Of a stretch of DNA of 64,000 bases, positions 1-64,000 are shown piece after piece (positions within the stretch are counted from its first letter, which is position 1; each line of letters opens with the position of its first letter). The position numbers and the translations under genes were made by a program. The notes beneath the pieces were generated by a model that was given only the letters and a program-made list of their open reading frames with translations, had not been told where the DNA came from and searched no databases. The DNA comes from Lactobacillus kefiranofaciens (GTDB lineage: Bacteria > Bacillota > Bacilli > Lactobacillales > Lactobacillaceae), in the NCBI RefSeq assembly GCF_900103655.1, contig NZ_FMXC01000007.1:1-64000 (forward strand). Reading direction: 5' to 3'.

Positions 1-1
1 A

Positions 2-352
2 AAAGCATCAGTTCATGATGCCAGGGAGACAGTTGAACTGATGGAAAATACCCATCCATCTAATTACTATCTTCTTGGCGACGAAGGCTATTTAGGCAAA
101 GAACTGCATCAACAGCTAAAACAAATGGGTTATGAACTTTGGACACCATATCGTAAAAATATGACAGGAGCTAAAAAGCACAATGATCATCAATTGATGG
201 CTATTCGCAGAACAATTGAAAGCGACTTTTCGCTTCTGACCTATTACAATGCCGAGAACAATCGAGCACGTAGTCTGATAGGCTTTCAAAGCCGGTTAGA
301 AATTGCAATTTTAGCTTATAATTTGGCTTATTGTCTAGAACGATTTAACTAG
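2..352 (+). mobile_element. IS transposase, C-terminal fragment (probably IS982 family)
   Basis: The reading frame is already open at base 2, so the element begins upstream of the window; only about the last 116 residues are visible. The visible part has the end of a DDE-type catalytic domain: an LLGDEGYLGK segment, a PYRKNM segment and a late acidic residue in TIESDFSLL, ending in a hydrophobic tail around LAYNLAYCLE. This layout resembles IS982-family transposases, although an IS4/IS5-type assignment cannot be excluded without the N-terminus. I could not identify the right terminal inverted repeat between the stop and the next gene. Whether the copy is intact depends on sequence outside the window. 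Confidence 0.7.
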
Positions 353-423
353 CACCACGCGTATTATTTATACTATTCTGGTTACAATAGAAGTTACAAA
401 TAATAATCGGTGAGGAAATATTG

Positions 424-1005
424 GTGTTAATGGATAGATATCTTGTATTGCTGTTATCAGCTGCAATTTTGTTATTACTCATTTTTAATATAAAAACCTC
501 GCGTCGCTTTAATATGTGGGATCACTGGCTGCACCACCAATTGGTAAAAAAGCATGATGGTTATAGTTGGCAAGTAATTGCTTTTATTAATGATCCCAAG
601 CTCATGGTTGTGTGGGACGTATTATTAGCTGGTATTTTGTTGAATCAGGAACGTGACCTGACTGCTCTGTGGGTGTTGGGAACGTTAGGTTTTGCTGACT
701 TATCAGGAATTGTCTTAAAAAAGATGATCCGTAGAAAGCGCCCTTTTTTGCATTCCAAAATGGAAACTGGTTATAGCTTTCCCAGCGGTCATGTATTGGG
801 TGCGACTACAATGGGCCTAATCTTATTGCAGCTATTTGCTAAAGAGTTCGGTGTTGGCTTTATTATTAGTGTTATTGCTTTATGGGTAATGGTAATTATT
901 TCTCGGCTGAGCTTAAAGGCTCATTATCCTTCAGATGTGATTGGCGCGACTAGTTTAGCGATTGTTTGTTTTAGCATTTCACAACAATTATTTTTAGCAA
1001 TCTAA
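424..1005 (+). CDS. PAP2-family membrane phosphatase
   Basis: Membrane phosphatase of the type 2 phosphatidic acid phosphatase (PAP2) family, probably acting on a lipid phosphate such as undecaprenyl pyrophosphate or phosphatidylglycerol phosphate; the substrate cannot be told from sequence. All three signature blocks are present: K-x6-RP (KKMIRRKRPF), PSGH, and SR-x5-H-x3-D (SRLSLKAHYPSD). About 193 residues with an N-terminal membrane anchor and further hydrophobic segments around the motifs, a normal size. The start is uncertain: TTG, GTG and ATG follow each other at 421, 424 and 430; the GTG sits 8 bases after a GGTGAGG ribosome site, so I chose it. It stands alone between the IS remnant and thyA. 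Confidence 0.85.
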   Translation: MLMDRYLVLLLSAAILLLLIFNIKTSRRFNMWDHWLHHQLVKKHDGYSWQVIAFINDPKLMVVWDVLLAGILLNQERDLTALWVLGTLGFADLSGIVLKKMIRRKRPFLHSKMETGYSFPSGHVLGATTMGLILLQLFAKEFGVGFIISVIALWVMVIISRLSLKAHYPSDVIGATSLAIVCFSISQQLFLAI

Positions 1006-1012
1006 ACTAATA

Positions 1013-1035
1013 AAAAATGATTTGATTCATCTTTT
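1013..1035 (+). terminator. weak terminator after the PAP2 gene
   Basis: A short A/T-rich hairpin (AAAATGA against TTCAT with a bulge) is followed by a run of seven T. The stem is weak, so the call is tentative. Confidence 0.4.
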
Positions 1036-1137
1036 TTTATTTTTTGCTTAAAACACTAAATATTGGTATTTGCATTATCAAACATACAAGATATGTGCTA
1101 TCGTAATTAAAAATGTATTTTTGAAAGGTGTATAAAA

Positions 1138-2094
1138 ATGGCAATTCTTGAACAACCTTATTTAGATCTTTTGCAGAAAATCATGACTGAAGGCCATGAT
1201 AAGAGTGACCGAACAGGTACAGGAACTAGAAGTTATTTTGGAGCTCAGATGCGTTTTGATTTATCTCAAGGTTTTCCACTCCTAACTACAAAGAAGGTGC
1301 CTTTTGGCTTAATTAAAAGTGAATTATTGTGGTTTCTGCGTGGTGATACCAATATCCGCTTTTTGTTAGAACATTATAATCATATTTGGGATGAATGGGC
1401 TTTTAAAAATTGGGTAACCAGCGCTGAATATGATGGCCCTGACATGACTAACTTTGGCTTAAGAAGTCAAAGCGATCCGGATTTTAATCAAGTTTATCAA
1501 ACCGAGATGAAAAAATTTGATGAACGAATTTTAAGTGATAAAGATTTTGCTCAAAAATATGGCAATCTTGGCGATGTCTATGGCGCACAATGGCGACACT
1601 GGGAAAAGCGCGACGGCGGCTTTATTGATCAAATTGCTAACGTAATCAAACAGATTAGGGAATCGCCTGATTCGCGGCGCATGATCGTGACAGCTTGGAA
1701 CCCAGAAGATGTGCCAACTAGCGCATTGCCACCATGTCATGTAATGTTTCAGTTTTACGTAGTTGATGGCAAGATTAGCGTGCAGCTTTATCAAAGAAGT
1801 GGCGATATGTTCTTAGGCGTACCTTTTAATATTGCTTCATATGCGCTTTTACTGAGTATGATTGCTAGAGAAACAGGACTTGAAGTAGGAGAATTTGTTC
1901 ATACTTTAGGGGATGCTCATATTTATCGCAACCACTTTAATCAGGTAAAAGAATTGCTCAGCCGACAGCCCTATGATTCACCTAAATTGTGGCTGAATCC
2001 TGAGAAAAAGCGGATTGAGGATTTTGAAATGCAAGATATCAAAGTAATCGATTACCAACATCATGGCACGATTAAGGCGCCTGTTGCCGTATAA
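1138..2094 (+). CDS. thyA: thymidylate synthase
   Basis: Converts dUMP and methylene-tetrahydrofolate to dTMP and dihydrofolate in the cytoplasm. The 318-residue protein has the N-terminal RTGTGT segment that binds the dUMP phosphate, the active-site Cys200 in [10 protein letters not shown], and the downstream dUMP-binding block [14 protein letters not shown]. It carries the insertion after the first third that is typical of the 316-318 residue lactobacillus/L. casei-type enzymes. A GAAAGGTG ribosome site precedes the ATG. folA follows with its start only 10 bases after the thyA stop, so the dihydrofolate made here is recycled by its operon partner. Confidence 0.98.
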
Positions 2095-2104
2095 AGGAAA
2101 AGTT

Positions 2105-2611
2105 ATGATTGAATATGTGTGGGCAGAAGATGAAAAACATCAGATTGGGCTAAATGGGCATTTACCCTGGCATTTACCAGCTGATTTACGCCATTTTAAA
2201 GAAAAAACGATTGGGCATCCCATAATTATGGGCAGAAAAACTTTCATGAGTTTGCCAAAATTATTACCTCAAAGAAAGCATATTGTTTTGACTAGTAGTC
2301 AGGAACTTAGGCAAAAGTATCAGCATAATAAACAAGTGCTGATTTTATCTTCTTTAGCTGAGATCAATGACTATATACAAAAGCACAAGCAAGAAAAAAT
2401 GTGTGTCATCGGTGGCGCATCAGTTTTTAAGGCTCTGATAGATCAGGTAGATATTTTGGAAAAAACGGCGATTGAAGCAGTTTTTGAAGCTGATACTAAG
2501 ATGCCGGCGATAGATTATGATCAATTCGCTTTGCTTAATAAAGAACATCATGTTTCGGATAGCAAGAATAAATACCCATATACTTTTTTAACTTATCAAA
2601 GGAAATCTTGA
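2105..2611 (+). CDS. folA: dihydrofolate reductase
   Basis: Reduces dihydrofolate to tetrahydrofolate with NADPH, closing the thymidylate cycle with ThyA; target of trimethoprim. The 168-residue protein shows the family blocks in order: IGLNGHLPWHLPADL near the N-terminus with the substrate-binding acidic residue, MGRKTFMSLP for NADPH, and IGGASVFKAL. The open frame extends upstream inside thyA, but ATG at 2105 has an AAAGGAAA ribosome site and matches the family N-terminus, so I used it. Co-transcribed with thyA; a hairpin follows the stop. Confidence 0.97.
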   Translation: MIEYVWAEDEKHQIGLNGHLPWHLPADLRHFKEKTIGHPIIMGRKTFMSLPKLLPQRKHIVLTSSQELRQKYQHNKQVLILSSLAEINDYIQKHKQEKMCVIGGASVFKALIDQVDILEKTAIEAVFEADTKMPAIDYDQFALLNKEHHVSDSKNKYPYTFLTYQRKS

Positions 2612-2615
2612 AAAG

Positions 2616-2642
2616 AAGCCCGCTAAAATTGCGAGCTTTTTT
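2616..2642 (+). terminator. terminator of thyA-folA
   Basis: Stem AAGCCCGC / GCGAGCTT with a 7-base loop, followed by a run of T. A TATAAT box at about 2652 just downstream probably serves the next gene. Confidence 0.75.
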
Positions 2643-2694
2643 GATTATTAGGTATAATAGTGTCACGAGAGAAAATATTTACTGGGTAATAAAA

Positions 2695-5112
2695 ATGAAC
2701 GAAGAAAAAACTAACTTAGAAACAGGTTTGACTTCTGTGGAAGTTGAACACAGAATTCAAGCAGGAGAAGTAAATAAAGCGGTTGATGACCAATTTAAGA
2801 CGAATAAGCAGATTATTCGTGAGAACTTATTTACTTACTTCAACTTAATCTTTTTGGTACTCTCAATTTTATTGGTAGTTGTGGGAGCTTATAAGGATTT
2901 GACTTTTTTACCGGTAATTATTTTGAATACTGTTATCGGAATTGTGCAAGAAATTCGTGCTAAGAAGATTTTGAGTAAATTAAACGTAATGAATACCACA
3001 GATATTATGGCATTACGTGATGGGCAGGAAGTCAAAATATCAATTGAAAACCTAGTTAAGGATGATATCGTCTTGCTTAAAACAGGTGATCAGATTCCAG
3101 CTGATGGTCATGTGATAAAAGGCAATATTCGAGTAAATGAGTCGCTATTAACCGGTGAAGCAGACGAAATCACTAAAGGAATTGGTGATGAGTTGATGTC
3201 AGGCTCTTTTGTTGTTTCTGGTACAGCTTACATGCAGCTGGAAAAAGTAGGTAAAGAAAGTTATATTTCTAAACTAACGATTAAGGCTAAAGCAATGGGT
3301 AGTAGTGAGCAATCCGAGATGGTGCGCTCGATTAACAAGTTGATCAAATGGGTCGGCATTATCATTATTCCGTTGGGAATTGCATTGTTTTCAATGAGTT
3401 TCTTTATTAATAAGATGTCGCTCTATCGTAGTATTGTGTCGATGGAAGCAGCAATTATCGGAATGATCCCAGAAGGGCTGTATTTGTTAACTACGATTGC
3501 TTTAGCACTTGCGGTAGTTCGGCTGGCACGCAATCAAGTAATGCTGCATGATATGAAGAGCGTGGAAACTTTGGCTAGAGTCAATGTCCTTTGCGTGGAT
3601 AAAACTGGTACAATTACCGAACCTAAGATGAGCGTTGAAAAAGCTATTCCTTCGAAGAACTATAAAGGCAATTTGAATAAGATTATTGGTGATTTCGCGC
3701 AAAATATGCCGGCGGATAACGCCACGATGAAGGCTGTACATGAATTCTTTACAGAAAACAATGACAAGAAAGCCAACGGTATTCTGCCGTTTACTTCCGT
3801 AAATAAATATAGTGGTGTCATTTTTGATGATCATACTTTACTGATTGGTGCACCAGAAATGGTTCTGCGTGATCAATTTGATGAGTATCAGGCTGAGTTT
3901 GAACATTATGCGGCTACGGGCTACCGAGTATTAATTGTAGCAAATTATCCAGGTGTGTTAACCGAAAATGATTCAGCTTTAGTAAAACCGGTTGAGGTGT
4001 ATGGTTATATTCTATTAACAAATCCAATTAGAAAGGAAGCTAAGGCAACATTTGAATATTTTGCTAAACAGGGCGTAGAAATCAAGGTGATTTCTGGTGA
4101 TAATCCGGTCACTGTTTCTAGAGTTGCGCAGCAAGCTGGAATTAAAAATTCAGATAGATATATCGATGCGCAAGAAATTCCTGAAGATGGTTATGAAGAG
4201 GCAATGCAAAAGTATAGCGTTTTTGGCCGAGTGAAGCCTGAGCAAAAACGTAAATTTGTTAAAGCATTGCAAAATCAGGGCAATACAGTCGCTATGACTG
4301 GTGATGGTGTAAATGATATCTTAGCTATGAAAAAAGCTGATTGCTCAATTGCTATCGCTTCAGGCAATAGTGCGGCAGTTCAGGCATCACAAGTGGTTTT
4401 GCTAGATTCAAACTTTGCTAGGATGCCTAAAGTAGTTAATGAGGGCCGCAGGGTAGTTAATAATATTCAACGTTCAGCAAGCTTATTTTTAGTGAAGAAT
4501 ATTTTCTCATTCTTGATGGCAATCTTTTCATTGATCATGGTAATTAATTATCCATTACAGCCATCACAGATTACTTTAATTTCGGCTTTTACAATTGGAC
4601 TACCTTCATTCCTGCTTGCTTTAGAGAGCAACAAGAACAGAATTCGCGGTCAATTTATTCCCAATATTTTGTCACAAGCAATTCCTGGTGGGGTCACTGA
4701 TATGCTAGCAGTAAGTATTTTGGTAGTAGCTGGAGGCTATTTTCAACTAGATCATAATAATGTAGGTACTACGGCAACGTTATTGCTAATTGCAGTAGGA
4801 ATGATGGTGTTATATCACATTTCTGCTCCGCTTAATCGTTTTCGTTTACTGGTAATGATTGGCTCTTTTGTGGGACTGGTTCTAGCAATTATTTTCTTGC
4901 ATAATTTGTTCTCGATGTCGATGATTACTGATAAGGCGCTCTTTATCTTAGCAGTCTTGTTCTGTGCGGCAACGACAATTTTCCGTTGGCTATCTAGAAT
5001 CTTGGATGGAATTCGCGAAGTATTTATTGTTTTTGACCAAAAAGGGAAGAATATGACATTTGGCGATTTTCATGAGGCCTATAAACGCGGCAGAGAAAAT
5101 ATAATTGAATAA
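2695..5112 (+). CDS. cation-transporting P-type ATPase (CtpE-like)
   Basis: Integral membrane pump that couples ATP hydrolysis to cation movement. The 805-residue protein has two N-terminal membrane helices, an actuator domain with a TGEA loop (usual TGES, here Ser to Ala), the membrane motif IPEGL in helix 4, the phosphorylation site Asp302 in DKTGTITEP, the hinge motif TGDGVND, and several C-terminal helices. The PEGL motif and overall plan resemble CtpE-type or P2-type pumps rather than heavy-metal P1B pumps; no N-terminal metal-binding domain is present. The transported ion (Ca2+, Mg2+ or K+) cannot be fixed from sequence. The frame extends upstream to 2608, but that stretch covers the terminator of folA and a promoter, so ATG 2695 is preferred. 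Confidence 0.88.
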   Translation: MNEEKTNLETGLTSVEVEHRIQAGEVNKAVDDQFKTNKQIIRENLFTYFNLIFLVLSILLVVVGAYKDLTFLPVIILNTVIGIVQEIRAKKILSKLNVMNTTDIMALRDGQEVKISIENLVKDDIVLLKTGDQIPADGHVIKGNIRVNESLLTGEADEITKGIGDELMSGSFVVSGTAYMQLEKVGKESYISKLTIKAKAMGSSEQSEMVRSINKLIKWVGIIIIPLGIALFSMSFFINKMSLYRSIVSMEAAIIGMIPEGLYLLTTIALALAVVRLARNQVMLHDMKSVETLARVNVLCVDKTGTITEPKMSVEKAIPSKNYKGNLNKIIGDFAQNMPADNATMKAVHEFFTENNDKKANGILPFTSVNKYSGVIFDDHTLLIGAPEMVLRDQFDEYQAEFEHYAATGYRVLIVANYPGVLTENDSALVKPVEVYGYILLTNPIRKEAKATFEYFAKQGVEIKVISGDNPVTVSRVAQQAGIKNSDRYIDAQEIPEDGYEEAMQKYSVFGRVKPEQKRKFVKALQNQGNTVAMTGDGVNDILAMKKADCSIAIASGNSAAVQASQVVLLDSNFARMPKVVNEGRRVVNNIQRSASLFLVKNIFSFLMAIFSLIMVINYPLQPSQITLISAFTIGLPSFLLALESNKNRIRGQFIPNILSQAIPGGVTDMLAVSILVVAGGYFQLDHNNVGTTATLLLIAVGMMVLYHISAPLNRFRLLVMIGSFVGLVLAIIFLHNLFSMSMITDKALFILAVLFCAATTIFRWLSRILDGIREVFIVFDQKGKNMTFGDFHEAYKRGRENIIE

Positions 5113-5127
5113 AAATGAAAAAAGTTA

Positions 5128-5431
5128 TTGACTAGATTAAAAGATAATGATAGTCTATTTATAACAAATCAAAATTTAGTATCTTGAAAAGCTGAGTAAC
5201 TAGAATCTTATTTTTAAAGAGAGCTAACAAAGTGGTGAAAGTTAGCAAATAAGAACTAGTGAATATGGGCTTGGAATGATATCTGGTAGTGATAGTTAGC
5301 TATCAGCGGAGTTGCATCCGTTAGTAGTGCAGACTATTTTTTTGATAGTCAGTAAGATTTATCATGTGAATGATAAATGAATTAAAGGTGGTAACGCGAG
5401 CATTCGCCCTTTGGGGGTGGATGCTCTTTTT
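5128..5431 (+). promoter_or_regulatory. T-box leader (methionine) of metQNI
   Basis: A promoter (TTGACT, 17 bases, TAGTCT at 5128-5156) leads into a T-box riboswitch. The conserved T-box core AAAGGTGGTAACGCGA lies at 5384-5399 and is directly followed by a terminator hairpin (stem GAGCATTC/GGATGCTC with CCC/GGG) and T-run at 5398-5431. The likely specifier triplet is ATG at 5265-5267 in GTGAATATGGGC, meaning the leader senses uncharged tRNA-Met. This agrees with the methionine transporter downstream. Core and terminator are clear; the specifier is inferred from position and context. Confidence 0.88.
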
Positions 5432-5462
5432 ATTTTCATTGATAAATTAGGAGTTGAGTTTT

Positions 5463-6323
5463 ATGAGAAAACGTAGACGAAGAAATACAATTATTTTGTC
5501 AATTATCGGAATTTTAATTCTGATTGCAGGCTGGTTTAGTTTTGGACCTGGTCTTAATATCAATAATCAAGCGCAGAATAAGACAGTTGTAGTAGGTGTA
5601 GTTTCACAAAGCAAACAAGATGCGGCTATTTGGAAGAGTGTAGCCAAAACTGCCAAAGAAGATTATGGGATCACTATTAAAATCAAAAATTTTACTGATT
5701 ATAACCAACCCAATAAGGCTTTAAAATCTGGTGATGTGGATTTAAATGCTTTTCAACATTATGCCTTCTTAAAAGCTTGGAACAAATCTAATGGTGGTGG
5801 CGTAGTTCCTATTGGGAGAACTTATATTGCACCAATTCGCTTATATTCTAAGAAATATAAGAAACTGGCTGATTTGCCAGATGGAGCAACGATTGCCATT
5901 CCTAATGATGCTACTAATGAATCAAGAGCTTTATTTGTATTAAAGAATGCCGGCTTAATCAATTTAAGAAAGGGCAAGGCGTTAGTTACTGTTGCTGATA
6001 TTACGAAGAATCCACATAACTTTAAATTGAAAGAGGTTGGCGCAGAACAAACTGGCCGGGTGATCAACTCCGTTGATGCGTCAGTAGTCAACAATGACTA
6101 TGCTGGACCTGCTGGCTTAGGTGATAAGCAAACTATTTACATTGAGCCAGTCAACAAAGATTCTAAGCAATGGATTAACATCATTTGTGCTAAGAAGGGT
6201 CAAGCAAATAACAAGCTTTACCAAGACGTAGTAAAAGCTTACCAAACCAAGAAGACAAAGCAATTAACTAAACATTTTTATGGCAATTCACAGATTGCTG
6301 CTTGGGATATCAAGATTAAGTAG
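5463..6323 (+). CDS. metQ: methionine ABC transporter substrate-binding protein
   Basis: Extracellular binding component of the MetNIQ uptake system for methionine (NlpA/MetQ family). The 286-residue protein has a strongly basic start (RKRRRRN), one hydrophobic helix, then a periplasmic-binding-like fold with NlpA blocks such as [13 protein letters not shown] and the [11 protein letters not shown] segment. Unlike most MetQ proteins there is no lipobox cysteine after the hydrophobic stretch (AGWFSFGPG), so it is probably held by an uncleaved membrane helix. ATG at 5463 follows an AGGAG site; a TTG nine bases upstream overlaps that site. First gene of a three-gene operon under the Met T-box. 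Confidence 0.92.
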
Positions 6324-6334
6324 GAGGGGTAAGG

Positions 6335-7396
6335 ATGAGTATTATTCAATTAGATCATATTAATGTAGATTTCCCGCAAAAAAAGGGGAAAGTTGTGCAG
6401 GCTGTTCATGATGTAAGCTTACATGTTGAAAAGAGCGATATTTACGGCGTAGTTGGCTTTTCTGGTGCTGGTAAGTCAACCTTAGTTAGAACCATCAATC
6501 TCTTGCAGCACCCTACTGCAGGCGATATTAAAGTCAATGATGTTGATTTTGTTAAAAATGGTAAGCAGGTAATTTCAACTAAGCAATTACAGCTAGAGCG
6601 TAGAAAAATCGGCATGATTTTCCAGGGTTTTAATTTATTAAATGAAACAACGGTTTTAGAAAATGTAGCTTTTGCTTTAAAGCATGCTAAATTATCTGAT
6701 GATGAATTAGAAAAAAGATCCTTGGAGCTGCTTGACTTGGTTGATTTGAAAGATAAAGCAAACTTTTATCCAGTTGAACTCTCAGGTGGGCAGCAACAAC
6801 GAGTAGCAATTGCGCGAGCTTTAGCCAATCATCCAGATATTTTAATTTCGGATGAGGCAACTAGTGCGTTGGACCCACAAAACACCCAGCAAATCTTAGA
6901 TCTGCTAAAAAGCTTGAATAAAAAATTAGGCTTAACGGTTGTCTTAATCACGCACGAGATGGACGCTGTAAAGAAGATCTGTAATAAAGTTGCAGTGATG
7001 GAACACGGCAAGATGATTGAAAATGGCAATTTGAGACAAGTCTTTTTGCATCCAAAGAAGGAATTGACTAAACGATTTGTAGGTGGAAGTCTTGAAGCAA
7101 TTCAAACTTTAGATGCCTTGAATCTAGGCAAGCTGACTGAAAATGAAGAAGTTTATCAGTTGGTCTACAGCATCGCCAACGTAACTAAATCGATTATTAT
7201 TGAACTTTATCAGCAAATTGGCGTCGAAGTTTCAATGTTGTATGGCAACGTGGAGTTGTTAAACGGTGAAGCAATTGGTACTTTGGTGGTATTGGTAAAA
7301 GGTGATGCAGAAAAGCAGGAACGAGCTAGAGAATTCCTGAAAAAGCAAAATGTTACTTTAACTAGATTGGATGAAAAGGGGAATTTAGATGATTAG
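6335..7396 (+). CDS. metN: methionine ABC transporter ATP-binding protein
   Basis: Cytoplasmic ATPase of the MetNIQ importer. 353 residues: Walker [11 protein letters not shown]-loop MIFQGFNLL, signature LSGGQQQR, Walker [11 protein letters not shown]-loop LITHEMD, then a C-terminal regulatory NIL-type ligand-binding domain from about residue 270, which in this family mediates inhibition by methionine. Starts 12 bases after metQ behind a GGAGGGG site and overlaps metI by 8 bases, consistent with translational coupling. Confidence 0.95.
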
Positions 7397-8090
7397 TTGG
7401 TTTGCAAAAGTTTGTCCAAATGTAGTTCAGTTAGGCTGGGGTGGAGATGCCGGCTGGGGAACTAGTATTTTTCAAACATTATTCATGACTTTTTGGGCTA
7501 CAATCTTCGGTGGCATTCTGGGAATCATCTTTGGCGTTTTGCTAGTAGTGACTAAAGATGATGGCATTCGTCCCAATAAGTTCTGGTACAATGTCTGCGA
7601 TAAGATCGTTTCCATTTTTAGAGCCATTCCATTCGTAATTTTGCTGGCCTTTGTAGCACCAGTTACGCAAAAGATTGTTGGTACCCAAATTGGGATAAAG
7701 GCAGCATTAGTTCCGTTGACTTTGGGCGTTTTCCCATTTTATGCTAGGCAAGTGCAGGTTGCTTTAGAAAGCGTAGACACAGGTAAGGTCGAAGCAGCAC
7801 AAAGTTTGGGTGCAACAGTATCAGATATTATCTTTGATGTTTATTTGCGTGAATCACGTTCAGAACTAATTAGAGTTTCCACAGTAACAATTATTTCGCT
7901 GATCGGTTTGACTGCAATGGCTGGTGCGATTGGTGCTGGTGGCTTAGGTAATACTGCAATTTCATATGGTTATAATCGTTTTAATAATGACGTAACATTG
8001 GCAGCAACAATTTTAGTTATTGTTTTAATTTTTATTGTACAAATAGTAGGTGACTTCTTTGCTAAGAAGATGAATCATCAAAATAGATAG
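7389..8090 (+). CDS. metI: methionine ABC transporter permease
   Basis: Membrane-spanning subunit of the methionine importer, 233 residues with five or six hydrophobic helices. The coupling segment that contacts MetN is recognisable as [18 protein letters not shown], followed by the family [14 protein letters not shown] region. The start overlaps the end of metN. Last gene of the operon; a terminator follows within a few bases. Confidence 0.94.
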
Positions 8091-8093
8091 GAA

Positions 8094-8127
8094 AATGCAT
8101 CTCTTAATGTAGGAGGTGCGTTTTTTT
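8094..8127 (+). terminator. terminator of metQNI
   Basis: Stem AATGCATCTC / GAGGTGCGTT (with G-U pairs) followed by seven T. Confidence 0.8.
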
Positions 8128-8239
8128 ATTTTAGGTAGCTTATGCTAGGAGTATGTGAAATAAGCGTACTTTTAGCATTTTATTTTTAAATAATAAGTCG
8201 TTTTATTTGTTATTTTTAGATTAAGCATAGTATTGGTCT

Positions 8240-8253
8240 TGAAAGCGATTAAA
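8240..8253 (+). promoter_or_regulatory. cre site (CcpA operator) upstream of OFA transporter
   Basis: TGAAAGCGATTAAA matches the cre consensus TGWAANCGNTNWCA at 13 of 14 positions. It lies 23 bases before the transporter start, in the position of a repressing operator. The same core TGAAAGCGATTA recurs in front of citC. Confidence 0.65.
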
Positions 8254-8275
8254 AAGTGAGAGAGGAGAGATTAAA

Positions 8276-9595
8276 ATGGATGAAAAACTGGCGCTTGCCC
8301 AAAAGCCAGTTAGCAAAGGCTATAGATATTTTATGGTTTTCCTATGTATGCTAACGCAAGCAGTGCCATATGGAATAGCTCAATTGATTCAGCCATTATT
8401 TGTGCATCCATTAGTTAATACATTTCATTTTACATTAGCTTCATATACTTTGATTTTTACTTTTGGTGCAGTTGTCGGGTCACTGGTATCACCATTAGTT
8501 GGTAAAGCATTGCCAAAAGTTAATTTTAAAATTATGTATCTAATCGGTATTGTTCTATCGGCTGGAGCATATGGGATTTTCGGACTTAGTACAAAATTGC
8601 CTGGCTTTTACCTGGCTGGCATCATTTGTATGGTTGGTTCGACTTTTTATTCAGGTCAAGGTGTTCCTTGGGTAATTAACCACTGGTTTCCAGATGAAGG
8701 CCGTGGTGTTGCATTAGGGCTTGCCTTTTGTGGTGGTTCTGTTGGTGAGATTTTCTTACAGCCAATTACTCAAGCAATTTTAAAGAGCTTTATGGTTGGC
8801 GGTGCTAAAACAGGACATCTAACTTCAATGATGCCATTCTTTATTTTTAGCATTGCACTGCTAGTTATTGGTGTAATTATCGCGCTGTTCATTCGCGTTC
8901 CTAAAAGTAATGAAATTGTTTCTAGTGCAATTGATAAAAAAGATAGAGCCACTAAAGCTCAAACTAACCAGGATTTTCAAGGCTGGTCTAGTAAAGAGGT
9001 CTTGAAAATGAAGTGGTTCTGGATTTTTAGTATTGGTTTTCTGATTTTTGGCCTAGGCATGGCCTCTTTGAATGAAGATTATGCGGCCTTTTTGGATACC
9101 AAAATGTCTTTAACACAAGTAGGATTAATTGGTTCCGTCTTTGGCATGGCCGGAATTGTCGGTAATATCTCTGGCGGTTATCTATTTGATCGTCTTGGAG
9201 TAGCTAAAGCAATGACCTATGCTGGAGTAATGCTGGTAATCTCGATTTTGTTAATGTTGTTAATTAGCGTGCATCCTTACGGCGATTCCATGAATTCAGT
9301 TGCTGGGATTGGTTATGCTATCGCTAGTGGTTTATCGGTATTCAGTTACATGTCCGGGCCGGCTTTCATGACCAAGAGTCTCTTTGGCGCTAAAGCTCAG
9401 GGGGTAAATTTAGGTTATGTAAGTTTGACCTATGCAGTTGGCTTCGCCATCGGTGCACCGTTATTTGGCGTAATTAAGGGGATGACTAATTTCACAATTG
9501 CTTGGTGCTTTACGCTGATCTTTGTATCAGTTGGCTTCATTTTGTTGATTATTGCTGCACTAAGAATTAAGCGGTTGCAAAAGCAATTAATTTAA
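8276..9595 (+). CDS. MFS transporter, oxalate/formate antiporter (OFA) family
   Basis: Polytopic inner-membrane carrier of the major facilitator superfamily, 439 residues with about 12 predicted helices in two halves separated by a polar loop near residues 215-245. The family-type QPLFVHPLVNTFHFT block after helix 1 and the second-half repeat with FDRLGVAKAMTYAG resemble oxalate:formate antiporter-like (OFA) carriers. OFA annotation describes the family only; the real substrate is probably a small mono- or dicarboxylate, and the location beside fumarase, fumarate reductase and citrate genes makes an organic acid plausible. GAGAGGAGAG ribosome site before the ATG and a cre site just upstream. 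Confidence 0.82.
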   Translation: MDEKLALAQKPVSKGYRYFMVFLCMLTQAVPYGIAQLIQPLFVHPLVNTFHFTLASYTLIFTFGAVVGSLVSPLVGKALPKVNFKIMYLIGIVLSAGAYGIFGLSTKLPGFYLAGIICMVGSTFYSGQGVPWVINHWFPDEGRGVALGLAFCGGSVGEIFLQPITQAILKSFMVGGAKTGHLTSMMPFFIFSIALLVIGVIIALFIRVPKSNEIVSSAIDKKDRATKAQTNQDFQGWSSKEVLKMKWFWIFSIGFLIFGLGMASLNEDYAAFLDTKMSLTQVGLIGSVFGMAGIVGNISGGYLFDRLGVAKAMTYAGVMLVISILLMLLISVHPYGDSMNSVAGIGYAIASGLSVFSYMSGPAFMTKSLFGAKAQGVNLGYVSLTYAVGFAIGAPLFGVIKGMTNFTIAWCFTLIFVSVGFILLIIAALRIKRLQKQLI

Positions 9596-9646
9596 TAAAC
9601 ATAAACAGAGTAAAAACAGATTTAGTAGAGAAAGAGGGACGTTAAA

Positions 9647-10507
9647 ATGAGTAGGAATAATGTCGCTGTTGACCAGAAAAAGACAGTAAGCAATGGCTAT
9701 AAATATTTTATGGTCTTTCTATGTATGCTGACCCAAGCAATTCCTTATGGGATTGCCCAAAATATTCAGCCGTTATTTGTTCATCCGCTCGTTAATACAT
9801 TTCATTTTACACTGGCATCTTATACTTTGATCTTTACCTTTGGGGCCGTAGCTGCTTCAATTGCTTCACCATTTATTGGTAAAGCATTGGAAAAGGTTAA
9901 CTACAAGATCATGTATTTGATTGGTATGGGTCTTTCGGCTTTAGCTTCTTTAAATGAAGACTATGCTGCCTTCCTAGATACGAAACTAACCTTAACTGAT
10001 GTTGGTTTGATCGGCTCAATGTATGGTGTTGGTTGTTTAATTGGTAATGTATCTGGTGGTGTCTTGTTTGATAAATTCGGCACAGCTAAATCAATGACCT
10101 ATGCAGCTTGCATGTACGTCTTATCAATCGCCATGCTGATTTTCGTTAGTCTGCAGCCTTATGGTGCCACTCAAAGCAGAGTAGCCGGTTATGCTTATGC
10201 GATCTTTTGTGGACTAGCAGTATTTAGCTACATGTCAGGTCCTGCCTTTATGGCAAAAGATTTGTTTGGCGCTAAAGAACAAGGGGTAATGCTAGGTTAT
10301 GTTGGTTTAGCTTACGCAATTGGTTTTGCGATTGGTGCGCCATTATTCGGCATTATTAAGGGAATGTCTAGTTTTACCGTTGCCTGGTACTTCATGCTGG
10401 CCTTTGTAATTATCGGCTTTGCCCTTTTAATTGTGGCTGTTATTCAAATTAAGAAATATCAAAAGAAATATATTGCTGAGCAAGCTGCAAAAGGCGCTAA
10501 CGCCTGA
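9647..10507 (+). pseudogene. OFA-family MFS transporter with large in-frame internal deletion
   Basis: Tandem paralogue of the preceding transporter: the N-terminal about 97 residues and the C-terminal about 187 residues align closely with it, but the middle is missing. The join is at LSALASLNEDYAAF, where the neighbour has some 160 residues (about 97-261) spanning helices 4-7 and the central loop. The frame is kept, giving a 286-residue open reading frame with about seven helices left, which breaks the two-half MFS architecture. Ribosome site GAGGGACG before ATG. Probably not a working carrier, although it could still be translated. Confidence 0.75.
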
Positions 10508-10519
10508 GGAGGAAAGACT

Positions 10520-11287
10520 ATGTGTACAGGATTAAGATTTACAGATGATCAAGGTAATCTATACTTTGGTCGCAACTTAGATGTAGCACAGGATTATGGT
10601 GAAAAAGTTATTATTACCCCTAGAAACTATCCTTTGCCGTATAAGTTTTTGCAGGATACGAAGACTAAAAAAGCTGTTATTGGGATGGGAATCGTTGTTG
10701 ACGGCTATCCATCATATTTTGACTGCTATAACGAAGACGGTTTAGGAATTGCCGGTTTGAATTTCCCTCACTTTGCGCAATTTAGCTCAGGCCCAGTTGA
10801 AGGGAAGACCAACCTGGCTTCTTATGAAATCATGCTCTGGGTAACCGAAAACTTTTCAACCGTTGAGGAAGTTAAAAAAGCTTTGAAGAATTTAAACTTA
10901 GTCAACGAAGCAATTAATTCTTCATTTCCAGTTGCTCCGCTTCATTGGATCATTAGTGACCAAAATGAAGCAATTGTGGTAGAAGACTCAAAACAATATG
11001 GTTTGAAAGTCTTTGAAGATAAGTTAGGTGTTTTAACTAATAGTCCTGATTTCAATTGGCATTTGACCAATTTAGGCAATTACACTGGCTTAAATGTTCA
11101 TGATGCCAGTGTTGAAAATTGAAATGGTCAAACTGTGACACCTTTGGGCGTTGGCACTGGCAGCTTAGGTCTACCTGGTGATAGTATTCCTGCCGACCGT
11201 TTTGTTAAGGCAGCATACCTCAATGCTAACTATCCAGTAGTAACTGGTGAAAAAGCTAATGTCGCTAAGTTTTTTAATATTTTAAAA
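10520..11287 (+). pseudogene. bsh: bile salt hydrolase (choloylglycine hydrolase), inactivated
   Basis: Family Ntn hydrolase that would cleave glycine or taurine from conjugated bile salts. The N-terminal part is well kept: nucleophile Cys2 (MCTG), Arg18 and Asp21 in GRNLD, the conserved NEDGLGIAGLNFP and LTNSPDFNWHL blocks. The frame is cut at codon 201 by TGA at 11120-11122, where the family has Trp (TGG); it then continues in the same frame with VGTGSLGLPGDSIPADRFVKAAYL. Similarity to bile salt hydrolases stops at FFNILK (11287), so the last about 60 residues of the usual 316-325 are gone and the frame runs into the fumC promoter. Two independent lesions make loss of function near certain. 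Confidence 0.93.
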
Positions 11288-11311
11288 TGTAACCGCATTA
11301 TCTTAATTTTA

Positions 11312-11340
11312 TTGAAAAAGAAAGCTCTTACAGGTATTAT
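11312..11340 (+). promoter_or_regulatory. fumC promoter with cre-like spacer
   Basis: TTGAAA at 11312-11317, a 17-base spacer and TATTAT at 11335-11340 form a good sigma-A promoter. The spacer holds AGAAAGCTCTTACA (11319-11332), which matches the cre consensus at 12 of 14 positions. It sits directly behind the truncated end of the bile salt hydrolase remnant. Confidence 0.6.
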
Positions 11341-11395
11341 AAAAGGTGATTGAAAATTAATGAAAACCTTATATCACTTAATAAGGAGGAAAATT

Positions 11396-12799
11396 ATGAG
11401 CGAAGAAGAATATCGTATTGAGAGTGACACTATTGGTCCCGTTAAGATTCCTAAAGATGCATTATGGGGTCCTCAAACTGAGAGAAGTCGCAATAACTTC
11501 CCGAGTGGTGAAAGAATGCCACTGCAAATCATTCGTGCTTTTTTACACTTAAAGAAAGCAGCCGCTGAATCAAACGTTGAAGTAGGGGATGAGTCTAGAG
11601 AAAAAGGTGAAGCAATTGAAGATGCTATTGATCATCTTTTAAAGTTGAACGATACAGACTTGCGTAAAGACTTTCCACTTCATGTTTTGCAAACTGGTTC
11701 AGGTACGCAAAGCAACATGAATGTCAACGAGGTTGTTGCTAATTTAGCTAATAAATTGCATCATGGCTTAGAAATTTTACCAAACGATGATGTTAACCGT
11801 GGTCAATCATCTAATGATACTTATCCAACAGCTATGAATATTGTTGCAGTGGAAGTATTAGACAAGCTTGAGCCAGCTATTCAGCACTTAATCGATGAAT
11901 TAGTGATCAAAGAGAAAAAGTACTGGAAGACTGTGAAAGTAGGACGTACTCACCTTCAAGATGCAACGCCTTTGACTTTTGGGCAAGAAGTTTCTGGTTA
12001 CATTTCAGCTTTAAAGCATGATCTAGCATATATTCAAGAATTGAAGCCGACTCTTTATGAACTGGCTATCGGCGGCACCGCAGTTGGTACTGGTTTGAAT
12101 GCTGCACCAGGTATGACTGAAAAAATTGCTGGCAAATTGTCCGAAGTTTATGGTCATGAATTTAAGGTTAAGACCAACAAGTTCTGGGGCTTAGCTCACC
12201 ACTCTGGCCTTGACGTGATGCACGGTGCTCTCAAGACTTTAGCTGCTGATATGTTTAAGATTGCCCAAGACATTCGTTTGCTTGCTTCTGGTCCTCGTGC
12301 TGGTTACCATGAATTAAATATTCCGGCTAATGAGCCAGGCTCAAGTATCATGCCAGGTAAGGTTAACCCAACCCAGGCTGAAGCTGTAACAATGGCTGCC
12401 GCTAAAGTCTTTGGTAATGATACTACAATTACCTTTGCCTGCTCACAGGGTAACTTTGAAATGAATGTCTTCAAGACTGTTTTAATTGCTGCCTTCCTTG
12501 ATTCATGTAACATTTTGACGGGGACGATTACCGGCTTTGCCGACAAGATGATTCATGGCTTGACTGTCAACGATGAACGCATGGATGAATTATTGGAGAA
12601 TTCATTGATGACAGTTACTGCTTTGTCACCACACATTGGCTATCATGCTGCGGCCAAGATCGCTCAAGCTGCAGATAAAGAAGGTACGACCTTGAAAGAA
12701 GCTGCCTTAAAGAGTGGTAAAGTGACAGAAGAACAATACGATGAGTGGATGGACTACATGAAGATGACTAACGTTGATAAGTCCACTCCAGAAGAATAA
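11396..12799 (+). CDS. fumC: fumarate hydratase, class II
   Basis: Interconverts malate and fumarate in the cytoplasm. The 467-residue protein belongs to the fumarase/aspartase superfamily and carries TGSGTQSNMNVNEV, the second conserved region GRTHLQDATPLTFGQE with its His, and the signature GSSIMPGKVNP with the flexible SS loop. Length fits FumC. ATG at 11396 is preceded by a perfect AAGGAGG; an in-frame ATG at 11360 lacks such a site. The next gene is a fumarate reductase-like flavoprotein 12 bases downstream, so the pair most likely runs malate to fumarate to succinate. Aspartase is an alternative in this superfamily but the sequence blocks favour fumarase. Confidence 0.95.
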   Translation: MSEEEYRIESDTIGPVKIPKDALWGPQTERSRNNFPSGERMPLQIIRAFLHLKKAAAESNVEVGDESREKGEAIEDAIDHLLKLNDTDLRKDFPLHVLQTGSGTQSNMNVNEVVANLANKLHHGLEILPNDDVNRGQSSNDTYPTAMNIVAVEVLDKLEPAIQHLIDELVIKEKKYWKTVKVGRTHLQDATPLTFGQEVSGYISALKHDLAYIQELKPTLYELAIGGTAVGTGLNAAPGMTEKIAGKLSEVYGHEFKVKTNKFWGLAHHSGLDVMHGALKTLAADMFKIAQDIRLLASGPRAGYHELNIPANEPGSSIMPGKVNPTQAEAVTMAAAKVFGNDTTITFACSQGNFEMNVFKTVLIAAFLDSCNILTGTITGFADKMIHGLTVNDERMDELLENSLMTVTALSPHIGYHAAAKIAQAADKEGTTLKEAALKSGKVTEEQYDEWMDYMKMTNVDKSTPEE

Positions 12800-12811
12800 T
12801 AGGGAGAAAAT

Positions 12812-14188
12812 ATGCCTAATAACGAAGAATTAAAGAAAAAATATGATGCAGTTATCATCGGTTCTGGTGGTACTGGTTTAACTGCTGCATTGCAAGCACG
12901 TGAACTCGGTTTAAATGTAGTTGTTTTAGAGAAAAATGGTAAAACTGGTGGCAATACCAATCGAGCTTCTAGTGGGATGAACGCTTCAGAATCACTAGTT
13001 CAACTGAATGAAGGGATTATTGACAACAACCGCGATTTCTATGAAGAAACTTTAAAAGGTGGCGGTTTGTTAAATGACCGTGCCATGCTTAAGTATTTTG
13101 TGCGCCATTCAGCAATCGCCATTAGCTGGCTGATGAAATATGGCGTTCGGTTGACTGATTTAACTATTACTGGAGGGATGAGCAGAAAGAGAGCTCACCG
13201 TCCTGGCTCCATGGAACCAGTTGGCTTTTATTTGACTTCGCGTTTGACCACGCAAGTTAAAAAGCAAGGCGTTAATATTTTTACCAACGCTAGAGTAACT
13301 AAGCTTTTACAGGATAGTAAGGGCAAGGTTAATGGCGTGGTTGTAGACACCGATGACGGTGAGAAGACCATTAAGGCTCAAGCGGTCTTATTAGCAACTG
13401 GTGGTTTTGGTGCTTCAAAAGAAATTATCAAGAAGTATCGACCGGATTTAGTTGACTACAAGACGACTAATCAACCAGGCGCTACTGGTGATGGCTTGAA
13501 ATTGGCTAAAAACGTTGGAGCACAACTAATGCAAATGAACTTTATTCAGGTGCACCCAACCGCTAATACCGACAATCCTCACGTTTACTTAATTGGTGAA
13601 GGTCTGCGTGGTGAAGGTGCCATCTTGGTCAACAAGAGCGGCCAACGTTTTGTCAATGAATTAAGCACGCGAAAGATTGTATCTGATGCAATTACTTCAT
13701 TACACGAAGATGGCGCATATTTGATCTTTGATTCTGGTGTACGTGGTCACTTCGCTGCGGTAGAATTTTATGATCATATTGGATTGGTTAGGCATGGCGA
13801 TAATTTAGCTGATTTGGCTAAAGAAATTGGTGTTGATCCGGCAAACTTGGAGACAACTGTGGCTGACTGGAATAAGGCAATTGAGAGTCATAAGGATAAA
13901 GAGTTTGGTCGAACAACTGGGATGGATCGTGCCATTGATCGTGGTCCATACTATGCTATTCATATTCATCCAGCTATTCATTACACGATGGGTGGTATCC
14001 ATATTAATACTGAAACCCAAGTCTTGGATACTAATGGTAATGTAATTAAAGGATTGTATGCGGCTGGTGAAGTTTCTGGTGGACTTCACGGTAATAACCG
14101 AATTGGTGGTAACTCAATTGCTGAAACAGTTATTTTCGGTCGTCAAGCCGGTATTCAAATGGCTAAGTTTGTTCGTGAAAACAAGTAG
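12812..14188 (+). CDS. fumarate reductase flavoprotein (FAD-binding)
   Basis: Probably reduces fumarate to succinate with FAD as cofactor, regenerating oxidised carrier. The 458-residue protein starts with the Rossmann GSGGTGLTAAL fold and GGNTNRASSGMN, and has residues that align with the catalytic centre of flavocytochrome c fumarate reductases: an Arg in NKSGQRFVNE, a His in HYTMGGIHIN and an Arg in GNNRIGGNS. It lacks heme-binding and FMN-attachment domains, so it is a single soluble flavin module; the electron donor is unknown. GGGAGAAAAT ribosome site, 12 bases after fumC. Related 3-ketosteroid or urocanate-type reductases share the fold, but the fumC partner favours fumarate. Confidence 0.85.
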   Translation: MPNNEELKKKYDAVIIGSGGTGLTAALQARELGLNVVVLEKNGKTGGNTNRASSGMNASESLVQLNEGIIDNNRDFYEETLKGGGLLNDRAMLKYFVRHSAIAISWLMKYGVRLTDLTITGGMSRKRAHRPGSMEPVGFYLTSRLTTQVKKQGVNIFTNARVTKLLQDSKGKVNGVVVDTDDGEKTIKAQAVLLATGGFGASKEIIKKYRPDLVDYKTTNQPGATGDGLKLAKNVGAQLMQMNFIQVHPTANTDNPHVYLIGEGLRGEGAILVNKSGQRFVNELSTRKIVSDAITSLHEDGAYLIFDSGVRGHFAAVEFYDHIGLVRHGDNLADLAKEIGVDPANLETTVADWNKAIESHKDKEFGRTTGMDRAIDRGPYYAIHIHPAIHYTMGGIHINTETQVLDTNGNVIKGLYAAGEVSGGLHGNNRIGGNSIAETVIFGRQAGIQMAKFVRENK

Positions 14189-14218
14189 GATGCTGATGAT
14201 CAAATAAATAGTGTCTAA

Positions 14219-14239
14219 TGTAAGCGCTTAGTGTATAAT
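14219..14239 (+). promoter_or_regulatory. promoter with cre-like site of the MDH/LDH-family gene
   Basis: TGTAAGCGCTTAGT (14219-14232) matches the cre consensus at 12 of 14 positions and contains the palindromic TAAGCGCTTA; a TATAAT box follows at 14234-14239. The operator lies in the spacer, where bound CcpA would block polymerase. Confidence 0.65.
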
Positions 14240-14287
14240 GATCATGTAAATAAACAGTTAATAACTTTGAAAGGACTAATATAACTT

Positions 14288-15217
14288 ATGAGTAGAAAAG
14301 TATTTCTTGTTGGTGATGGTGCTGTAGGTTCAACTTTTGCAAATGATTTATTGCAAAATGCTACTGTTGATGAATTAGCAATTTTTGATGTTGCTAAGGA
14401 TCGTCCAGTTGGTGACTCAATGGATTTAGAAGATATTACTCCATTTATGGGTCAAACTGATATCCACCCAGCTGAATACAGCGATGCTAAGGATGCAGAT
14501 GTATGTGTAATTACTGCTGGTGTGCCAAGAAAACCAGGTGAAACTAGATTAGACTTAGTTGCTAAGAATGTTAAAATCTTGAAGAGCATTGTTCAACCAG
14601 TAGTTGAATCAGGCTTTAAGGGTGTCTTTGTTGTTTCAGTTAACCCAGTAGATATTTTAACCACCTTAACTCAGAAATTATCAGGCTTCCCTAAGAGTCG
14701 CGTAATTGGTACTGGTACTTCACTTGATTCAATGCGTTTACGGGTTGAACTTGCTAAGAGATTAAATGTGCCAGTTGCTAAGGTTAACTCCATGGTTTTG
14801 GGTGAACATGGTGATACTAGTTTTGAAAACTTTGACGAATCCATTGTTGATGGTAAGCCATTACGTGACTACTCAGAGATTAACGATGATGTTTTAAGTG
14901 AAATCGAAACTGACGTCCGTAAGAAGGGTGGCAAGATCATTGGCAACAAGGGTGCAACTTTCTATGGTGTTGCAATGATGCTTACTCAAATCGTGAGTGC
15001 TATTTTAAACAACCGTTCAATCTGCTTACCATTATCAGCTCCAATTAATGGCGAATATGGTATTAAGCATGATCTTTACTTAGGTACTCCAGCCGTAATT
15101 AATGGTCAAGGAATTGAACAAGTTATTGAAACTAAGATTTCTGATGCTGAACAAGCTAAAATGACCAACTCAGCTGATAAGATGCAAGAAGTCTTAGATG
15201 GAATTAAATTAGATTAA
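14288..15217 (+). CDS. LDH/MDH-superfamily dehydrogenase, predicted malate dehydrogenase
   Basis: NAD-dependent 2-hydroxyacid dehydrogenase of the L-lactate/malate family, 309 residues. Visible: GDGAVGS nucleotide loop, Asp34 for NAD, Asp147 and Arg150 in LDSMRLR, and the catalytic His174 in LGEHGD. The decisive substrate position is Arg81 in GVPRKPGETRLD. L-lactate dehydrogenases have Gln there (Gln102 in the standard numbering), and Gln102Arg is the classical change that turns Bacillus LDH into a malate dehydrogenase. Most of the body is LDH-like, so automatic annotation would say L-lactate dehydrogenase, but I predict oxaloacetate as substrate. Next to fumC and fumarate reductase this gives oxaloacetate to succinate. 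Own promoter with cre, own terminator. Confidence 0.8.
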   Translation: MSRKVFLVGDGAVGSTFANDLLQNATVDELAIFDVAKDRPVGDSMDLEDITPFMGQTDIHPAEYSDAKDADVCVITAGVPRKPGETRLDLVAKNVKILKSIVQPVVESGFKGVFVVSVNPVDILTTLTQKLSGFPKSRVIGTGTSLDSMRLRVELAKRLNVPVAKVNSMVLGEHGDTSFENFDESIVDGKPLRDYSEINDDVLSEIETDVRKKGGKIIGNKGATFYGVAMMLTQIVSAILNNRSICLPLSAPINGEYGIKHDLYLGTPAVINGQGIEQVIETKISDAEQAKMTNSADKMQEVLDGIKLD

Positions 15218-15261
15218 TAAAAAGCTCCTCACCAAGCTAATTGATTAGAGGTTGGAATTAG

Positions 15262-15296
15262 GATTAGGTGATTTTTGATCACTTAATCTTTTTTCT
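15262..15296 (+). terminator. terminator of the MDH/LDH-family gene
   Basis: Stem GATTAGGTGAT / ATCACTTAATC with one G-U pair, 5-base loop and a T-rich tail. Confidence 0.8.
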
Positions 15297-15376
15297 TTTC
15301 TAATGGCTTATTCCGGCTGAACTTGGCTTATAATGATAATTAAGTATAGAAAATTTAGGATGGTTGAAGAATAAGT

Positions 15377-17123
15377 ATGTCTCTGTTTAAAAAAGAAAGA
15401 AACAAAGCAATAGTTAACTTTATAGATATAGATAATGGATCTGCTCAACTAGCTAGCTCAGGCGAGTTGAATGGAGAAGCAGGGCAAAGGATTGTATATG
15501 ATAGTCAAGCTCAAATTAATAGCTTAGAGCAGCAAGGATATGTATTAGAGAAAAATAATTTTAATCCAAATGGAGAAACGCCATTTTTTGGAAAGCAAAC
15601 AGAATATGTAATTTCTTTTAAGCATCAGAAAATAGCAATTACTCATCCTGATGAGAAATCAGGTATTACGTCAGCTGATTTGAAGAAAGTTGGACAACAG
15701 ATTGTGCACTATGATGGTGCTGCTAATCGAACACCACAAGATAGCGTTAATCAAGTTGTTTTTAGGCGGACAGTGCTAGTTGATCGAGTAACTGGACAAA
15801 AGAAGATGCAGCCTTGGCAGCCTGCTGAGCAAAATTTCTTGATGGTTTCTACACCTGAAATTCCCGGATATATTGCTCAACATGCTTATGTTGGCGGTGA
15901 AAGCGTTACGCCATTAGACTGCAACCGTAATTATGAGGTAACCTATGAGATTAATCATGCACCCTCAAGCAATCAGCAAAAAGTTGAAATTAAATGAGAT
16001 TAAATATGTTGATCTAAGTAATGATAATGAAGAAATTACTACCGATACACTAGTAGGCGAGCCGAATGCCGTAGTTAATTATGATCCCCAGGAAACGGTT
16101 GCTAAGTTAAAGCAGCAAGGATATCTATTGATCAATAATGGTTATAATCCTAATCAAGAAATTCAATTTTTTAGTAATAATGACGATTATGTTCCTACTT
16201 TTATTATGACCATGAAGCGTTCGGTTGTTCTGGTTGATGCAGATCATCCTACCAAACTTATTCCTAAAAGAGAGTATGCTAAGCAGATTCAACTGATTGT
16301 TAGCTATAGTGGTGCTGGTGAGTTGACCCCACCTGACAATATTCAAACAATTAATTTAACTAGAAAACTTCAGATTAATGAAGCTAGTGGTGAGATTATT
16401 AAATCTAGTCCTTGGCAAGCTGACCAAGAAAAGTTTAATGATGTTCAGGTCCCATTAATTCCGGGCTTTCATGCCGATAAAAACAAGATTGCGGGGATGA
16501 AAAGCAAGATCTCTATCGAAAAAGTAGTGAAGTATCAAGCTAATGGTAGAATTATCCCAATTGATGCAGAAGGCAATGAAATTCCTAATGCCAAGCAACC
16601 AATTTATAAGACTGACGGATATGATCCTACCAAAGTAGAAGCTGGTATTATCTTGCCTGTAATTAAGGACTACAGTTGCGATTTAGTAACTATTACTCCA
16701 AAGGATCCCGCCAAAAATACTAAGGTAGTTTATCAACCAGTGAAACAAGATGATAATGTACTGGTAATTAAAGTAGGCCAGCAAAAGGCGAAAAAAACTA
16801 ATACAAAGAAGAAAGCAAAAGTTGAGCCTAAATCTCAACCTCAAACTAGAACAAAGTCTCAGAAAAAGCCGATCCAGATGGCAGTGGTCAATTTTATTGA
16901 TTTGGATCAAAATGGTAGGCAGTTAACATCTTCTGGTATCTTGAAAGGTTATGCTGGCAGCAGCATTAACGCTTTATATAGTACTAAAATACCACTTAAA
17001 ATTATTAAACAGGCAGGTTATCATATTGTCTTTAACAATTTTGACATCCCAGATACGGTGCAAAAATTTGGTGATCAGCCATCAATCGTCCAGATTTTTA
17101 CCATTGGCCTAAGTCGAAAATAA
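15377..17123 (+). pseudogene. MucBP-like repeat protein without signal peptide, frameshifted
   Basis: Two overlapping open frames (15377-15997 and 15945-17123) form one gene broken by a single-base shift near 15990: the first ends NHAPSSNQQKVEIK, the second resumes with EIKYVDLSND. Together about 580 residues with three copies of a module that begins like VNFIDLDQNGRQLTSSG (N-terminus, after the break, and near the C-terminus) and linker units with YSGAGELTPPDN, typical of mucus-binding (MucBP/Mub) repeats. Between repeats 2 and 3 is a Lys-rich linker. There is no signal peptide at the N-terminus and no LPxTG or other anchor at the end, which is unusual for this repeat type. Function unknown; the intact ancestor may have been an intracellular or a truncated adhesin-derived protein. 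Confidence 0.75.
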
Positions 17124-17126
17124 ACT

Positions 17127-17156
17127 AAAAGAGTGAATGAGTTTTCACTCTTTTTT
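17127..17156 (+). terminator. terminator after the MucBP-repeat gene
   Basis: Stem AAAAGAGTGAA / TTCACTCTTTT with a run of six T. Confidence 0.85.
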
Positions 17157-17235
17157 GGTTGCAGAGCAAATCAAAACACTGTATGATTAAGATATTAATA
17201 AAAAATTAAAGAGATTAATAAAATCGAGGTAAAAT

Positions 17236-18552
17236 ATGACAGTTATTTCAGAGCAAGAATTAGCTGAATTTTCAGCTAATTTCAATTCTAATAAGAAGAA
17301 TGAGGTGGCTTCTCGTGCCGCTCGTCGTAGTGGTCTGCTTGAAGCATCATTTAATGACCGTGTATCAGAACGCTTGAACCATGTATTTTCAACTGAGCTT
17401 GATATTGGTGGCGTTACTGATCAAAAGCATTCTGGACGTTGTTGGGAGTTTACTACGTTGAATGTTTTGCGTCATTATTTTGGTAAGGAGAACAAAGTTA
17501 AGAATTTCACTTTTTCACAAGCTTATAATTTCTTCTGGGACAAGATTGAACGTGCTAATGCTTTTTATGATGCGATTATTCGCTTAGCAGATCATCCTTT
17601 GACAGATCGTCATGTTCGAGCTTGGCTAGAATTTGCTGGTGAAGATGGTGGTCTTTGGACAATGGCTATTAATTTGGTTAAAAAGTATGGCGTAGTGCCT
17701 TCATATGCAATGCCAGAGAGTTTTAATACCAACAATACTACTGCTTTAGCTGAAAATCTTGCTCGCAAGGAACGAAAAGATGCTCTTGTTTTACGTAAAT
17801 TGGTTAATGAAGGCAAGCAGGATGAAGCTGAAAAAACTAAGAAACAATTCTTAAATGAAGTTTACCGAATGGTAGCTGTAGCTCTGGGAGAACCACCTAA
17901 GAAATTTGATTTGGAATACCGTGATGATGATAAAAAATATCATTTAGAACGCGATTTAACGCCACAAGCTTTTGTACAAAAATACTTTAAAGATTTTAAT
18001 TTTGACGATTATGTAGCTTTGTCTAATATTCCTAATCATGAATATAACAAGGTCTACCATTTGCCACTTTATGATAATGTCGCTGGTGGCGATCAAGTAA
18101 AATATTTAAATGTGCCAAGTGAATATCTAGCTCAAGCTGCTGTGGCTCAACTTAAGTCAGGTGAAGCAGTCAGCTTTGGTAACGATGTGTTAAAGCAAAT
18201 GGAGAGAAAGACAGGTTTTCTGGATACTGATTTGTATAAGACTGATCAGTTATTTGATGTTGATACGCAGATGAGCAAGGCAGATCGTTTGAATACTGGT
18301 GAAGGTTTTGCCACGCACGATATGACCTTAGTTGGTGTTGATGAAGATAATGGTCATATTCGTAAATGGAAGGTAGAAAATTCCTGGGGTGACAAGTTTG
18401 GTCACAAGGGCTTCTATGAAATGAGCCAGGCTTGGTTTGAACAATACGTCTATGATGTAATTGTAAAGAAAGAATTTTTACCAAAGGAATTACAAAAGTT
18501 GGTTGATCAACCAGCAATCGATGTAATGCCTTGGGATAATTTTGGTGAATAA
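17236..18552 (+). CDS. C1-family cysteine peptidase (PepC/PepE/PepG type)
   Basis: Cytoplasmic papain-like peptidase of the bleomycin hydrolase family, used by lactobacilli to break down casein-derived peptides. The 438-residue protein has the catalytic Cys in SGRCWEF, the His in THDMTLVGVDED and the Asn in KVENSWGDKFG. Aminopeptidase C normally has an aromatic or aliphatic residue after the Trp; here it is Glu. The N-terminus (SEQELAEFSANFNSN) and the C-terminal end (VMPWDNFGE) look closer to the lactobacillus PepE/PepG endopeptidase branch than to PepC, but aminopeptidase against endopeptidase activity cannot be decided by eye. Single gene with an ATCGAGGT ribosome site and a strong terminator. 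Confidence 0.9.
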   Translation: MTVISEQELAEFSANFNSNKKNEVASRAARRSGLLEASFNDRVSERLNHVFSTELDIGGVTDQKHSGRCWEFTTLNVLRHYFGKENKVKNFTFSQAYNFFWDKIERANAFYDAIIRLADHPLTDRHVRAWLEFAGEDGGLWTMAINLVKKYGVVPSYAMPESFNTNNTTALAENLARKERKDALVLRKLVNEGKQDEAEKTKKQFLNEVYRMVAVALGEPPKKFDLEYRDDDKKYHLERDLTPQAFVQKYFKDFNFDDYVALSNIPNHEYNKVYHLPLYDNVAGGDQVKYLNVPSEYLAQAAVAQLKSGEAVSFGNDVLKQMERKTGFLDTDLYKTDQLFDVDTQMSKADRLNTGEGFATHDMTLVGVDEDNGHIRKWKVENSWGDKFGHKGFYEMSQAWFEQYVYDVIVKKEFLPKELQKLVDQPAIDVMPWDNFGE

Positions 18553-18577
18553 TAAATAACCTCTATATGAAGTTAAG

Positions 18578-18608
18578 GGATCTAGCAAAAAAGGCTAGAT
18601 CCTTTTTT
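18578..18608 (+). terminator. terminator of the cysteine peptidase gene
   Basis: Perfect 9-bp stem GGATCTAGC / GCTAGATCC followed by six T. Confidence 0.92.
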
Positions 18609-18669
18609 GTTGGAAAAATAAAACTTAAAATTATCAAAAATAGCCTATAAATTTAAATAATTTAAAATT

Positions 18670-18702
18670 TGTAACCGCTTAACGCCTTGATAAGTGTATA
18701 AT
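18670..18702 (+). promoter_or_regulatory. promoter with cre-like site of the RraA-citT unit
   Basis: TGTAACCGCTTAAC (18670-18683) matches cre at 12 of 14 positions and overlaps the expected -35 region; TATAAT lies at 18697-18702. About 100 bases of leader follow before the first gene. Confidence 0.6.
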
Positions 18703-18800
18703 ATTAATTGTGAGTTGAAACAATTTTGAAGTTAAAAATTGTTTTAACAAAGTAGAGGATAACTGTCTTGAATCAAAAACAAGAAGGGGAGAAATATTCT

Positions 18801-19499
18801 ATGCCTGTAGGAAAGAGAATCTATCTAGAGCGACAGATGCCTGATCCGCAAATTGTCGCGGGATTTAAGGGGATACCTGCGTCGAATACAGCTGATTGTA
18901 TGGAACGTAACTGTGCAATGAATCCACGTATCAAGTTGATGTCTAATCCCGATGAAGAAATGGTGGGACCTGCATTTACTGTTCATACTAGAGCCGGTGA
19001 TAATCTAGCTATTTATGCTGCATTAAGATATTGTCAGCCTGGGGATGTGATTGTGATTGACGATGAGGGCGATAATACCAGATCCTTAATTGGTGAAGTA
19101 ATGATGTCATATTTGCGTGATCAAAAGAAGATCGCTGGAATTGTGATTGATGGCCCGATTCGTGACATTGATAATTTACAACATTGGAAGTTACCAATTT
19201 ATGCAACGGGTACTACACCAGGTGGTCCATACAAGGAAGGGCCTGGTGAGTTGAATGTACCAGTCGCTTGTGGGAATGTGAGCGTTAATCCAGGCGATGT
19301 GATTTTAGGCGATCCGGATGGCATTATCTGTATTCCGCGTCAAGATGCACCGTCAATTTTGCCTAAGGCACAAGCCTTTCATCGACAAGATGATGCTAAA
19401 GCGATTGCTTTTAGCAAGGGTGAAGTTGATCTTAGTTGGGTTGATCATTCGTTGAAAGATAAAGGCTTTGATATTATTGACGATGTTTATCGGCCATAG
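18801..19499 (+). CDS. RraA-like protein (HMG aldolase / oxaloacetate decarboxylase family)
   Basis: Member of the RraA/4-hydroxy-4-methyl-2-oxoglutarate aldolase superfamily, formerly annotated as demethylmenaquinone methyltransferase-like. 232 residues. The active-site pair Arg121-Asp122 in IDGPIRDID and the upstream GEVMMSYL segment match the metal-dependent aldolase branch, members of which also decarboxylate oxaloacetate. Placed in one transcription unit with a citrate/dicarboxylate carrier and next to citrate lyase, it is a good candidate for the oxaloacetate decarboxylase of citrate fermentation; this is inference. ATG 18801 follows AAGGGGAG; an in-frame TTG at 18768 is a less likely start. 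Confidence 0.82.
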   Translation: MPVGKRIYLERQMPDPQIVAGFKGIPASNTADCMERNCAMNPRIKLMSNPDEEMVGPAFTVHTRAGDNLAIYAALRYCQPGDVIVIDDEGDNTRSLIGEVMMSYLRDQKKIAGIVIDGPIRDIDNLQHWKLPIYATGTTPGGPYKEGPGELNVPVACGNVSVNPGDVILGDPDGIICIPRQDAPSILPKAQAFHRQDDAKAIAFSKGEVDLSWVDHSLKDKGFDIIDDVYRP

Positions 19500-19517
19500 G
19501 GAAGCAGGGGAAAACTT

Positions 19518-20987
19518 ATGAAAGCTTTAGAGAAAGTAAATTATAAAGGCTTTATTTGGCCTTTGATTGTCGGAATTGTGCTGTGGTGCATTACACCATG
19601 GCGTCCTAGTGGTTTAACGCCGCAAGCTTGGCAAATGTTTGCCATCTTTGTTGCGACGATTGTGGGCTGTATTACTAAGCCATTACCAATTGGTGGTACA
19701 ACCTTGACTGGGCTAGTAGTGACTGTCTTAGTTGGCTTGGCTCCAATGAAGGACGTGACTAATGCTAAGGGTATGGTAGTTAACCAAGGCGTGCTTAGTT
19801 CGTTTGGTAATTCTGCAGCTTGGCTAATTGCGATGGCCTTTATTATGGCTCACGGAATCAGTAAAACTGGTTTAGGTAATCGCATTGCTTATATTATGAT
19901 TCAAAAATTTGGTAAGAAGTCATTAGGTATTGGCTATGCAATTACTGGTTTGGAATTAGTTTTAGGTGCTTTGATTCCGTCTAACTCTGCTCGTACTGGT
20001 GGGGTTGTTTGGCCTGTAGTTCAATCAGTATCTAAGGAAGGATATGATTCTAAGCCTGATGAGGCATCACGTAAAAAGATTGGTGCTTATATTGACTTTA
20101 CAGCTTTTCATGCCAATATTTTGTCGACGGCTTTATTCATTACTGGTGCTGCGCCTAACATGGTTGCTCAACAATTAGCTGCTCAAAAAGGATATCAAAT
20201 GTCTTGGGCCGGTTGGTTCTTTACTGCAATTGTGCCTGTAGCTGTGGGTGCAATTATCGTGCCTTGGGTAATTTATAAAATGTATCCACCAGAAATCAAG
20301 GAAACTCCTGATGCTAAGAAATGGGCTGATGCTAAATTGCAAGCAATGGGTCCAATGTCTGTACCAGAAAAGATTATGTCAGCTGTCTTTGCATTGTCTA
20401 TTGTGCTTTGGGTTTTATCTGGTTTCTTCAAGATTCCACAATTAGATGCGACTTTTGTTGCCTTCTTAGCTGTCACTATTTTAATGGTAACTGGCGTTTT
20501 AACTATGCAAGATGCCTTGAAAGAAACCGGTGCTTGGAACATTTTGATTTGGCTTTCAATTCTGATGTTTATGGCTGGTAAATTGATTTCATACGGCTTC
20601 ATTGATTGGTTCTCCAAACTTGTACAAAGTGATTTACGTGGTGTTAGCTGGGGCTTTGTATTAGCGATCTTGGTCTTGCTTTTATTCTATACTCACTACT
20701 TCTTTGCTAGTGGTACCGCTCATATGACTGCACTTTACTTGTCATTCTTGTCTGTTGCTGTTGCAACTGGGGCTCCTTTAGGTCTTTCTGCGATGCTGTT
20801 GGCCTTCACGGGTGCCTTCAACGCTTCAACTACTCATTATGCTAATGGCCCTGCTTCAATTTTGGCTACGACCGGTTATGTCAAGCAAGGCGAATGGTGG
20901 AAGATGAACTTTGTTTTAGGTTTGATCTATCTAGTTATCTTTGGTGTGATTGGTACTCTTTGGATGAAAGTAATCGGTGTTTGGTAA
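19518..20987 (+). CDS. citT: DASS-family citrate/dicarboxylate carrier (CitT-like)
   Basis: Integral membrane carrier of the divalent anion:sodium symporter family, 489 residues and about 12-14 hydrophobic helices. The two conserved helical hairpins with SNT-like loops are seen as PSNSARTGG and the late FNASTTHYANGP block. Chloroplast 2-oxoglutarate/malate translocators and bacterial CitT citrate/succinate antiporters belong here. A citrate-in, succinate-out exchange would suit the surrounding enzymes, but the substrate is inferred from context. Follows the RraA-like gene by 18 bases with an AGCAGGGGAA site. Confidence 0.85.
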   Translation: MKALEKVNYKGFIWPLIVGIVLWCITPWRPSGLTPQAWQMFAIFVATIVGCITKPLPIGGTTLTGLVVTVLVGLAPMKDVTNAKGMVVNQGVLSSFGNSAAWLIAMAFIMAHGISKTGLGNRIAYIMIQKFGKKSLGIGYAITGLELVLGALIPSNSARTGGVVWPVVQSVSKEGYDSKPDEASRKKIGAYIDFTAFHANILSTALFITGAAPNMVAQQLAAQKGYQMSWAGWFFTAIVPVAVGAIIVPWVIYKMYPPEIKETPDAKKWADAKLQAMGPMSVPEKIMSAVFALSIVLWVLSGFFKIPQLDATFVAFLAVTILMVTGVLTMQDALKETGAWNILIWLSILMFMAGKLISYGFIDWFSKLVQSDLRGVSWGFVLAILVLLLFYTHYFFASGTAHMTALYLSFLSVAVATGAPLGLSAMLLAFTGAFNASTTHYANGPASILATTGYVKQGEWWKMNFVLGLIYLVIFGVIGTLWMKVIGVW

Positions 20988-20993
20988 AAAATT

Positions 20994-21024
20994 AAGCAAT
21001 CTGGAATTCCCGGATTGCTTTTTT
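20994..21024 (+). terminator. terminator of the RraA-citT unit
   Basis: Stem AAGCAATC / GATTGCTT with an inner CC/GG pair and a run of six T. Confidence 0.85.
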
Positions 21025-21069
21025 GCGTCATAATATTAATTGAGCCAAATAAATGAAAGAAGAGTAAAG

Positions 21070-21861
21070 ATGAAATTCAAAACTAATGACGATGTGATTT
21101 TACATTATACTGATACTAGTGAAAAAGAAAAGCCTGTTTTACTGGGAATTCCAGGCATCGGTGGATCTATTCAGATGTGGCGAAATTTGATTGCTTTATT
21201 TAATGATAAGTATCGTTTTATTATGCTAGATCCACGTAATCAAGGTCAGTCTGAGAGAACCTATCGCGGACAGCGAATTAGCCGTCATGCTGTAGATTTA
21301 GAAGAATTAATGGTTAAACTTGATTTGCATGATGTTGTAGCAATTGGTAATTCCATGGGGGCAGCTAACCTTTGGGCATACTTATCAATTTATGGTAAAG
21401 GCAGATTAAAAGCGATGGTTGATTTGGATCAATCGCCTAAAATGATTGCAGACAAGAGTTGGAAGTATGGTTTTAAGGATTTGAATTGGAATAATTATCC
21501 GACGATGCTAAAGTTTGATTTTGGTAAAGCATTTTATCACCATATTGATGACCAGATTTTTCAAGCTGCTAAAAAGGAATACCAAGAATTTCCTTATGAT
21601 CCCGCTGAAAATTATAATTGTTTAGTCGAACATGCAGAACAGAATTGGCGGGACATGATTATGGATATGCCAGTGCCGATGCTAATTATTGCGGGTGAAA
21701 AATCGCCATTCTTTAATCCAGAGTTTATTAAAGCAGTGAAGTTTTTAAACGAAGATATTAAGACAGCGATTATTCCAGAATGTGGACATTTGCCCCAAGC
21801 TGAGCAACCAGAGAAGACTTATCATATCATTACCGACTTTTTGAATAATTTAAAAAATTGA
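21070..21861 (+). CDS. alpha/beta-fold hydrolase
   Basis: Predicted serine hydrolase, 263 residues. The nucleophile elbow is GNSMG (Ser in VVAIGNSMGAANLW), the oxyanion region is GIPGIGGS, an acid is likely near LIIAGEKSPF, and the His lies in IPECGHLPQAEQ. The N-terminal block RNQGQSERTYRGQR is typical of the esterase/peroxidase branch. The substrate is unknown. It sits between citT and citC, but separate terminators and the citC promoter flank it, so it need not belong to citrate metabolism. ATG 21070 follows GAAAGAAGAG; an upstream TTG in frame has no site. Confidence 0.82.
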   Translation: MKFKTNDDVILHYTDTSEKEKPVLLGIPGIGGSIQMWRNLIALFNDKYRFIMLDPRNQGQSERTYRGQRISRHAVDLEELMVKLDLHDVVAIGNSMGAANLWAYLSIYGKGRLKAMVDLDQSPKMIADKSWKYGFKDLNWNNYPTMLKFDFGKAFYHHIDDQIFQAAKKEYQEFPYDPAENYNCLVEHAEQNWRDMIMDMPVPMLIIAGEKSPFFNPEFIKAVKFLNEDIKTAIIPECGHLPQAEQPEKTYHIITDFLNNLKN

Positions 21862-21869
21862 TTCATAAA

Positions 21870-21919
21870 TTGAAATAATTCAAATAATAGAGTAAACTAT
21901 ATTTATGAAAGCGATTACT
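21870..21919 (+). promoter_or_regulatory. citCDEF promoter and cre site
   Basis: TTGAAA (21870-21875), a 17-base spacer and TAAACT (21893-21898) form a promoter. Directly downstream, TGAAAGCGATTACT (21906-21919) matches cre at 13 of 14 positions, covering the expected start of transcription, a repressing position for CcpA. Confidence 0.7.
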
Positions 21920-21943
21920 CAAAAATAGTTAGGTGGCATGCTT

Positions 21944-22999
21944 ATGGATCAAGTCGTTGATTTGTTTTTAAGTGACGCATCAACTCGAAAGAAATGGGAG
22001 GAATTATTAAGTTCACTTGGTTTGCATGACTTCAGCGAACGTGAAGTTGACGTAATTGACCATACAATCGGGCTAAAAGATGAAGAAGGCAATTTAGTTG
22101 GCACGGGTAGCGTGGCTGGCAATGTTTTAAAATATATCGGCGTAAAAAATGACAATATGGCCCAAGGTGCACGTTTTAATAAGGTTGTTTCAAGCTTAAT
22201 GCAGTATCTAGTTAATGAACGAATTTTTCATTCATTTGTATTTACGAAGGCAAAATATGCGACAAGCTTTGAACATTTGCACTTTAATTTACTGGCCAAG
22301 ACGGATACGGCTGCTTTTCTTGAGAATGGCATGCCGGATGTTACCGACTATGTTGCCGATTTACCTAAAGTTGAAGATCAAGCAACCAAGAAGGTTGCAG
22401 CCATAGTGATGAATGCTAATCCTTTTACCTTAGGACACCAATATTTGGTTAAATTGGCTAGTGAAGAGAATGATTTAGTTTACGTTTTCGTTGTCGCTAA
22501 TGATGCTTCATTGTTTAGTTTTGATGAGCGTCTCGAATTGGTTAAAGCGGGCACTAAGGCATTTGCCAATGTGAAGGTTGTCTCAGGTGGAGACTATATG
22601 GTATCACCGGCAACTTTTCCAGCATATTTCTTAAAAACACCAGCCGATTTAATCAAAGTACAAACAGTAATCGATGCTGCTGTATTCAAAAATAAGATTG
22701 CCCCGGACTTAAACATTCACAAACGTTATTTAGGTCAAGAACCGTTTTCAAAAACCACCAACTTCTATAATGAAAGTCTAATAGATGAGCTTGGACATGA
22801 TATTGATGTAGTAGTTGTTAAACGCCTTCAAGAAAATCAAGAAATTGTCACTGCTACTAAGGTAAGACAATTAATCAAGGCAGATAAGTTAAAGGAAATC
22901 AGTAAATTCGTACCGCCAACAACGTATGAATTTGTTAAAAAAAACATGGATGAATTACAATCCAGAATTAAGAAAGGAATGAAAATTGATGGAAATTAA
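21944..22999 (+). CDS. citC: [citrate (pro-3S)-lyase] ligase
   Basis: Acetylates the prosthetic group of the CitD subunit with acetate and ATP, converting citrate lyase to its active form. The 351-residue protein has an N-terminal GNAT-like part followed by a nucleotidyl-transferase domain with the motif NANPFTLGHQYLV (HxGH type). Two ATGs are close: 21938 lies one base from AGGTGG, while 21944 lies 7 bases away, so 21944 is chosen. Overlaps citD by 11 bases, pointing to coupled translation. Confidence 0.93.
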   Translation: MDQVVDLFLSDASTRKKWEELLSSLGLHDFSEREVDVIDHTIGLKDEEGNLVGTGSVAGNVLKYIGVKNDNMAQGARFNKVVSSLMQYLVNERIFHSFVFTKAKYATSFEHLHFNLLAKTDTAAFLENGMPDVTDYVADLPKVEDQATKKVAAIVMNANPFTLGHQYLVKLASEENDLVYVFVVANDASLFSFDERLELVKAGTKAFANVKVVSGGDYMVSPATFPAYFLKTPADLIKVQTVIDAAVFKNKIAPDLNIHKRYLGQEPFSKTTNFYNESLIDELGHDIDVVVVKRLQENQEIVTATKVRQLIKADKLKEISKFVPPTTYEFVKKNMDELQSRIKKGMKIDGN

Positions 23000-23282
23000 A
23001 ACCACAGCCGTTGCTGGAACACTTGAAAGTTCTGATATTCAAATCATGATTTCTAAAGGTTCTAACGGCATTGAAATCGATTTGGAATCGGAAGTTGAAA
23101 AAGCATATGGTGATCAAATTAGAAAAGTAATTACTGATACTTTGAAGAGCTACGGACTTGAAAATGCTAAAGTTAAGGCAACTGATAAGGGTGCACTTGA
23201 CTGTGTAATCAAGGCTCGTACTTTAGCTGCAGCACAACGTGCAACTGAAACGCAAGATAAGCCAGATTTGGAGGTGCTCTAA
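22989..23282 (+). CDS. citD: citrate lyase acyl carrier protein (gamma subunit)
   Basis: Carries the 2'-(5''-phosphoribosyl)-3'-dephospho-CoA group that holds the acyl intermediates. 97 residues; the attachment serine is Ser14 in VAGTLESSD, at the same position as in the E. coli protein, and KGALDCVIKAR is the second family block. ATG 22989 follows AGAAAGGA inside the end of citC. The last base of its stop codon is the first base of the citE start. Confidence 0.95.
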   Translation: MEIKTTAVAGTLESSDIQIMISKGSNGIEIDLESEVEKAYGDQIRKVITDTLKSYGLENAKVKATDKGALDCVIKARTLAAAQRATETQDKPDLEVL

Positions 23283-24196
23283 TGACTTACGTTAAGAATC
23301 GTTTGCGTAGAACTATGATGTTTGTACCTGGCAACAATCCAGCCATGATCAAGGACGCTGGTATTTATGGTGCTGACTCAATCATGCTTGATTTGGAGGA
23401 CTCAGTTTCATTAACCGAAAAGGATGCTGCCAGAATGCTTGTTTACGAAGCAATTAAGACAGTTGATTTTGGCGTTAGTGAGATTGTTGTCAGAGTTAAT
23501 GGACAAGATACGCCATTTTATGACGAAGATGTTCGTGCGATGGTTAAAGCTGGTGTCGATGTTATTCGTTTGCCAAAGACTGAATCAGCAGCCATGATTC
23601 AAAAATTGGTTAAGGATATTGAACACTGGGAAGATGAATATGGCATTGAAAAAGGCTCAATCGGTGTAATGGCTGCTATTGAAAGTGCCAAGGGCGTTTT
23701 GAATGCACCAGAGATCGCTACTGCAACGCCATTAATGATGGGCTTAGCCGTATCAGGTGAAGATTACACTGCAGATATGCATACGCACCGTTATCCAGAT
23801 GGTCGCGAATTGGAATTTGCTCGCAACATGGTTTTACAAGCTGCTCGTGCTGCTGATGTATATGCTTTTGACACTGTCTTCTCCAATATGAAGGATACTG
23901 AAGGCTTCTATCGTGAAACCAATTATATTCATGAATTGGGTTATGACGGTAAGAGTTTGGTAAATCCACGTCAAATTCAAATGGTTAATAAAGTCTTCAA
24001 CCCATCCAAAGAAGATATTGAACAGGCCAAGAATGTTGAAAATGCTATTCGTGAAGCTAAAGCTAAGGGTTCAGGTGTTATTTCACTTAACGGTAAGATG
24101 GTTGATAAACCAGTCGTAGAAAAAGCAACCCGTGTCCTTGAAACTGCTAAGGCTTCTAACTTGATTGATGAAGAAGGTAACTACATTGGAGAATAA
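23282..24196 (+). CDS. citE: citrate lyase beta subunit (citryl-CoA lyase)
   Basis: Cleaves citryl-ACP to acetyl-ACP and oxaloacetate. The 304-residue TIM-barrel protein has the N-terminal [12 protein letters not shown], the metal/substrate region [10 protein letters not shown], and the conserved [10 protein letters not shown] near the C-terminus. An AGGTGCTCTA stretch including GGAGG precedes the ATG within citD. The C-terminus overlaps the start of citF. Confidence 0.96.
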
Positions 24197-25727
24197 AGTT
24201 AAACGCGAATTACCAGACGATTTAATGAACAAAATGGGATTAAAGCCATTTGAAACTACAGAAATTGGTCATCCAGAAGTAAAACGTGTAGCTCCTAAAG
24301 TCAGAGTTACTACTGGTCAAAACAAGATTGTTGATTCACTTGATGAAGTAATCAAGAATAACTTGCAAGATGGTATGACAATTTCATTCCACCACCACTT
24401 TAGAAATGGTGACTTTGTCTTTAATTTAGTTATGGATAAGATTATTAAGATGGGCTACAAGGATTTGACTTTAGCTCCAAGTTCATTGACTGGTGTAATG
24501 AATGATAAAGTAATTGAAGCAATCAAGAAGGGTGTAATTACTAACATTACTTCTTCAGGGATGCGTGGCTCCTTAGGTGACTTCGTTTCTCATGGCGGCT
24601 TGAAGAATCCAGTTATTTTCCGTTCACACGGCAATCGTGCTCGGTCAATTGAAGATGGAGAAATCAAGATTGACGTTGCTTTCTTAGGCGTACCTGTATC
24701 AGACCCAGCCGGTAACGCTAATGGTCAAGATGGAGATGCTGTCTTTGGCTCATTAGGTTATGCTTTAATGGATGCACGATATGCTAATAAAGTGGTTTTG
24801 TTGACAGATAATATTGTTGACTATCCAAATACTCCTGCATCAATTAAGCAGGATCAAGTTGATTATGTAGTTAAAGTCGATAAGGTAGGAGATCCTGATA
24901 AGATTGGTTCAGGTGCTACTCGTTTCACGAAAGACCCTAAGGAATTGAAGATTGCTCAAATGGTTAACCAAGTAATCGTTAACTCACCATATTACAAGCA
25001 AGGCTTTAGTTTCCAAACTGGTTCAGGTGGTGCCGCATTGGCTGTAACCCGTTATCTTCGTCAAAGCATGATCAAGGACGGCATCACTGCTTCATTTGCC
25101 TTAGGTGGTATCACTAAGCCAACTACTGATTTACTTGAAGAAGGCTTAGTCAGAAAAGTAATGGATGTTCAGGACTTTGACAAGGGTGCTGCACAATCGA
25201 TGGCTAATAATAAGAATCAACAAGAAATTGATGCTTCTTGGTACGCTGATCCACATAACAAGGGTGCCGTAGTAAATAACCTTGATGTTTCTATTTTATC
25301 AGCTTTGCAAATTGATACTGATTTTAATGTTAATGTAATGACTGGTTCTGATGGCGTAATTCGTGGCGCTGTAGGTGGTCACCAAGACGCAGCAGCTGGT
25401 GCTAAGATGACGATTATTACTGCTCCACTTGTTCGTGGCAGAAATGCAACTGTTGTACCTAGTGTTGAAACGATTGTTACCCCAGGTTCATCAATCGATG
25501 TTTTGGTAACTGAGCGTGGTATTGCAATTAATCCAGCTCGTCAAGACCTGATTAAGGCATTTAAGAATGTTCCAGGACTTAATATTTTGGACATTAAAGA
25601 CTTGCAGAAGATGGCAGAAAAGCAAGTTGGTGCACCAAAGCCACTTGAATATACTGATAGAACTGTTGCTTTAGTTGAATACCGTGATGGTACAATTATT
25701 GATGCAATTAAAGAAGTTAAAGACTAG
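24186..25727 (+). CDS. citF: citrate lyase alpha subunit (citrate:acetyl-ACP transferase)
   Basis: Exchanges the acetyl group on CitD for citrate. About 513 residues, the usual CitF size, with the conserved [11 protein letters not shown] segment near residue 65 and [15 protein letters not shown] in the second half. The best start appears to be TTG at 24186, 8 bases after AAGAAGG; ATG 24168 in the same frame overlaps that site and has no site of its own. The gene therefore overlaps citE by 11 bases. It is the last cit gene here: neither citX nor citG follows, and a strong terminator lies 14 bases after the stop. Confidence 0.94.
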
Positions 25728-25741
25728 AGAATAAAAATAAT

Positions 25742-25790
25742 AAAAAGAGTTGACAGTCTATGCAAAAATAGGATTGGTCAACTCTTTTTT
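25742..25790 (+). terminator. terminator of citCDEF
   Basis: Outer stem AAAAAGAGTTGAC / GTCAACTCTTTTT with a partly paired inner stem, followed by T. Confidence 0.88.
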
Positions 25791-25804
25791 ATTTTTGAAG
25801 AACA

Positions 25805-25836
25805 AAACAGTCTACCGGTTTTAGGGTAGACTGTTT
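25805..25836. repeat. second hairpin, 12-bp perfect inverted repeat
   Basis: AAACAGTCTACC and GGTAGACTGTTT pair perfectly around an 8-base loop, 15 bases after the citF terminator. There is no T-run on the plus strand. It may stabilise transcripts, act as a second block or serve the opposite strand; nothing else is seen between 25837 and the next promoter. Confidence 0.75.
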
Positions 25837-25969
25837 GCATATACATCTATTGTCCTGAGTAACTATAGTATGACAGCTCTATTTAAAAAATTCACTTATT
25901 TTGTCTTGAAGTTTATTTTTTGATAAAGTAAGTAAATACTGTACGCAATTAGAATAATGGGGGATATAA

Positions 25970-26427
25970 ATGGAAAGTTGGTTGTTTTTAGCATTAGTCT
26001 TAGCAGTGGCCGTAATTGGTAAAAATATGTCGCTAATCATTGCCACAGGAGTAGTTATGCTTTTTAAGCTATTACCATTTACCAGTAAGTGGCTGCCTAC
26101 GATTCAAGCAAAAGGAATTAATTGGGGAGTAACCGTGATCTCGGTGGCAATTTTAATTCCAATTGCTACTGGACAGATTGGTTTTAAAGATTTGGTTAAA
26201 ACTTTTAAATCACCAGCTGGATGGATTGCAATTATTGCTGGTATTGCAGTAGCTATTTTATCGAGATATGGTGTTGACCAGTTGGCGGCTGTTCCGCAAG
26301 TTACAGTGGCTTTAGTATTAGGTACTATCATTGGTGTGGTAGTATTTAAGGGGGGGGTGCAGCTGGCCCTGTAATTGCTAGTGGGATGACTTACCTAGTA
26401 ATCACTTTGTTTAATTTGCATTTTTAG
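25970..26427 (+). pseudogene. DUF441-family membrane protein, frameshifted at a G-run
   Basis: Small membrane protein of the DUF441 (YtwI-like) family with four hydrophobic helices. The frame reads 134 residues to a stop at 26374, but after the run of eight G (26350-26357) the family ending [15 protein letters not shown] is found in another frame, closing at TAG 26425-26427 for about 152 residues, the usual family length. One extra or two fewer G restores the frame. It may be a true frameshift, slippage variation or a homopolymer sequencing error. Function of the family is unknown. Confidence 0.75.
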
Positions 26428-26457
26428 ATGCTATAATTTAAAAAAGAGGTGAGTGCA

Positions 26458-26619
26458 ATGACAATAATTGTACATGAGAATATGACGCAACGACTTGATG
26501 ATTATTTAGAACGTCGTTTACGCAATTATGAAGTCATTACGCCGCCGATTCCTAAGAGACCTAAGATTATTACGATAGACAATAAGAAAGATAAGCATCG
26601 TAAAAAGAACGCTAATTAA
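26458..26619 (+). CDS. small basic hypothetical protein
   Basis: 53-residue frame with a good GAGGTGAG ribosome site 5 bases before ATG and a TATAAT box upstream. Begins MTIIVHENMTQRLDDYLE and ends with a Lys/Arg-rich tail (NKKDKHRKKNAN). Stop is 12 bases before the next start, so both are probably co-transcribed. I do not recognise a family; a nucleic-acid-binding or partner role for the following protein is only a guess. Confidence 0.7.
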   Translation: MTIIVHENMTQRLDDYLERRLRNYEVITPPIPKRPKIITIDNKKDKHRKKNAN

Positions 26620-26631
26620 CGAGGTAAAATA

Positions 26632-27015
26632 ATGAATAAAAAAGAACGAACAGAACAACTAAATATGAAAATTGGCGCTTATGTAGCTACTGAAACTAAA
26701 ACTATTTGGGTAGACGAACATACTATGCAAATTGCAACTATCATGATTGATGCATATGGCGATACTGTGTATGTTTGGGCAGAAGACCATGGTGATTATT
26801 GGCGAATTACTGATGGCGGACGAATTTTGTTCAAACTTGATCCTAAGGCTGAGGACAAGGAATTAAACGAGACAGCACAGGATATCGCATATGGTTCAGG
26901 CTATGAATTTGATCCGGAACATTATGAGATCTATGTAGATGTTGCTCAAGAAAATGTAGCGCAAGTTATCATGAAATTGGCTCAGTTAGAAGTAGCAATT
27001 TCATATTTAGGCTAA
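26632..27015 (+). CDS. DUF1828-like domain protein
   Basis: 127 residues, soluble. The centre has the arrangement YGDTVYVWAEDHGDYWRI followed by TDGGRILFKL, which resembles the DUF1828 domain found at the N-terminus of small phage- or plasmid-associated proteins. Function unknown. An AACGAGGTA ribosome site precedes the ATG. It follows the 53-residue gene and ends in a bidirectional terminator. Confidence 0.72.
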   Translation: MNKKERTEQLNMKIGAYVATETKTIWVDEHTMQIATIMIDAYGDTVYVWAEDHGDYWRITDGGRILFKLDPKAEDKELNETAQDIAYGSGYEFDPEHYEIYVDVAQENVAQVIMKLAQLEVAISYLG

Positions 27016-27044
27016 AAAAAGCTGCCATTTTTTGGCGGCTTTTT
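27016..27044. terminator. bidirectional terminator
   Basis: Stem AAAAAGCTGCC / GGCGGCTTTTT (one G-U pair) between two convergent genes, with T-runs on both strands. Confidence 0.85.
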
Positions 27045-27379
27045 CATTTAGTCTTAAAATGATTAACGTGCTGCATAAAGATAAAAAATGCAGACACTAT
27101 ATTAACAATTACAGCAGGCAAAGCTAAGACGGCAGTGAAGCCGTATAGTGCATTGCCAACTACGCCCAGGATCGGTCCGACTAGCGAGATCTGCAAGTTA
27201 TGGGATTGAACTACAGCGATGGCATTAATAATTACGCCAATCCAGGCAAATAGATAAAAGAACATTGCTACCCTAGTAGTAAAATCGGCACCAAAGATTG
27301 CAAACCATGATGCAATGAAGAGTAAGCAATTAATTAAATTGATCGCCCCAATCCAGATGTCGTATTTAGATTTTTTCAT
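27044..27379 (-). CDS. small integral membrane protein
   Basis: About 111 residues with four hydrophobic helices (around INCLLFIASWFAIF, MFFYLFAWIGVII, ISLVGPILGVVGNAL and VIVNIVSAFFIFM). The ATG at 27379 follows a GGAGG site; an upstream TTG in frame is part of that site. It lies 17 bases after the SorC-type regulator on the same strand, so they form one unit. No family recognised. Confidence 0.72.
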   Translation of the reverse strand: MKKSKYDIWIGAINLINCLLFIASWFAIFGADFTTRVAMFFYLFAWIGVIINAIAVVQSHNLQISLVGPILGVVGNALYGFTAVLALPAVIVNIVSAFFIFMQHVNHFKTK

Positions 27380-27396
27380 TTTTTCCTCCAATAAAA

Positions 27397-28335
27397 TTAT
27401 GCCATATTTTGTAAAACACGGTTAGCGATGACATCATTTGTCACTAGATGAGTTAATGTTCCAGTTCTTAAAGCACCAAGTAATGCGGTTGCTTTAAATT
27501 GATCTCGAACAACGCAAAAGCGAATCGGCGTTTTCATAATATCAGTAATAGAAACACCACAGATATGCTTTTCAAAATTCTGGAAAAAGTGACCGTCGAT
27601 ATCATAAGGTCGGCCCATGATTGTACCTGCAACTTTTTCTTCGGGGATATCTTTAAACAATATAGGTACATAATTTCTGTCTAAGAACTGATTAACTTTG
27701 ATTGACTGCATGGTGCCAATCCCTGTGAAGAGTAGATCTAAATTATGATAGCAGGTCTCAATCACTTCAAAATAAGGCTCGCGTTTTAATTCCATAATCA
27801 AGTCAGAATTGAGCATATAAAGAGGCGCTGGTAAAGACAGACTTTGTACGTGCAATTTTTCTGCTGCTTTTTGAGCTAATGGATTCTTGCGACGGTTAGC
27901 ATTAATTGCCTGTCCTAATAATTGAACGAAATAAAGCTGATTTAAGTTTTTTTCGTCAAAGTCATTAATAATGCCACGCATCGTGGAACCCCAACTGATG
28001 CCGATTGTTTTAGCATTTTTTAAATAAGTTTCAATCTGTTTAGCAGCGAAGTTAACGATGGCTTCTGCATCCTCATCTTTATTTTCAGAACTTTGCAAAA
28101 TGAATGCTTCTTTAAGATTGAACTTTTTTTGAAATTCTCGTTCTAGTTGTTGGTTACGCTTAATGCGATGAGTGATTTGAATTTTTACAATTCCACGGTT
28201 CTCTGCATCTTCTAATGCTTTAGCAATTAGATAGCGTGAAAGATCATATTTCTGTGAAATTTCTGCAATATTTAGCTTGCTTAAATAAAAGTCATGTGCA
28301 ATTCCAGCAAGTTCTTGATCAGTTAATTGTGCCAA
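27397..28335 (-). CDS. SorC/DeoR-family sugar-binding transcription regulator, possible CitI
   Basis: 312 residues: an N-terminal helix-turn-helix (IAEISQKYDLSRYLIAKAL) and a C-terminal SugarBP domain with GISWGSTMRGII and a FTGIGTMQS loop. CitI, the citrate-responsive activator of citrate operons in Weissella and relatives, belongs to this family, and the gene lies 1.7 kb from citF. The link to citrate is therefore plausible but not shown; the family also serves sugar and deoxynucleoside operons. The start is probably TTG at 28335, 10 bases after AAAGGATGG. The divergent ThrE-like gene starts 177 bases away. Confidence 0.8.
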   Translation of the reverse strand: MAQLTDQELAGIAHDFYLSKLNIAEISQKYDLSRYLIAKALEDAENRGIVKIQITHRIKRNQQLEREFQKKFNLKEAFILQSSENKDEDAEAIVNFAAKQIETYLKNAKTIGISWGSTMRGIINDFDEKNLNQLYFVQLLGQAINANRRKNPLAQKAAEKLHVQSLSLPAPLYMLNSDLIMELKREPYFEVIETCYHNLDLLFTGIGTMQSIKVNQFLDRNYVPILFKDIPEEKVAGTIMGRPYDIDGHFFQNFEKHICGVSITDIMKTPIRFCVVRDQFKATALLGALRTGTLTHLVTNDVIANRVLQNMA

Positions 28336-28511
28336 TTTTTATCCATCCTTTATCACTTTTTAATTGATATGTTAATTATAAATTTAAAATAGTCAAATGG
28401 CGTATAAAATTTTGAAAAAGTATCAATAAATTGCCTCCTCCAAAATGTGTTAAAATAGAGAAGTTAATTTTTGCTAAATTTTAAAATTGTGAGGGAAAGT
28501 AAACATTACTG

Positions 28512-29858
28512 ATGAAAGAAAAGGAACGAGAATACCATTTATCGAAAAAACATCATATGAAAATTCTATGGGAAGAATTTTTTAAGAGTGATGATGATAC
28601 CATGGCTCAAGATGCCACTCTGGTTGATAAAGCATCGATCGTTGGTCGTGTCGGGATTATGCTTTTGAGTTGCGGTACTGGTGCTTGGCGTGTGCGAGAT
28701 TCAATGGATACAATTGCTCGAACATTGGGAATTACTTGCTCGGCTGATATTGGTCTAGTTTCAATAGAATATACTTGCTTTGATGTAGATAATGAATCTT
28801 ATTCACAGACATTGTCACTCCCATCCACGGGTGTGAATATGACCAAATTAAATGCGATGGAAAAATTTGTCCGTCAATTGGAAGCAGGCCATGGTAAATG
28901 GACGATTGGGCAGATTCATAAGCGACTACGTGAGATTGAGAGCCAAAAATCAGCATATTCTTCATTAATTGCTGGTTTAAGTTCTGGATTAGCCTGTGCA
29001 GGCTTTATATTCTTGTTAGGTGGAGGCTGGCCGGAAGTTATCTGTGCTTTCTTTGGCGCAGGTGCAGGCAACTTTGTCCGTGCAGGTATGGGAAAGAAAA
29101 AGATGACTTTGGTGTCAAAGATTGCTGTAGCAGTTGCAGTTGCTTGTGCAGTTTACTTTTTGTGTTTCCACTTGGGGTTACTGCTATTTCACTATGATTA
29201 TCATCATGCATATGGCTATATCGGTGCAATGCTGTTTGTGATTCCAGGTTTTCCATTTATTACATCTGGTCTGGACATGTCAAAGTTAGATATGCGTTCA
29301 GGTTTGGAACGCCTGACTTATGCCGTTTTGATCATCATTATTGCTACAATGGTTGGTTGGGGCGTTGCCACTATTTTGAACTTGCATCCCGGATCAATGC
29401 CTAAGTTAAATATAAATTCAGGTATGCTCACGTTTTTAAGATTAATTGCCAGTTTCTGTGGGGTATTTGGCTTCTCAATTATGTTTAATAGTCGTCCAGA
29501 TATGGCTGCTACAGCCGCAATTATGGGCGCTATGGCGAATACTTTGCGGCTAAGTCTGTTTGACTATGGTCATATGGCTCCTGCCTTAGCTGCTTTTATT
29601 GGTGCGTTAATGGCAGGTCTACTTGCAAGTATCGTTAGAAAAAAGGTTGGTTTTCCAAGAATTGCAATTACTGTTCCTTCAATTGTTATTATGGTGCCAG
29701 GTCTGTATATGTATCGTGCCGTATTTAATTTTGGGGTGACGAATATTAATATTGGTGCTTACTGGATTACTGAAGCATTGATGATTGTGATTGCCTTGCC
29801 ATTAGGGTTGCTAGCTGCTCGTATCTTGACAGACAAGAAGTGGAGACATGCAGATTAA
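28512..29858 (+). CDS. ThrE-like threonine/serine exporter family protein
   Basis: 448-residue membrane protein. The N-terminal about 150 residues are soluble with the family DUF1212 features (MLLSCGTGAWRVRDSMDTIA), followed by two groups of about five helices; the second half has the DUF3815-type pattern. One-chain proteins like this are related to the Corynebacterium ThrE exporter, but lactobacillus members have not been assigned a substrate. Single gene with GAGGGAAAG before the start and a strong terminator. Confidence 0.82.
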   Translation: MKEKEREYHLSKKHHMKILWEEFFKSDDDTMAQDATLVDKASIVGRVGIMLLSCGTGAWRVRDSMDTIARTLGITCSADIGLVSIEYTCFDVDNESYSQTLSLPSTGVNMTKLNAMEKFVRQLEAGHGKWTIGQIHKRLREIESQKSAYSSLIAGLSSGLACAGFIFLLGGGWPEVICAFFGAGAGNFVRAGMGKKKMTLVSKIAVAVAVACAVYFLCFHLGLLLFHYDYHHAYGYIGAMLFVIPGFPFITSGLDMSKLDMRSGLERLTYAVLIIIIATMVGWGVATILNLHPGSMPKLNINSGMLTFLRLIASFCGVFGFSIMFNSRPDMAATAAIMGAMANTLRLSLFDYGHMAPALAAFIGALMAGLLASIVRKKVGFPRIAITVPSIVIMVPGLYMYRAVFNFGVTNINIGAYWITEALMIVIALPLGLLAARILTDKKWRHAD

Positions 29859-29861
29859 ATG

Positions 29862-29897
29862 AAAAAGAGACGAAATTTAAGTTTCGTCTCTTTTTTT
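29862..29897. terminator. bidirectional terminator
   Basis: Stem AAAAAGAGACGAAA / TTTCGTCTCTTTTT with a 6-base loop, between convergent genes, with T-runs both ways. Confidence 0.9.
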
Positions 29898-29908
29898 GTG
29901 ATTTTGAA

Positions 29909-32900
29909 TTAGTTTTTATGCTTTTTTCTATCAATTGCTAAGCTAATTAAGCCACCTAATGCAACTAAGCTTAGACCAAGAATGTCTAATTTCGCTTTAT
30001 TTTCTCCGGTTTGCGGAAGGGTATTATAGCCTTGGTTTTTACTTTGAATGCTTACGTTAGATAAGTTATTCCCTTTAGGTTCAGTATTATTGAATGAACT
30101 GCTCTTAGGAATATTGCTATGACGATAATCATGTTGACGTTCATTACGTTTATGATACTTGCCATTTTCACCCCATGGATTATTATTATTGCTCCAATTA
30201 TGTGATTGTTTACCAGTTTTCTTAACTATTTGTTTAGGATGACGAGTAGAAGTCTTGTGTTTAGTGGGTTGGGTAGGCTCAATAGGCTCAGTGGGCTGAG
30301 CTGGTTTAGTCGATTAACTGGTTGAGTAGGTACTGTTGGCTGAGGCTTTGATGGATTAGGACTAGGCTGTGGCGTTGGGATAGGACTAATTACATCGTAA
30401 GGTACTTGAACATCAATTTTAGCGTTAGCTGGCAAAGCCGAGATTTCATTATTGTTGAATGTAATCAGTTGAATCTTGCCATTTTTTCCTTTGACAATCA
30501 GCAATTCTTCAGTCTCATGTTTGCCAGAAGTATCTGTAATAATAAACTTACCCTCGGGATTTAATTTATAATGATCATCTAAATTTTGTGGCAGTTTACC
30601 AAATGGAATTGCTTTAAATGCCAGCTCGATATTGCTATTGTCTTTAGCCGAATCTAAAATCCAATTGCTTTCAGTTGACTTGTGAGTTACTAGGTCAGTT
30701 TTTATATTTCTGACAAAATTCAGTTCGTAGTCTAGTGGCCGATAAGTAGCAGGAACTTTTTAACCTTGCTTGGGACCATTCTCATAGTAGTAAGAGATAT
30801 GCTCTTTGACACTAGCAATCTTTTTTTCATTCTTAACGTTATGTATAAAGTGTAAAACAAAAGTTTGATCTACATTTTCGTTATTATCGAATTTGCCATA
30901 TGAGATATTGGAATATTTTTTATTTGTAGTAGAGCCTTTACCAGTAACGCCATTGAATATGTAATGGTTATTTGTCAAAAAGCTTACAACTGAGTCTGCA
31001 TTTTTAAAGGAGATATCTTGTTGAGTAGAATTATTGTCTTGCTTTTGGTAATTGTCATCGATCTTTGTTTTTTGTGAGTGTTGGCTTAAATAAGTATCTA
31101 GAGGTTCATTATCCGTGTCATCGTAGAAAGTAACATGAGCGGCTTCTGTTACATAATATGGAATAGTGATGACATATTTGTCCTCATTTTGTGCTGAAGC
31201 AGTATTAATAACCAGTTGATGATCAGAGTTTAAATTAAAGTGTTGATCATTCTTAGTAACGATCATTTGCCCGAAATCAGCTGTATATTTTTTAGCAGCT
31301 TGTTTTGAAGCATTAGGTTTAATGATAATCTTATTATTTGAAATATCTTTCCAAGTTTTTCCGTTATCTTCGCTATACTTAGTCCAAGTTTTTCCGTTAT
31401 CTTTTGATAAGAATTTAATTGTAGCAGTAGTCGAATCAAAAGGACTATTTGATAATCTACTACCATTTTTATAAACGTGATTAATTTGATAATTAATAAA
31501 TTTGGTTTGTTGATCAATATTACTGTCCGATTCACCACTTATTTTATTAGTCCAGCTTGTAGTTTGGTGGTCAATTTGTTCACCAGTTCCATTTAAAGTG
31601 TGAGTATATGCAATAGTAGTACTGTCATTAGGAATTGCAGTAGCATTGCCTAAAAAGGTATCTAGTTGAATAAAGTAAGCGTGTTTACCATAGTTATTAT
31701 TACCGTTTATTTTAAATGGCCCTTTTTGTGAAACTTTAAATCCATTGTGGTCTTTTTTAGTAGTCGAATCAACATATGTTAAATTTGTTTTTAATAGATT
31801 TTCGAATTCTGGTTTTTGATTTTGTCCAGTTGCAATCTGATTATAGTAAGTAGAATTTTGAGTTTGGTCTTGTGGATCGTGATAGTAATCAGCTACTCCA
31901 TGACGATAGCCATTGTTATCAACTGCCATACCAGTCGGGACCTCAAATACCTTAATAGAAGATGGAATTAAAATTTGACCGGAACTAAAAGAAGTACCAA
32001 AAGTGGCATTTATTAATGAATAAAGGTTAGTATTGTTTTTTTGACTACCATAATTGAAGTAAATTCCCCATTGAAGAATTTTGCTATTTTCGTTTAATTT
32101 AAAATCCTTAATATCAGCTGTTGAAAAGTTGCTTTTTTCGGCATAGCTACCGTTAACACTATTGAAGGTTTTTACGCCCATTAGGAAGCCTTTTAAAATT
32201 TCTCTCTTTGAAACTTTTTCTTGATAAGGCTTTAGATCGGCGGTGAAGGCAGTATATGAAGTATCGTTGACTTTAATAGCAAATTTTTGATCATTAGTAT
32301 CACGTTTAATAAAATCTGAATTACCTTGAACAGGAAGAGTAAGTTTTAAATCTTGAGGTTGTCTCATAGTTGGAGAAGACCATTTAGCCACAATTGAACT
32401 GCCATTTTGTTTATCTTCGCTAGGAACGATGGTCCAAGTTGATTTCTTGTCGTTTTTATCAGGAATTATTTGCTTTTGATAAGGAATTTTAAAATCTTTG
32501 TTTTTTCCAGCATTTGGCAAATTAATAGTTAAGGAACTGTTATTATCTAATTTTGGATTAGTAACTTTAATAGTAATATTTACTGTATCTTGACCTGCCA
32601 TTAAGGATACATTTTTTTGTTTATCTATGGGAGTAGTATTATTTCCGTCTTTATCTGTTTTGTTTGCAGTAACCTTGATTGTTTCATTAGCAACTGTTTT
32701 TCTTTCAAAGAAAGCAGAATAAGGGTGGTTACTCTTTTTTACATCAAGGGAAGTTTCTTTATCATTATCATTTAAAGTACTATCAGTTATTGAAGCTTTT
32801 AAAGTATTATTGGTTGCTGGAGCTTTATCATTTGATTTAAGGGTAGTGTCCGTCTGTTTATTAAAGTCTGCGGATGCCGGGTTAGAAACCTCATCTGCTT

Positions 32901-33105
32901 TGGGGTGTTGTGACTTAGCTTTGGTCTTCACTTGAGAGACTGATTCAGGATTATTTTGTGTATCAGCTTGCACTAATTGACCATTTTCTAAGAAAAAGGC
33001 GGTTCCTAGTGTCACTGCAGCTAGGCCAACAGTTAATTTTCTAAAGCCAAATTTGGGTTTACCATTAAATTTATTATTAAAAATTAAATCATTTTTATGT
33101 TTCAT
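29909..33105 (-). pseudogene. YSIRK/LPxTG cell-surface protein with nonsense and frameshift mutations
   Basis: A gene of about 1065 codons for a cell-wall-anchored protein. It starts with a YSIRK-type signal (FGFRKLTVGLAAVTLGTA) and signal cleavage near VQADT, then a Thr/Asn/Asp-rich region, immunoglobulin-like modules and a DUF-type KVPATYRPLDY block. Reading is stopped by in-frame TAA at 30760-30762 after NGPKQG; the same frame continues to 30226. A second lesion, a shift near 30310 in the Pro-rich stalk, hides the end, but in the other frame the Pro/Thr/Glu stalk, an Asn/His-rich stretch and LPQTGENKAKLDILG, a hydrophobic helix and DRKKHKN follow. The sortase motif is thus intact but cut off from the signal peptide. 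CGAGGT ribosome site. Probably a former adhesin. Confidence 0.88.
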
Positions 33106-33310
33106 ATCTAGACCTCGTATTATTGGAAATTTAAAAGAATGATCTTTCTTAAGTCATTCTTACACTAGCACAAATAAATAACGATATTCATAAAAATTAT
33201 GAATTAATTTAAAGTTTTTTTACAAAAATCTATATATCAAGTAAAAAGTATTCACATGACAATATTTTATGTACATAAATATAAAATAGCGATCATCAAT
33301 ATGAAACAAT

Positions 33311-33336
33311 AAAAAAAGAGCAGTATTAAACTACTC
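33311..33336 (-). terminator. terminator of the 30-residue peptide gene (minus strand)
   Basis: In the minus-strand transcript GAGTAGT pairs with ACTGCTC through a G-U pair and is followed by seven T. On the plus strand the same position is a C-A mismatch, so the hairpin fits the minus strand. Confidence 0.6.
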
Positions 33337-33363
33337 ATTTTTAAATATCATTAACTTGCAACT

Positions 33364-33456
33364 TTATTTGGCTATTGCTAATGCTGTCACAACAAGTGCA
33401 GCGATAATAGCGACTGTAAAGCCGACAATCCCTAATAATATATTCAATTCAGTCAT
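33364..33456 (-). CDS. 30-residue hydrophobic peptide
   Basis: Open frame of 30 codons beginning MTELNILLG, with a single membrane-spanning segment (VGFTVAIIAALVVTALAI) and a terminal Lys. An AGAAGAAG ribosome site lies directly before ATG and a terminator follows 28 bases after the stop, so it looks like a real small transcription unit in an otherwise gene-free 440-base stretch. Such peptides include type I toxins, holin-like peptides and membrane regulators; none can be assigned. Upstream DNA toward 33545 is AT-rich. Confidence 0.55.
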   Translation of the reverse strand: MTELNILLGIVGFTVAIIAALVVTALAIAK

Positions 33457-33545
33457 CTTCTTCTATAATCAGTCACGTTCTACATGTGGTACAAAACTAG
33501 TTTAACATAAAAATAAGATAATGACTTAATAAATTTGAAGCGCTT

Positions 33546-34055
33546 TCACTCTTTTAAATCAACGAATGGAGCATGACAGAACTTAGCCAAGTCTTTTGGA
33601 TTGAGAAAAACGCTTCGACCAAGTTCACCACTTGAAACAGCAATTTCATCGTTCTTTTTCATTGAATCATCAAGATAAATAGGTAATTTTTCCTTAAAAT
33701 AAATACCAATTGGAGTGTTTGCACCATGAATGTAACCTGTCGTTTTGGCTAATTTCTTTAAAGGAAGCATTTCACATTTTTTATTACCAGATACCTTAGC
33801 CAATTTTTTCATGCTGAGATGCTCAGTAATGGGCACAACCCCAACTAAAGGGCCAGTTTTATTTCCTTCACAAACCAAGGTTTTGTAGACTAAATGCTCT
33901 TTCTCTTCTAAAATAGAAGTGTCCATTTGTGCGACCCCACCTTTATCTTTGGTTACCGCAAATGAAGCTTGATGATACTTGATCTTATGTTGGTCTAAAA
34001 TTTTTTCTACTAATGTTTTTTCAAGTTTATTCTTTTTATTTTTCTTCTTTGACAT
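33546..34055 (-). CDS. ybaK: Cys-tRNA(Pro)/Cys-tRNA(Cys) deacylase, YbaK family
   Basis: Trans-editing enzyme that removes Cys wrongly attached to tRNA-Pro. About 169 residues with a Lys-rich start and the YbaK fold: KTLVCEGNKTGPLVGVVP, the KKLAKVSGNKKCEML block and GYIHGANTPIG; the lysine after SG is in the family position. ATG 34055 follows AAAGGTG by 8 bases; upstream GTG 34064 overlaps that site. Divergent from prmA, 61 bases away. Confidence 0.9.
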   Translation of the reverse strand: MSKKKNKKNKLEKTLVEKILDQHKIKYHQASFAVTKDKGGVAQMDTSILEEKEHLVYKTLVCEGNKTGPLVGVVPITEHLSMKKLAKVSGNKKCEMLPLKKLAKTTGYIHGANTPIGIYFKEKLPIYLDDSMKKNDEIAVSSGELGRSVFLNPKDLAKFCHAPFVDLKE

Positions 34056-34116
34056 ATTTATCACCTTTAATCATGATAGCATTGCTCAAAGAAAATCCCA
34101 AAGGAGTTTTACATTA

Positions 34117-35064
34117 ATGAAATTATTAATTATTAAAATTGACACTAGTCATGAAGTAGAAGATGCGCTTGGCATTTATGCAATGGATAATCTAAATGCA
34201 TTAGGGATTGAGTCTAGACAGCGCAACGATTTTGAACAAGCAGGGTGGTTGCATGACTCAACCGTGGTTGAGATGGATGATATTAAGGATTTACCTAAGG
34301 ATACCTATTTTTATGCTTATTTTGACGAAGAAGCAGATAAGGATGATTTAGTTAAAAAGTTTGCGGAAAAGTTGCAAGAGCTGCAAGGTTATGGTCTTAA
34401 GATTGGGGATGCAAAAATTACTACTTCTTACATTAAAGATCAAGATTGGAATACCGCTTGGCAGAAGTACTACCATGTCATTGATTTTTCAAGACACTTA
34501 GCAATCGTTCCTGAATGGGAAGACTATCAGCCAGCTTTTAAGGATCAAAAGCTGATTAAGCTTGATCCAGGTTTAGCCTTTGGTACTGGCAATCATAAGA
34601 CTACTCAACTTGCGATGATGGGGCTTGAACGCGATATTACTAAAAAGCCAATTAGTGTGGTTGATGTTGGTACTGGATCCGGTATTTTAGCCATTGCAGC
34701 GGCGAAATTAGGTGCTACTGATATTTTAGCTACTGATATTTCTGATGAATCAATGACTGCAACTAAGCAGAATGCTGCCTTGAACCAAATCAAAAATATT
34801 CGAGTGCAAAAGACTAGTTTATTAGCTGATGTTAAAGGAAAGTTTGATATTATTGTAGCTAATATTTTAGCTGAAATTTTGCTTGATTTGATTCCGCAAA
34901 TGGACGCCCATCTAAATGAAGGAGGAAAGGTTATCTTTTCAGGGATTGATTACAAGCAGTTGCCTAAGATTCAAAAATCTCTTGCTGAGAATGGGTTCAA
35001 GATTGATCTAACTATGAGACAAGGTCGCTGGATTGGGTTAGCAATTACTAGAAAAGATAAATAA
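34117..35064 (+). CDS. prmA: ribosomal protein L11 methyltransferase
   Basis: SAM-dependent enzyme that trimethylates ribosomal protein L11. 315 residues: an N-terminal L11-recognition domain and a methyltransferase domain with motif I VDVGTGSGILAIAA, preceded by LDPGLAFGTGNHKTT, which is diagnostic of PrmA. The active-site motif is ANILAEILLDL. An AAGGAG site precedes ATG 34117; the open frame extends upstream through the promoter region without meaning. Confidence 0.96.
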   Translation: MKLLIIKIDTSHEVEDALGIYAMDNLNALGIESRQRNDFEQAGWLHDSTVVEMDDIKDLPKDTYFYAYFDEEADKDDLVKKFAEKLQELQGYGLKIGDAKITTSYIKDQDWNTAWQKYYHVIDFSRHLAIVPEWEDYQPAFKDQKLIKLDPGLAFGTGNHKTTQLAMMGLERDITKKPISVVDVGTGSGILAIAAAKLGATDILATDISDESMTATKQNAALNQIKNIRVQKTSLLADVKGKFDIIVANILAEILLDLIPQMDAHLNEGGKVIFSGIDYKQLPKIQKSLAENGFKIDLTMRQGRWIGLAITRKDK

Positions 35065-35119
35065 ACGTGGTAAAATAATATCAATTAAATTAAACTTTAA
35101 TGAGAGGCATAGATTTTTA

Positions 35120-35482
35120 ATGAAAAATGGTGGAAAGAAGACCCAAGAAATTCCAATAGTTAAAAAAATGAGTAAGTATGTTTGGATGCCGCTCATCTGG
35201 TGGAGTATCTTAGCTGCGGTTTTGCCTTATATTTTCAGTCTTTGCCGGATACCAATTGCTTGGCGTTTAGGATTGCTTTTTTTCGTAATTAACTGTGCAA
35301 TTGCCTATCATCTGGGTTGTTTAATCGTACGATTGAAGCTTAATTATGGTTGGATTTTGTTAATGCCGATCCTATTTTGTTTAGCAATTTTGCCGCATTT
35401 TGCACTCTATAATTTAATGTTTGGTTTAATTTATTTAATAATTGAAGTTTTCGGACTAATGAATAAGAATATTTATCGCTAG
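35120..35482 (+). CDS. small membrane protein of unknown function
   Basis: 120 residues with a basic N-terminus and four hydrophobic helices (near YVWMPLIWWSILAA, GLLFFVINCAIAY, YGWILLMPILF and LMFGLIYLIIEVF). Lies between prmA and rel on the same strand with a 14-base gap to rel, so it is probably co-transcribed with rel. No family recognised. Confidence 0.7.
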   Translation: MKNGGKKTQEIPIVKKMSKYVWMPLIWWSILAAVLPYIFSLCRIPIAWRLGLLFFVINCAIAYHLGCLIVRLKLNYGWILLMPILFCLAILPHFALYNLMFGLIYLIIEVFGLMNKNIYR

Positions 35483-35496
35483 AAGGGATGACCAGA

Positions 35497-37737
35497 ATGT
35501 CCAAATACGTTGAAATGACTCATGATCAGGTAATTGATGCCTGCAAAAAGTATATGAATGATGATCAAGTTGCCTTTGTTGAGAAAGCATATGAATTTGC
35601 TGATAAGGCCCATGCTGGACAAAAACGGGCATCTGGACAACCTTATATTATTCATCCCACTCAAGTTGCAGGGACTTTAGCAACTTTAGGATTAGATCCA
35701 GATACTGTAGCCGCTGGCTTTTTACATGATACAGTGGAAGATACGCCAGTTACTAACGATGAATTAAAAGAAAAATTTGGTGAAGATGTCGCCTTTATCG
35801 TTGATGGCGTAACTAAATTAAATAAATACGAATATAAGTCTCATCAAGAATTTTTGGCTGAAAATCACCGTAAAATGTTGATCGCAATGGCTAAGGACTT
35901 GCGGGTCATTATGGTCAAATTAGCTGATCGTTTGCATAATATGCATACTCTGCAGCATTTGCGTCCCGATAAGCAACGCAGAATTGCTTCTGAAACCATG
36001 GATATTTATGCACCACTAGCCGACCGTTTAGGTATTGGGACAATCAAGTGGGAACTAGAAGACATGAGTTTTCACTATCTTAACCCAGAAGCTTACTATC
36101 GCATTGTTAATTTGATGGACGTTAAGAGAAGTCAACGTGAAAAATATATCGCTGATACCATTAAGACATTGAAAAAGACTTTGGATGAATTGGGCATTAA
36201 GTACGAGATTTATGGCCGTCCTAAGCATATTTATTCTATTTACAAAAAGATGGTCAATAAGCACAAAGACTTCGATGAAATTTACGATTTGTTGGCTGTC
36301 CGTGCAATTGTTAAAAATGTGCGTGATTGTTATGCGGTCTTAGGTGCCGTCCATACCGAATGGAAACCGATGCCAGGCCGCTTTAAGGACTACATTGCCA
36401 TGCCTAAGGTCAACGGCTATCAATCACTCCATACTACTATTATTGGACCGGGTGGTCGACCTCTAGAAATTCAAATTAGAACTGAACAAATGCATGAAGT
36501 TGCTGAATACGGTGTTGCTGCTCACTGGGCTTACAAGCGTGGCAACTTTAGCGGTGTGCAAACTACCTCTTCTGGTGAAAAGTTAGACATGGTACGTGAG
36601 ATCCTTGAATTAAAGGATGAGACTAAAGATGCTGGGGAATTTATGAAATCCGTTAAAAGCGATATTTTCTCGGACCGTGTATATGTATTTACCCCAAGAG
36701 GTGAAGTATATGAATTGCCTAAGGGATCAGTAACTTTAGATTTTGCATATGCAATTCATACTCAAGTTGGTAGTCATGCCGTAGGGGCAAAGGTTAACAA
36801 TAAGTTAGTACCACTAGATTACAAGTTAAGAAATGGTGACGTCATTGAAATTATGACGCAGACTAATGCCACACCATCGCGCGACTGGGTAGATATTGTT
36901 AAAACTTCTAGAGCTCGTAATAAGATTCGGCGTTACTTCAGAAGTCAGGATCGTGAACAAAGCATTGAGCATGGACAGCAAATGCTTGCTAATGTGATCC
37001 GTGAAGAAGATCTTGCTCCAAAAGATTTTATGGATAAAGAGCATATTGAGAAGATCTTAGATCACTTCAATTACCATACTCCAGATGAATTGTATGCTGC
37101 AGTGGGCTTTGGCGATTTATCTGCACAGGCCGTAGTCAACCGTTTAACAATTGATTTACGTCGTGAAGATGAGAAGCAAAAGCAAAAAGAATTAGAAGAA
37201 AAGATTCTGAATTCTGGTCAACAGTCCATACAAGAGGAACAGCCAAAAAAGAACACCAATTCAGCTATGAAGGTAAAGCATAAGAATGGCGTTATGATAC
37301 AAGGCGTCAGTGATTTAATGCTTCATTTGGCTAAGTGTTGTAATCCTGTTCCAGGTGACAAGATTATTGGCTATGTTACCAAAGGTCGCGGAGTAACGAT
37401 TCATAGAGCAGATTGTCGCAACATTACCAAGGAAGCGGCACAGCAAGGGCGTTTGATCGATGTGGAATGGGAAAATGTTGAAGAAAACAGTGTTCAGTCA
37501 TTCAGCGCCAATATCGAAGTCTTTGGCTACAATCGCTCTAATTTATTGAGCGATGTCATTAACAAGTTGAATTCACTTACCAAAAACATTACCAATATTT
37601 CTGGTAAAGTTAATGAAGACAATATTGCTCATATGTACGTTACTGTGGCGGTTAAGAATGCCGATCAGCTTGATGAAATTTTAAGTAAATTACGCGACAT
37701 TCCAGATGTTTACGAAACTAAGAGGTCAGATAATTAA
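35497..37737 (+). CDS. rel: bifunctional (p)ppGpp synthetase/hydrolase, Rel family
   Basis: Central enzyme of the stringent response. 746 residues: an HD hydrolase domain with LHDTVEDT and DRLHNMHTL, a synthetase domain with [13 protein letters not shown] and the GYQSLHTT active-site block, a TGS domain beginning [16 protein letters not shown], a zinc-finger/helical region with [11 protein letters not shown], and a C-terminal ACT domain. Both catalytic domains look intact, so it is the long bifunctional type. ATG 35497 lies 10 bases after AGAAGGG; ATG 35488 abuts that site. The stop codon overlaps the dtd start (TAATG). Confidence 0.96.
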
Positions 37738-38174
37738 TGAGAGTTGTAATTCAAAGAGTTAATCACGCCAAGGTAAATATTGCTGGCAAAACTGTTGGCA
37801 AGATCGGCAAAGGGTTTATGTTGCTAGTCGGCATCAAGAACGGAGATGAACTCTCTGTTGTTAAAAAAGCAGCCGATAAGATTGCTAAGATGCGAATTTT
37901 TGAAGATGAAGAGGGCAAAACTAATTTATCTTTAAAAGATGTCGGCGGTGAAATTTTAAGTGTTAGTCAATTTACTTTAATGGCTAATACTAAAAAGGGC
38001 AATCGTCCTAGCTTTGTTGATGCCATGCGTCCTCCGAAGTCTAAAGAACTATGGGAAGACTTTAACAAAGAACTTGAAGCAGATGGCTTTCATGTTGAAA
38101 CTGGTGAGTTTGGTGCTGATATGCAGGTTGACCTAGAAAATGATGGACCATTTACAATCGTTTTGGATTTGTAA
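37737..38174 (+). CDS. dtd: D-aminoacyl-tRNA deacylase
   Basis: Hydrolyses D-amino acids from tRNA. 145 residues, the family size, with the two active-site motifs SQFTLMANT and NRPSFVDAM. The start codon overlaps the stop of rel by one base, the arrangement common in Firmicutes, implying coupled translation. Confidence 0.96.
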
Positions 38175-38191
38175 AAAATCGCTTACAAAGG

Positions 38192-38426
38192 TTGACTTTA
38201 AAGCTGTAAAAATATAAGCTAAAAAAGAATTATCGATGACAAAGAATGAAGATTAGCGATGATCTATTTTTAGAGACTGCTTGTTGTGGTGCAAGAGCAG
38301 ATAGATCAGAATCTGTGACACCTTTATCAGATAATGGATCGTTTGGCGAGCGTTAATCGCAGCAACCAAAAAAGGTGGTACCGTGCTAATTTGAGCGCCC
38401 TTGATTAATTTCAGGGGTGCTTTTTA
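38192..38426 (+). promoter_or_regulatory. T-box leader (histidine) of hisS-aspS
   Basis: A promoter (TTGACT, TATAAG) at 38192-38218 leads into a T-box leader. The core AAAGGTGGTACCGTG lies at 38371-38385; a terminator hairpin (GCGCCCT with AGGGGTGC) and T-run follow at 38394-38426. The likely specifier is CAC (His) at 38319-38321 in CTGTGACACC, which fits hisS as the first gene. An internal region with GATCGTTTGGCGAG may be stem III. Confidence 0.87.
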
Positions 38427-38464
38427 TTTTTATCAAGATAGCAAAATATAAAAAGGATGATTAA

Positions 38465-39751
38465 ATGAGAGTTCAAAAACCAAAAGGTACAGTTGATATT
38501 TTGCCTGATCAATCTGGTTCATGGCAAAAAGTCGAAGAAACTGCAAGAAACTTCTTCAATCGTGCCAATTACCGTGAAATTCGCACGCCTAGTTTTGAAA
38601 ATTATGAGATTTTTTCACGTTCCAGTGGTGACAGTTCAGAAATTGTAGAAAAGCAAATGTATGATTTTAACGACAAAGGCGGTCGTCATATTGCTTTACG
38701 TCCAGAAGGTACGGCTGGCGTAGTTCGTGCTTACGTCGAAGACAAGATGTACGCTCCAGAAGTAGTTAAGCCATTTAACGTTTTCTACATGGAATCAACT
38801 TTTAGATATGAAAGACCACAAGCAGGTCGTCAACGCGAATTTCACCAAATCGGAGTTGAAAGTTTTGGCTCAAGCAACCCATTATCAGATGTGCAAACTA
38901 TCATGATGGGGCATGATTTGCTGGGTGAATTGGGCGTTAAGAATTATCAACTGCATATCAATACTTTAGGTAATGAACAAGTGCGTAAGGATTACCATGA
39001 TGCTTTGGTAAATTACTTTACTCCGGTAAAGGATGAATTATCAGAGGATTCACAAAGAAGATTGCGTGATAATCCTCTTCGTATCTTAGATTCAAAGGAT
39101 GACTGCGACAAGAAGTTCTTGCCAGATGCACCTAAGATTCGTGATTTCTTGGATGACGATTCTAAGGCTAACTTTGAAGCAATCTTAAAGATGCTGGATC
39201 AATTGGGCATTGATTATGTCATTGACGATGACTTAGTTCGTGGTCTTGACTACTATACTGGCGTAATTTTTGAATTCATGGTTGAAGATAAGAGTCTTTG
39301 GGAATCAGCTACTACTATCTTAGGCGGTGGTCGTTACGACCATTTGGTAGAAGAATTTAATGGCCCAGCTACTCCAGCTGTTGGTTTTGGTATTGGTGAA
39401 GAAAGATTAATGCTTGTTTTGGAAAAGCAAAATCCTGCTTTGTTTAAGAATGAAGGCTTAGATTTCTTCATCACTAATATCGGTGAAGGAACCGCCCAAA
39501 AAGCAATCGAGATTGCTAGAAGCTTGCGTAAGCAAGGCTTTGAAGCTGATTTTGACGTTAACCAAAAGAAGCTTAAGGCGCAATTTAAGAAGGCTGACCG
39601 TGATCATGCTAAGTTCGTTATTACTTTGGGTGAAAAAGAACTTGAAAATGGCGTCTTAAACGTTAAGCGTTTGGCTGATGGCAAGACCATTGATTTGAGT
39701 TTAGAAGATCTCAATGATATGAGTAAGGTAATGGGAGAATTAAAGGATTAG
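38465..39751 (+). CDS. hisS: histidyl-tRNA synthetase
   Basis: Class II enzyme charging tRNA-His. 428 residues: motif 1 near the N-terminus, motif 2 [16 protein letters not shown], the two His-specific blocks [10 protein letters not shown] and [12 protein letters not shown], motif 3 [14 protein letters not shown], and a C-terminal anticodon-binding domain. AAAAGGATG ribosome site. Followed by aspS 4 bases after the stop, the standard Firmicutes pair, both controlled by the His T-box. Confidence 0.98.
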
Positions 39752-39755
39752 CATA

Positions 39756-41609
39756 ATGGAAAAGATTGAAAAAAGAACAGATTATTGTGGCAATATTACT
39801 GAAAAGTATATCGGCGAAAATGTAAATCTTTATGGTTGGGTACAACGTGTACGTAACCTGGGCAACTTGGTATTTATCGACTTGCGTGACCGTGAAGGCT
39901 TAGTACAAATTGTGGTTAATAAGGATTCTGGTAAGGACTTGATGGATATTGCCGACTCTCTTGGCAATGAATACGTTCTTCAAGTTAAGGGTAAAGTTGT
40001 TAAGCGTTCAGAAGTCAACCCAGATATGAAGACTGGTCAAGTTGAAGTTGACGCTACTGATATTATTATTTTAAATAAAGCTAAGAACCCTCCATTTGAA
40101 ATTAAGAACGGTGTAGAAATTTCAGAACAAACTAGATTAAAGTACCGTTACCTTGACCTTCGTCGTCCAGAAGTTCAACAAGCTATCATCTTACGTTCAA
40201 AAATTTTGCGTGCAACGCACGAATTCTTTGACGAGAATGGCTTCATTGATATTGAAACCCCAATTTTAGGCAAGTCATCTCCAGAAGGTGCACGTGACTA
40301 CTTAGTTCCATCAAGAATTTACCCAGGTAGTTTCTACGCTTTGCCACAATCACCACAATTGTTTAAACAATTATTAATGGGTGCTGGTTTTGACAAGTAC
40401 TACCAGTTAGCTCGTTGTTTCCGTGACGAAGACTTGCGTGGTGACCGTCAACCTGAATTTACTCAAATCGATATGGAAATGTCATTTGCTGACGAAGAAA
40501 CTATCCAAGGCTACACTGAAGGTCTTTTAAAGAAGATTATGAAGGATGTTAAGGGTATCGACCTTAAGACTCCTATTAAGCGAATTACTTGGACTGATTC
40601 AATGAACAGGTACGGTTGTGACAAGCCAGATACACGTTACGGCATGCTTATTCATGACTTAAGCCCAATCTTTAAGGATAGTGACTTTAAGGTATTCTCA
40701 GGTGCAATCGCTGACGGCGGCTTCGTTAAGGGTATTGCCGTTAAGAATGGTGCTAAGGAATACTCACGCAAGAAGATCGACAAGAAGGCTGACTTCATCA
40801 AACGTTTTCACGCTAAGGGTTTAGCTTGGGTTAAGTTTGAAGATGGCGAATTCTCAGGCCCTGTTGCACGCTTTTTAACTGATGAAAACAAGGAAGCTTT
40901 GAAGAAGGAATTCAATCTTGAAGGTGGAGAATTAGTTGTCTTCATCGCTGACAAGTGGAAGGTCTGCTGTGACAGTTTGAACCACTTGCGTCGTGAATTT
41001 GCTCATGAAACTGGTATTATTCCTAAGGGCGTTTATGACTTTGTCTGGGTTGTTGACTGGCCATTATTCGAATATGATGAAGGTCTTGGTCGTTGGGTTG
41101 CAGCTCACCACCCATTCACCATGCCAGATGATAAGGGCGTTGAATTATTGACTACTGAACCTCATAAGGCTCACGCACGCAGCTACGACATCGTTATGAA
41201 CGGTGATGAAATGGGCGGTGGCTCAATTCGTATTCACAAGCGTTCAACCCAAGAAAACATGTTCAAGGCATTAGGCTTCACTAAGAAACGTGCTTATGAA
41301 CAATTCGGTTACTTGATGGATGCCTTAGATATGGGCTTCCCACCTCACGCAGGTTTAGCTATTGGTCTTGACAGATTTGCTATGATGCTTGCCGACAAGG
41401 ATAATATCCGTGACGTATTGGCCTTCCCTAAGAATGCTAGTGCTTCAGAACCAATGATGCATGCTCCAGCTCCAGTTGCTGATCAACAATTGAATGATTT
41501 AGGTATTGAAGTTGAAGACAAGTACCAAGATAGTGTTAAAGCAACTGAAGCTCGTCTTGAAAAGATGGCAGCAGAGGATGCTGAAGAAAACTCAACTTGG
41601 GACAAGTAA
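39756..41609 (+). CDS. aspS: aspartyl-tRNA synthetase
   Basis: Class IIb enzyme charging tRNA-Asp. 617 residues: N-terminal OB-fold anticodon-binding domain ([20 protein letters not shown]), motif 2 [16 protein letters not shown], the GAD insertion domain of bacterial enzymes (about residues 295-400), and motif 3 [13 protein letters not shown]. Length is normal for the bacterial type. Strongly biased codon use, like other highly expressed genes here. Confidence 0.98.
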
Positions 41610-41621
41610 TAAATTAAGATA

Positions 41622-41654
41622 TAAAAAAGGCGATCCAAAGGATCGCCTTTTTTG
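41622..41654. terminator. bidirectional terminator
   Basis: Perfect stem AAAAAAGGCGATCC / GGATCGCCTTTTTT between convergent genes, T-runs on both strands. Confidence 0.93.
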
Positions 41655-41662
41655 ATACAGTT

Positions 41663-42847
41663 TTAAAGATTTTTTACAAAATTGATAATACGCTTTAGAG
41701 CTTCTTGCATTTGTTCATTTGAAGAAGCATAGGAAAGACGAACATATCCTTCGCCACCTTTACCAAAATAACGACCAGGAGTTACACCAACTTGAGCTTT
41801 TTGGGCTAATTCAAAGGCAAATTGCTCGTCATCAGTGCCATATTGCTCTGGAATTTTAGCGAAAATATAGAAAGCACCTTGAGGTGTGGCCATTTCAAAG
41901 CCAACTTTTTCCAGCCCAGTTTTCATAAATTGCAAACGCAATTCATAAATTTTTTTCGCTTCTTTGGGATCGTCGTGTCCATTGTTTAAGGCTTCAACCG
42001 CCGCCATCTGAACGTTGTCTGTCACCGCTGTGACTAAGAAAGCATTAATTTTACAAATGCTTTGCATTATTTCCTTGGGACCTGCTATGTAGCCCAATCG
42101 CCAACCAGTCATTGCGTAAGCTTTAGATACGCCAGAAATTAAGATATTGCGATCTGGAATATATTCAGAAAGTGAATGGTGCTTTACTGTGTCATAAACA
42201 AGTTCTGCATAAATTTCGTCAGTTACAGAATAAATTTGATATTCTTTGATTACTTCTGCAAGTTCTTTTAAAATTTCAGCGGGATAAACGCGGCCAGTTG
42301 GATTAGATGGGTTAGTAAGAATAATCGCCTTAGCTCCCTTGCCACGACCGTCTAAAACATGGCGTAAGTGTTGAGGGGTGAGGATAAAATTATCTTTTTT
42401 GGTATCAATTTGGATAGGAATTGCACCAGTCAATTTGATTAATTGAAAGTAAAGTGCCCAAACTGGGGTTGGCACTAGAATCTTGTCACCAGGATTAAGC
42501 AAGGCCATGAAGACATCGTTTAAAGCACCTGTAGCACCAACAGTTGCACAGATTTCACTTGTAGGATCGTAATGAATACCAATTTTGCGTTCAAGATAGT
42601 TACTAATTGCATCAAGTAGTTCCGGTTTACCTGCTTGAGGAGCATAGTGTGAATCATTAGCTTGGATGTCACGGATTGCGGCATTTTTGATATGATCTGG
42701 CGTATTTAGATCAGGTTCACCAATGGTTAACTTAATAATACCAGGAATACTTGAGACTTTTTGATCAAATGCACGAATTTTAGAAGCGGATAAATTATTA
42801 AGTCTTTTGTTAATAATAGGAGTTAAGTCACTAGATAAATTTGGCAT
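41663..42847 (-). CDS. PLP-dependent aminotransferase, class I/II (AspC/PatA-like)
   Basis: Fold-type I aminotransferase, about 394 residues. Visible: IGEPDLNTPDH, NPSNPTGRVYP, SVTDEIYAELVYD, the PLP lysine in SGVSKAYAMTGWRLGY, and a C-terminal YVRLSYASS with the substrate-binding Arg. It resembles the aspartate/aromatic aminotransferase group including PatA (acetyl-diaminopimelate aminotransferase); which substrate it uses cannot be settled by eye. The start is placed at 42847 (MPNLSSDL) after GAAAGGA; the frame extends upstream to 42898. Confidence 0.87.
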   Translation of the reverse strand: MPNLSSDLTPIINKRLNNLSASKIRAFDQKVSSIPGIIKLTIGEPDLNTPDHIKNAAIRDIQANDSHYAPQAGKPELLDAISNYLERKIGIHYDPTSEICATVGATGALNDVFMALLNPGDKILVPTPVWALYFQLIKLTGAIPIQIDTKKDNFILTPQHLRHVLDGRGKGAKAIILTNPSNPTGRVYPAEILKELAEVIKEYQIYSVTDEIYAELVYDTVKHHSLSEYIPDRNILISGVSKAYAMTGWRLGYIAGPKEIMQSICKINAFLVTAVTDNVQMAAVEALNNGHDDPKEAKKIYELRLQFMKTGLEKVGFEMATPQGAFYIFAKIPEQYGTDDEQFAFELAQKAQVGVTPGRYFGKGGEGYVRLSYASSNEQMQEALKRIINFVKNL

Positions 42848-42942
42848 ATATGTATAAAATCCTTTCTTTAATACTATTGATTTTATCGAAGCAAACAAAA
42901 GAAGACAACATATTTCTTTTCAAAAAAAGAAATGACAGTAAA

Positions 42943-43200
42943 TCATTTCTTCTTTAGCACTTTATTTAAATCGGTATAAATTGTCTTTTTTTTATTCAAA
43001 TTATGTAGCAGTGGTGAGCTTGGCAAAGTGCCATTCATTGGTTTAGCTGGATGATGTGGCTTTTTGGGTTTAACTGATTGATCAACGATTTTGACAGTGT
43101 CAACATTATTTTTTGGTGGTGTTGGTGCTGCCGAGTTGCTACAAGCAGATAAACTCGCCCCTAGTAATAAGAGCAATAATAATTTACAAATAAGTTTCAT
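42943..43200 (-). CDS. small lipoprotein
   Basis: 85 residues: a leucine-rich signal peptide with lipobox LSAC (Cys20), then a Pro/Lys/His-rich segment (VKPKKPHHPAKP) and a Lys-rich end. A TTTGGAGGAAAA ribosome site precedes the ATG. Expected to be anchored to the outer face of the membrane. No domain recognised. Confidence 0.8.
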   Translation of the reverse strand: MKLICKLLLLLLLGASLSACSNSAAPTPPKNNVDTVKIVDQSVKPKKPHHPAKPMNGTLPSSPLLHNLNKKKTIYTDLNKVLKKK

Positions 43201-43291
43201 TTTTCCTCCAAAATATGATCCCCGAAAGATATTCTACTATTTTTTTACTTAATGATAAAATAAAATTAAATTGAAACATGAAGGGATTAAG

Positions 43292-44482
43292 ATGACGAGA
43301 ATAACAGTATATATGACAGGTGGGATTGCGGCTTATAAGGCAGTAGAGGCAATCCGTGATTTGGAGAAAAAGGGTCATGAAATTAGAATTGTAATGACTA
43401 AAAACGCTGAGCATTTTGTAACCAGTAATACTCTTGCCGCCTTAACTAAGTATCCAGTTCTAGATGACTTATGGAGTAAAGAAAATGAAGCTAGCATTCC
43501 TCATGTACATTTGGCGTGCTGGACTGAATTAGCGTTAGTTTTACCAGCTACAGCAAATTTTATTGCTAAAATGGCTGTTGGAATCGCCGATGACGCAGCT
43601 AGTACGACAATTCTAGCTACTGCGGCTCCTAAGCTAGTAGTACCTGCTATGAATGATCAGATGTGGTTTAACCCGGCGACTCAACGTAATTTATCTTTTT
43701 TGCGCAAAAACGGAGTCCAGATTATGGATCCGGCAACAGGAATGCTAGCAGAAGGCTATGCAGCTAAGGGGAGAATGCCAGAAATCACCGACATTGTTAA
43801 GTGGGTTGAAGATTTCTTAAAACAGAAAAAGCTTCTCCAAGATAAGACAATAATTGTAACAGCAGGTGGAACTGAGGAACCAATTGATCCTGTTCGTTTT
43901 ATTGGAAATCGCTCCAGCGGCAAAATGGGAATCGCAATTGCAACGGCAGCAGCAAGTTTGGGTGCACAGGTAAAATTGATTTATGGGAATGTCACTACTA
44001 CGTTGCCTCGAAACTCTAAGATTGATTTGATTTCTGCGCGATCAAGTGAAGATATGCTACAGGCGATAGAAAAACATTTTAAGCAGGCTAATATTTTAAT
44101 TATGGCAGCTGCGGTAGCTGATTGGCGTATGCAAAAAGTGGCAGATCATAAATTAAAAAAGCAAGTTCAGCAACCAACTCTAAATTTAACTTTAGTTAAG
44201 ACGACCGATATTTTGGCAACGATAGCTCATCATAAACAAGAAAACCAGATCGTGGTGGGCTTTGCTGCAGAGACTAATGATTTAATGCAGAATGCTGAAA
44301 AGAAACTGCAATCTAAAGGTGCAGATATGATTGTGGCTAATGATGTGTCGCAAAATGTTTTTGGCAATGATCAAGATCAAGTTACGCTTTTAGATAAAGA
44401 TGGGACAATTAATCGTTGGGCGCGGATGAGTAAGATAGAGATCGCTAAGAAGTTGCTTAAAATAGTTGCTTCTAAGCTATAA
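43292..44482 (+). CDS. coaBC: bifunctional phosphopantothenoylcysteine decarboxylase / phosphopantothenate-cysteine ligase
   Basis: Two steps of coenzyme A synthesis. 396 residues: the N-terminal flavoprotein (CoaC) domain begins VYMTGGIAAYKAVE and has ATANFIAKMA and the PAMNDQMW motif with its Asn; the C-terminal CoaB domain has AGGTEEPIDPVRFIGNRSSG and AAAVADWR. Start at ATG 43292 after AAGGGAT; an in-frame ATG 43271 overlaps the upstream promoter area. The stop lies within a perfect palindrome. Confidence 0.94.
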   Translation: MTRITVYMTGGIAAYKAVEAIRDLEKKGHEIRIVMTKNAEHFVTSNTLAALTKYPVLDDLWSKENEASIPHVHLACWTELALVLPATANFIAKMAVGIADDAASTTILATAAPKLVVPAMNDQMWFNPATQRNLSFLRKNGVQIMDPATGMLAEGYAAKGRMPEITDIVKWVEDFLKQKKLLQDKTIIVTAGGTEEPIDPVRFIGNRSSGKMGIAIATAAASLGAQVKLIYGNVTTTLPRNSKIDLISARSSEDMLQAIEKHFKQANILIMAAAVADWRMQKVADHKLKKQVQQPTLNLTLVKTTDILATIAHHKQENQIVVGFAAETNDLMQNAEKKLQSKGADMIVANDVSQNVFGNDQDQVTLLDKDGTINRWARMSKIEIAKKLLKIVASKL

Positions 44483-44505
44483 TATATATGCATATATATT
44501 ATAGC
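44476..44505. repeat. 30-bp perfect palindrome at the end of coaBC
   Basis: A 15-base arm beginning GCTATAATATATATG is followed directly by its exact reverse complement, with no loop. It contains the coaBC stop codon. It is almost wholly A/T, has no T-run behind it, and could be a weak 3' hairpin, a protein-binding site or a recombination-prone spot. Confidence 0.85.
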
Positions 44506-44632
44506 AAAAATATAAAAGCTGCTAATGTAATAATTTTGTAATATAGCAATCAACTATTTATGTATGTACTGAGACTATACAAATATATTTATTAAAAATA
44601 ACATAAATTGCCTTTATAACCTCTAAAAAAGC

Positions 44633-44726
44633 TTGTTTTCCTACTTAAATCTAGTATTATAGGTAATGGGAATTAAGAGACTGAGGAGAAAGAGTTGATG
44701 CGTTAATAATCAGCCCTTTCTTTTTT
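44633..44726 (+). ncRNA. candidate short transcript: promoter plus terminator hairpin
   Basis: A promoter-like pair TTGTTT (44633-44638), 16 bases, TATTAT (44655-44660) is followed after about 26 bases by a 13-bp hairpin (44687-44721, one A-C mismatch and one G-U pair) and six T. The predicted RNA is about 60 nt with no room for a protein. It may be a small RNA or an attenuated leader. The rest of the 534-base gap from 44483 to 45016 holds no convincing gene; a small inverted repeat (TATAGAA/TTCTATA near 44751-44776) and a possible promoter TTGATA-18-TATAGG at 44845-44874 are the only other things seen. Confidence 0.5.
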
Positions 44727-45016
44727 ATGGTTTAAATTCAAAAAACGTATAGAATTACTAAAAAATTTCTATAATATAAGAAAGCATAGAGGACTTGATA
44801 TGACGCACTTTATAGCGGGCTTAAATGATGACATGGTCTCATAGTTGATACAATATTTCTGATATACGTATAGGATTTAGTGATATATTGGTGTATGCTA
44901 TAAGTAAGATGCAAAGGAATTAAAAATTATAAGACGACTAAGTTTTTAAATAACTATGCACATATAGGGAATAGAAGAGGCAGAAACATATTAGATAAAA
45001 TGTAGAGGTGTAAAGT

Positions 45017-45853
45017 GTGTACTCTGATAAAACAATAACATTAAACAACGGAATAAAAATGCCTCAAATTCAGCTGGGTACCTGGCTCATCAACAACGAT
45101 GACGTTAGAAAAACAATACGTCAAGCAATTGAGGTAGGTTATCGCGCCTTTGACACTGCTAAGGACTATGGTAATGAAACGGGTGTTGGTAAGGGTATTT
45201 GGAATTCCGACGTGGAACGTAGTGATATCTTTTTAACTACTAAATTACCAACTGCAGTTAAGGATTATGAAGGTACAAAAAAGGCAATCGATGATGCATT
45301 GGATCGATTTAGCTTGGAATATATTGATATGATGCTGATCCATTCACCTCAACCTTGGATTGAAGTGAATCGAACTAATGATCGTCATTTCGAAGGAAAT
45401 CTAGAGAATTGGCGCGCAATGGAAGAGGCGGTTAAAGCTGGTAAGATTAGGGCAATTGGTGTTTCGAACTTTCTAGAAGAAGATGTAGATAATATTGTCA
45501 AAAATGGTAGTATTAAGCCAGCTGTTAATCAAATTGAAGTTCATATTGGCAAAGTACCGAAAGAATTAATGGATTATTGCCAACAGTTAGGTATTCTAAT
45601 CGAAGCATATTCACCACTTTCTCATGGTCGTTTGCTTAATGAACGCAAGGTACGAGAATATGCTAAGAAATATAAGGTTTCTGCAGCTCAATTAATGCTT
45701 GCTTTTGACCTACAGTTAGGTTGTGTTGTCTTACCTAAGAGTGACAATATTTCAGAAATGAAAGATAATTTAGCAGTTAATTTCAAAATCAGTGCTGAAG
45801 ATATGGCAGAATTAATTAAATTGAAAGAAAAAGTACTTACTTTGTCAGTTTAG
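45017..45853 (+). CDS. aldo/keto reductase
   Basis: NADPH-dependent reductase of the AKR family (closest in plan to 2,5-diketo-D-gluconate reductases). 278 residues with the catalytic tetrad visible: Asp and Tyr in FDTAKDYGNE, Lys in TTKLP, His in MLIHSP. Cofactor-binding block LPKSDNISEMKDN near the C-terminus. Substrate unknown. The start is GTG at 45017 after AGAGGTG by 6 bases. Single-gene unit with its own terminator. Confidence 0.88.
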   Translation: MYSDKTITLNNGIKMPQIQLGTWLINNDDVRKTIRQAIEVGYRAFDTAKDYGNETGVGKGIWNSDVERSDIFLTTKLPTAVKDYEGTKKAIDDALDRFSLEYIDMMLIHSPQPWIEVNRTNDRHFEGNLENWRAMEEAVKAGKIRAIGVSNFLEEDVDNIVKNGSIKPAVNQIEVHIGKVPKELMDYCQQLGILIEAYSPLSHGRLLNERKVREYAKKYKVSAAQLMLAFDLQLGCVVLPKSDNISEMKDNLAVNFKISAEDMAELIKLKEKVLTLSV

Positions 45854-45855
45854 TG

Positions 45856-45882
45856 AGTATCGCGAAAAAGCGATACTTTTTT
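45856..45882 (+). terminator. terminator of the aldo/keto reductase gene
   Basis: Perfect stem AGTATCGC / GCGATACT with a run of six T. Confidence 0.9.
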
Positions 45883-45899
45883 ATTGGAAATCGAGAGTA

Positions 45900-46712
45900 A
45901 TGGAAGATATTAAATTAATTGCCATTGATATTGATGGCACCTTAGTCAATTCTAAAAAGAAAATTACGCCTGCTGTTAAACAAGCAGTCTTAAGAGCGCG
46001 TCAAGCAGGGATGCAGATTGTTATTTGTACAGGTCGACCATTGTCTGGGGCACAGCAATATTTGGATGAATTAGGTTTAAATAATCAAGCTGATCAATAT
46101 GTCGTTAGTTTTAATGGTGCTGTTGTTGAAACTACTAATGGTCAAGTTATTTTTAAGCAGGGATTGAATTATGAAGACTATATTGATCTAGAAGCAATTG
46201 CTCGTAAATTAAAGCTGCATTTCCATAGCGTTAGTTTGGATAGAATTTATACAGCTGAACGTGATTTAGGTCATTATACGATTTATAATTCTCGAGTGGT
46301 AAAATTAGAAGTTTCTTATCGAACACAGGCAGAGATGCGTCAAATCCCAATTATTAAGTGTATGTACATTGATGATCCAGCCTATTTAGATAGTAAGCTG
46401 GAAAGTTCATTGTTTAAGCAAATGGCAAGGCGAGTTGTTTTTTCAAAGACAGAGCCGTTTTATTATGAGGCTACTGCGGCTGGTGTTGATAAAGGAACTG
46501 GCCTAAAGAGATTATGTGATCATTTGAATATTGAGCCTAAAAATGTCATGGCTTTAGGTGATCAGGCTAATGATATGCCAATGCTTAAATATGCTGGTCT
46601 CGGAGTAGCGATGGGCAATGCAGTAGATTATACTAAAAAACATGCAGATGAAATAACTGCTGATTGTGATCATAATGGTGTTGCTGTAGCGATCAATAAA
46701 ATCTTGAAATAA
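45900..46712 (+). CDS. Cof-type HAD-IIB family phosphatase
   Basis: Predicted cytoplasmic phosphatase of small sugar phosphates or related cofactors. 270 residues with HAD motif I IDIDGTLV (Asp10 nucleophile, Asp12), motif II ICTGRP, a type IIB cap in the middle, motif III Lys near VDKGTGLKRL and motif IV LGDQANDMPML. Substrates of this family overlap and cannot be read from sequence. Lies close behind the aldo/keto reductase but after its terminator. Confidence 0.9.
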   Translation: MEDIKLIAIDIDGTLVNSKKKITPAVKQAVLRARQAGMQIVICTGRPLSGAQQYLDELGLNNQADQYVVSFNGAVVETTNGQVIFKQGLNYEDYIDLEAIARKLKLHFHSVSLDRIYTAERDLGHYTIYNSRVVKLEVSYRTQAEMRQIPIIKCMYIDDPAYLDSKLESSLFKQMARRVVFSKTEPFYYEATAAGVDKGTGLKRLCDHLNIEPKNVMALGDQANDMPMLKYAGLGVAMGNAVDYTKKHADEITADCDHNGVAVAINKILK

Positions 46713-46776
46713 GATATTATTTTCCTTCAAAGAGTGTTATCTTTAACTAAAGCTATTGAATAGAGGTTTTGAAATA

Positions 46777-47791
46777 ATGAATAAAGCAAAAGTTTTGGTT
46801 TTAGGCGGTTTTAAGGGACGATGCTTTAACTGATTTAAAGAATAACTGTGAAGTTACAATTGGTCCTGTAGGGCATCGTCCAGATGATGATCGTCAGTGG
46901 GTACTTGATCATATTGCTGAATATGATGGTGTGATTGTGGCTAAGATCCCTTTTGATAAGAAAATAATTGATGCTGCTAAGAATTTAAAAATCATTTCAA
47001 CTTATGGGGTAGGTTTTGATCATATTGATGTTGCCTATGCTAAGCAAAAAGGCATTGTTGTTTCAAACTGTCCGAAAAGCGTGTTGCGTCCAACTGCTGA
47101 ATTAACTTTAGCAATGATCTTGGGTTCAGCACGGCGGTTACGCTATTATGATCATGCTTTGCGTGAAGGTGTCTTTTTGGATGCTAATGAGTATGACAAT
47201 CAAGGCTACAGTATTGAAGGCAAGACATTAGGTATTTTAGGTATGGGTAGAATTGGCCAGCAAGTGGCACGGTTTGCTAAAGCTTTTGGTATGAAGATAA
47301 TTTATCATAATCGTCATTGTGTTGCTGAAGATATTGCTAATGAATTGCAAGCAAAATATGTTGATTTTGATACTTTAATTAAAGAGTCTGATTTCTTAAC
47401 TTTACATTTGCCTTTGACTAAAGAAAGTCATCACGTTATTAATGCGGATGTCTTTAAGCAAATGAAGAAGACGGCATTTTTAATTAATGTCGCTCGTGGA
47501 TCGCTCGTCAATGGTGAGGACTTAGTTTCTGCCTTAAAGAATGATGAGATTGCCGGAGCAGCACATGATGTCTTTGAAAATGAACCACATCCAAGACAGG
47601 AATTAGTGGAGATGGATAATGTAATTATGACACCACATGTGGGCTCGGCTACTCATGTTGCTCGTTATAATTTAACTAAAGAAGCAGCTGACAATATTTT
47701 GAATTTCTTTGAAAATAAACAAGCAGAAAACAAATTAATTAAAGGCAATCAAAAAAGCGCGATATTTGTTCGCGCTTTTTATTTTACATAA
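46777..47791 (+). pseudogene. D-2-hydroxyacid dehydrogenase, frameshifted near the N-terminus
   Basis: NAD-dependent D-isomer 2-hydroxyacid dehydrogenase. ATG 46777 starts MNKAKVLVLGGF and then shifts: AAGGGACGAT at 46813-46822 has one G too many; without it the frame reads FKDDALTDLKNNCEV and joins the rest of about 338 codons. The remainder keeps the Rossmann loop GMGRIGQQVARF, catalytic Arg in NVARGSLVN, the Glu near NEPHP and His in MTPHVGSAT. The frame also runs through the downstream terminator hairpin, ending GNQKSAIFVRAFYFT, suggesting loss of an earlier stop or a natural overlap. A protein could only start from an internal site, for example near 46931, which lacks part of the substrate domain. 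Confidence 0.85.
47752..47780 (+). terminator. terminator after the hydroxyacid dehydrogenase
   Basis: Stem AAAAAGCGCG / CGCGCTTTTT, lying inside the end of the open frame; also able to act on the convergent permease gene. Confidence 0.85.
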
Positions 47792-47797
47792 TATTAA

Positions 47798-49183
47798 TTA
47801 TTCATGTTCTAGTTGACTGTGATGGTAACCATAAACAAAGTAAATTATTGCTCCAATAATTAACCAAATGCCGGCCATTAAATATATTTCTGAACTCAAA
47901 TGACAGATCATGAAAATGCAGATTAAGCCAGAAATAATTGGTAAAAATGGATAGCCTGGAACTTTAAAGCCATCATTCGTAATATTTGTTCTTTTTCTTA
48001 ATTTTAGAATGCCAAAGGAAACTAAGGTGAATGCAAATAAGGTACCAAAGTTAACTAGGTTGGCTAGCTGATCAACAGAGAAGAAAGCTGCTCCTAGTGC
48101 AATAATAATAGTGACTGCAATTAATGCATTTTGTGGTGAATGGTGCTTTTTGTCTAATTTGCTAAAGCTTGCAGGCAATAAACTGTCACGGGCCATAGCA
48201 TAGATTAATCTGGAGCTGGAATAAATCATTGTCAGCATCATCGTAGCCATTCCTAACATCGCACCAAAGGACAAAAGCTCAGCCACCCAATTTTGGTGAA
48301 CATATTGTAAAGCAAAGGCAACCGGATTGGAAACGTCAAGATGGGTATAATTGACCATTCCAGTTAATACGATGGATACGCCAAAGTAAAGTACGGCTGC
48401 AATTGCTAGTGTTCCAATAATGCCGATTGGCATGTTCTTCTTAGGATTCTTAACTTCAGCAGCTGAAGAAGAAACAACGTCAAAACCGAGAAAGGCAAAG
48501 AAAACTGTCGTTGCTCCCTTAATTACACCAGAAAAATGATAAGGCAAAAATGGGTGGTAATTGCCTGGTTTAATAAATTGTAATCCTACGAAGATAAAGA
48601 TTAGAATAATCGCAATTTTAATCGCAACGGCGACGACATTGATTCTAATCGAATTTCGCATCCCATTTGACAAAAGAATACTGATTAAAAGAATAATTAA
48701 AACTGAAACTAGATCAAAATATACACCATGAGATAAATTCATTGGACCTGAAATAGCTTGAGGCACCTTTAAACCAAATGGGGCGATGAAGGAACTAAAA
48801 TATGAGGACCAGCCAGCAGCTACAGTGGCTACTGATAGCATATATTCCAGAATTAATGCCCAGCCGATAAGCCAGCCGGTAAATTCACCATAGATGATGT
48901 TGCCATAAGAATAGGCACTACCAGCCACTGGAATTGCAGAGGCAAACTCTGCATAGCACATGCCGGCTAATGCACAAACAATTGCAGCTACGACGAATGA
49001 TAAACTTACTCCAGGTCCTGCTAATGTAGCTGCAACCGTACCAGGCAGAATAAAGATTCCGGTTCCAATTACTGCGCCAACCCCGAGTGACATTAGATCG
49101 ACCGCATTCATTGTTTTAGAGAACTTGATATCTTTGCCAAGATAATTCTGAATGCTTTGTTTTCTAAAAATGTTAAATTTCAC
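47798..49183 (-). CDS. APC-family amino acid permease
   Basis: 461-residue membrane carrier with 12 predicted helices. The family helix 1 motif is GVGAVIGTGIFILPG, followed by GPGVSLSFVVAAI; helix 6 has FFAFLGFDVVSSSAAE. Resembles the YfnA/cationic amino acid transporter branch of the APC superfamily. Substrate unknown. The ATG is preceded by AAAGGGATGA. Confidence 0.87.
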   Translation of the reverse strand: MKFNIFRKQSIQNYLGKDIKFSKTMNAVDLMSLGVGAVIGTGIFILPGTVAATLAGPGVSLSFVVAAIVCALAGMCYAEFASAIPVAGSAYSYGNIIYGEFTGWLIGWALILEYMLSVATVAAGWSSYFSSFIAPFGLKVPQAISGPMNLSHGVYFDLVSVLIILLISILLSNGMRNSIRINVVAVAIKIAIILIFIFVGLQFIKPGNYHPFLPYHFSGVIKGATTVFFAFLGFDVVSSSAAEVKNPKKNMPIGIIGTLAIAAVLYFGVSIVLTGMVNYTHLDVSNPVAFALQYVHQNWVAELLSFGAMLGMATMMLTMIYSSSRLIYAMARDSLLPASFSKLDKKHHSPQNALIAVTIIIALGAAFFSVDQLANLVNFGTLFAFTLVSFGILKLRKRTNITNDGFKVPGYPFLPIISGLICIFMICHLSSEIYLMAGIWLIIGAIIYFVYGYHHSQLEHE

Positions 49184-49247
49184 ACAATCATCCCTTTAAT
49201 ATAAAGATAGATTAATTTTACATTATATTTTTAATTATTTGAAGAAG

Positions 49248-49277
49248 AAAAAGCCTATTCATGCGAATAGACTTTTT
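49248..49277. terminator. terminator of the DedA gene
   Basis: Hairpin CTATTC / GAATAG flanked by AAAAAG and CTTTTTT, located between the DedA stop and the permease promoter region. Confidence 0.8.
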
Positions 49278-49891
49278 TAGTTAGCTTTGATTTTTTGCTT
49301 GTACCACTTAATGGAATAATAAATAGTCGCTAGAAGAATCAATGCCCCAATGACTAAAGAATATTCTTCAAAGATATTTACAATCACGTGCCATTTTTCA
49401 CCCATATAAGAGCCTAAGCAAATAAGAATTGTATTCCAGATCAAACTACCTAGCGTAGTATAAAGTAAGAACTTCGTGGGCTTGACTTTAGCAATACCAG
49501 CGGGAATTGAGATCAAGCTCCTAATGACTGGGATGCAGCGACCATAAAAAATAGCCCCCGTACCATATTTTTCAAACCATTTAATTGCTTTTTTTACATC
49601 GCCTTTTTTAAAACCCAGCATTTTAAATAGTTTGTGATTAAAAATTTCTTCTAGTCTTGCTTCATTGAGCAAGCTGCCAATCCAATAAAGAATGAGGGCT
49701 CCTAATACTGCACCGATGGTTGAAGCGACAATCACTAACGGAACGCTCATTTGTGAATGGTGCGTTGCAAAGCCGGCAAAAGAAAGAATAACTTCTGATG
49801 GGATTGGGGGAAAGATATTCTCAATGGCAATTAATAAACTTACCGCAAAGTAGCCTAGTTGATTAATTAGGTCAAAAACGATATTTGTCAT
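49277..49891 (-). CDS. DedA-family membrane protein
   Basis: 204 residues with about five helices. Has the DedA N-terminal block IENIFPPIPSEVILSFAG and the conserved FYGRCIPVIRSLISIPAG. DedA proteins are linked to membrane homeostasis and lipid (undecaprenyl phosphate or phospholipid) flipping. AGGAGAAAA ribosome site. Monocistronic. Confidence 0.9.
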   Translation of the reverse strand: MTNIVFDLINQLGYFAVSLLIAIENIFPPIPSEVILSFAGFATHHSQMSVPLVIVASTIGAVLGALILYWIGSLLNEARLEEIFNHKLFKMLGFKKGDVKKAIKWFEKYGTGAIFYGRCIPVIRSLISIPAGIAKVKPTKFLLYTTLGSLIWNTILICLGSYMGEKWHVIVNIFEEYSLVIGALILLATIYYSIKWYKQKIKAN

Positions 49892-50026
49892 GTATTTTTC
49901 TCCTAGTTGATTTTCTTTAATGTATCAAATTTTGGCCTAGATAGCTATGTTTCTAAGCAAAGTTAATATCTTCTTAAAAAAGCTGTGTTAAACTATAAAA
50001 TGCAAATTTTTGGTGGGGTGCAAAAA

Positions 50027-51829
50027 ATGGCAACACAATTAATTGAAAATAAATTGAAGCTTTTGCCTGAAAAACCGGGCTGCTATTTAATGAAAGACGT
50101 GAATGGCTCAGTTATTTATGTAGGCAAATCCAAGAACTTAAAAAATAGAGTACGCTCATATTTTAAAAGCAAACAGGTGGGACGCCGAGCTGAGTTGGTT
50201 CGTGAAATTAGGGATTATGATATTATTACGGTTTCTACAGACAAAGAAGCCTTCTTACTAGAAATTACGTTAATTAAAAAGTATCAGCCATACTATAATG
50301 TGCAATTAAAGCAAGGTACAGGCTATCCATATATTGAAATTACCAGAGAGCATGATCCGCAGACTCGCTTGACTAGTATTGTCCATAAGGATGGAGGCTA
50401 TTACTTTGGCCCATATCCTAACGTGTATGCAGCCCAGGCTACTTTGAAGTTTATTCAAAAAGTTTTTCCACTGCGGCGCTGTCATGGCTACCAGGGAAGG
50501 CCATGTTTGTATTATCATATGGGGCAATGTTTAGGAGCTTGTTTTAATAAAGTTCCTCAAAAAGAATACGATGAACAAATTAAAAAGATCAAAAGCTTTT
50601 TAAATGGTGATATTGGTTGGGTTAAACAAGATCTGACTGAAAAAATGAGTCAGGCTGCAGCAAACTTAGAATTTGAGCGCGCTGCTGAGATTCGAGATCA
50701 GCTAAAATATATTGAAGAGACTGTTGAAAAGCAAAAAATTATTTCTAACGACAATACGCAACGTGATATTTTTAATTATTACGTTGATAAATCATGGATC
50801 TCTATTCAGATTTTCTTTTTGCGCCAGGCTAAATTGCTAAGAAGAGAGACGAAGATGTTTCCTTTAACAGACGCGTCTGATCCAGAAGATACATTTGCCA
50901 CATTTATCGTTCAGTTTTATGAACAAAAAAACCGAGTATTGCCAAAAGAAGTTTTGCTACCTGAAGGTTTTGATAATCACACTCTAGCTGAAGTCTTAAA
51001 AGTTCCAGTCAGAACGCCGAAAAGAGGACAGAAGAAATCTTTATTAGATATGGCTAAAGACAATGCTAAACTAAAATTGGATGATAAGTTTAGGCTGTTA
51101 GAATTGGGCAATCGTAAAACTAAGGGAGCACAAAAAGAAATTTTTAATGCACTCGGCTTGCCATATGGTCACATTATTGAAAGTTTTGACCATTCACATA
51201 TTCAAGGTGCTGATCCAGTGTCAGCATTAGTTGTTTTTAAGGATGGTGAACCCTTTAAGACGGCTTATCGTAAGTATAAGCTAAAGGGTGAAGTTGAACA
51301 CCAAAATGGTGGAGACGAAGTGCGTAATACTCGTGAAGTAGTTAGACGGCGTTATGGGCGTTTGCTACGTGAACATAAGAAGATGCCGGATTTGATTCTT
51401 ATGGACGGGGGACAAATCCAAGTAGATGCCTGTGAAGATGTTCTGCGTAATGAGCTAAATTTAAATATTCCGGTAGCTGGGATGGTTAAGGATGATAAGC
51501 ACAGAACCAATCATTTGTTATTTGGGGATCCAATCAATGGTATTCCTTTAAAGCTAATACCGTTAAATCCTCAATCTGAAGGGTTTTATCTAATGACTAG
51601 GATTCAAGATGGGGTCCACCGCTTTGCTATTACTTTTCATCGCAGACGTCATGCGAAGAATGCCTTGTCTAGTCGACTTGATTCAATTAAGGGTATTGGA
51701 CCTAAAAGTCGCAACAAATTGCTCAGAACTTTTGGATCTATGAAAAAGATTAAAGAAGCCTCAATTGAGGATTTAAGAGCTGCAGGACTAACTTTACCGC
51801 AATCGCAAACTGTAAAATTAACATTGTAA
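50027..51829 (+). CDS. uvrC: excinuclease ABC subunit C
   Basis: Makes both incisions in nucleotide excision repair. 600 residues: N-terminal GIY-YIG nuclease (KPGCYLMKDVNGSVIYVGKS), a Cys-rich RRCHGYQGRPCLYYHMGQC segment, a UVR domain for UvrB (LEFERAAEIRDQLKYIEE), an RNase H-like C-terminal nuclease (ESFDHSHIQGADPV, LILMDGGQIQ) and two helix-hairpin-helix motifs at the end. ATG 50027 follows TGGTGGGGTG; the frame extends upstream without a site. Confidence 0.97.
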   Translation: MATQLIENKLKLLPEKPGCYLMKDVNGSVIYVGKSKNLKNRVRSYFKSKQVGRRAELVREIRDYDIITVSTDKEAFLLEITLIKKYQPYYNVQLKQGTGYPYIEITREHDPQTRLTSIVHKDGGYYFGPYPNVYAAQATLKFIQKVFPLRRCHGYQGRPCLYYHMGQCLGACFNKVPQKEYDEQIKKIKSFLNGDIGWVKQDLTEKMSQAAANLEFERAAEIRDQLKYIEETVEKQKIISNDNTQRDIFNYYVDKSWISIQIFFLRQAKLLRRETKMFPLTDASDPEDTFATFIVQFYEQKNRVLPKEVLLPEGFDNHTLAEVLKVPVRTPKRGQKKSLLDMAKDNAKLKLDDKFRLLELGNRKTKGAQKEIFNALGLPYGHIIESFDHSHIQGADPVSALVVFKDGEPFKTAYRKYKLKGEVEHQNGGDEVRNTREVVRRRYGRLLREHKKMPDLILMDGGQIQVDACEDVLRNELNLNIPVAGMVKDDKHRTNHLLFGDPINGIPLKLIPLNPQSEGFYLMTRIQDGVHRFAITFHRRRHAKNALSSRLDSIKGIGPKSRNKLLRTFGSMKKIKEASIEDLRAAGLTLPQSQTVKLTL

Positions 51830-51907
51830 TACCTAGAAATCGCGCTAATTGGCGCTCTTCTGTGGTATAGTATAAAAGTTAGATTAAGACGGAAGGAAGA
51901 GAAAAAC

Positions 51908-53212
51908 ATGCCAACATTTGTTGATCAAACTAAAATTGAAGTTCAAGCCGGAAAAGGCGGCGATGGCATGGTGGCTTTCCGCCATGAAAAATATGTTCCT
52001 AATGGCGGACCAGCTGGTGGCGATGGTGGTCGCGGTGGTAGTATTATCTTTGTCGCAGATAGTGGCTTGCGAACATTAATGGATTTTCGTTATCGGCGCA
52101 AGTTTAAGGCTGATAACGGTGAAAATGGTCGGATTAAGTCACAATATGGTCGCGCTGCTAAAGATCTTTATTTAAAAGTACCAGTTGGCACTACGGTTTA
52201 TGATTTTAATACTGATGAATTGATTGGCGATTTAGTTGAAAAGGATCAAGAACTAGTTGTAGCTAAGGGTGGTCGCGGTGGCCGTGGTAACATTCACTTT
52301 GCAACTAGTGTAAATACGGCGCCTGAAATTGCCGAAAATGGTGAACCGGGTGAAGATCGGGTTTTACGCTTAGAACTTAAATTGTTAGCTGATGTAGGAC
52401 TAGTCGGTTTTCCATCAGTAGGGAAGTCGACGCTACTATCAGTGACTACTAAGGCTAAACCTAAGATTGCGGCTTATCAATTTACTACTTTAACGCCTAA
52501 TTTAGGCATGGTGATTTTGCCAGATGGTCGTGATTTCTCTATGGCTGATTTGCCTGGTTTAATCGAAGGGGCAAGTCAAGGCGTTGGCTTAGGTATTCAA
52601 TTTTTGCGTCATGTTGAGCGAACTAAGGTCATTCTGCACTTGATCTCGATGGATCCGAATAATGGCCGTACAGCTATTGATGATTACCACACCATTAAGC
52701 AGGAATTGAAAAACTATGAAACAGATTTATCCAAGAAGCGCGAATTAATTGTTGCTTCACAGATGGATATTCCTGGTGCCGAAGAAAAATTAGCAGAGTT
52801 TAAAAAAGCATTACAAAAAGAGGACAATAGCGAACCTGTTTATGAAATTTCAAGTGTTACTCATCGAGGCGTAAGCAAATTGATGAATGATACGGCAACT
52901 TTAGTTGCAGAAGTAGAAAAAGAGCGCGCTGAGCAAGAGCCTGAAATTACTCAAAAGACAAAGGAATATAAATACAAGGCTCCACAGAAGAATGAATTTA
53001 CTGTAGAAAAAGTTGGCGAGCATGAGTTCGTTGTTAAGGGTGAGCAATTGGAGCGGTTAGTCCAGATGACTAACTTAGATCATCAAGACGGCATTATACG
53101 ATTAGCTAGACGGTTGAAACGCTTAGGCGTTGATGACGCATTGCGTGACAAGGGAGCAGTTAATGGCGATGACGTTGCTATTGGCAAGTTTGTCTTTGAG
53201 TTCGTGCAATAA
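51908..53212 (+). CDS. obgE: GTPase ObgE/CgtA
   Basis: Ribosome-associated GTPase needed for 50S maturation and growth control. 434 residues: the glycine-rich Obg domain ([10 protein letters not shown]), a G domain with G1 [10 protein letters not shown]3 DLPGLIEGA, and a C-terminal OCT domain (from about 355). A TTGGCG/TATAGT promoter lies just upstream and GGAAGGAAGAG precedes ATG. Confidence 0.97.
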
Positions 53213-53227
53213 GGGTAGAGATAACAT

Positions 53228-55145
53228 ATGAAAAAAAATCGGTTTATAACAGGATATTCTGGACTTAGAGCATTAGCAGTTATTGGTGTAATTCTTTATC
53301 ACCTTGATCCTAATTCCTTTATGGGGGGCTATCTTGGTGTGCCGATTTTTTTCGTGCTATCAGGATATTTGGTAACTGATCATATGATGAATTCGTATGT
53401 TCAAACAGGATCATATGATAATAAGCATTTTTATTTAAGTCGGATAAAGAGACTGTATCCGCAATTAATTACGGTTTTATGGCTAAGTGCCGCATACATC
53501 TTTGTCTTTCAACGAAATTTGTTAGCTAAATTGAATCAAATTGTATTGGCTAATTTATTAAACGTTTATAATTTTTGGCAAATTGGTAATGGACAGAGCT
53601 ATTTTGAACGCTTTGCTTCAAATGAGTCGCCTTTTACTAACCTATGGACGATGTCTATTGAAGGTCAATTTTATATCGTATGGCCGATTATTATTTATTT
53701 GTTAGTAAAATTAGTCAGAAAAAAGAAGAATATCTTTTGGATTTTATTTGGTTTATCTTTAGCTTCCGCAATTGAAATGGCTGTGCTGTATTTATTGCGA
53801 TTTGATATTAACCGAATTTATTATGGTACTGACACACGTTTCTTTTCGTTGGGATTAGGAGCAGTACTTGCTTTAATTTGGCCAATTGCGCAACTTAATC
53901 CACATGTTAGAAAAAAAGATACTTTAATTTTGGATATCATGGGGCTAGTTTCCTTCCGTAATCATGATGATGTTGTTCTTTTCTAAGGCAATGGATCCCC
54001 AAAGATCATTTGCTTACTGTGGAGGGATGCTATTATTTACGCTTGATATCTGTATTTTAGCGGGAGTGATTGCGCACCCAGGTAGCCATTGGAATCGTAT
54101 TTTGACTAATAAGTTATTTGATTGGATCGGCTCTAGAAGTTACGGGATTTATCTTTACCAATTTCCAGTAATGATCTTTTTTGAAGATAAGGTGAATATT
54201 GGTGATCATCCTAATGCTTATCATATTATTGAAATTATTCTTATTTTGTTGATCACGGAGATTACTTATAGATTAATTGAGAAGCCAATGAGCAAGACCT
54301 CTTGGAGTAAAACTAAAGCTTATTTTGCTAGGATTTTTGATTGGGATGCGACTGATTATGCTAAAAAAATTCAGGCCTTTATTGCATTTTTGATCTTAAT
54401 TGTAGGTAGTGCTGCAATCGTTGTTGCACCACGTGTTAAAGCAGAAGATTTTAATAAGAGCCAATTGGCTGAGAGGATTAATCAAAATACTAAAAAGCAG
54501 AAAACTGATAATGCTAAGTTAATTAAAAAACTGAAAAAGCAAAAGCAGAAAAAAGAAGATAAATCAAAAGCTATTCAAGAAGCAACGAAGCAGGCTACCC
54601 AGCATCCTGTAAATAAGTCTTACGTAAAATATGGAATTTCTCAATTGGATTTACAACTAGCACAAAAAGTCCAAGTAACAGCAATTGGCGATTCTGTAAT
54701 GGCAGGTTCGAGCAGCAACTTAAAGCAATTGATGCCTAAAGCGTTGATTGATGCGGCTGTATCACGGCAATTAAATGTGGCATTTGGTCTTTTGGATAAT
54801 TATAAGAGTCAGGGCGTTTTAGCTGATAATGTCCTAATTGGCTTGGGAACAAATGGACCATTTTCAATGGATGATTTAAATAAAATTATGTATGCTGTTG
54901 GTCCTAGAAGAAAAGTATTTTGGGTTAATGTACATGTGCCGACCCGTGATTGGCAAAATTCGGTGAATAGCTTGATAAAGCAAGGAGCAAAAAGATATCA
55001 TAATCTTATAGTGATTGATTGGTATTCATATTCGAAGAATCATCCTAAGTGGTTTTATGGCGATCATACTCATCCTAATTTAATTGGATCAAAGTATTAT
55101 AGCGCGCTAATTACCAAGACAATTGTTAAGCATTCAAAATTTTAA
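53228..55145 (+). pseudogene. OatA-like peptidoglycan O-acetyltransferase, frameshifted
   Basis: Member of the acyltransferase-3/SGNH family that O-acetylates peptidoglycan. The first frame (53228-53986) holds the membrane part: GYSGLRALAVIGVILYHL with the His, then VPIFFVLSGYLVTDHM. At about 53955-53965 one extra base shifts the frame; the second (53964-55145) continues with IMMMLFFSKAMDPQ, more helices, a Lys-rich linker and a C-terminal SGNH domain with GDSVMAG, LGTNG and DHTHPN. Together about 638 residues, the normal OatA size. As it stands the extracellular catalytic domain is detached. Either a real mutation or a single-base sequence error. Confidence 0.85.
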
Positions 55146-55162
55146 ATTAGAATAGGATTTTC

Positions 55163-56101
55163 ATGGAATTAGAATTCTTAGGCACTGGGGCGGGTCAGCC
55201 GTCAAAGCAGCGTAACGTTTCCAGTGTTGCACTTAAATTATTAGATGAATTAAATGAGATTTGGCTATTTGACGTTGGAGAAGCTACACAGCATCAAATT
55301 TTAAGAACCAATATTAGACTACGTAAAATTACTAAAATTTTTATTTCTCATAATCATGGTGACCATATTTTTGGTTTGCCAGGATTACTTTCAACTCGGT
55401 CTTTTCAAGGCGACGTTGGTCCATTAACAATTTATGGTCCCACTGGAATTGAACAGTTTGTTAAAACTGCATTGAAAGTTTCTAGAACTAAGATTTCATA
55501 TCCAATTAAGTATGTAGTTTTATCAGAACCAGGTTTGATTTGTGAAGACAAGGATTTTCGTGTATATACGGATCAATTAGAGCATCGCATTCCTAGTTTT
55601 GGCTTCCGTGTAGTAGAAAGTTCACATTCTGGCGAATTATTGATGGATAAATTAGCTAAATATCATGTACCAAATGGGCCACTTCTTGGTAAACTAAAGA
55701 GGGGTGAGCAAGTAGCCTTAGCAGATGGTACTGTTTTAAATGGTAAAGACTTCTTGGGCCCTGAAAAGCCTGGTCGGATTGTGACGATTATCTATGATAC
55801 GCGTTCTACGCCTAGCATTGCTCGTCTGGCTAAAAATGCAGATGTTCTAGTACATGAATCAACCTTTGCTGGCAATGAAGCCAAGATGGCTCATAATTAT
55901 TATCATTCTACGGCAGTTGAAGCAGCAAAAGTAGCTAGAAAAGATAATGTGAAAAAATTATGCTTGAATCACATCTCCGCTCGTCATATGGGAGCAGAGG
56001 CTAAAAAATTAGAAAAACAAGCGCAAAAGTTTTTTCCGAATACAATGTTAGTGAATGATTTTGATCGGGTTAATATTCCAATGAAAGGTTCAAAAGAATG
56101 A
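55163..56101 (+). CDS. rnz: ribonuclease Z
   Basis: Metallo-beta-lactamase endonuclease that trims the 3' end of tRNA precursors. 312 residues with FLGTGAGQPSKQRN, the zinc motif SHNHGDHIFGLPGLL, the long exosite arm of the full RNase Z (around GPLLGKLKRGEQV) and the C-terminal HISAR. Ends with an ATGA overlap to the next gene. Confidence 0.96.
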   Translation: MELEFLGTGAGQPSKQRNVSSVALKLLDELNEIWLFDVGEATQHQILRTNIRLRKITKIFISHNHGDHIFGLPGLLSTRSFQGDVGPLTIYGPTGIEQFVKTALKVSRTKISYPIKYVVLSEPGLICEDKDFRVYTDQLEHRIPSFGFRVVESSHSGELLMDKLAKYHVPNGPLLGKLKRGEQVALADGTVLNGKDFLGPEKPGRIVTIIYDTRSTPSIARLAKNADVLVHESTFAGNEAKMAHNYYHSTAVEAAKVARKDNVKKLCLNHISARHMGAEAKKLEKQAQKFFPNTMLVNDFDRVNIPMKGSKE

Positions 56102-56892
56102 AAGATTCATTAAGAAATAAAGTTGTTATTGTTACTGGTGCTTCGAGTGGTATTGGACGTTCCATTACCCTTGAAAGTGCAGGCCGAGGTGCTACGGTGA
56201 TTTTAATTGCGAGAAGAAAGGATCGCTTGGAAGAAATTGCAGCTGAAGCTAGAGAATTATCAGGTGCTGAAGCATATGTCTTTTCAGCTGATATGGGTAA
56301 GCCTGATGATATTGAAAAAACTTTTGATGAAATTACTAAGCAAGTTCATCATATTGATTTTTTAGTTAATTGTGCTGGATTTGGTAAATTTGAAGAATTT
56401 ATGGATCAAAAGATGCAAGATGTGACTAATATGTTCCAAGTTGATGTTTTAGGCTTGATGTACTTTACTCGTTTAGTAGGACGTGTCATGCTTGAACAGA
56501 GAACGGGACAGATTGTTAATTTCGGCTCTATTGCTGGCAAGGTGCCGACTACTAAGTCAGCTGCTTATAGTGCTGCTAAGGCGGCAGTGATCCAATTTTC
56601 AAATGTATTGCGTCTTGAATTGAAACCATTTGGCATTAAGGTAATGACGGTTAATCCAGGACCGGTTTACACTAATTTCTTTAATGTTGCTGATAAAACT
56701 GGCAATTATGTCAAAAATGTACAAGAATTTATGCTTGATCCAGATGATGTAGCTTGGCAAGTAGTTCATTTCTTTGGTAGTGACAAGCGTGAGCTTAACT
56801 TGCCCCTCAGCTTGGCAGTATGCGCAAAGTTATATAACTTGTTCCCAGCAATTGGTGATAAACTTTCATTAGAGTTTGCTTCTAGAAAGTGA
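56098..56892 (+). CDS. short-chain dehydrogenase/reductase
   Basis: NAD(P)-dependent oxidoreductase of the classical SDR family, 264 residues: cofactor loop TGASSGIGRS, NCAGFG, catalytic Ser near FGSIAG and Tyr-Lys in YSAAKAA, and a VNPGPVYTNF segment. Arg-rich ARRKDR after strand 2 suggests NADPH. Similar to the YqjQ/DltE-type SDRs. Substrate unknown. Overlaps rnz by 4 bases, a conserved pair in lactobacilli. Confidence 0.9.
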   Translation: MKDSLRNKVVIVTGASSGIGRSITLESAGRGATVILIARRKDRLEEIAAEARELSGAEAYVFSADMGKPDDIEKTFDEITKQVHHIDFLVNCAGFGKFEEFMDQKMQDVTNMFQVDVLGLMYFTRLVGRVMLEQRTGQIVNFGSIAGKVPTTKSAAYSAAKAAVIQFSNVLRLELKPFGIKVMTVNPGPVYTNFFNVADKTGNYVKNVQEFMLDPDDVAWQVVHFFGSDKRELNLPLSLAVCAKLYNLFPAIGDKLSLEFASRK

Positions 56893-56897
56893 TGGAT

Positions 56898-57134
56898 ATG
56901 AAAAACCAAAAGAATTTAGTTATCGGTTCAATAGTAGCTTTAATTGCAGTGATTTTTGTTATTTTGAATACTAAACCAGTTGTAATTAATTTCGGTTTTT
57001 TCAACGTTAAATTGCCGTTGATCGTGGTCTTGGTAGTGATGGTCATTATTGGGATGATCATTGCCTGGTTCTTTGGACACGATAAAGAAGAGAAGCATCA
57101 TTTTTTCAATAAAAACGAGAAGAAAACTGAATAG
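56898..57134 (+). CDS. LapA-like (DUF1049) membrane protein
   Basis: About 78 residues with two helices (VIGSIVALIAVIFVI and LPLIVVLVVMVIIGMII) and a charged His/Lys-rich end. The pattern with NTKPVVINFGFF between helices is typical of lipopolysaccharide-assembly protein A-like DUF1049 proteins, found also in Gram-positives. ATG 56898 has the best spacing after GAAAG; 56892 is an alternative that overlaps the preceding stop. Confidence 0.75.
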   Translation: MKNQKNLVIGSIVALIAVIFVILNTKPVVINFGFFNVKLPLIVVLVVMVIIGMIIAWFFGHDKEEKHHFFNKNEKKTE

Positions 57135-57234
57135 ATCTTGATTTATTCTAGATTGAATAGTATCATTGAATCACGTGAGTAATTCAGGGTAATTAATCCT
57201 GAAGCTTAAGACTACAATAAAGGAGATCAATTAA

Positions 57235-57423
57235 ATGGCAGTTCCTGCAAGACATACTTCTAAACAAAAGAAACGTTCACGTCGTGGTCATATTAAGTTA
57301 AGTGTTCCAGCAATGCACTATGATGCAACTACTGGTGAATACCGCTTAAGCCACCGTGTTTCACCAAAGGGTTATTACAAGGGTCGTCAAGTTGTAAAGA
57401 ACAACGATAACGGCAATAACTAA
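57235..57423 (+). CDS. rpmF: 50S ribosomal protein L32
   Basis: Component of the large ribosomal subunit, 62 residues: starts [19 protein letters not shown], conserved CxxC pairs are absent (a zinc-free L32), ends in an Asn-rich tail. AAAGGAG ribosome site. The 100-base leader contains a small hairpin (TTCAGG / CCTGAA, 57182-57203). Confidence 0.97.
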
Positions 57424-57427
57424 TAAA

Positions 57428-57458
57428 AGGGCACCTGTAATGATGGTGTCTTTTTTTA
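57428..57458 (+). terminator. terminator of rpmF
   Basis: Stem GGCACC / GGTGTC followed by seven T. Confidence 0.78.
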
Positions 57459-57482
57459 TGCCTCAGAAAAGGAAATAAAGCG

Positions 57483-59042
57483 ATGAAATTAGTATTTTTA
57501 CATTCAAGTGATACCCATGGCTTTCTCTTGCCTACGGATTATCAAAATAAAACCAACTATGACGCACCATTTAGTTTAAGTAGAGTTAGTTCAGTAATAA
57601 AGTCTGAGAAGAAAAAATATGGGGCTGATCATGTAGTAGTTACTGATGCGGGTGATTGCCTACAAGGAGGTTCGCCTCTTGCTTATTATACGCATTCTAC
57701 TGGCGATTATCATGATTTGCGCAAGTTTACTGATGCCTATAATGCGGTGGGCTATGATGCACGTTGTTTGGGCAATCATGATTTTAACTTTGGATTAGAT
57801 TATTTAAGCTACTACGTTGATAATAACAAGGCTCCAATTATTAATGACAATGTTTTGGATGCTGAAACTGAAGTGCCATTTTTTGGTCGTGAATATGTCA
57901 TCATTAAAAGAAACGGCTTAAAAATTGGTATTTTGGGTATTACTACACAATACATTCCGCATTGGGAGCCTAAAGAAAATGTTGCAGGTCTAAAATTTGC
58001 TTCGGCATATGAGAAGATTAAGCATTATGCTAAAATTTTGCGCCCTCAAGTAGATATTCTAGCCGTAATGTATCATGGCGGCTTTGAAAGTGATCCAGAA
58101 ACAGGAAAGGCTACTGAACCACATCGTGGTGAAAATGAAGGATACAAGATTTTAACTGAAATTCCTGAAGTTGATGTTTTCTTAACTGGCCATCAGCACC
58201 GTCGCTTGAATTTGGTTACTAAAAATACTGCAATTGTTCAACCTGGTTATCGTGGTGAAGCTGTTGCAGAAGTCATTGTTGAAGTTGATGATAATACTAA
58301 AAAGATCACCAATATGACGACTAAGCTGATTGATACTAAGGATTATGCTCCAGATCCTGCTGTAGTCGAAAAAATCGCTGATTTAGACAAGAGAACTCAA
58401 GAATGGTTGGATAAGCCTATAGCTTATTTAAATAAGCCTGCACGGATTGAAAATGCCATGAAGGGCCGAATTGAAGGTGCACCTTTCATTAACCTGATTC
58501 AACAAACGCAATTATGGTTTACTAAGGCAGATGTTTCCGCTACGGCTGTCATGAGTGAAACTGCTAAGGGCTTTAATGAAACAGTTACTATGCGTGATGT
58601 TTTGTTAAATTATCCATATGCTAACCAGCTTTGCCGAGTTAAGCTGACTGGTAAAGAGTTGCGTCATATTATTGAACATAGCGCCGGCTTTTTGAAGAAA
58701 GATAAAGATGGCAAGATTGGCTTCATCGATCGCTGGATTAAGCCTAAGCCAATGCTTTATAATTTTGATGTCTTTTATCCAGTTGAATATGAAGCTGATT
58801 TATCTAAGCCAGAGGGTGAACGTTTAACTAAGCTTACTTTGCATGGCAAGCCAATTGAAGATGACAAGATATATCATTTGGCTGTTAATAATTACCGTGC
58901 GATGGGCGGTGGCTTTTATCCTGAATATAGTATGGATAAGATTGAAACCACTTTGGATAAAGATTACGTACAAATGTTTAGCGAATATTTGACGCATGGC
59001 AATATCGAAGTGGATACTAAGAAAAACTACAAGTTTTATTAA
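57483..59042 (+). CDS. metallophosphatase / 5'-nucleotidase, YunD-like
   Basis: 519-residue enzyme with an N-terminal calcineurin-like phosphoesterase domain (HSSDTHGFL, DAGDCLQGG, GNHDFNFG, MYHGGFE, TGHQHRR) and a C-terminal 5'-nucleotidase domain from about residue 320 (ALNSS-like HIIEHSAGFLKK and NNYRAMGGGFYP). Unlike exported 5'-nucleotidases there is no signal peptide or wall anchor, so it should act inside the cell as in YunD-type proteins. Likely releases phosphate from nucleotides. Own terminator. Confidence 0.9.
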   Translation: MKLVFLHSSDTHGFLLPTDYQNKTNYDAPFSLSRVSSVIKSEKKKYGADHVVVTDAGDCLQGGSPLAYYTHSTGDYHDLRKFTDAYNAVGYDARCLGNHDFNFGLDYLSYYVDNNKAPIINDNVLDAETEVPFFGREYVIIKRNGLKIGILGITTQYIPHWEPKENVAGLKFASAYEKIKHYAKILRPQVDILAVMYHGGFESDPETGKATEPHRGENEGYKILTEIPEVDVFLTGHQHRRLNLVTKNTAIVQPGYRGEAVAEVIVEVDDNTKKITNMTTKLIDTKDYAPDPAVVEKIADLDKRTQEWLDKPIAYLNKPARIENAMKGRIEGAPFINLIQQTQLWFTKADVSATAVMSETAKGFNETVTMRDVLLNYPYANQLCRVKLTGKELRHIIEHSAGFLKKDKDGKIGFIDRWIKPKPMLYNFDVFYPVEYEADLSKPEGERLTKLTLHGKPIEDDKIYHLAVNNYRAMGGGFYPEYSMDKIETTLDKDYVQMFSEYLTHGNIEVDTKKNYKFY

Positions 59043-59052
59043 AAAACAAAAA

Positions 59053-59082
59053 CACGTGGATTTAATTTCCACGTGCTTTTTT
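59053..59082. terminator. terminator between the nucleotidase and DUF2929 genes
   Basis: Perfect stem CACGTGGA / TCCACGTG followed by six T on the plus strand and a T-rich tail on the minus strand. Confidence 0.88.
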
Positions 59083-59092
59083 AGAATAAAAA

Positions 59093-59311
59093 TTATTTTA
59101 AATTACTATATTTACTGTTGTCTTTGTGTGAGTGAGCGGTAATCGTAGCAATAATTGCAGCAAAGAGAATGCCGAAGATAACCCCAACAACTAAGCAGTT
59201 CTTAAGATCAGCTCCGCTGAATGAAGCACTCTGAACTAAAGGACCAGCAATAAAGCCAATGATTAACATATAGATCACGCTCCACACAATTGTGATGATA
59301 TAACGACCCAT
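59093..59311 (-). CDS. DUF2929 (YjzD-like) membrane protein
   Basis: 72 residues with two helices: ITIVWSVIYMLIIGFI and LVVGVIFGILFAAII. N-terminal GRYIITIVWS is the family mark; similar small proteins are found next to dnaE in lactobacilli. ATG 59311 follows GAAAGAAGGA. Function unknown. Confidence 0.75.
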   Translation of the reverse strand: MGRYIITIVWSVIYMLIIGFIAGPLVQSASFSGADLKNCLVVGVIFGILFAAIIATITAHSHKDNSKYSNLK

Positions 59312-59426
59312 AATGATTCCTTCTTTCGGATAGAATTTTATCAAAAAAAGGGCATAAGATCAAACTTGATTAATCCAGTTTGATATACTGGAGTTAATAA
59401 TTTTACAGTGAAAGGTGGTTAACTAT

Positions 59427-62400
59427 ATGCAAGTAGCAGCACTGCAAAATCTGAGTTCATTCACTTTATTGGATAGTCCAACAAGAGTGAGCGATTTGAT
59501 TAAAACAGCTCAAGAGCGTGGATATCAAGCAGTTGGCTTGGCTGATATCAACGTGACCTATGGTTTAGTTAACTTCTATGAATTAGCTAAAAAAGCGGGT
59601 ATTAAGCCATTATTAGGGATGCAGCTTCGTTTAAATGGTTTAATTGATAGCACGCAAAAATATGATCTGATTGTTTTTGCCAAGAATAATCAAGGCTATC
59701 ATAATTTGCTTAGATTATCGAGTGCCATTAATTTATTAACTGAAAATGGTGAGAATGATAAGGTTTTAACCTTAAAAGAATTAACTAAGTATCTAAATGA
59801 TTTGTTAATCATTGTTCCTGCCAATGTTAGAAGTGAATTAGTTGCATTATCTGAAACTAACCAGTCTTTGGGTAGTGACTTTGTGCGAGAGATGAAGAAG
59901 TTAACCCCGGAACTTTATTTGGGAGTTTATGCCTCTAAGGATAGTCAGAGCTATATTGATTATCTTCAAGAGCTAGCTAAGCAATTTGAACTGCCCTTAG
60001 TTGCGGTGGAAGATAGTGAGTATTTGAACCCACATGATCAATTTTTGCAAAAAACGTTGCAAGCAATTGATGCTGGTCAAAAAATACAAGATTTATTGCC
60101 TTTGGCCCAACAAGCAGGATCGCATTATTTAGTGACCGCTACGGAAGCGTTAGAACGTTATCATCAATACGACTTAGATGATGCAATTAATAATACTTGG
60201 AAAATAGCACAAGAATGTGATGCTGAAGTAGTATTTCAAAAGCCCGTTTTGCCTAAGTATCGTCAAGATCGTTTTCCAAGTTCAGAGGAATATTTGCATT
60301 ATTTAGCTCAAACTGGTCTGCAAAGGCGCTTTGGTAAAAATAAAATTCCTGTTGAATATCAAAAGCGCTTAAATTATGAATTGCGCGTAATTAATCAGAT
60401 GGGATTTGATAATTATTTCTTAATCGTGTGGGATGTAATTAACTATTGCCATCGAGTTGAAATTACGACTGGACCGGGTCGTGGATCAGCTTGTGGATCT
60501 TTGGTCTCATATTCTTTAAGAATTACTGAAGTTGATCCAATACAATATCATTTGCTTTTTGAACGTTTTTTGAATCCAGCTAGACATGAAATGCCGGATA
60601 TAGACTTAGATATTCCTGATACACAAAGAGATACAGTTATTAAATATATGTATCAAAAATACGGAATGGATCATGCTGCTCAAATTTTAACCTTTGGTAC
60701 TTTAGCAGCCAAGCAAGCTTTACGTGATGTAGGGCGAGTATTCGGCCTAACAATGGTTGAAATTCAAAAGTGGGCGAGAACAGTTCCTTTTTCTAAAGAT
60801 AAAATGACCTTAAAGCGTGCTTATAAAGAATCTCGTGAATTGCGTTTATTAGTTGATGCGACTCCTGAAAATAAACTATTATTTAAAACTGCTTTAGGAC
60901 TTGAAGGCTTGCCGCGCCATTATTCGATTCATGCCGCTGGCTTAGTTATTAGCGATGACTCAATTGCAGGGATTTCAGGATTGCAGGCAGGCCCTTTAGG
61001 GATTCCGGTTACTCAACAAACAAAGAAATATGTGGAATCATTAGGCTTATTAAAGATCGACTTTTTGGGTTTACGCAATTTAACGGTGCTAGGCAATATT
61101 TTGACGCTAGTGCGTCAGCAAGGAATTAAAATTGATCCTAATCTGATTCCGTTAAATGATGCGGAAACTCTACGTCTTTTTCAACAAGGAAAAACGGATG
61201 CTGTTTTCCAATTTGAATCAAGTGGGATCCGGCGCGTATTGCGTGAATTGCATCCCGATAGTTTTGAAGATCTGGTTGCAGTTAATGCTCTTTATCGTCC
61301 GGGTCCAATGCAAAATATAGCGACATTTATTGCACGTAAAAATGGCAGGGAAGCAGTTAAATATCCTGATCCTAGTCTGAAGCAAATCTTGCAGCCGACT
61401 TATGGCGTATTGGTTTATCAAGAGCAAGTAATGCAGACGGCACAAATTTTAGCGGGGTTTTCTTTAGGCGAAGCCGATATTTTACGACGGGCAATGTCCA
61501 AGAAAAAGCAAGATGTAATTGAACAAGAACGTGGTAAATTCATTTCGGGTACCGTTAAAAAAGGCCATGCGCGAGAAGTTGGCGAGCGAGTTTATCATTA
61601 TATTGAGCAGTTTGCCAATTATGGTTTCAATCGTTCGCATGCTGTAGCCTATACTAAGATTGCTTTTTGGCTAGCTTATTTAAAAGTGCATTATCCTGCA
61701 GCTTTCTATACTTCAATGCTGAATTCATCAGTTGCAGCCAAGGCAGAAGATTATATTATGCGAGCGCAGGAAACAGATATTCGAATTTTGCCTCCGGATA
61801 TAAATGATAGCCAAGTGGATTTTACGGTTAAAAATAAAAAGATATTGGTAGGCCTTAAGGCAATTAAGGGTCTGCGTGTTGATTTTGCTAAAGAAATTGC
61901 AGCCAATCACAAGCCGTATCAATCTTTGAATGATTTTTTACGTCGAATTGATCCTAAGTTTTTGCAGATTGAAACTATTCAAGCTTTGATTATGGCTGGA
62001 TGCTTCGATCAATTAGAAAATAATCGTAATGAGTTGCTAGCAAATTGTAAAGAAATTATTGCTAATGTCCAACTAACGGGACAGAATATCTCTCTATCTG
62101 AAATTTTGGGAGATGCACCGCTTAAGCCAGCAGATCCGCCAACTAGTGCCGAAAAAGCTGAAATGGAAGAAAGGGTGTTAGGTTTTTCTACTACAACTAC
62201 ACCTCTAATAGTGGTTCAAAAGTATGCGCAAAAATTTAATGCCCGTTCACTGGATTCGTTTGAATTAAATGAAAAAGGCATTGGAGTCGGTAAGTTGATG
62301 CAATTTAAGCAAATTCGTACTAAAAATGATAAAACAATGGCTTTTGCTCGCTTTGCAGATACGTCGAGTGAGCAGGAAGTAATTATTTTTCCGGGTGTTT

Positions 62401-62534
62401 ATGAAAAAATTGGCTCAATTTTGAAAAATGGTGGTATTTATTTATTGGGACTACGCGTTCAAGGAGATCGCTATGACCAGAATAAAAAACAATATTTGTT
62501 AACCAATTTACGTAAAGTCAATTTTAAAGAATAA
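59427..62534 (+). CDS. dnaE: DNA polymerase III subunit alpha
   Basis: Gram-positive DnaE, thought to extend RNA primers before PolC takes over. 1035 residues: N-terminal PHP domain without the full set of metal ligands, polymerase palm with GPGRGSACGSLVSY and PDIDLDIPD, the YQEQVMQ and ANYGFNRSHAVAYTKIA blocks, a helix-hairpin-helix region, and an OB fold from about residue 930. ATG 59427 follows AAAGGTGG. Confidence 0.97.
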   Translation: MQVAALQNLSSFTLLDSPTRVSDLIKTAQERGYQAVGLADINVTYGLVNFYELAKKAGIKPLLGMQLRLNGLIDSTQKYDLIVFAKNNQGYHNLLRLSSAINLLTENGENDKVLTLKELTKYLNDLLIIVPANVRSELVALSETNQSLGSDFVREMKKLTPELYLGVYASKDSQSYIDYLQELAKQFELPLVAVEDSEYLNPHDQFLQKTLQAIDAGQKIQDLLPLAQQAGSHYLVTATEALERYHQYDLDDAINNTWKIAQECDAEVVFQKPVLPKYRQDRFPSSEEYLHYLAQTGLQRRFGKNKIPVEYQKRLNYELRVINQMGFDNYFLIVWDVINYCHRVEITTGPGRGSACGSLVSYSLRITEVDPIQYHLLFERFLNPARHEMPDIDLDIPDTQRDTVIKYMYQKYGMDHAAQILTFGTLAAKQALRDVGRVFGLTMVEIQKWARTVPFSKDKMTLKRAYKESRELRLLVDATPENKLLFKTALGLEGLPRHYSIHAAGLVISDDSIAGISGLQAGPLGIPVTQQTKKYVESLGLLKIDFLGLRNLTVLGNILTLVRQQGIKIDPNLIPLNDAETLRLFQQGKTDAVFQFESSGIRRVLRELHPDSFEDLVAVNALYRPGPMQNIATFIARKNGREAVKYPDPSLKQILQPTYGVLVYQEQVMQTAQILAGFSLGEADILRRAMSKKKQDVIEQERGKFISGTVKKGHAREVGERVYHYIEQFANYGFNRSHAVAYTKIAFWLAYLKVHYPAAFYTSMLNSSVAAKAEDYIMRAQETDIRILPPDINDSQVDFTVKNKKILVGLKAIKGLRVDFAKEIAANHKPYQSLNDFLRRIDPKFLQIETIQALIMAGCFDQLENNRNELLANCKEIIANVQLTGQNISLSEILGDAPLKPADPPTSAEKAEMEERVLGFSTTTTPLIVVQKYAQKFNARSLDSFELNEKGIGVGKLMQFKQIRTKNDKTMAFARFADTSSEQEVIIFPGVYEKIGSILKNGGIYLLGLRVQGDRYDQNKKQYLLTNLRKVNFKE

Positions 62535-62567
62535 GTAGCAAAAAATAGTTAGTTGATTTAATCACAA

Positions 62568-62590
62568 TGTAAGTGCTAACATCATATAAT
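62568..62590 (+). promoter_or_regulatory. pfkA-pyk promoter with cre site
   Basis: TGTAAGTGCTAACA (62568-62581) matches cre at 13 of 14 positions and lies in the promoter spacer; TATAAT follows at 62585-62590. CcpA control of pfk-pyk operons is established in several lactic acid bacteria. Confidence 0.7.
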
Positions 62591-62701
62591 ATAGAAAGAA
62601 AGCGTAAATTAGTCCAATTTTAATGAGCTTTTTGGCCTAAAAAATGTTAATATTTACTTGATGTGAGAAATTACACAAAATAATCATGATGAGGTGAATT
62701 C

Positions 62702-63664
62702 ATGAAACGGATTGGTATTTTAACTAGTGGTGGAGACGCCCCTGGTATGAATGCAGCAATTAGAGCTGTTACTAAGACTGCTATCCATCATGGACTTGAA
62801 GTCTTTGGAATTCGTTATGGTTTCGCTGGTTTGGTTGCAGGCGACTTTATTCCGCTTACTACGGAAAATGTTGACCACAAGATTAGTGAAGGCGGTACGT
62901 TTTTGTACAGTGCTCGGTATCCAGAATTTGCACAAGAAGAAGTGCAACAAAAGGGTGTTGAGCAATTAAAGAAGCATGGTATTGATGCTGTTATCGTTAT
63001 TGGCGGTGACGGATCATACCACGGTGCTTTAGCCTTAACTCGCCACGGCGTAAACTCAGTTGGTCTACCAGGAACTATCGATAATGATATTCCTTATACT
63101 GACTACACGATCGGCTTTGATTCTGCATGTCGTACTGCTATGGACGCAATTGATAAGATTCGTGACACAGCAAGCAGTCACCACCGCGTATTCGTTGTTA
63201 ACGTAATGGGCCGTGAATGTGGTGACATTGCTATGCGTGTTGGTGTAGCTAGTGGTGCAGACGCAATTGTTATTCCTGAACGTTCTTACGATGTTAAGGA
63301 AATTGCAGGAACTCTTACTAGAGGATTTGCAGATGGCAAAGATCATGGTATCATTGTCTTAGCAGAAGGCGTTATGGCTGCTGATAAATTTAAGGATGAA
63401 TTACTTAAATACGGTGACTTTGATGCTCGTGCTAATGTCCTTGCACATATGCAACGTGGTGGCTCACCAACTGTTGAAGATAGAGTAAATGCTACTAAGA
63501 TGGGTAACTATGCTGTTAAGTTGCTTCTCGATGGGAAGGGCGGTTTAGCTGTCGGCATGGAGAACGGCAAACTTAATACCCACGACATTCTCGATTTATT
63601 CGATGGAAAACACCACGGCGATTATGCGCTAATGGATGTAAATGAAGAAATGACTAAATATTAA
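62702..63664 (+). CDS. pfkA: ATP-dependent 6-phosphofructokinase
   Basis: Committed step of glycolysis. 320 residues: [17 protein letters not shown], the catalytic block [17 protein letters not shown] (with the Asp base), [12 protein letters not shown] and the PEP/ADP effector region. Size and motifs match the ATP-type tetrameric enzyme. GATGAGGTG ribosome site. First gene of the pfkA-pyk operon. Confidence 0.98.
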
Positions 63665-63697
63665 TTTAGCCGATTTTTGGAGAGGATTTTTTTAATA

Positions 63698-64000
63698 ATG
63701 AAGAAAACTAAGATTGTTAGTACTTTAGGGCCAGCTTCAAACGATATTGAAACTATTACTGCTTTAGCTAAGGCTGGTGCAAACGTATTCCGTTTCAACT
63801 TCTCACACGGTGATCACCCAGAACACCTTGCTCGTATGAAGATGGTTCGTCAAGTGGAAAAGGATACTGGTATGCTTCTTGGTATCGACCTTGACACTAA
63901 GGGTGCTGAAATCAGAACCACTGAACAAGAAGGTGGCAAGTTCACTATTAACACTGGTGACATGATTCGTGTATCAATGGATGACACCAAGAAGGGTAAC
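63698..64000 (+). CDS. pyk: pyruvate kinase, N-terminal part (runs off the window)
   Basis: Only the first 101 codons are in the window. Start MKKTKIVSTLGPAS with TRxSTLGPAS-type block and FRFNFSHGDHPEHLARM, GIDLDTKGAEIRT, typical of pyruvate kinase. TGGAGAGGA before ATG. 33 bases after pfkA, in the same operon. Confidence 0.96.
   Translation, partial: MKKTKIVSTLGPASNDIETITALAKAGANVFRFNFSHGDHPEHLARMKMVRQVEKDTGMLLGIDLDTKGAEIRTTEQEGGKFTINTGDMIRVSMDDTKKGN

Follow-up and report, generated by a model that had tools for sequence, protein, structure and literature searches.

The window analysed here is a stretch of 64,000 nucleotides of Lactobacillus kefiranofaciens, and on its forward strand, at 14288..15217, it carries a complete open reading frame (ORF) of 309 amino acids with an ATG start. 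The first-pass annotation had described a protein resembling L-lactate dehydrogenase (LDH) at this place, which ORF analysis and Pfam confirmed, with Ldh_1_N covering residues 4-141 and Ldh_1_C residues 144-304. From the ORF, Pfam, an alignment of LDHs and malate dehydrogenases (MDHs) and the trees, we predict that this window gene encodes an LDH-derived MDH. Directly upstream, on the same strand, lie fumC (11360..12799; class II fumarate hydratase, malate to fumarate; best NCBIfam hit TIGR00979 at 590.7 bits, under the cut-off of 664.75) and an frdA-like soluble flavoprotein of the flavocytochrome c family (12812..14188; NF005064 at 613.2 bits, cut-off 542; FAD_binding_2), which we propose as a putative fumarate reductase converting fumarate to succinate. 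Downstream follow two ORFs with mucin-binding domains, a C1-like peptidase and then, with all coordinates on the forward strand, an RraA-like protein (18768..19499; PF03737; NF004850 'hypothetical protein' above cut-off), a DASS-family di-/tricarboxylate transporter (19518..20987; TIGR00785 at 364.3 bits, cut-off 198.6), an alpha/beta hydrolase, and the citrate lyase genes citC (ligase; 21938..22999; TIGR00124 at 303 bits, cut-off 262.1), citD (acyl carrier protein; 22986..23282; TIGR01608 at 125.8 bits, cut-off 63.5), citE (beta; 23282..24196; TIGR01588 at 441.6 bits, just under the cut-off of 443.4) and citF (alpha; 24165..25727; TIGR01584 at 786 bits, cut-off 501.45). These coordinates bear out the earlier description of fumC and a fumarate reductase upstream with citrate lyase nearby. 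Judged by its family, the DASS transporter is a candidate citrate/succinate carrier. The RraA-like protein could supply the oxaloacetate decarboxylase that the citrate cluster otherwise lacks and would then compete with the window enzyme at one branch point, an idea that comes from one family model, NF006731 (aldolase/oxaloacetate decarboxylase), which scored 125 bits, below its cut-off of 179.

Upstream of the window gene, at 14219..14232 on the forward strand and two bases before a TATAAT-like box, we found a cre-like site, TGTAAGCGCTTAGT, which agrees at 12 of 14 positions with TGWAARCGYTWWCA, the sequence we take to be the cre consensus. Five of nine relatives examined have such a site at about the same place (L033, L034, L036, L037 and L041); in L047 and L048 the matches differ and lie elsewhere, and L044 and L058 have none. 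The site suggests possible carbon catabolite control. Several other features of the region were noted. The two mucin-binding ORFs (MucBP_2, Muc_B2) overlap each other at 15377-17123 and separate the window gene from the remaining genes of the citrate cluster. Further upstream, two neighbouring MFS transporter genes (8276-9595 and 9647-10507) have similar starts, and by eye the second (286 amino acids) looks like a copy from which about 150 internal residues are missing. They are followed at 10520-11122 by a choloylglycine-hydrolase-family ORF of 200 amino acids, which looks shortened because it matches only positions 1-196 of the 316 in the profile. Elsewhere in the same genome, malic enzyme (PF00390) and Ldh_2 (PF02615) gave no match, and two D-2-hydroxyacid dehydrogenase domains (PF00389) were found, one at 46850-47734 of the window and the other on another contig (C50).

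The family profiles label the window protein as an LDH, as the earlier reading had expected of an automatic annotation. It scored 416.5 bits with NF000824 (NCBIfam L-lactate dehydrogenase; cut-off 339) and 334.5 bits with TIGR01771 (NCBIfam LDH; cut-off 303.55), and none of the MDH models in the NCBIfam list rose above its own cut-off, TIGR01763 (the Bacilli MDH family) giving 209.4 bits against 351.85. The nearest solved relatives also carry the name L-lactate dehydrogenase. HMMER aligned the protein pairwise with each of the five solved chains that matched best (9jlo, 6j9s, 1ez4, 2zqy and 1llc), and in these alignments Arg81, within GVPRKPGETRLD, fell in the specificity column, standard position 102, which is Gln in four of the five; 1llc has K-Q where the others have Q-K. 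A multiple alignment, in which standard numbers were assigned by motif, gave the same placement, so the earlier claim that Arg81 occupies the Gln102 position holds and a misalignment of this residue is ruled out. In the same numbering, Thr142 corresponds to 163, Ser178 to 199, Gly214-Gly215 to 236-237 and Thr224 to Thr246, and the catalytic Arg109, Asp168, Arg171 and His195 are Arg87, Asp147, Arg150 and His174. An AlphaFold model built on a 10-row alignment reached a mean pLDDT of 68.4 with low confidence at residues 169-180 and 214-224; as the model is only moderate, we base no geometric claim on it.

We compared the active-site positions across three sets of aligned rows. The Arg102 clade comprises 122 rows including the window gene, which stand for 121 genes in 118 genomes, one gene of genome G036 being counted twice (L016, L105). 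The LDH reference contains 70 rows, 29 from Lactobacillaceae (26 genes) and 41 further ones, with 3 of the 70 repeating a gene; L247, a Bacilli row with Arg102, Met199, Ala246 and Pro250, was excluded from it. The MDH comparison set consists of 14 TIGR01763 rows (L217-L230). All aligned rows of the three sets keep the catalytic Arg109, Asp168, Arg171 and His195. Position 102 is Arg in 122/122 clade rows, Gln in 70/70 LDH rows and Arg in 14/14 TIGR01763 rows. At position 163, Thr is found throughout the clade (122/122), Ser in 29/29 Lactobacillaceae LDHs and 40/41 further LDHs, and Gln in the TIGR01763 rows. At position 199, 116 of the 122 clade rows have Ser and the other 6 Glu; the LDH rows have Glu in 69/70 (29/29 Lactobacillaceae and 40/41 further rows) and Gln in 1/70, and the TIGR01763 rows have Met. 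Position 236 is Gly in 122/122 clade rows and 14/14 TIGR01763 rows and Ala in 70/70 LDHs, and position 237 is Gly in 110 clade rows (Ser or Ala in the other 12), Tyr in 70/70 LDHs and Gly in 13/14 TIGR01763 rows. Query position 117 is Ser in 119/122 clade rows versus Ala in 25/29 Lactobacillaceae LDH rows. The LDH-typical Thr246 is retained in 122/122 clade rows, and position 250 is Ile or Val (Val in the window protein) instead of Pro. In 15 of 69 rows from the genus Lactobacillus (L084-L087, L091-L094, L098-L104) the loop reads RKPGMTR, with an MDH-type Met instead of Glu at query position 85, which brings the sequence of the loop one step closer to that of MDHs. The first-pass annotation had picked out the Arg at 102; the loss of Glu199 and the change of Ala236-Tyr237 to Gly236-Gly237 had escaped it.

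The first shell of one ancestral and one modern MDH includes Arg102, Met199, Gly236, Gly237, Ala246 and Pro250 (PMC4109310), so the clade shares three of these residues (102, 236 and 237); at 199 it no longer has the LDH acid, and Met has not taken its place. According to PMC9486893, this acidic residue makes the site neutral in charge when the loop closes over it, and the LDH-typical Thr246 is unfavourable to oxaloacetate; PMC5054688 has nothing about positions 235-236. Loss of the acid alongside the gain of Arg102 would fit a substrate with a second carboxylate. That Arg102 is kept in 121/121 genes together with the accompanying changes is far beyond chance.

The residue pattern is widespread within the family. 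The source genome has three matches: the window gene, a Gln102 LDH (L002; 53% identity) and L003 (34%), which by its sequence we take for a hydroxyisocaproate-dehydrogenase type. Among 75 genomes of the genus, of which 60 reach a completeness of 90% or more with contamination no higher than 5%, 67 contain a relative of at least 67% identity, 33 contain a relative of 46-55%, and 39 have the first without the second. The closer relatives carry Arg102 in 69/69 rows (68 genes in 67 genomes, genome G016 having two), and the more distant ones carry Gln102 in all 9 of the 33 genomes in which they were examined. A search of the family at E ≤1e-104 gave matches in 74 of the 397 genomes, spread over 8 of the 40 genera, and all 53 matches outside Lactobacillus have Arg102, at identities down to 56%. 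A peculiarity of one strain is thereby ruled out. The enzyme had earlier been attributed to lactobacilli; the clade spans Lactobacillus and seven other genera of the 40 sampled in Lactobacillaceae. Outside this family, the LDH-type loci examined (27 of 30 of one search, L063, L064 and others) have Gln102, the exception being the MDH-like L247. Two genomes showed additional copies: Lactobacillus hamsteri has two Arg102 genes on separate contigs (L039 and L045; identity to the window protein 86% and 79%), and a metagenome-assembled genome of Candidatus L. pullistercoris (L016, L040, L105) has damaged pieces of a second copy beside an intact gene.

To describe the gene context of these relatives, we counted genes on the same strand within 9 kb at 105 loci, 53 from other genera and 52 from the genus (31 named records and 21 fetched stretches), leaving out duplicates and short stretches; some of the stretches end at a contig end. 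A fumC or frdA gene was near the Arg102 gene at 37/52 genus loci and 20/53 loci of other genera, and a citrate lyase gene at 28/52 and 36/53, respectively. One or the other was present at 44/52 and 42/53, that is at 86 of the 105 loci; the remaining 19 had no fumC, frdA or citrate lyase gene within 9 kb, some of these stretches stopping at the end of a contig. The order fumC-frdA-gene-RraA-DASS-citC-citE-citF lies within about 10 kb in L. apis, L. kimbladii, L. kullabergensis, L. huangpiensis, L. helsingborgensis and L. melliventris, which we take to be bee-gut species, and in others. In many relatives, L041, L042, L044 and L046-L057 among them, the RraA-like gene immediately follows the enzyme gene, at +0.8 kb. 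A public record of L. fermentum has fumarase, 'flavocytochrome c', 'L-lactate dehydrogenase' and 'DASS family sodium-coupled anion symporter' in this order with citC/D/E further on, and the product named L-lactate dehydrogenase there is a clade relative with 62% identity, Arg102 and Ser199.

Trees were computed from rows thinned by identity, with 123 of 205 distinct proteins in a quick tree and 56, 57 and 48 rows in the later ones; the long-branched L003 and L247 were omitted from the 56-, 57- and 48-row trees and from the approximately unbiased (AU) tests. In the quick tree all 58 Arg102 rows that are not of MDH type form one clade (SH-aLRT 100) inside the Gln102 LDHs of Lactobacillaceae. The same clade was recovered in a careful 56-row tree from which columns 102 and 199 had been removed (24 rows; bootstrap 100, SH-aLRT 99), and again, at 100/99, in a careful 48-row tree without MDHs, where the branches enclosing it with Lactobacillaceae LDHs include 99/95, 99/96, 100/99 and 100/98 as well as weaker ones such as 84/29. 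When nine MalDH type 3 rows were added, they formed a group of their own (100/100) in a 57-row tree whose bootstrap had not settled, and an arrangement that puts every one of the 28 Gln102 rows on the same side was only 1.55 log-likelihood units worse (p-AU 0.383). This arrangement, which would mean that all other LDHs in the set arose within Lactobacillaceae, is reached if nothing but the long MDH branch is shifted to the clade's stem, and we consider the result a rooting weakness caused by an unplaced long branch, not evidence for that tree. Because the distant MDHs leave the root unfixed, a further AU test was carried out with non-Lactobacillales LDHs as outgroup. Forcing the 12 Gln102 rows of Lactobacillaceae into one group that excludes the clade was 85 log-likelihood units worse (p-AU 2.4e-5), and in the same LDH-only set forcing the 18 Lactobacillales Gln102 rows together was 83 units worse (p-AU 1.3e-4). 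Among LDHs, these results support descent of the clade from a canonical Gln102 LDH of Lactobacillaceae. The LDH origin proposed at the outset is therefore upheld by the nesting and by the AU tests among LDHs, with the reservation that the root is left unfixed once the distant MDHs are included.

The six clade rows that keep Glu199 bear on the order of the changes. Five of them (L165, L168, L169, L170 and L172) belong to one genus, and their representative L165 branches first in the clade in three trees; the sixth, L171, comes from a different genus, is second, nested or unplaced across the three trees and does not group with the other five, so its Glu199 may be a retained state or a reversal. 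As Glu199 rows branch first, the sequences suggest that Gln102Arg preceded Glu199Ser. It seems probable to us, if less certain than the enzyme's predicted activity, that a single, old and natural reversal turned an early Lactobacillaceae L-LDH into an MDH by Gln102Arg, with convergent gain of Gly236-Gly237 and later loss of Glu199.

Together, these results lead us to propose that the window gene encodes an NAD(H)-dependent MDH descended from the canonical Gln102 L-LDH of Lactobacillaceae, with a probability of roughly 0.87 for this predicted activity and descent. In the proposed pathway, citrate would enter through the DASS carrier and be split by citrate lyase into acetate and oxaloacetate, which the window enzyme would reduce with NADH to malate; fumarase would then convert malate to fumarate and the flavoprotein fumarate to succinate, so that NAD+ could be regenerated without lactate production. 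Within the active site, loss of Glu199 would take away a charge that would offset Arg102, and Gly236-Gly237 would widen the pocket for the larger substrate. We are less sure of the reductive direction in citrate fermentation than of the substrate preference, because the enzyme could also serve aspartate supply. Conversion of citrate to succinate has been described for L. plantarum (PMC3389018; PMC4895336), and PMC3084715, with reference to Kaneuchi et al., reports it for 59% of 39 strains of L. reuteri. Thr246 and Ile/Val250, the six Glu199 rows and the 19 of 105 loci without linked genes count against the MDH reading.

Arg102 could bind any distal carboxylate, and with Gly at 236 and a small residue (Gly, Ser or Ala) at 237 in 122/122 rows the wider pocket might accept a different 2-keto acid with two carboxylates, such as 2-oxoglutarate, which would be reduced to L-2-hydroxyglutarate. 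We think this quite unlikely: the linked citrate lyase, fumarase and fumarate reductase make or use oxaloacetate, malate and fumarate, and no gene producing 2-oxoglutarate is among the identified neighbours in the window. The protein might also still be mainly an L-LDH whose Arg102 just broadens the substrate range, in which case the LDH label would be correct. The best solved matches are LDHs, the NCBIfam LDH models are above their cut-offs and Thr246 is retained; in addition, L. reuteri 55730 produced relatively more L-lactate than strain 6475, and a second L-LDH gene was suggested by the authors as the cause (PMC3084715), a strain comparison that is possible counter-evidence to the MDH reading. 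The same source lists a 'malate dehydrogenase' with citrate lyase for 55730. Set against this possibility, which we regard as very unlikely, Arg102 is never lost in the 122 rows, positions 199, 236 and 237 have changed as well, and the source genome already has its separate Gln102 LDH. In L. jensenii DSM 20557 (NZ_AYYU01000005.1) the Arg102 gene is the only match to the query at E ≤0.001, and this species is said to make only D-lactate (PMC6805993; PMC13028666; PMC10688475), which speaks against an LDH role because good LDH activity should yield L-lactate.

We find it barely credible that the gene was never an LDH and represents a retained or transferred MalDH, either a common type 3 enzyme or an intermediate one. 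Such an origin would account for Arg102, Gly236 and Gly237 as in the TIGR01763 rows, and the p-AU of 0.383 (1.55 units) leaves it room in that the set with nine distant MDH rows does not fix the root. The LDH-only AU tests go against it; Thr246, Ile/Val250 and the Glu199 of the first-branching rows are LDH states; and identity of the clade to the Gln102 LDHs of Lactobacillaceae is about 49-56%. A transferred MalDH type 3 is rejected by those tests and by the residue comparison. We therefore retain the reading of an LDH-derived MDH: its function is expected to be MDH-like, its descent lies in the LDH family, and its residues agree fully with neither canonical LDH nor MalDH type 3.

Whether evolution can run in reverse is a question for which the enzyme specificity of this superfamily has long served as a test case. 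At least four natural changes from MDH to LDH are counted in the superfamily (PMC9486893), and evolution as described in PMC9486893 and PMC4109310 runs from MDH to LDH, the excerpts consulted making no mention of the reverse. The literature searched contains no report of an Arg102 LDH-type clade; an earlier mention elsewhere is possible. An L. rhamnosus 'malate dehydrogenase' has been placed in a family tree (PMC6528580), and this name and the L. reuteri one are hints of earlier labels, their relation to the Arg102 clade being putative. A natural change from LDH to MDH with sampled early branchers would make the reverse path directly testable, and the Glu199 rows may let it be read stepwise. 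If the proposal is true, the family-wide label 'second L-lactate dehydrogenase' is wrong for many lactobacilli of food, the gut, the vagina and bees. Several such proteins are carried in Swiss-Prot as 'L-lactate dehydrogenase 2'. For vaginal L. crispatus, three L-LDH clusters (PMC12977605) and two L-LDH genes (PMC10688475) have been given, and these genes are candidate cases for a check of the label.

The L. plantarum gene ldhL2 (lp_1101) has been called a second L-LDH gene (PMC6459948) and is eleven locus-tag numbers from the fumarase gene lp_1112 (PMC3389018); it is probably an ortholog of the window gene. Six clade rows of one genus (L159-L162, L164 and L176) have the Arg102 gene beside the DASS gene and citC/E/F. 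The Gln102Arg variant of Bacillus stearothermophilus LDH (Wilks et al. 1988) became an oxaloacetate enzyme, a laboratory reversion from LDH to MDH (PMC4109310), and shares with the clade an LDH scaffold with the specificity change at 102. Unlike that laboratory mutant, the clade is natural and fixed and has further changes at 163, 199, 236 and 237. With MalDH type 3, described by Met199, Ala/Ser246 and Pro250 (PMC9486893), it has in common Arg102, Gly236, Gly237 and, in 15 of the 69 genus rows, the loop Met; it differs in Ser199 instead of Met, Thr246 instead of Ala and Val/Ile250 instead of Pro, does not reach the TIGR01763 cut-off and is distant in the tree. With canonical L-LDHs (9jlo, 6j9s and 1ez4) it shares the family, the catalytic residues and Thr246, and it nests inside the LDHs; Asp68 of the window protein is as in the non-allosteric 1ez4 enzyme (PMC9486893). 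What sets it apart from these LDHs is Arg102 in place of Gln, Ser199 in place of Glu and Gly236-Gly237 in place of Ala-Tyr.
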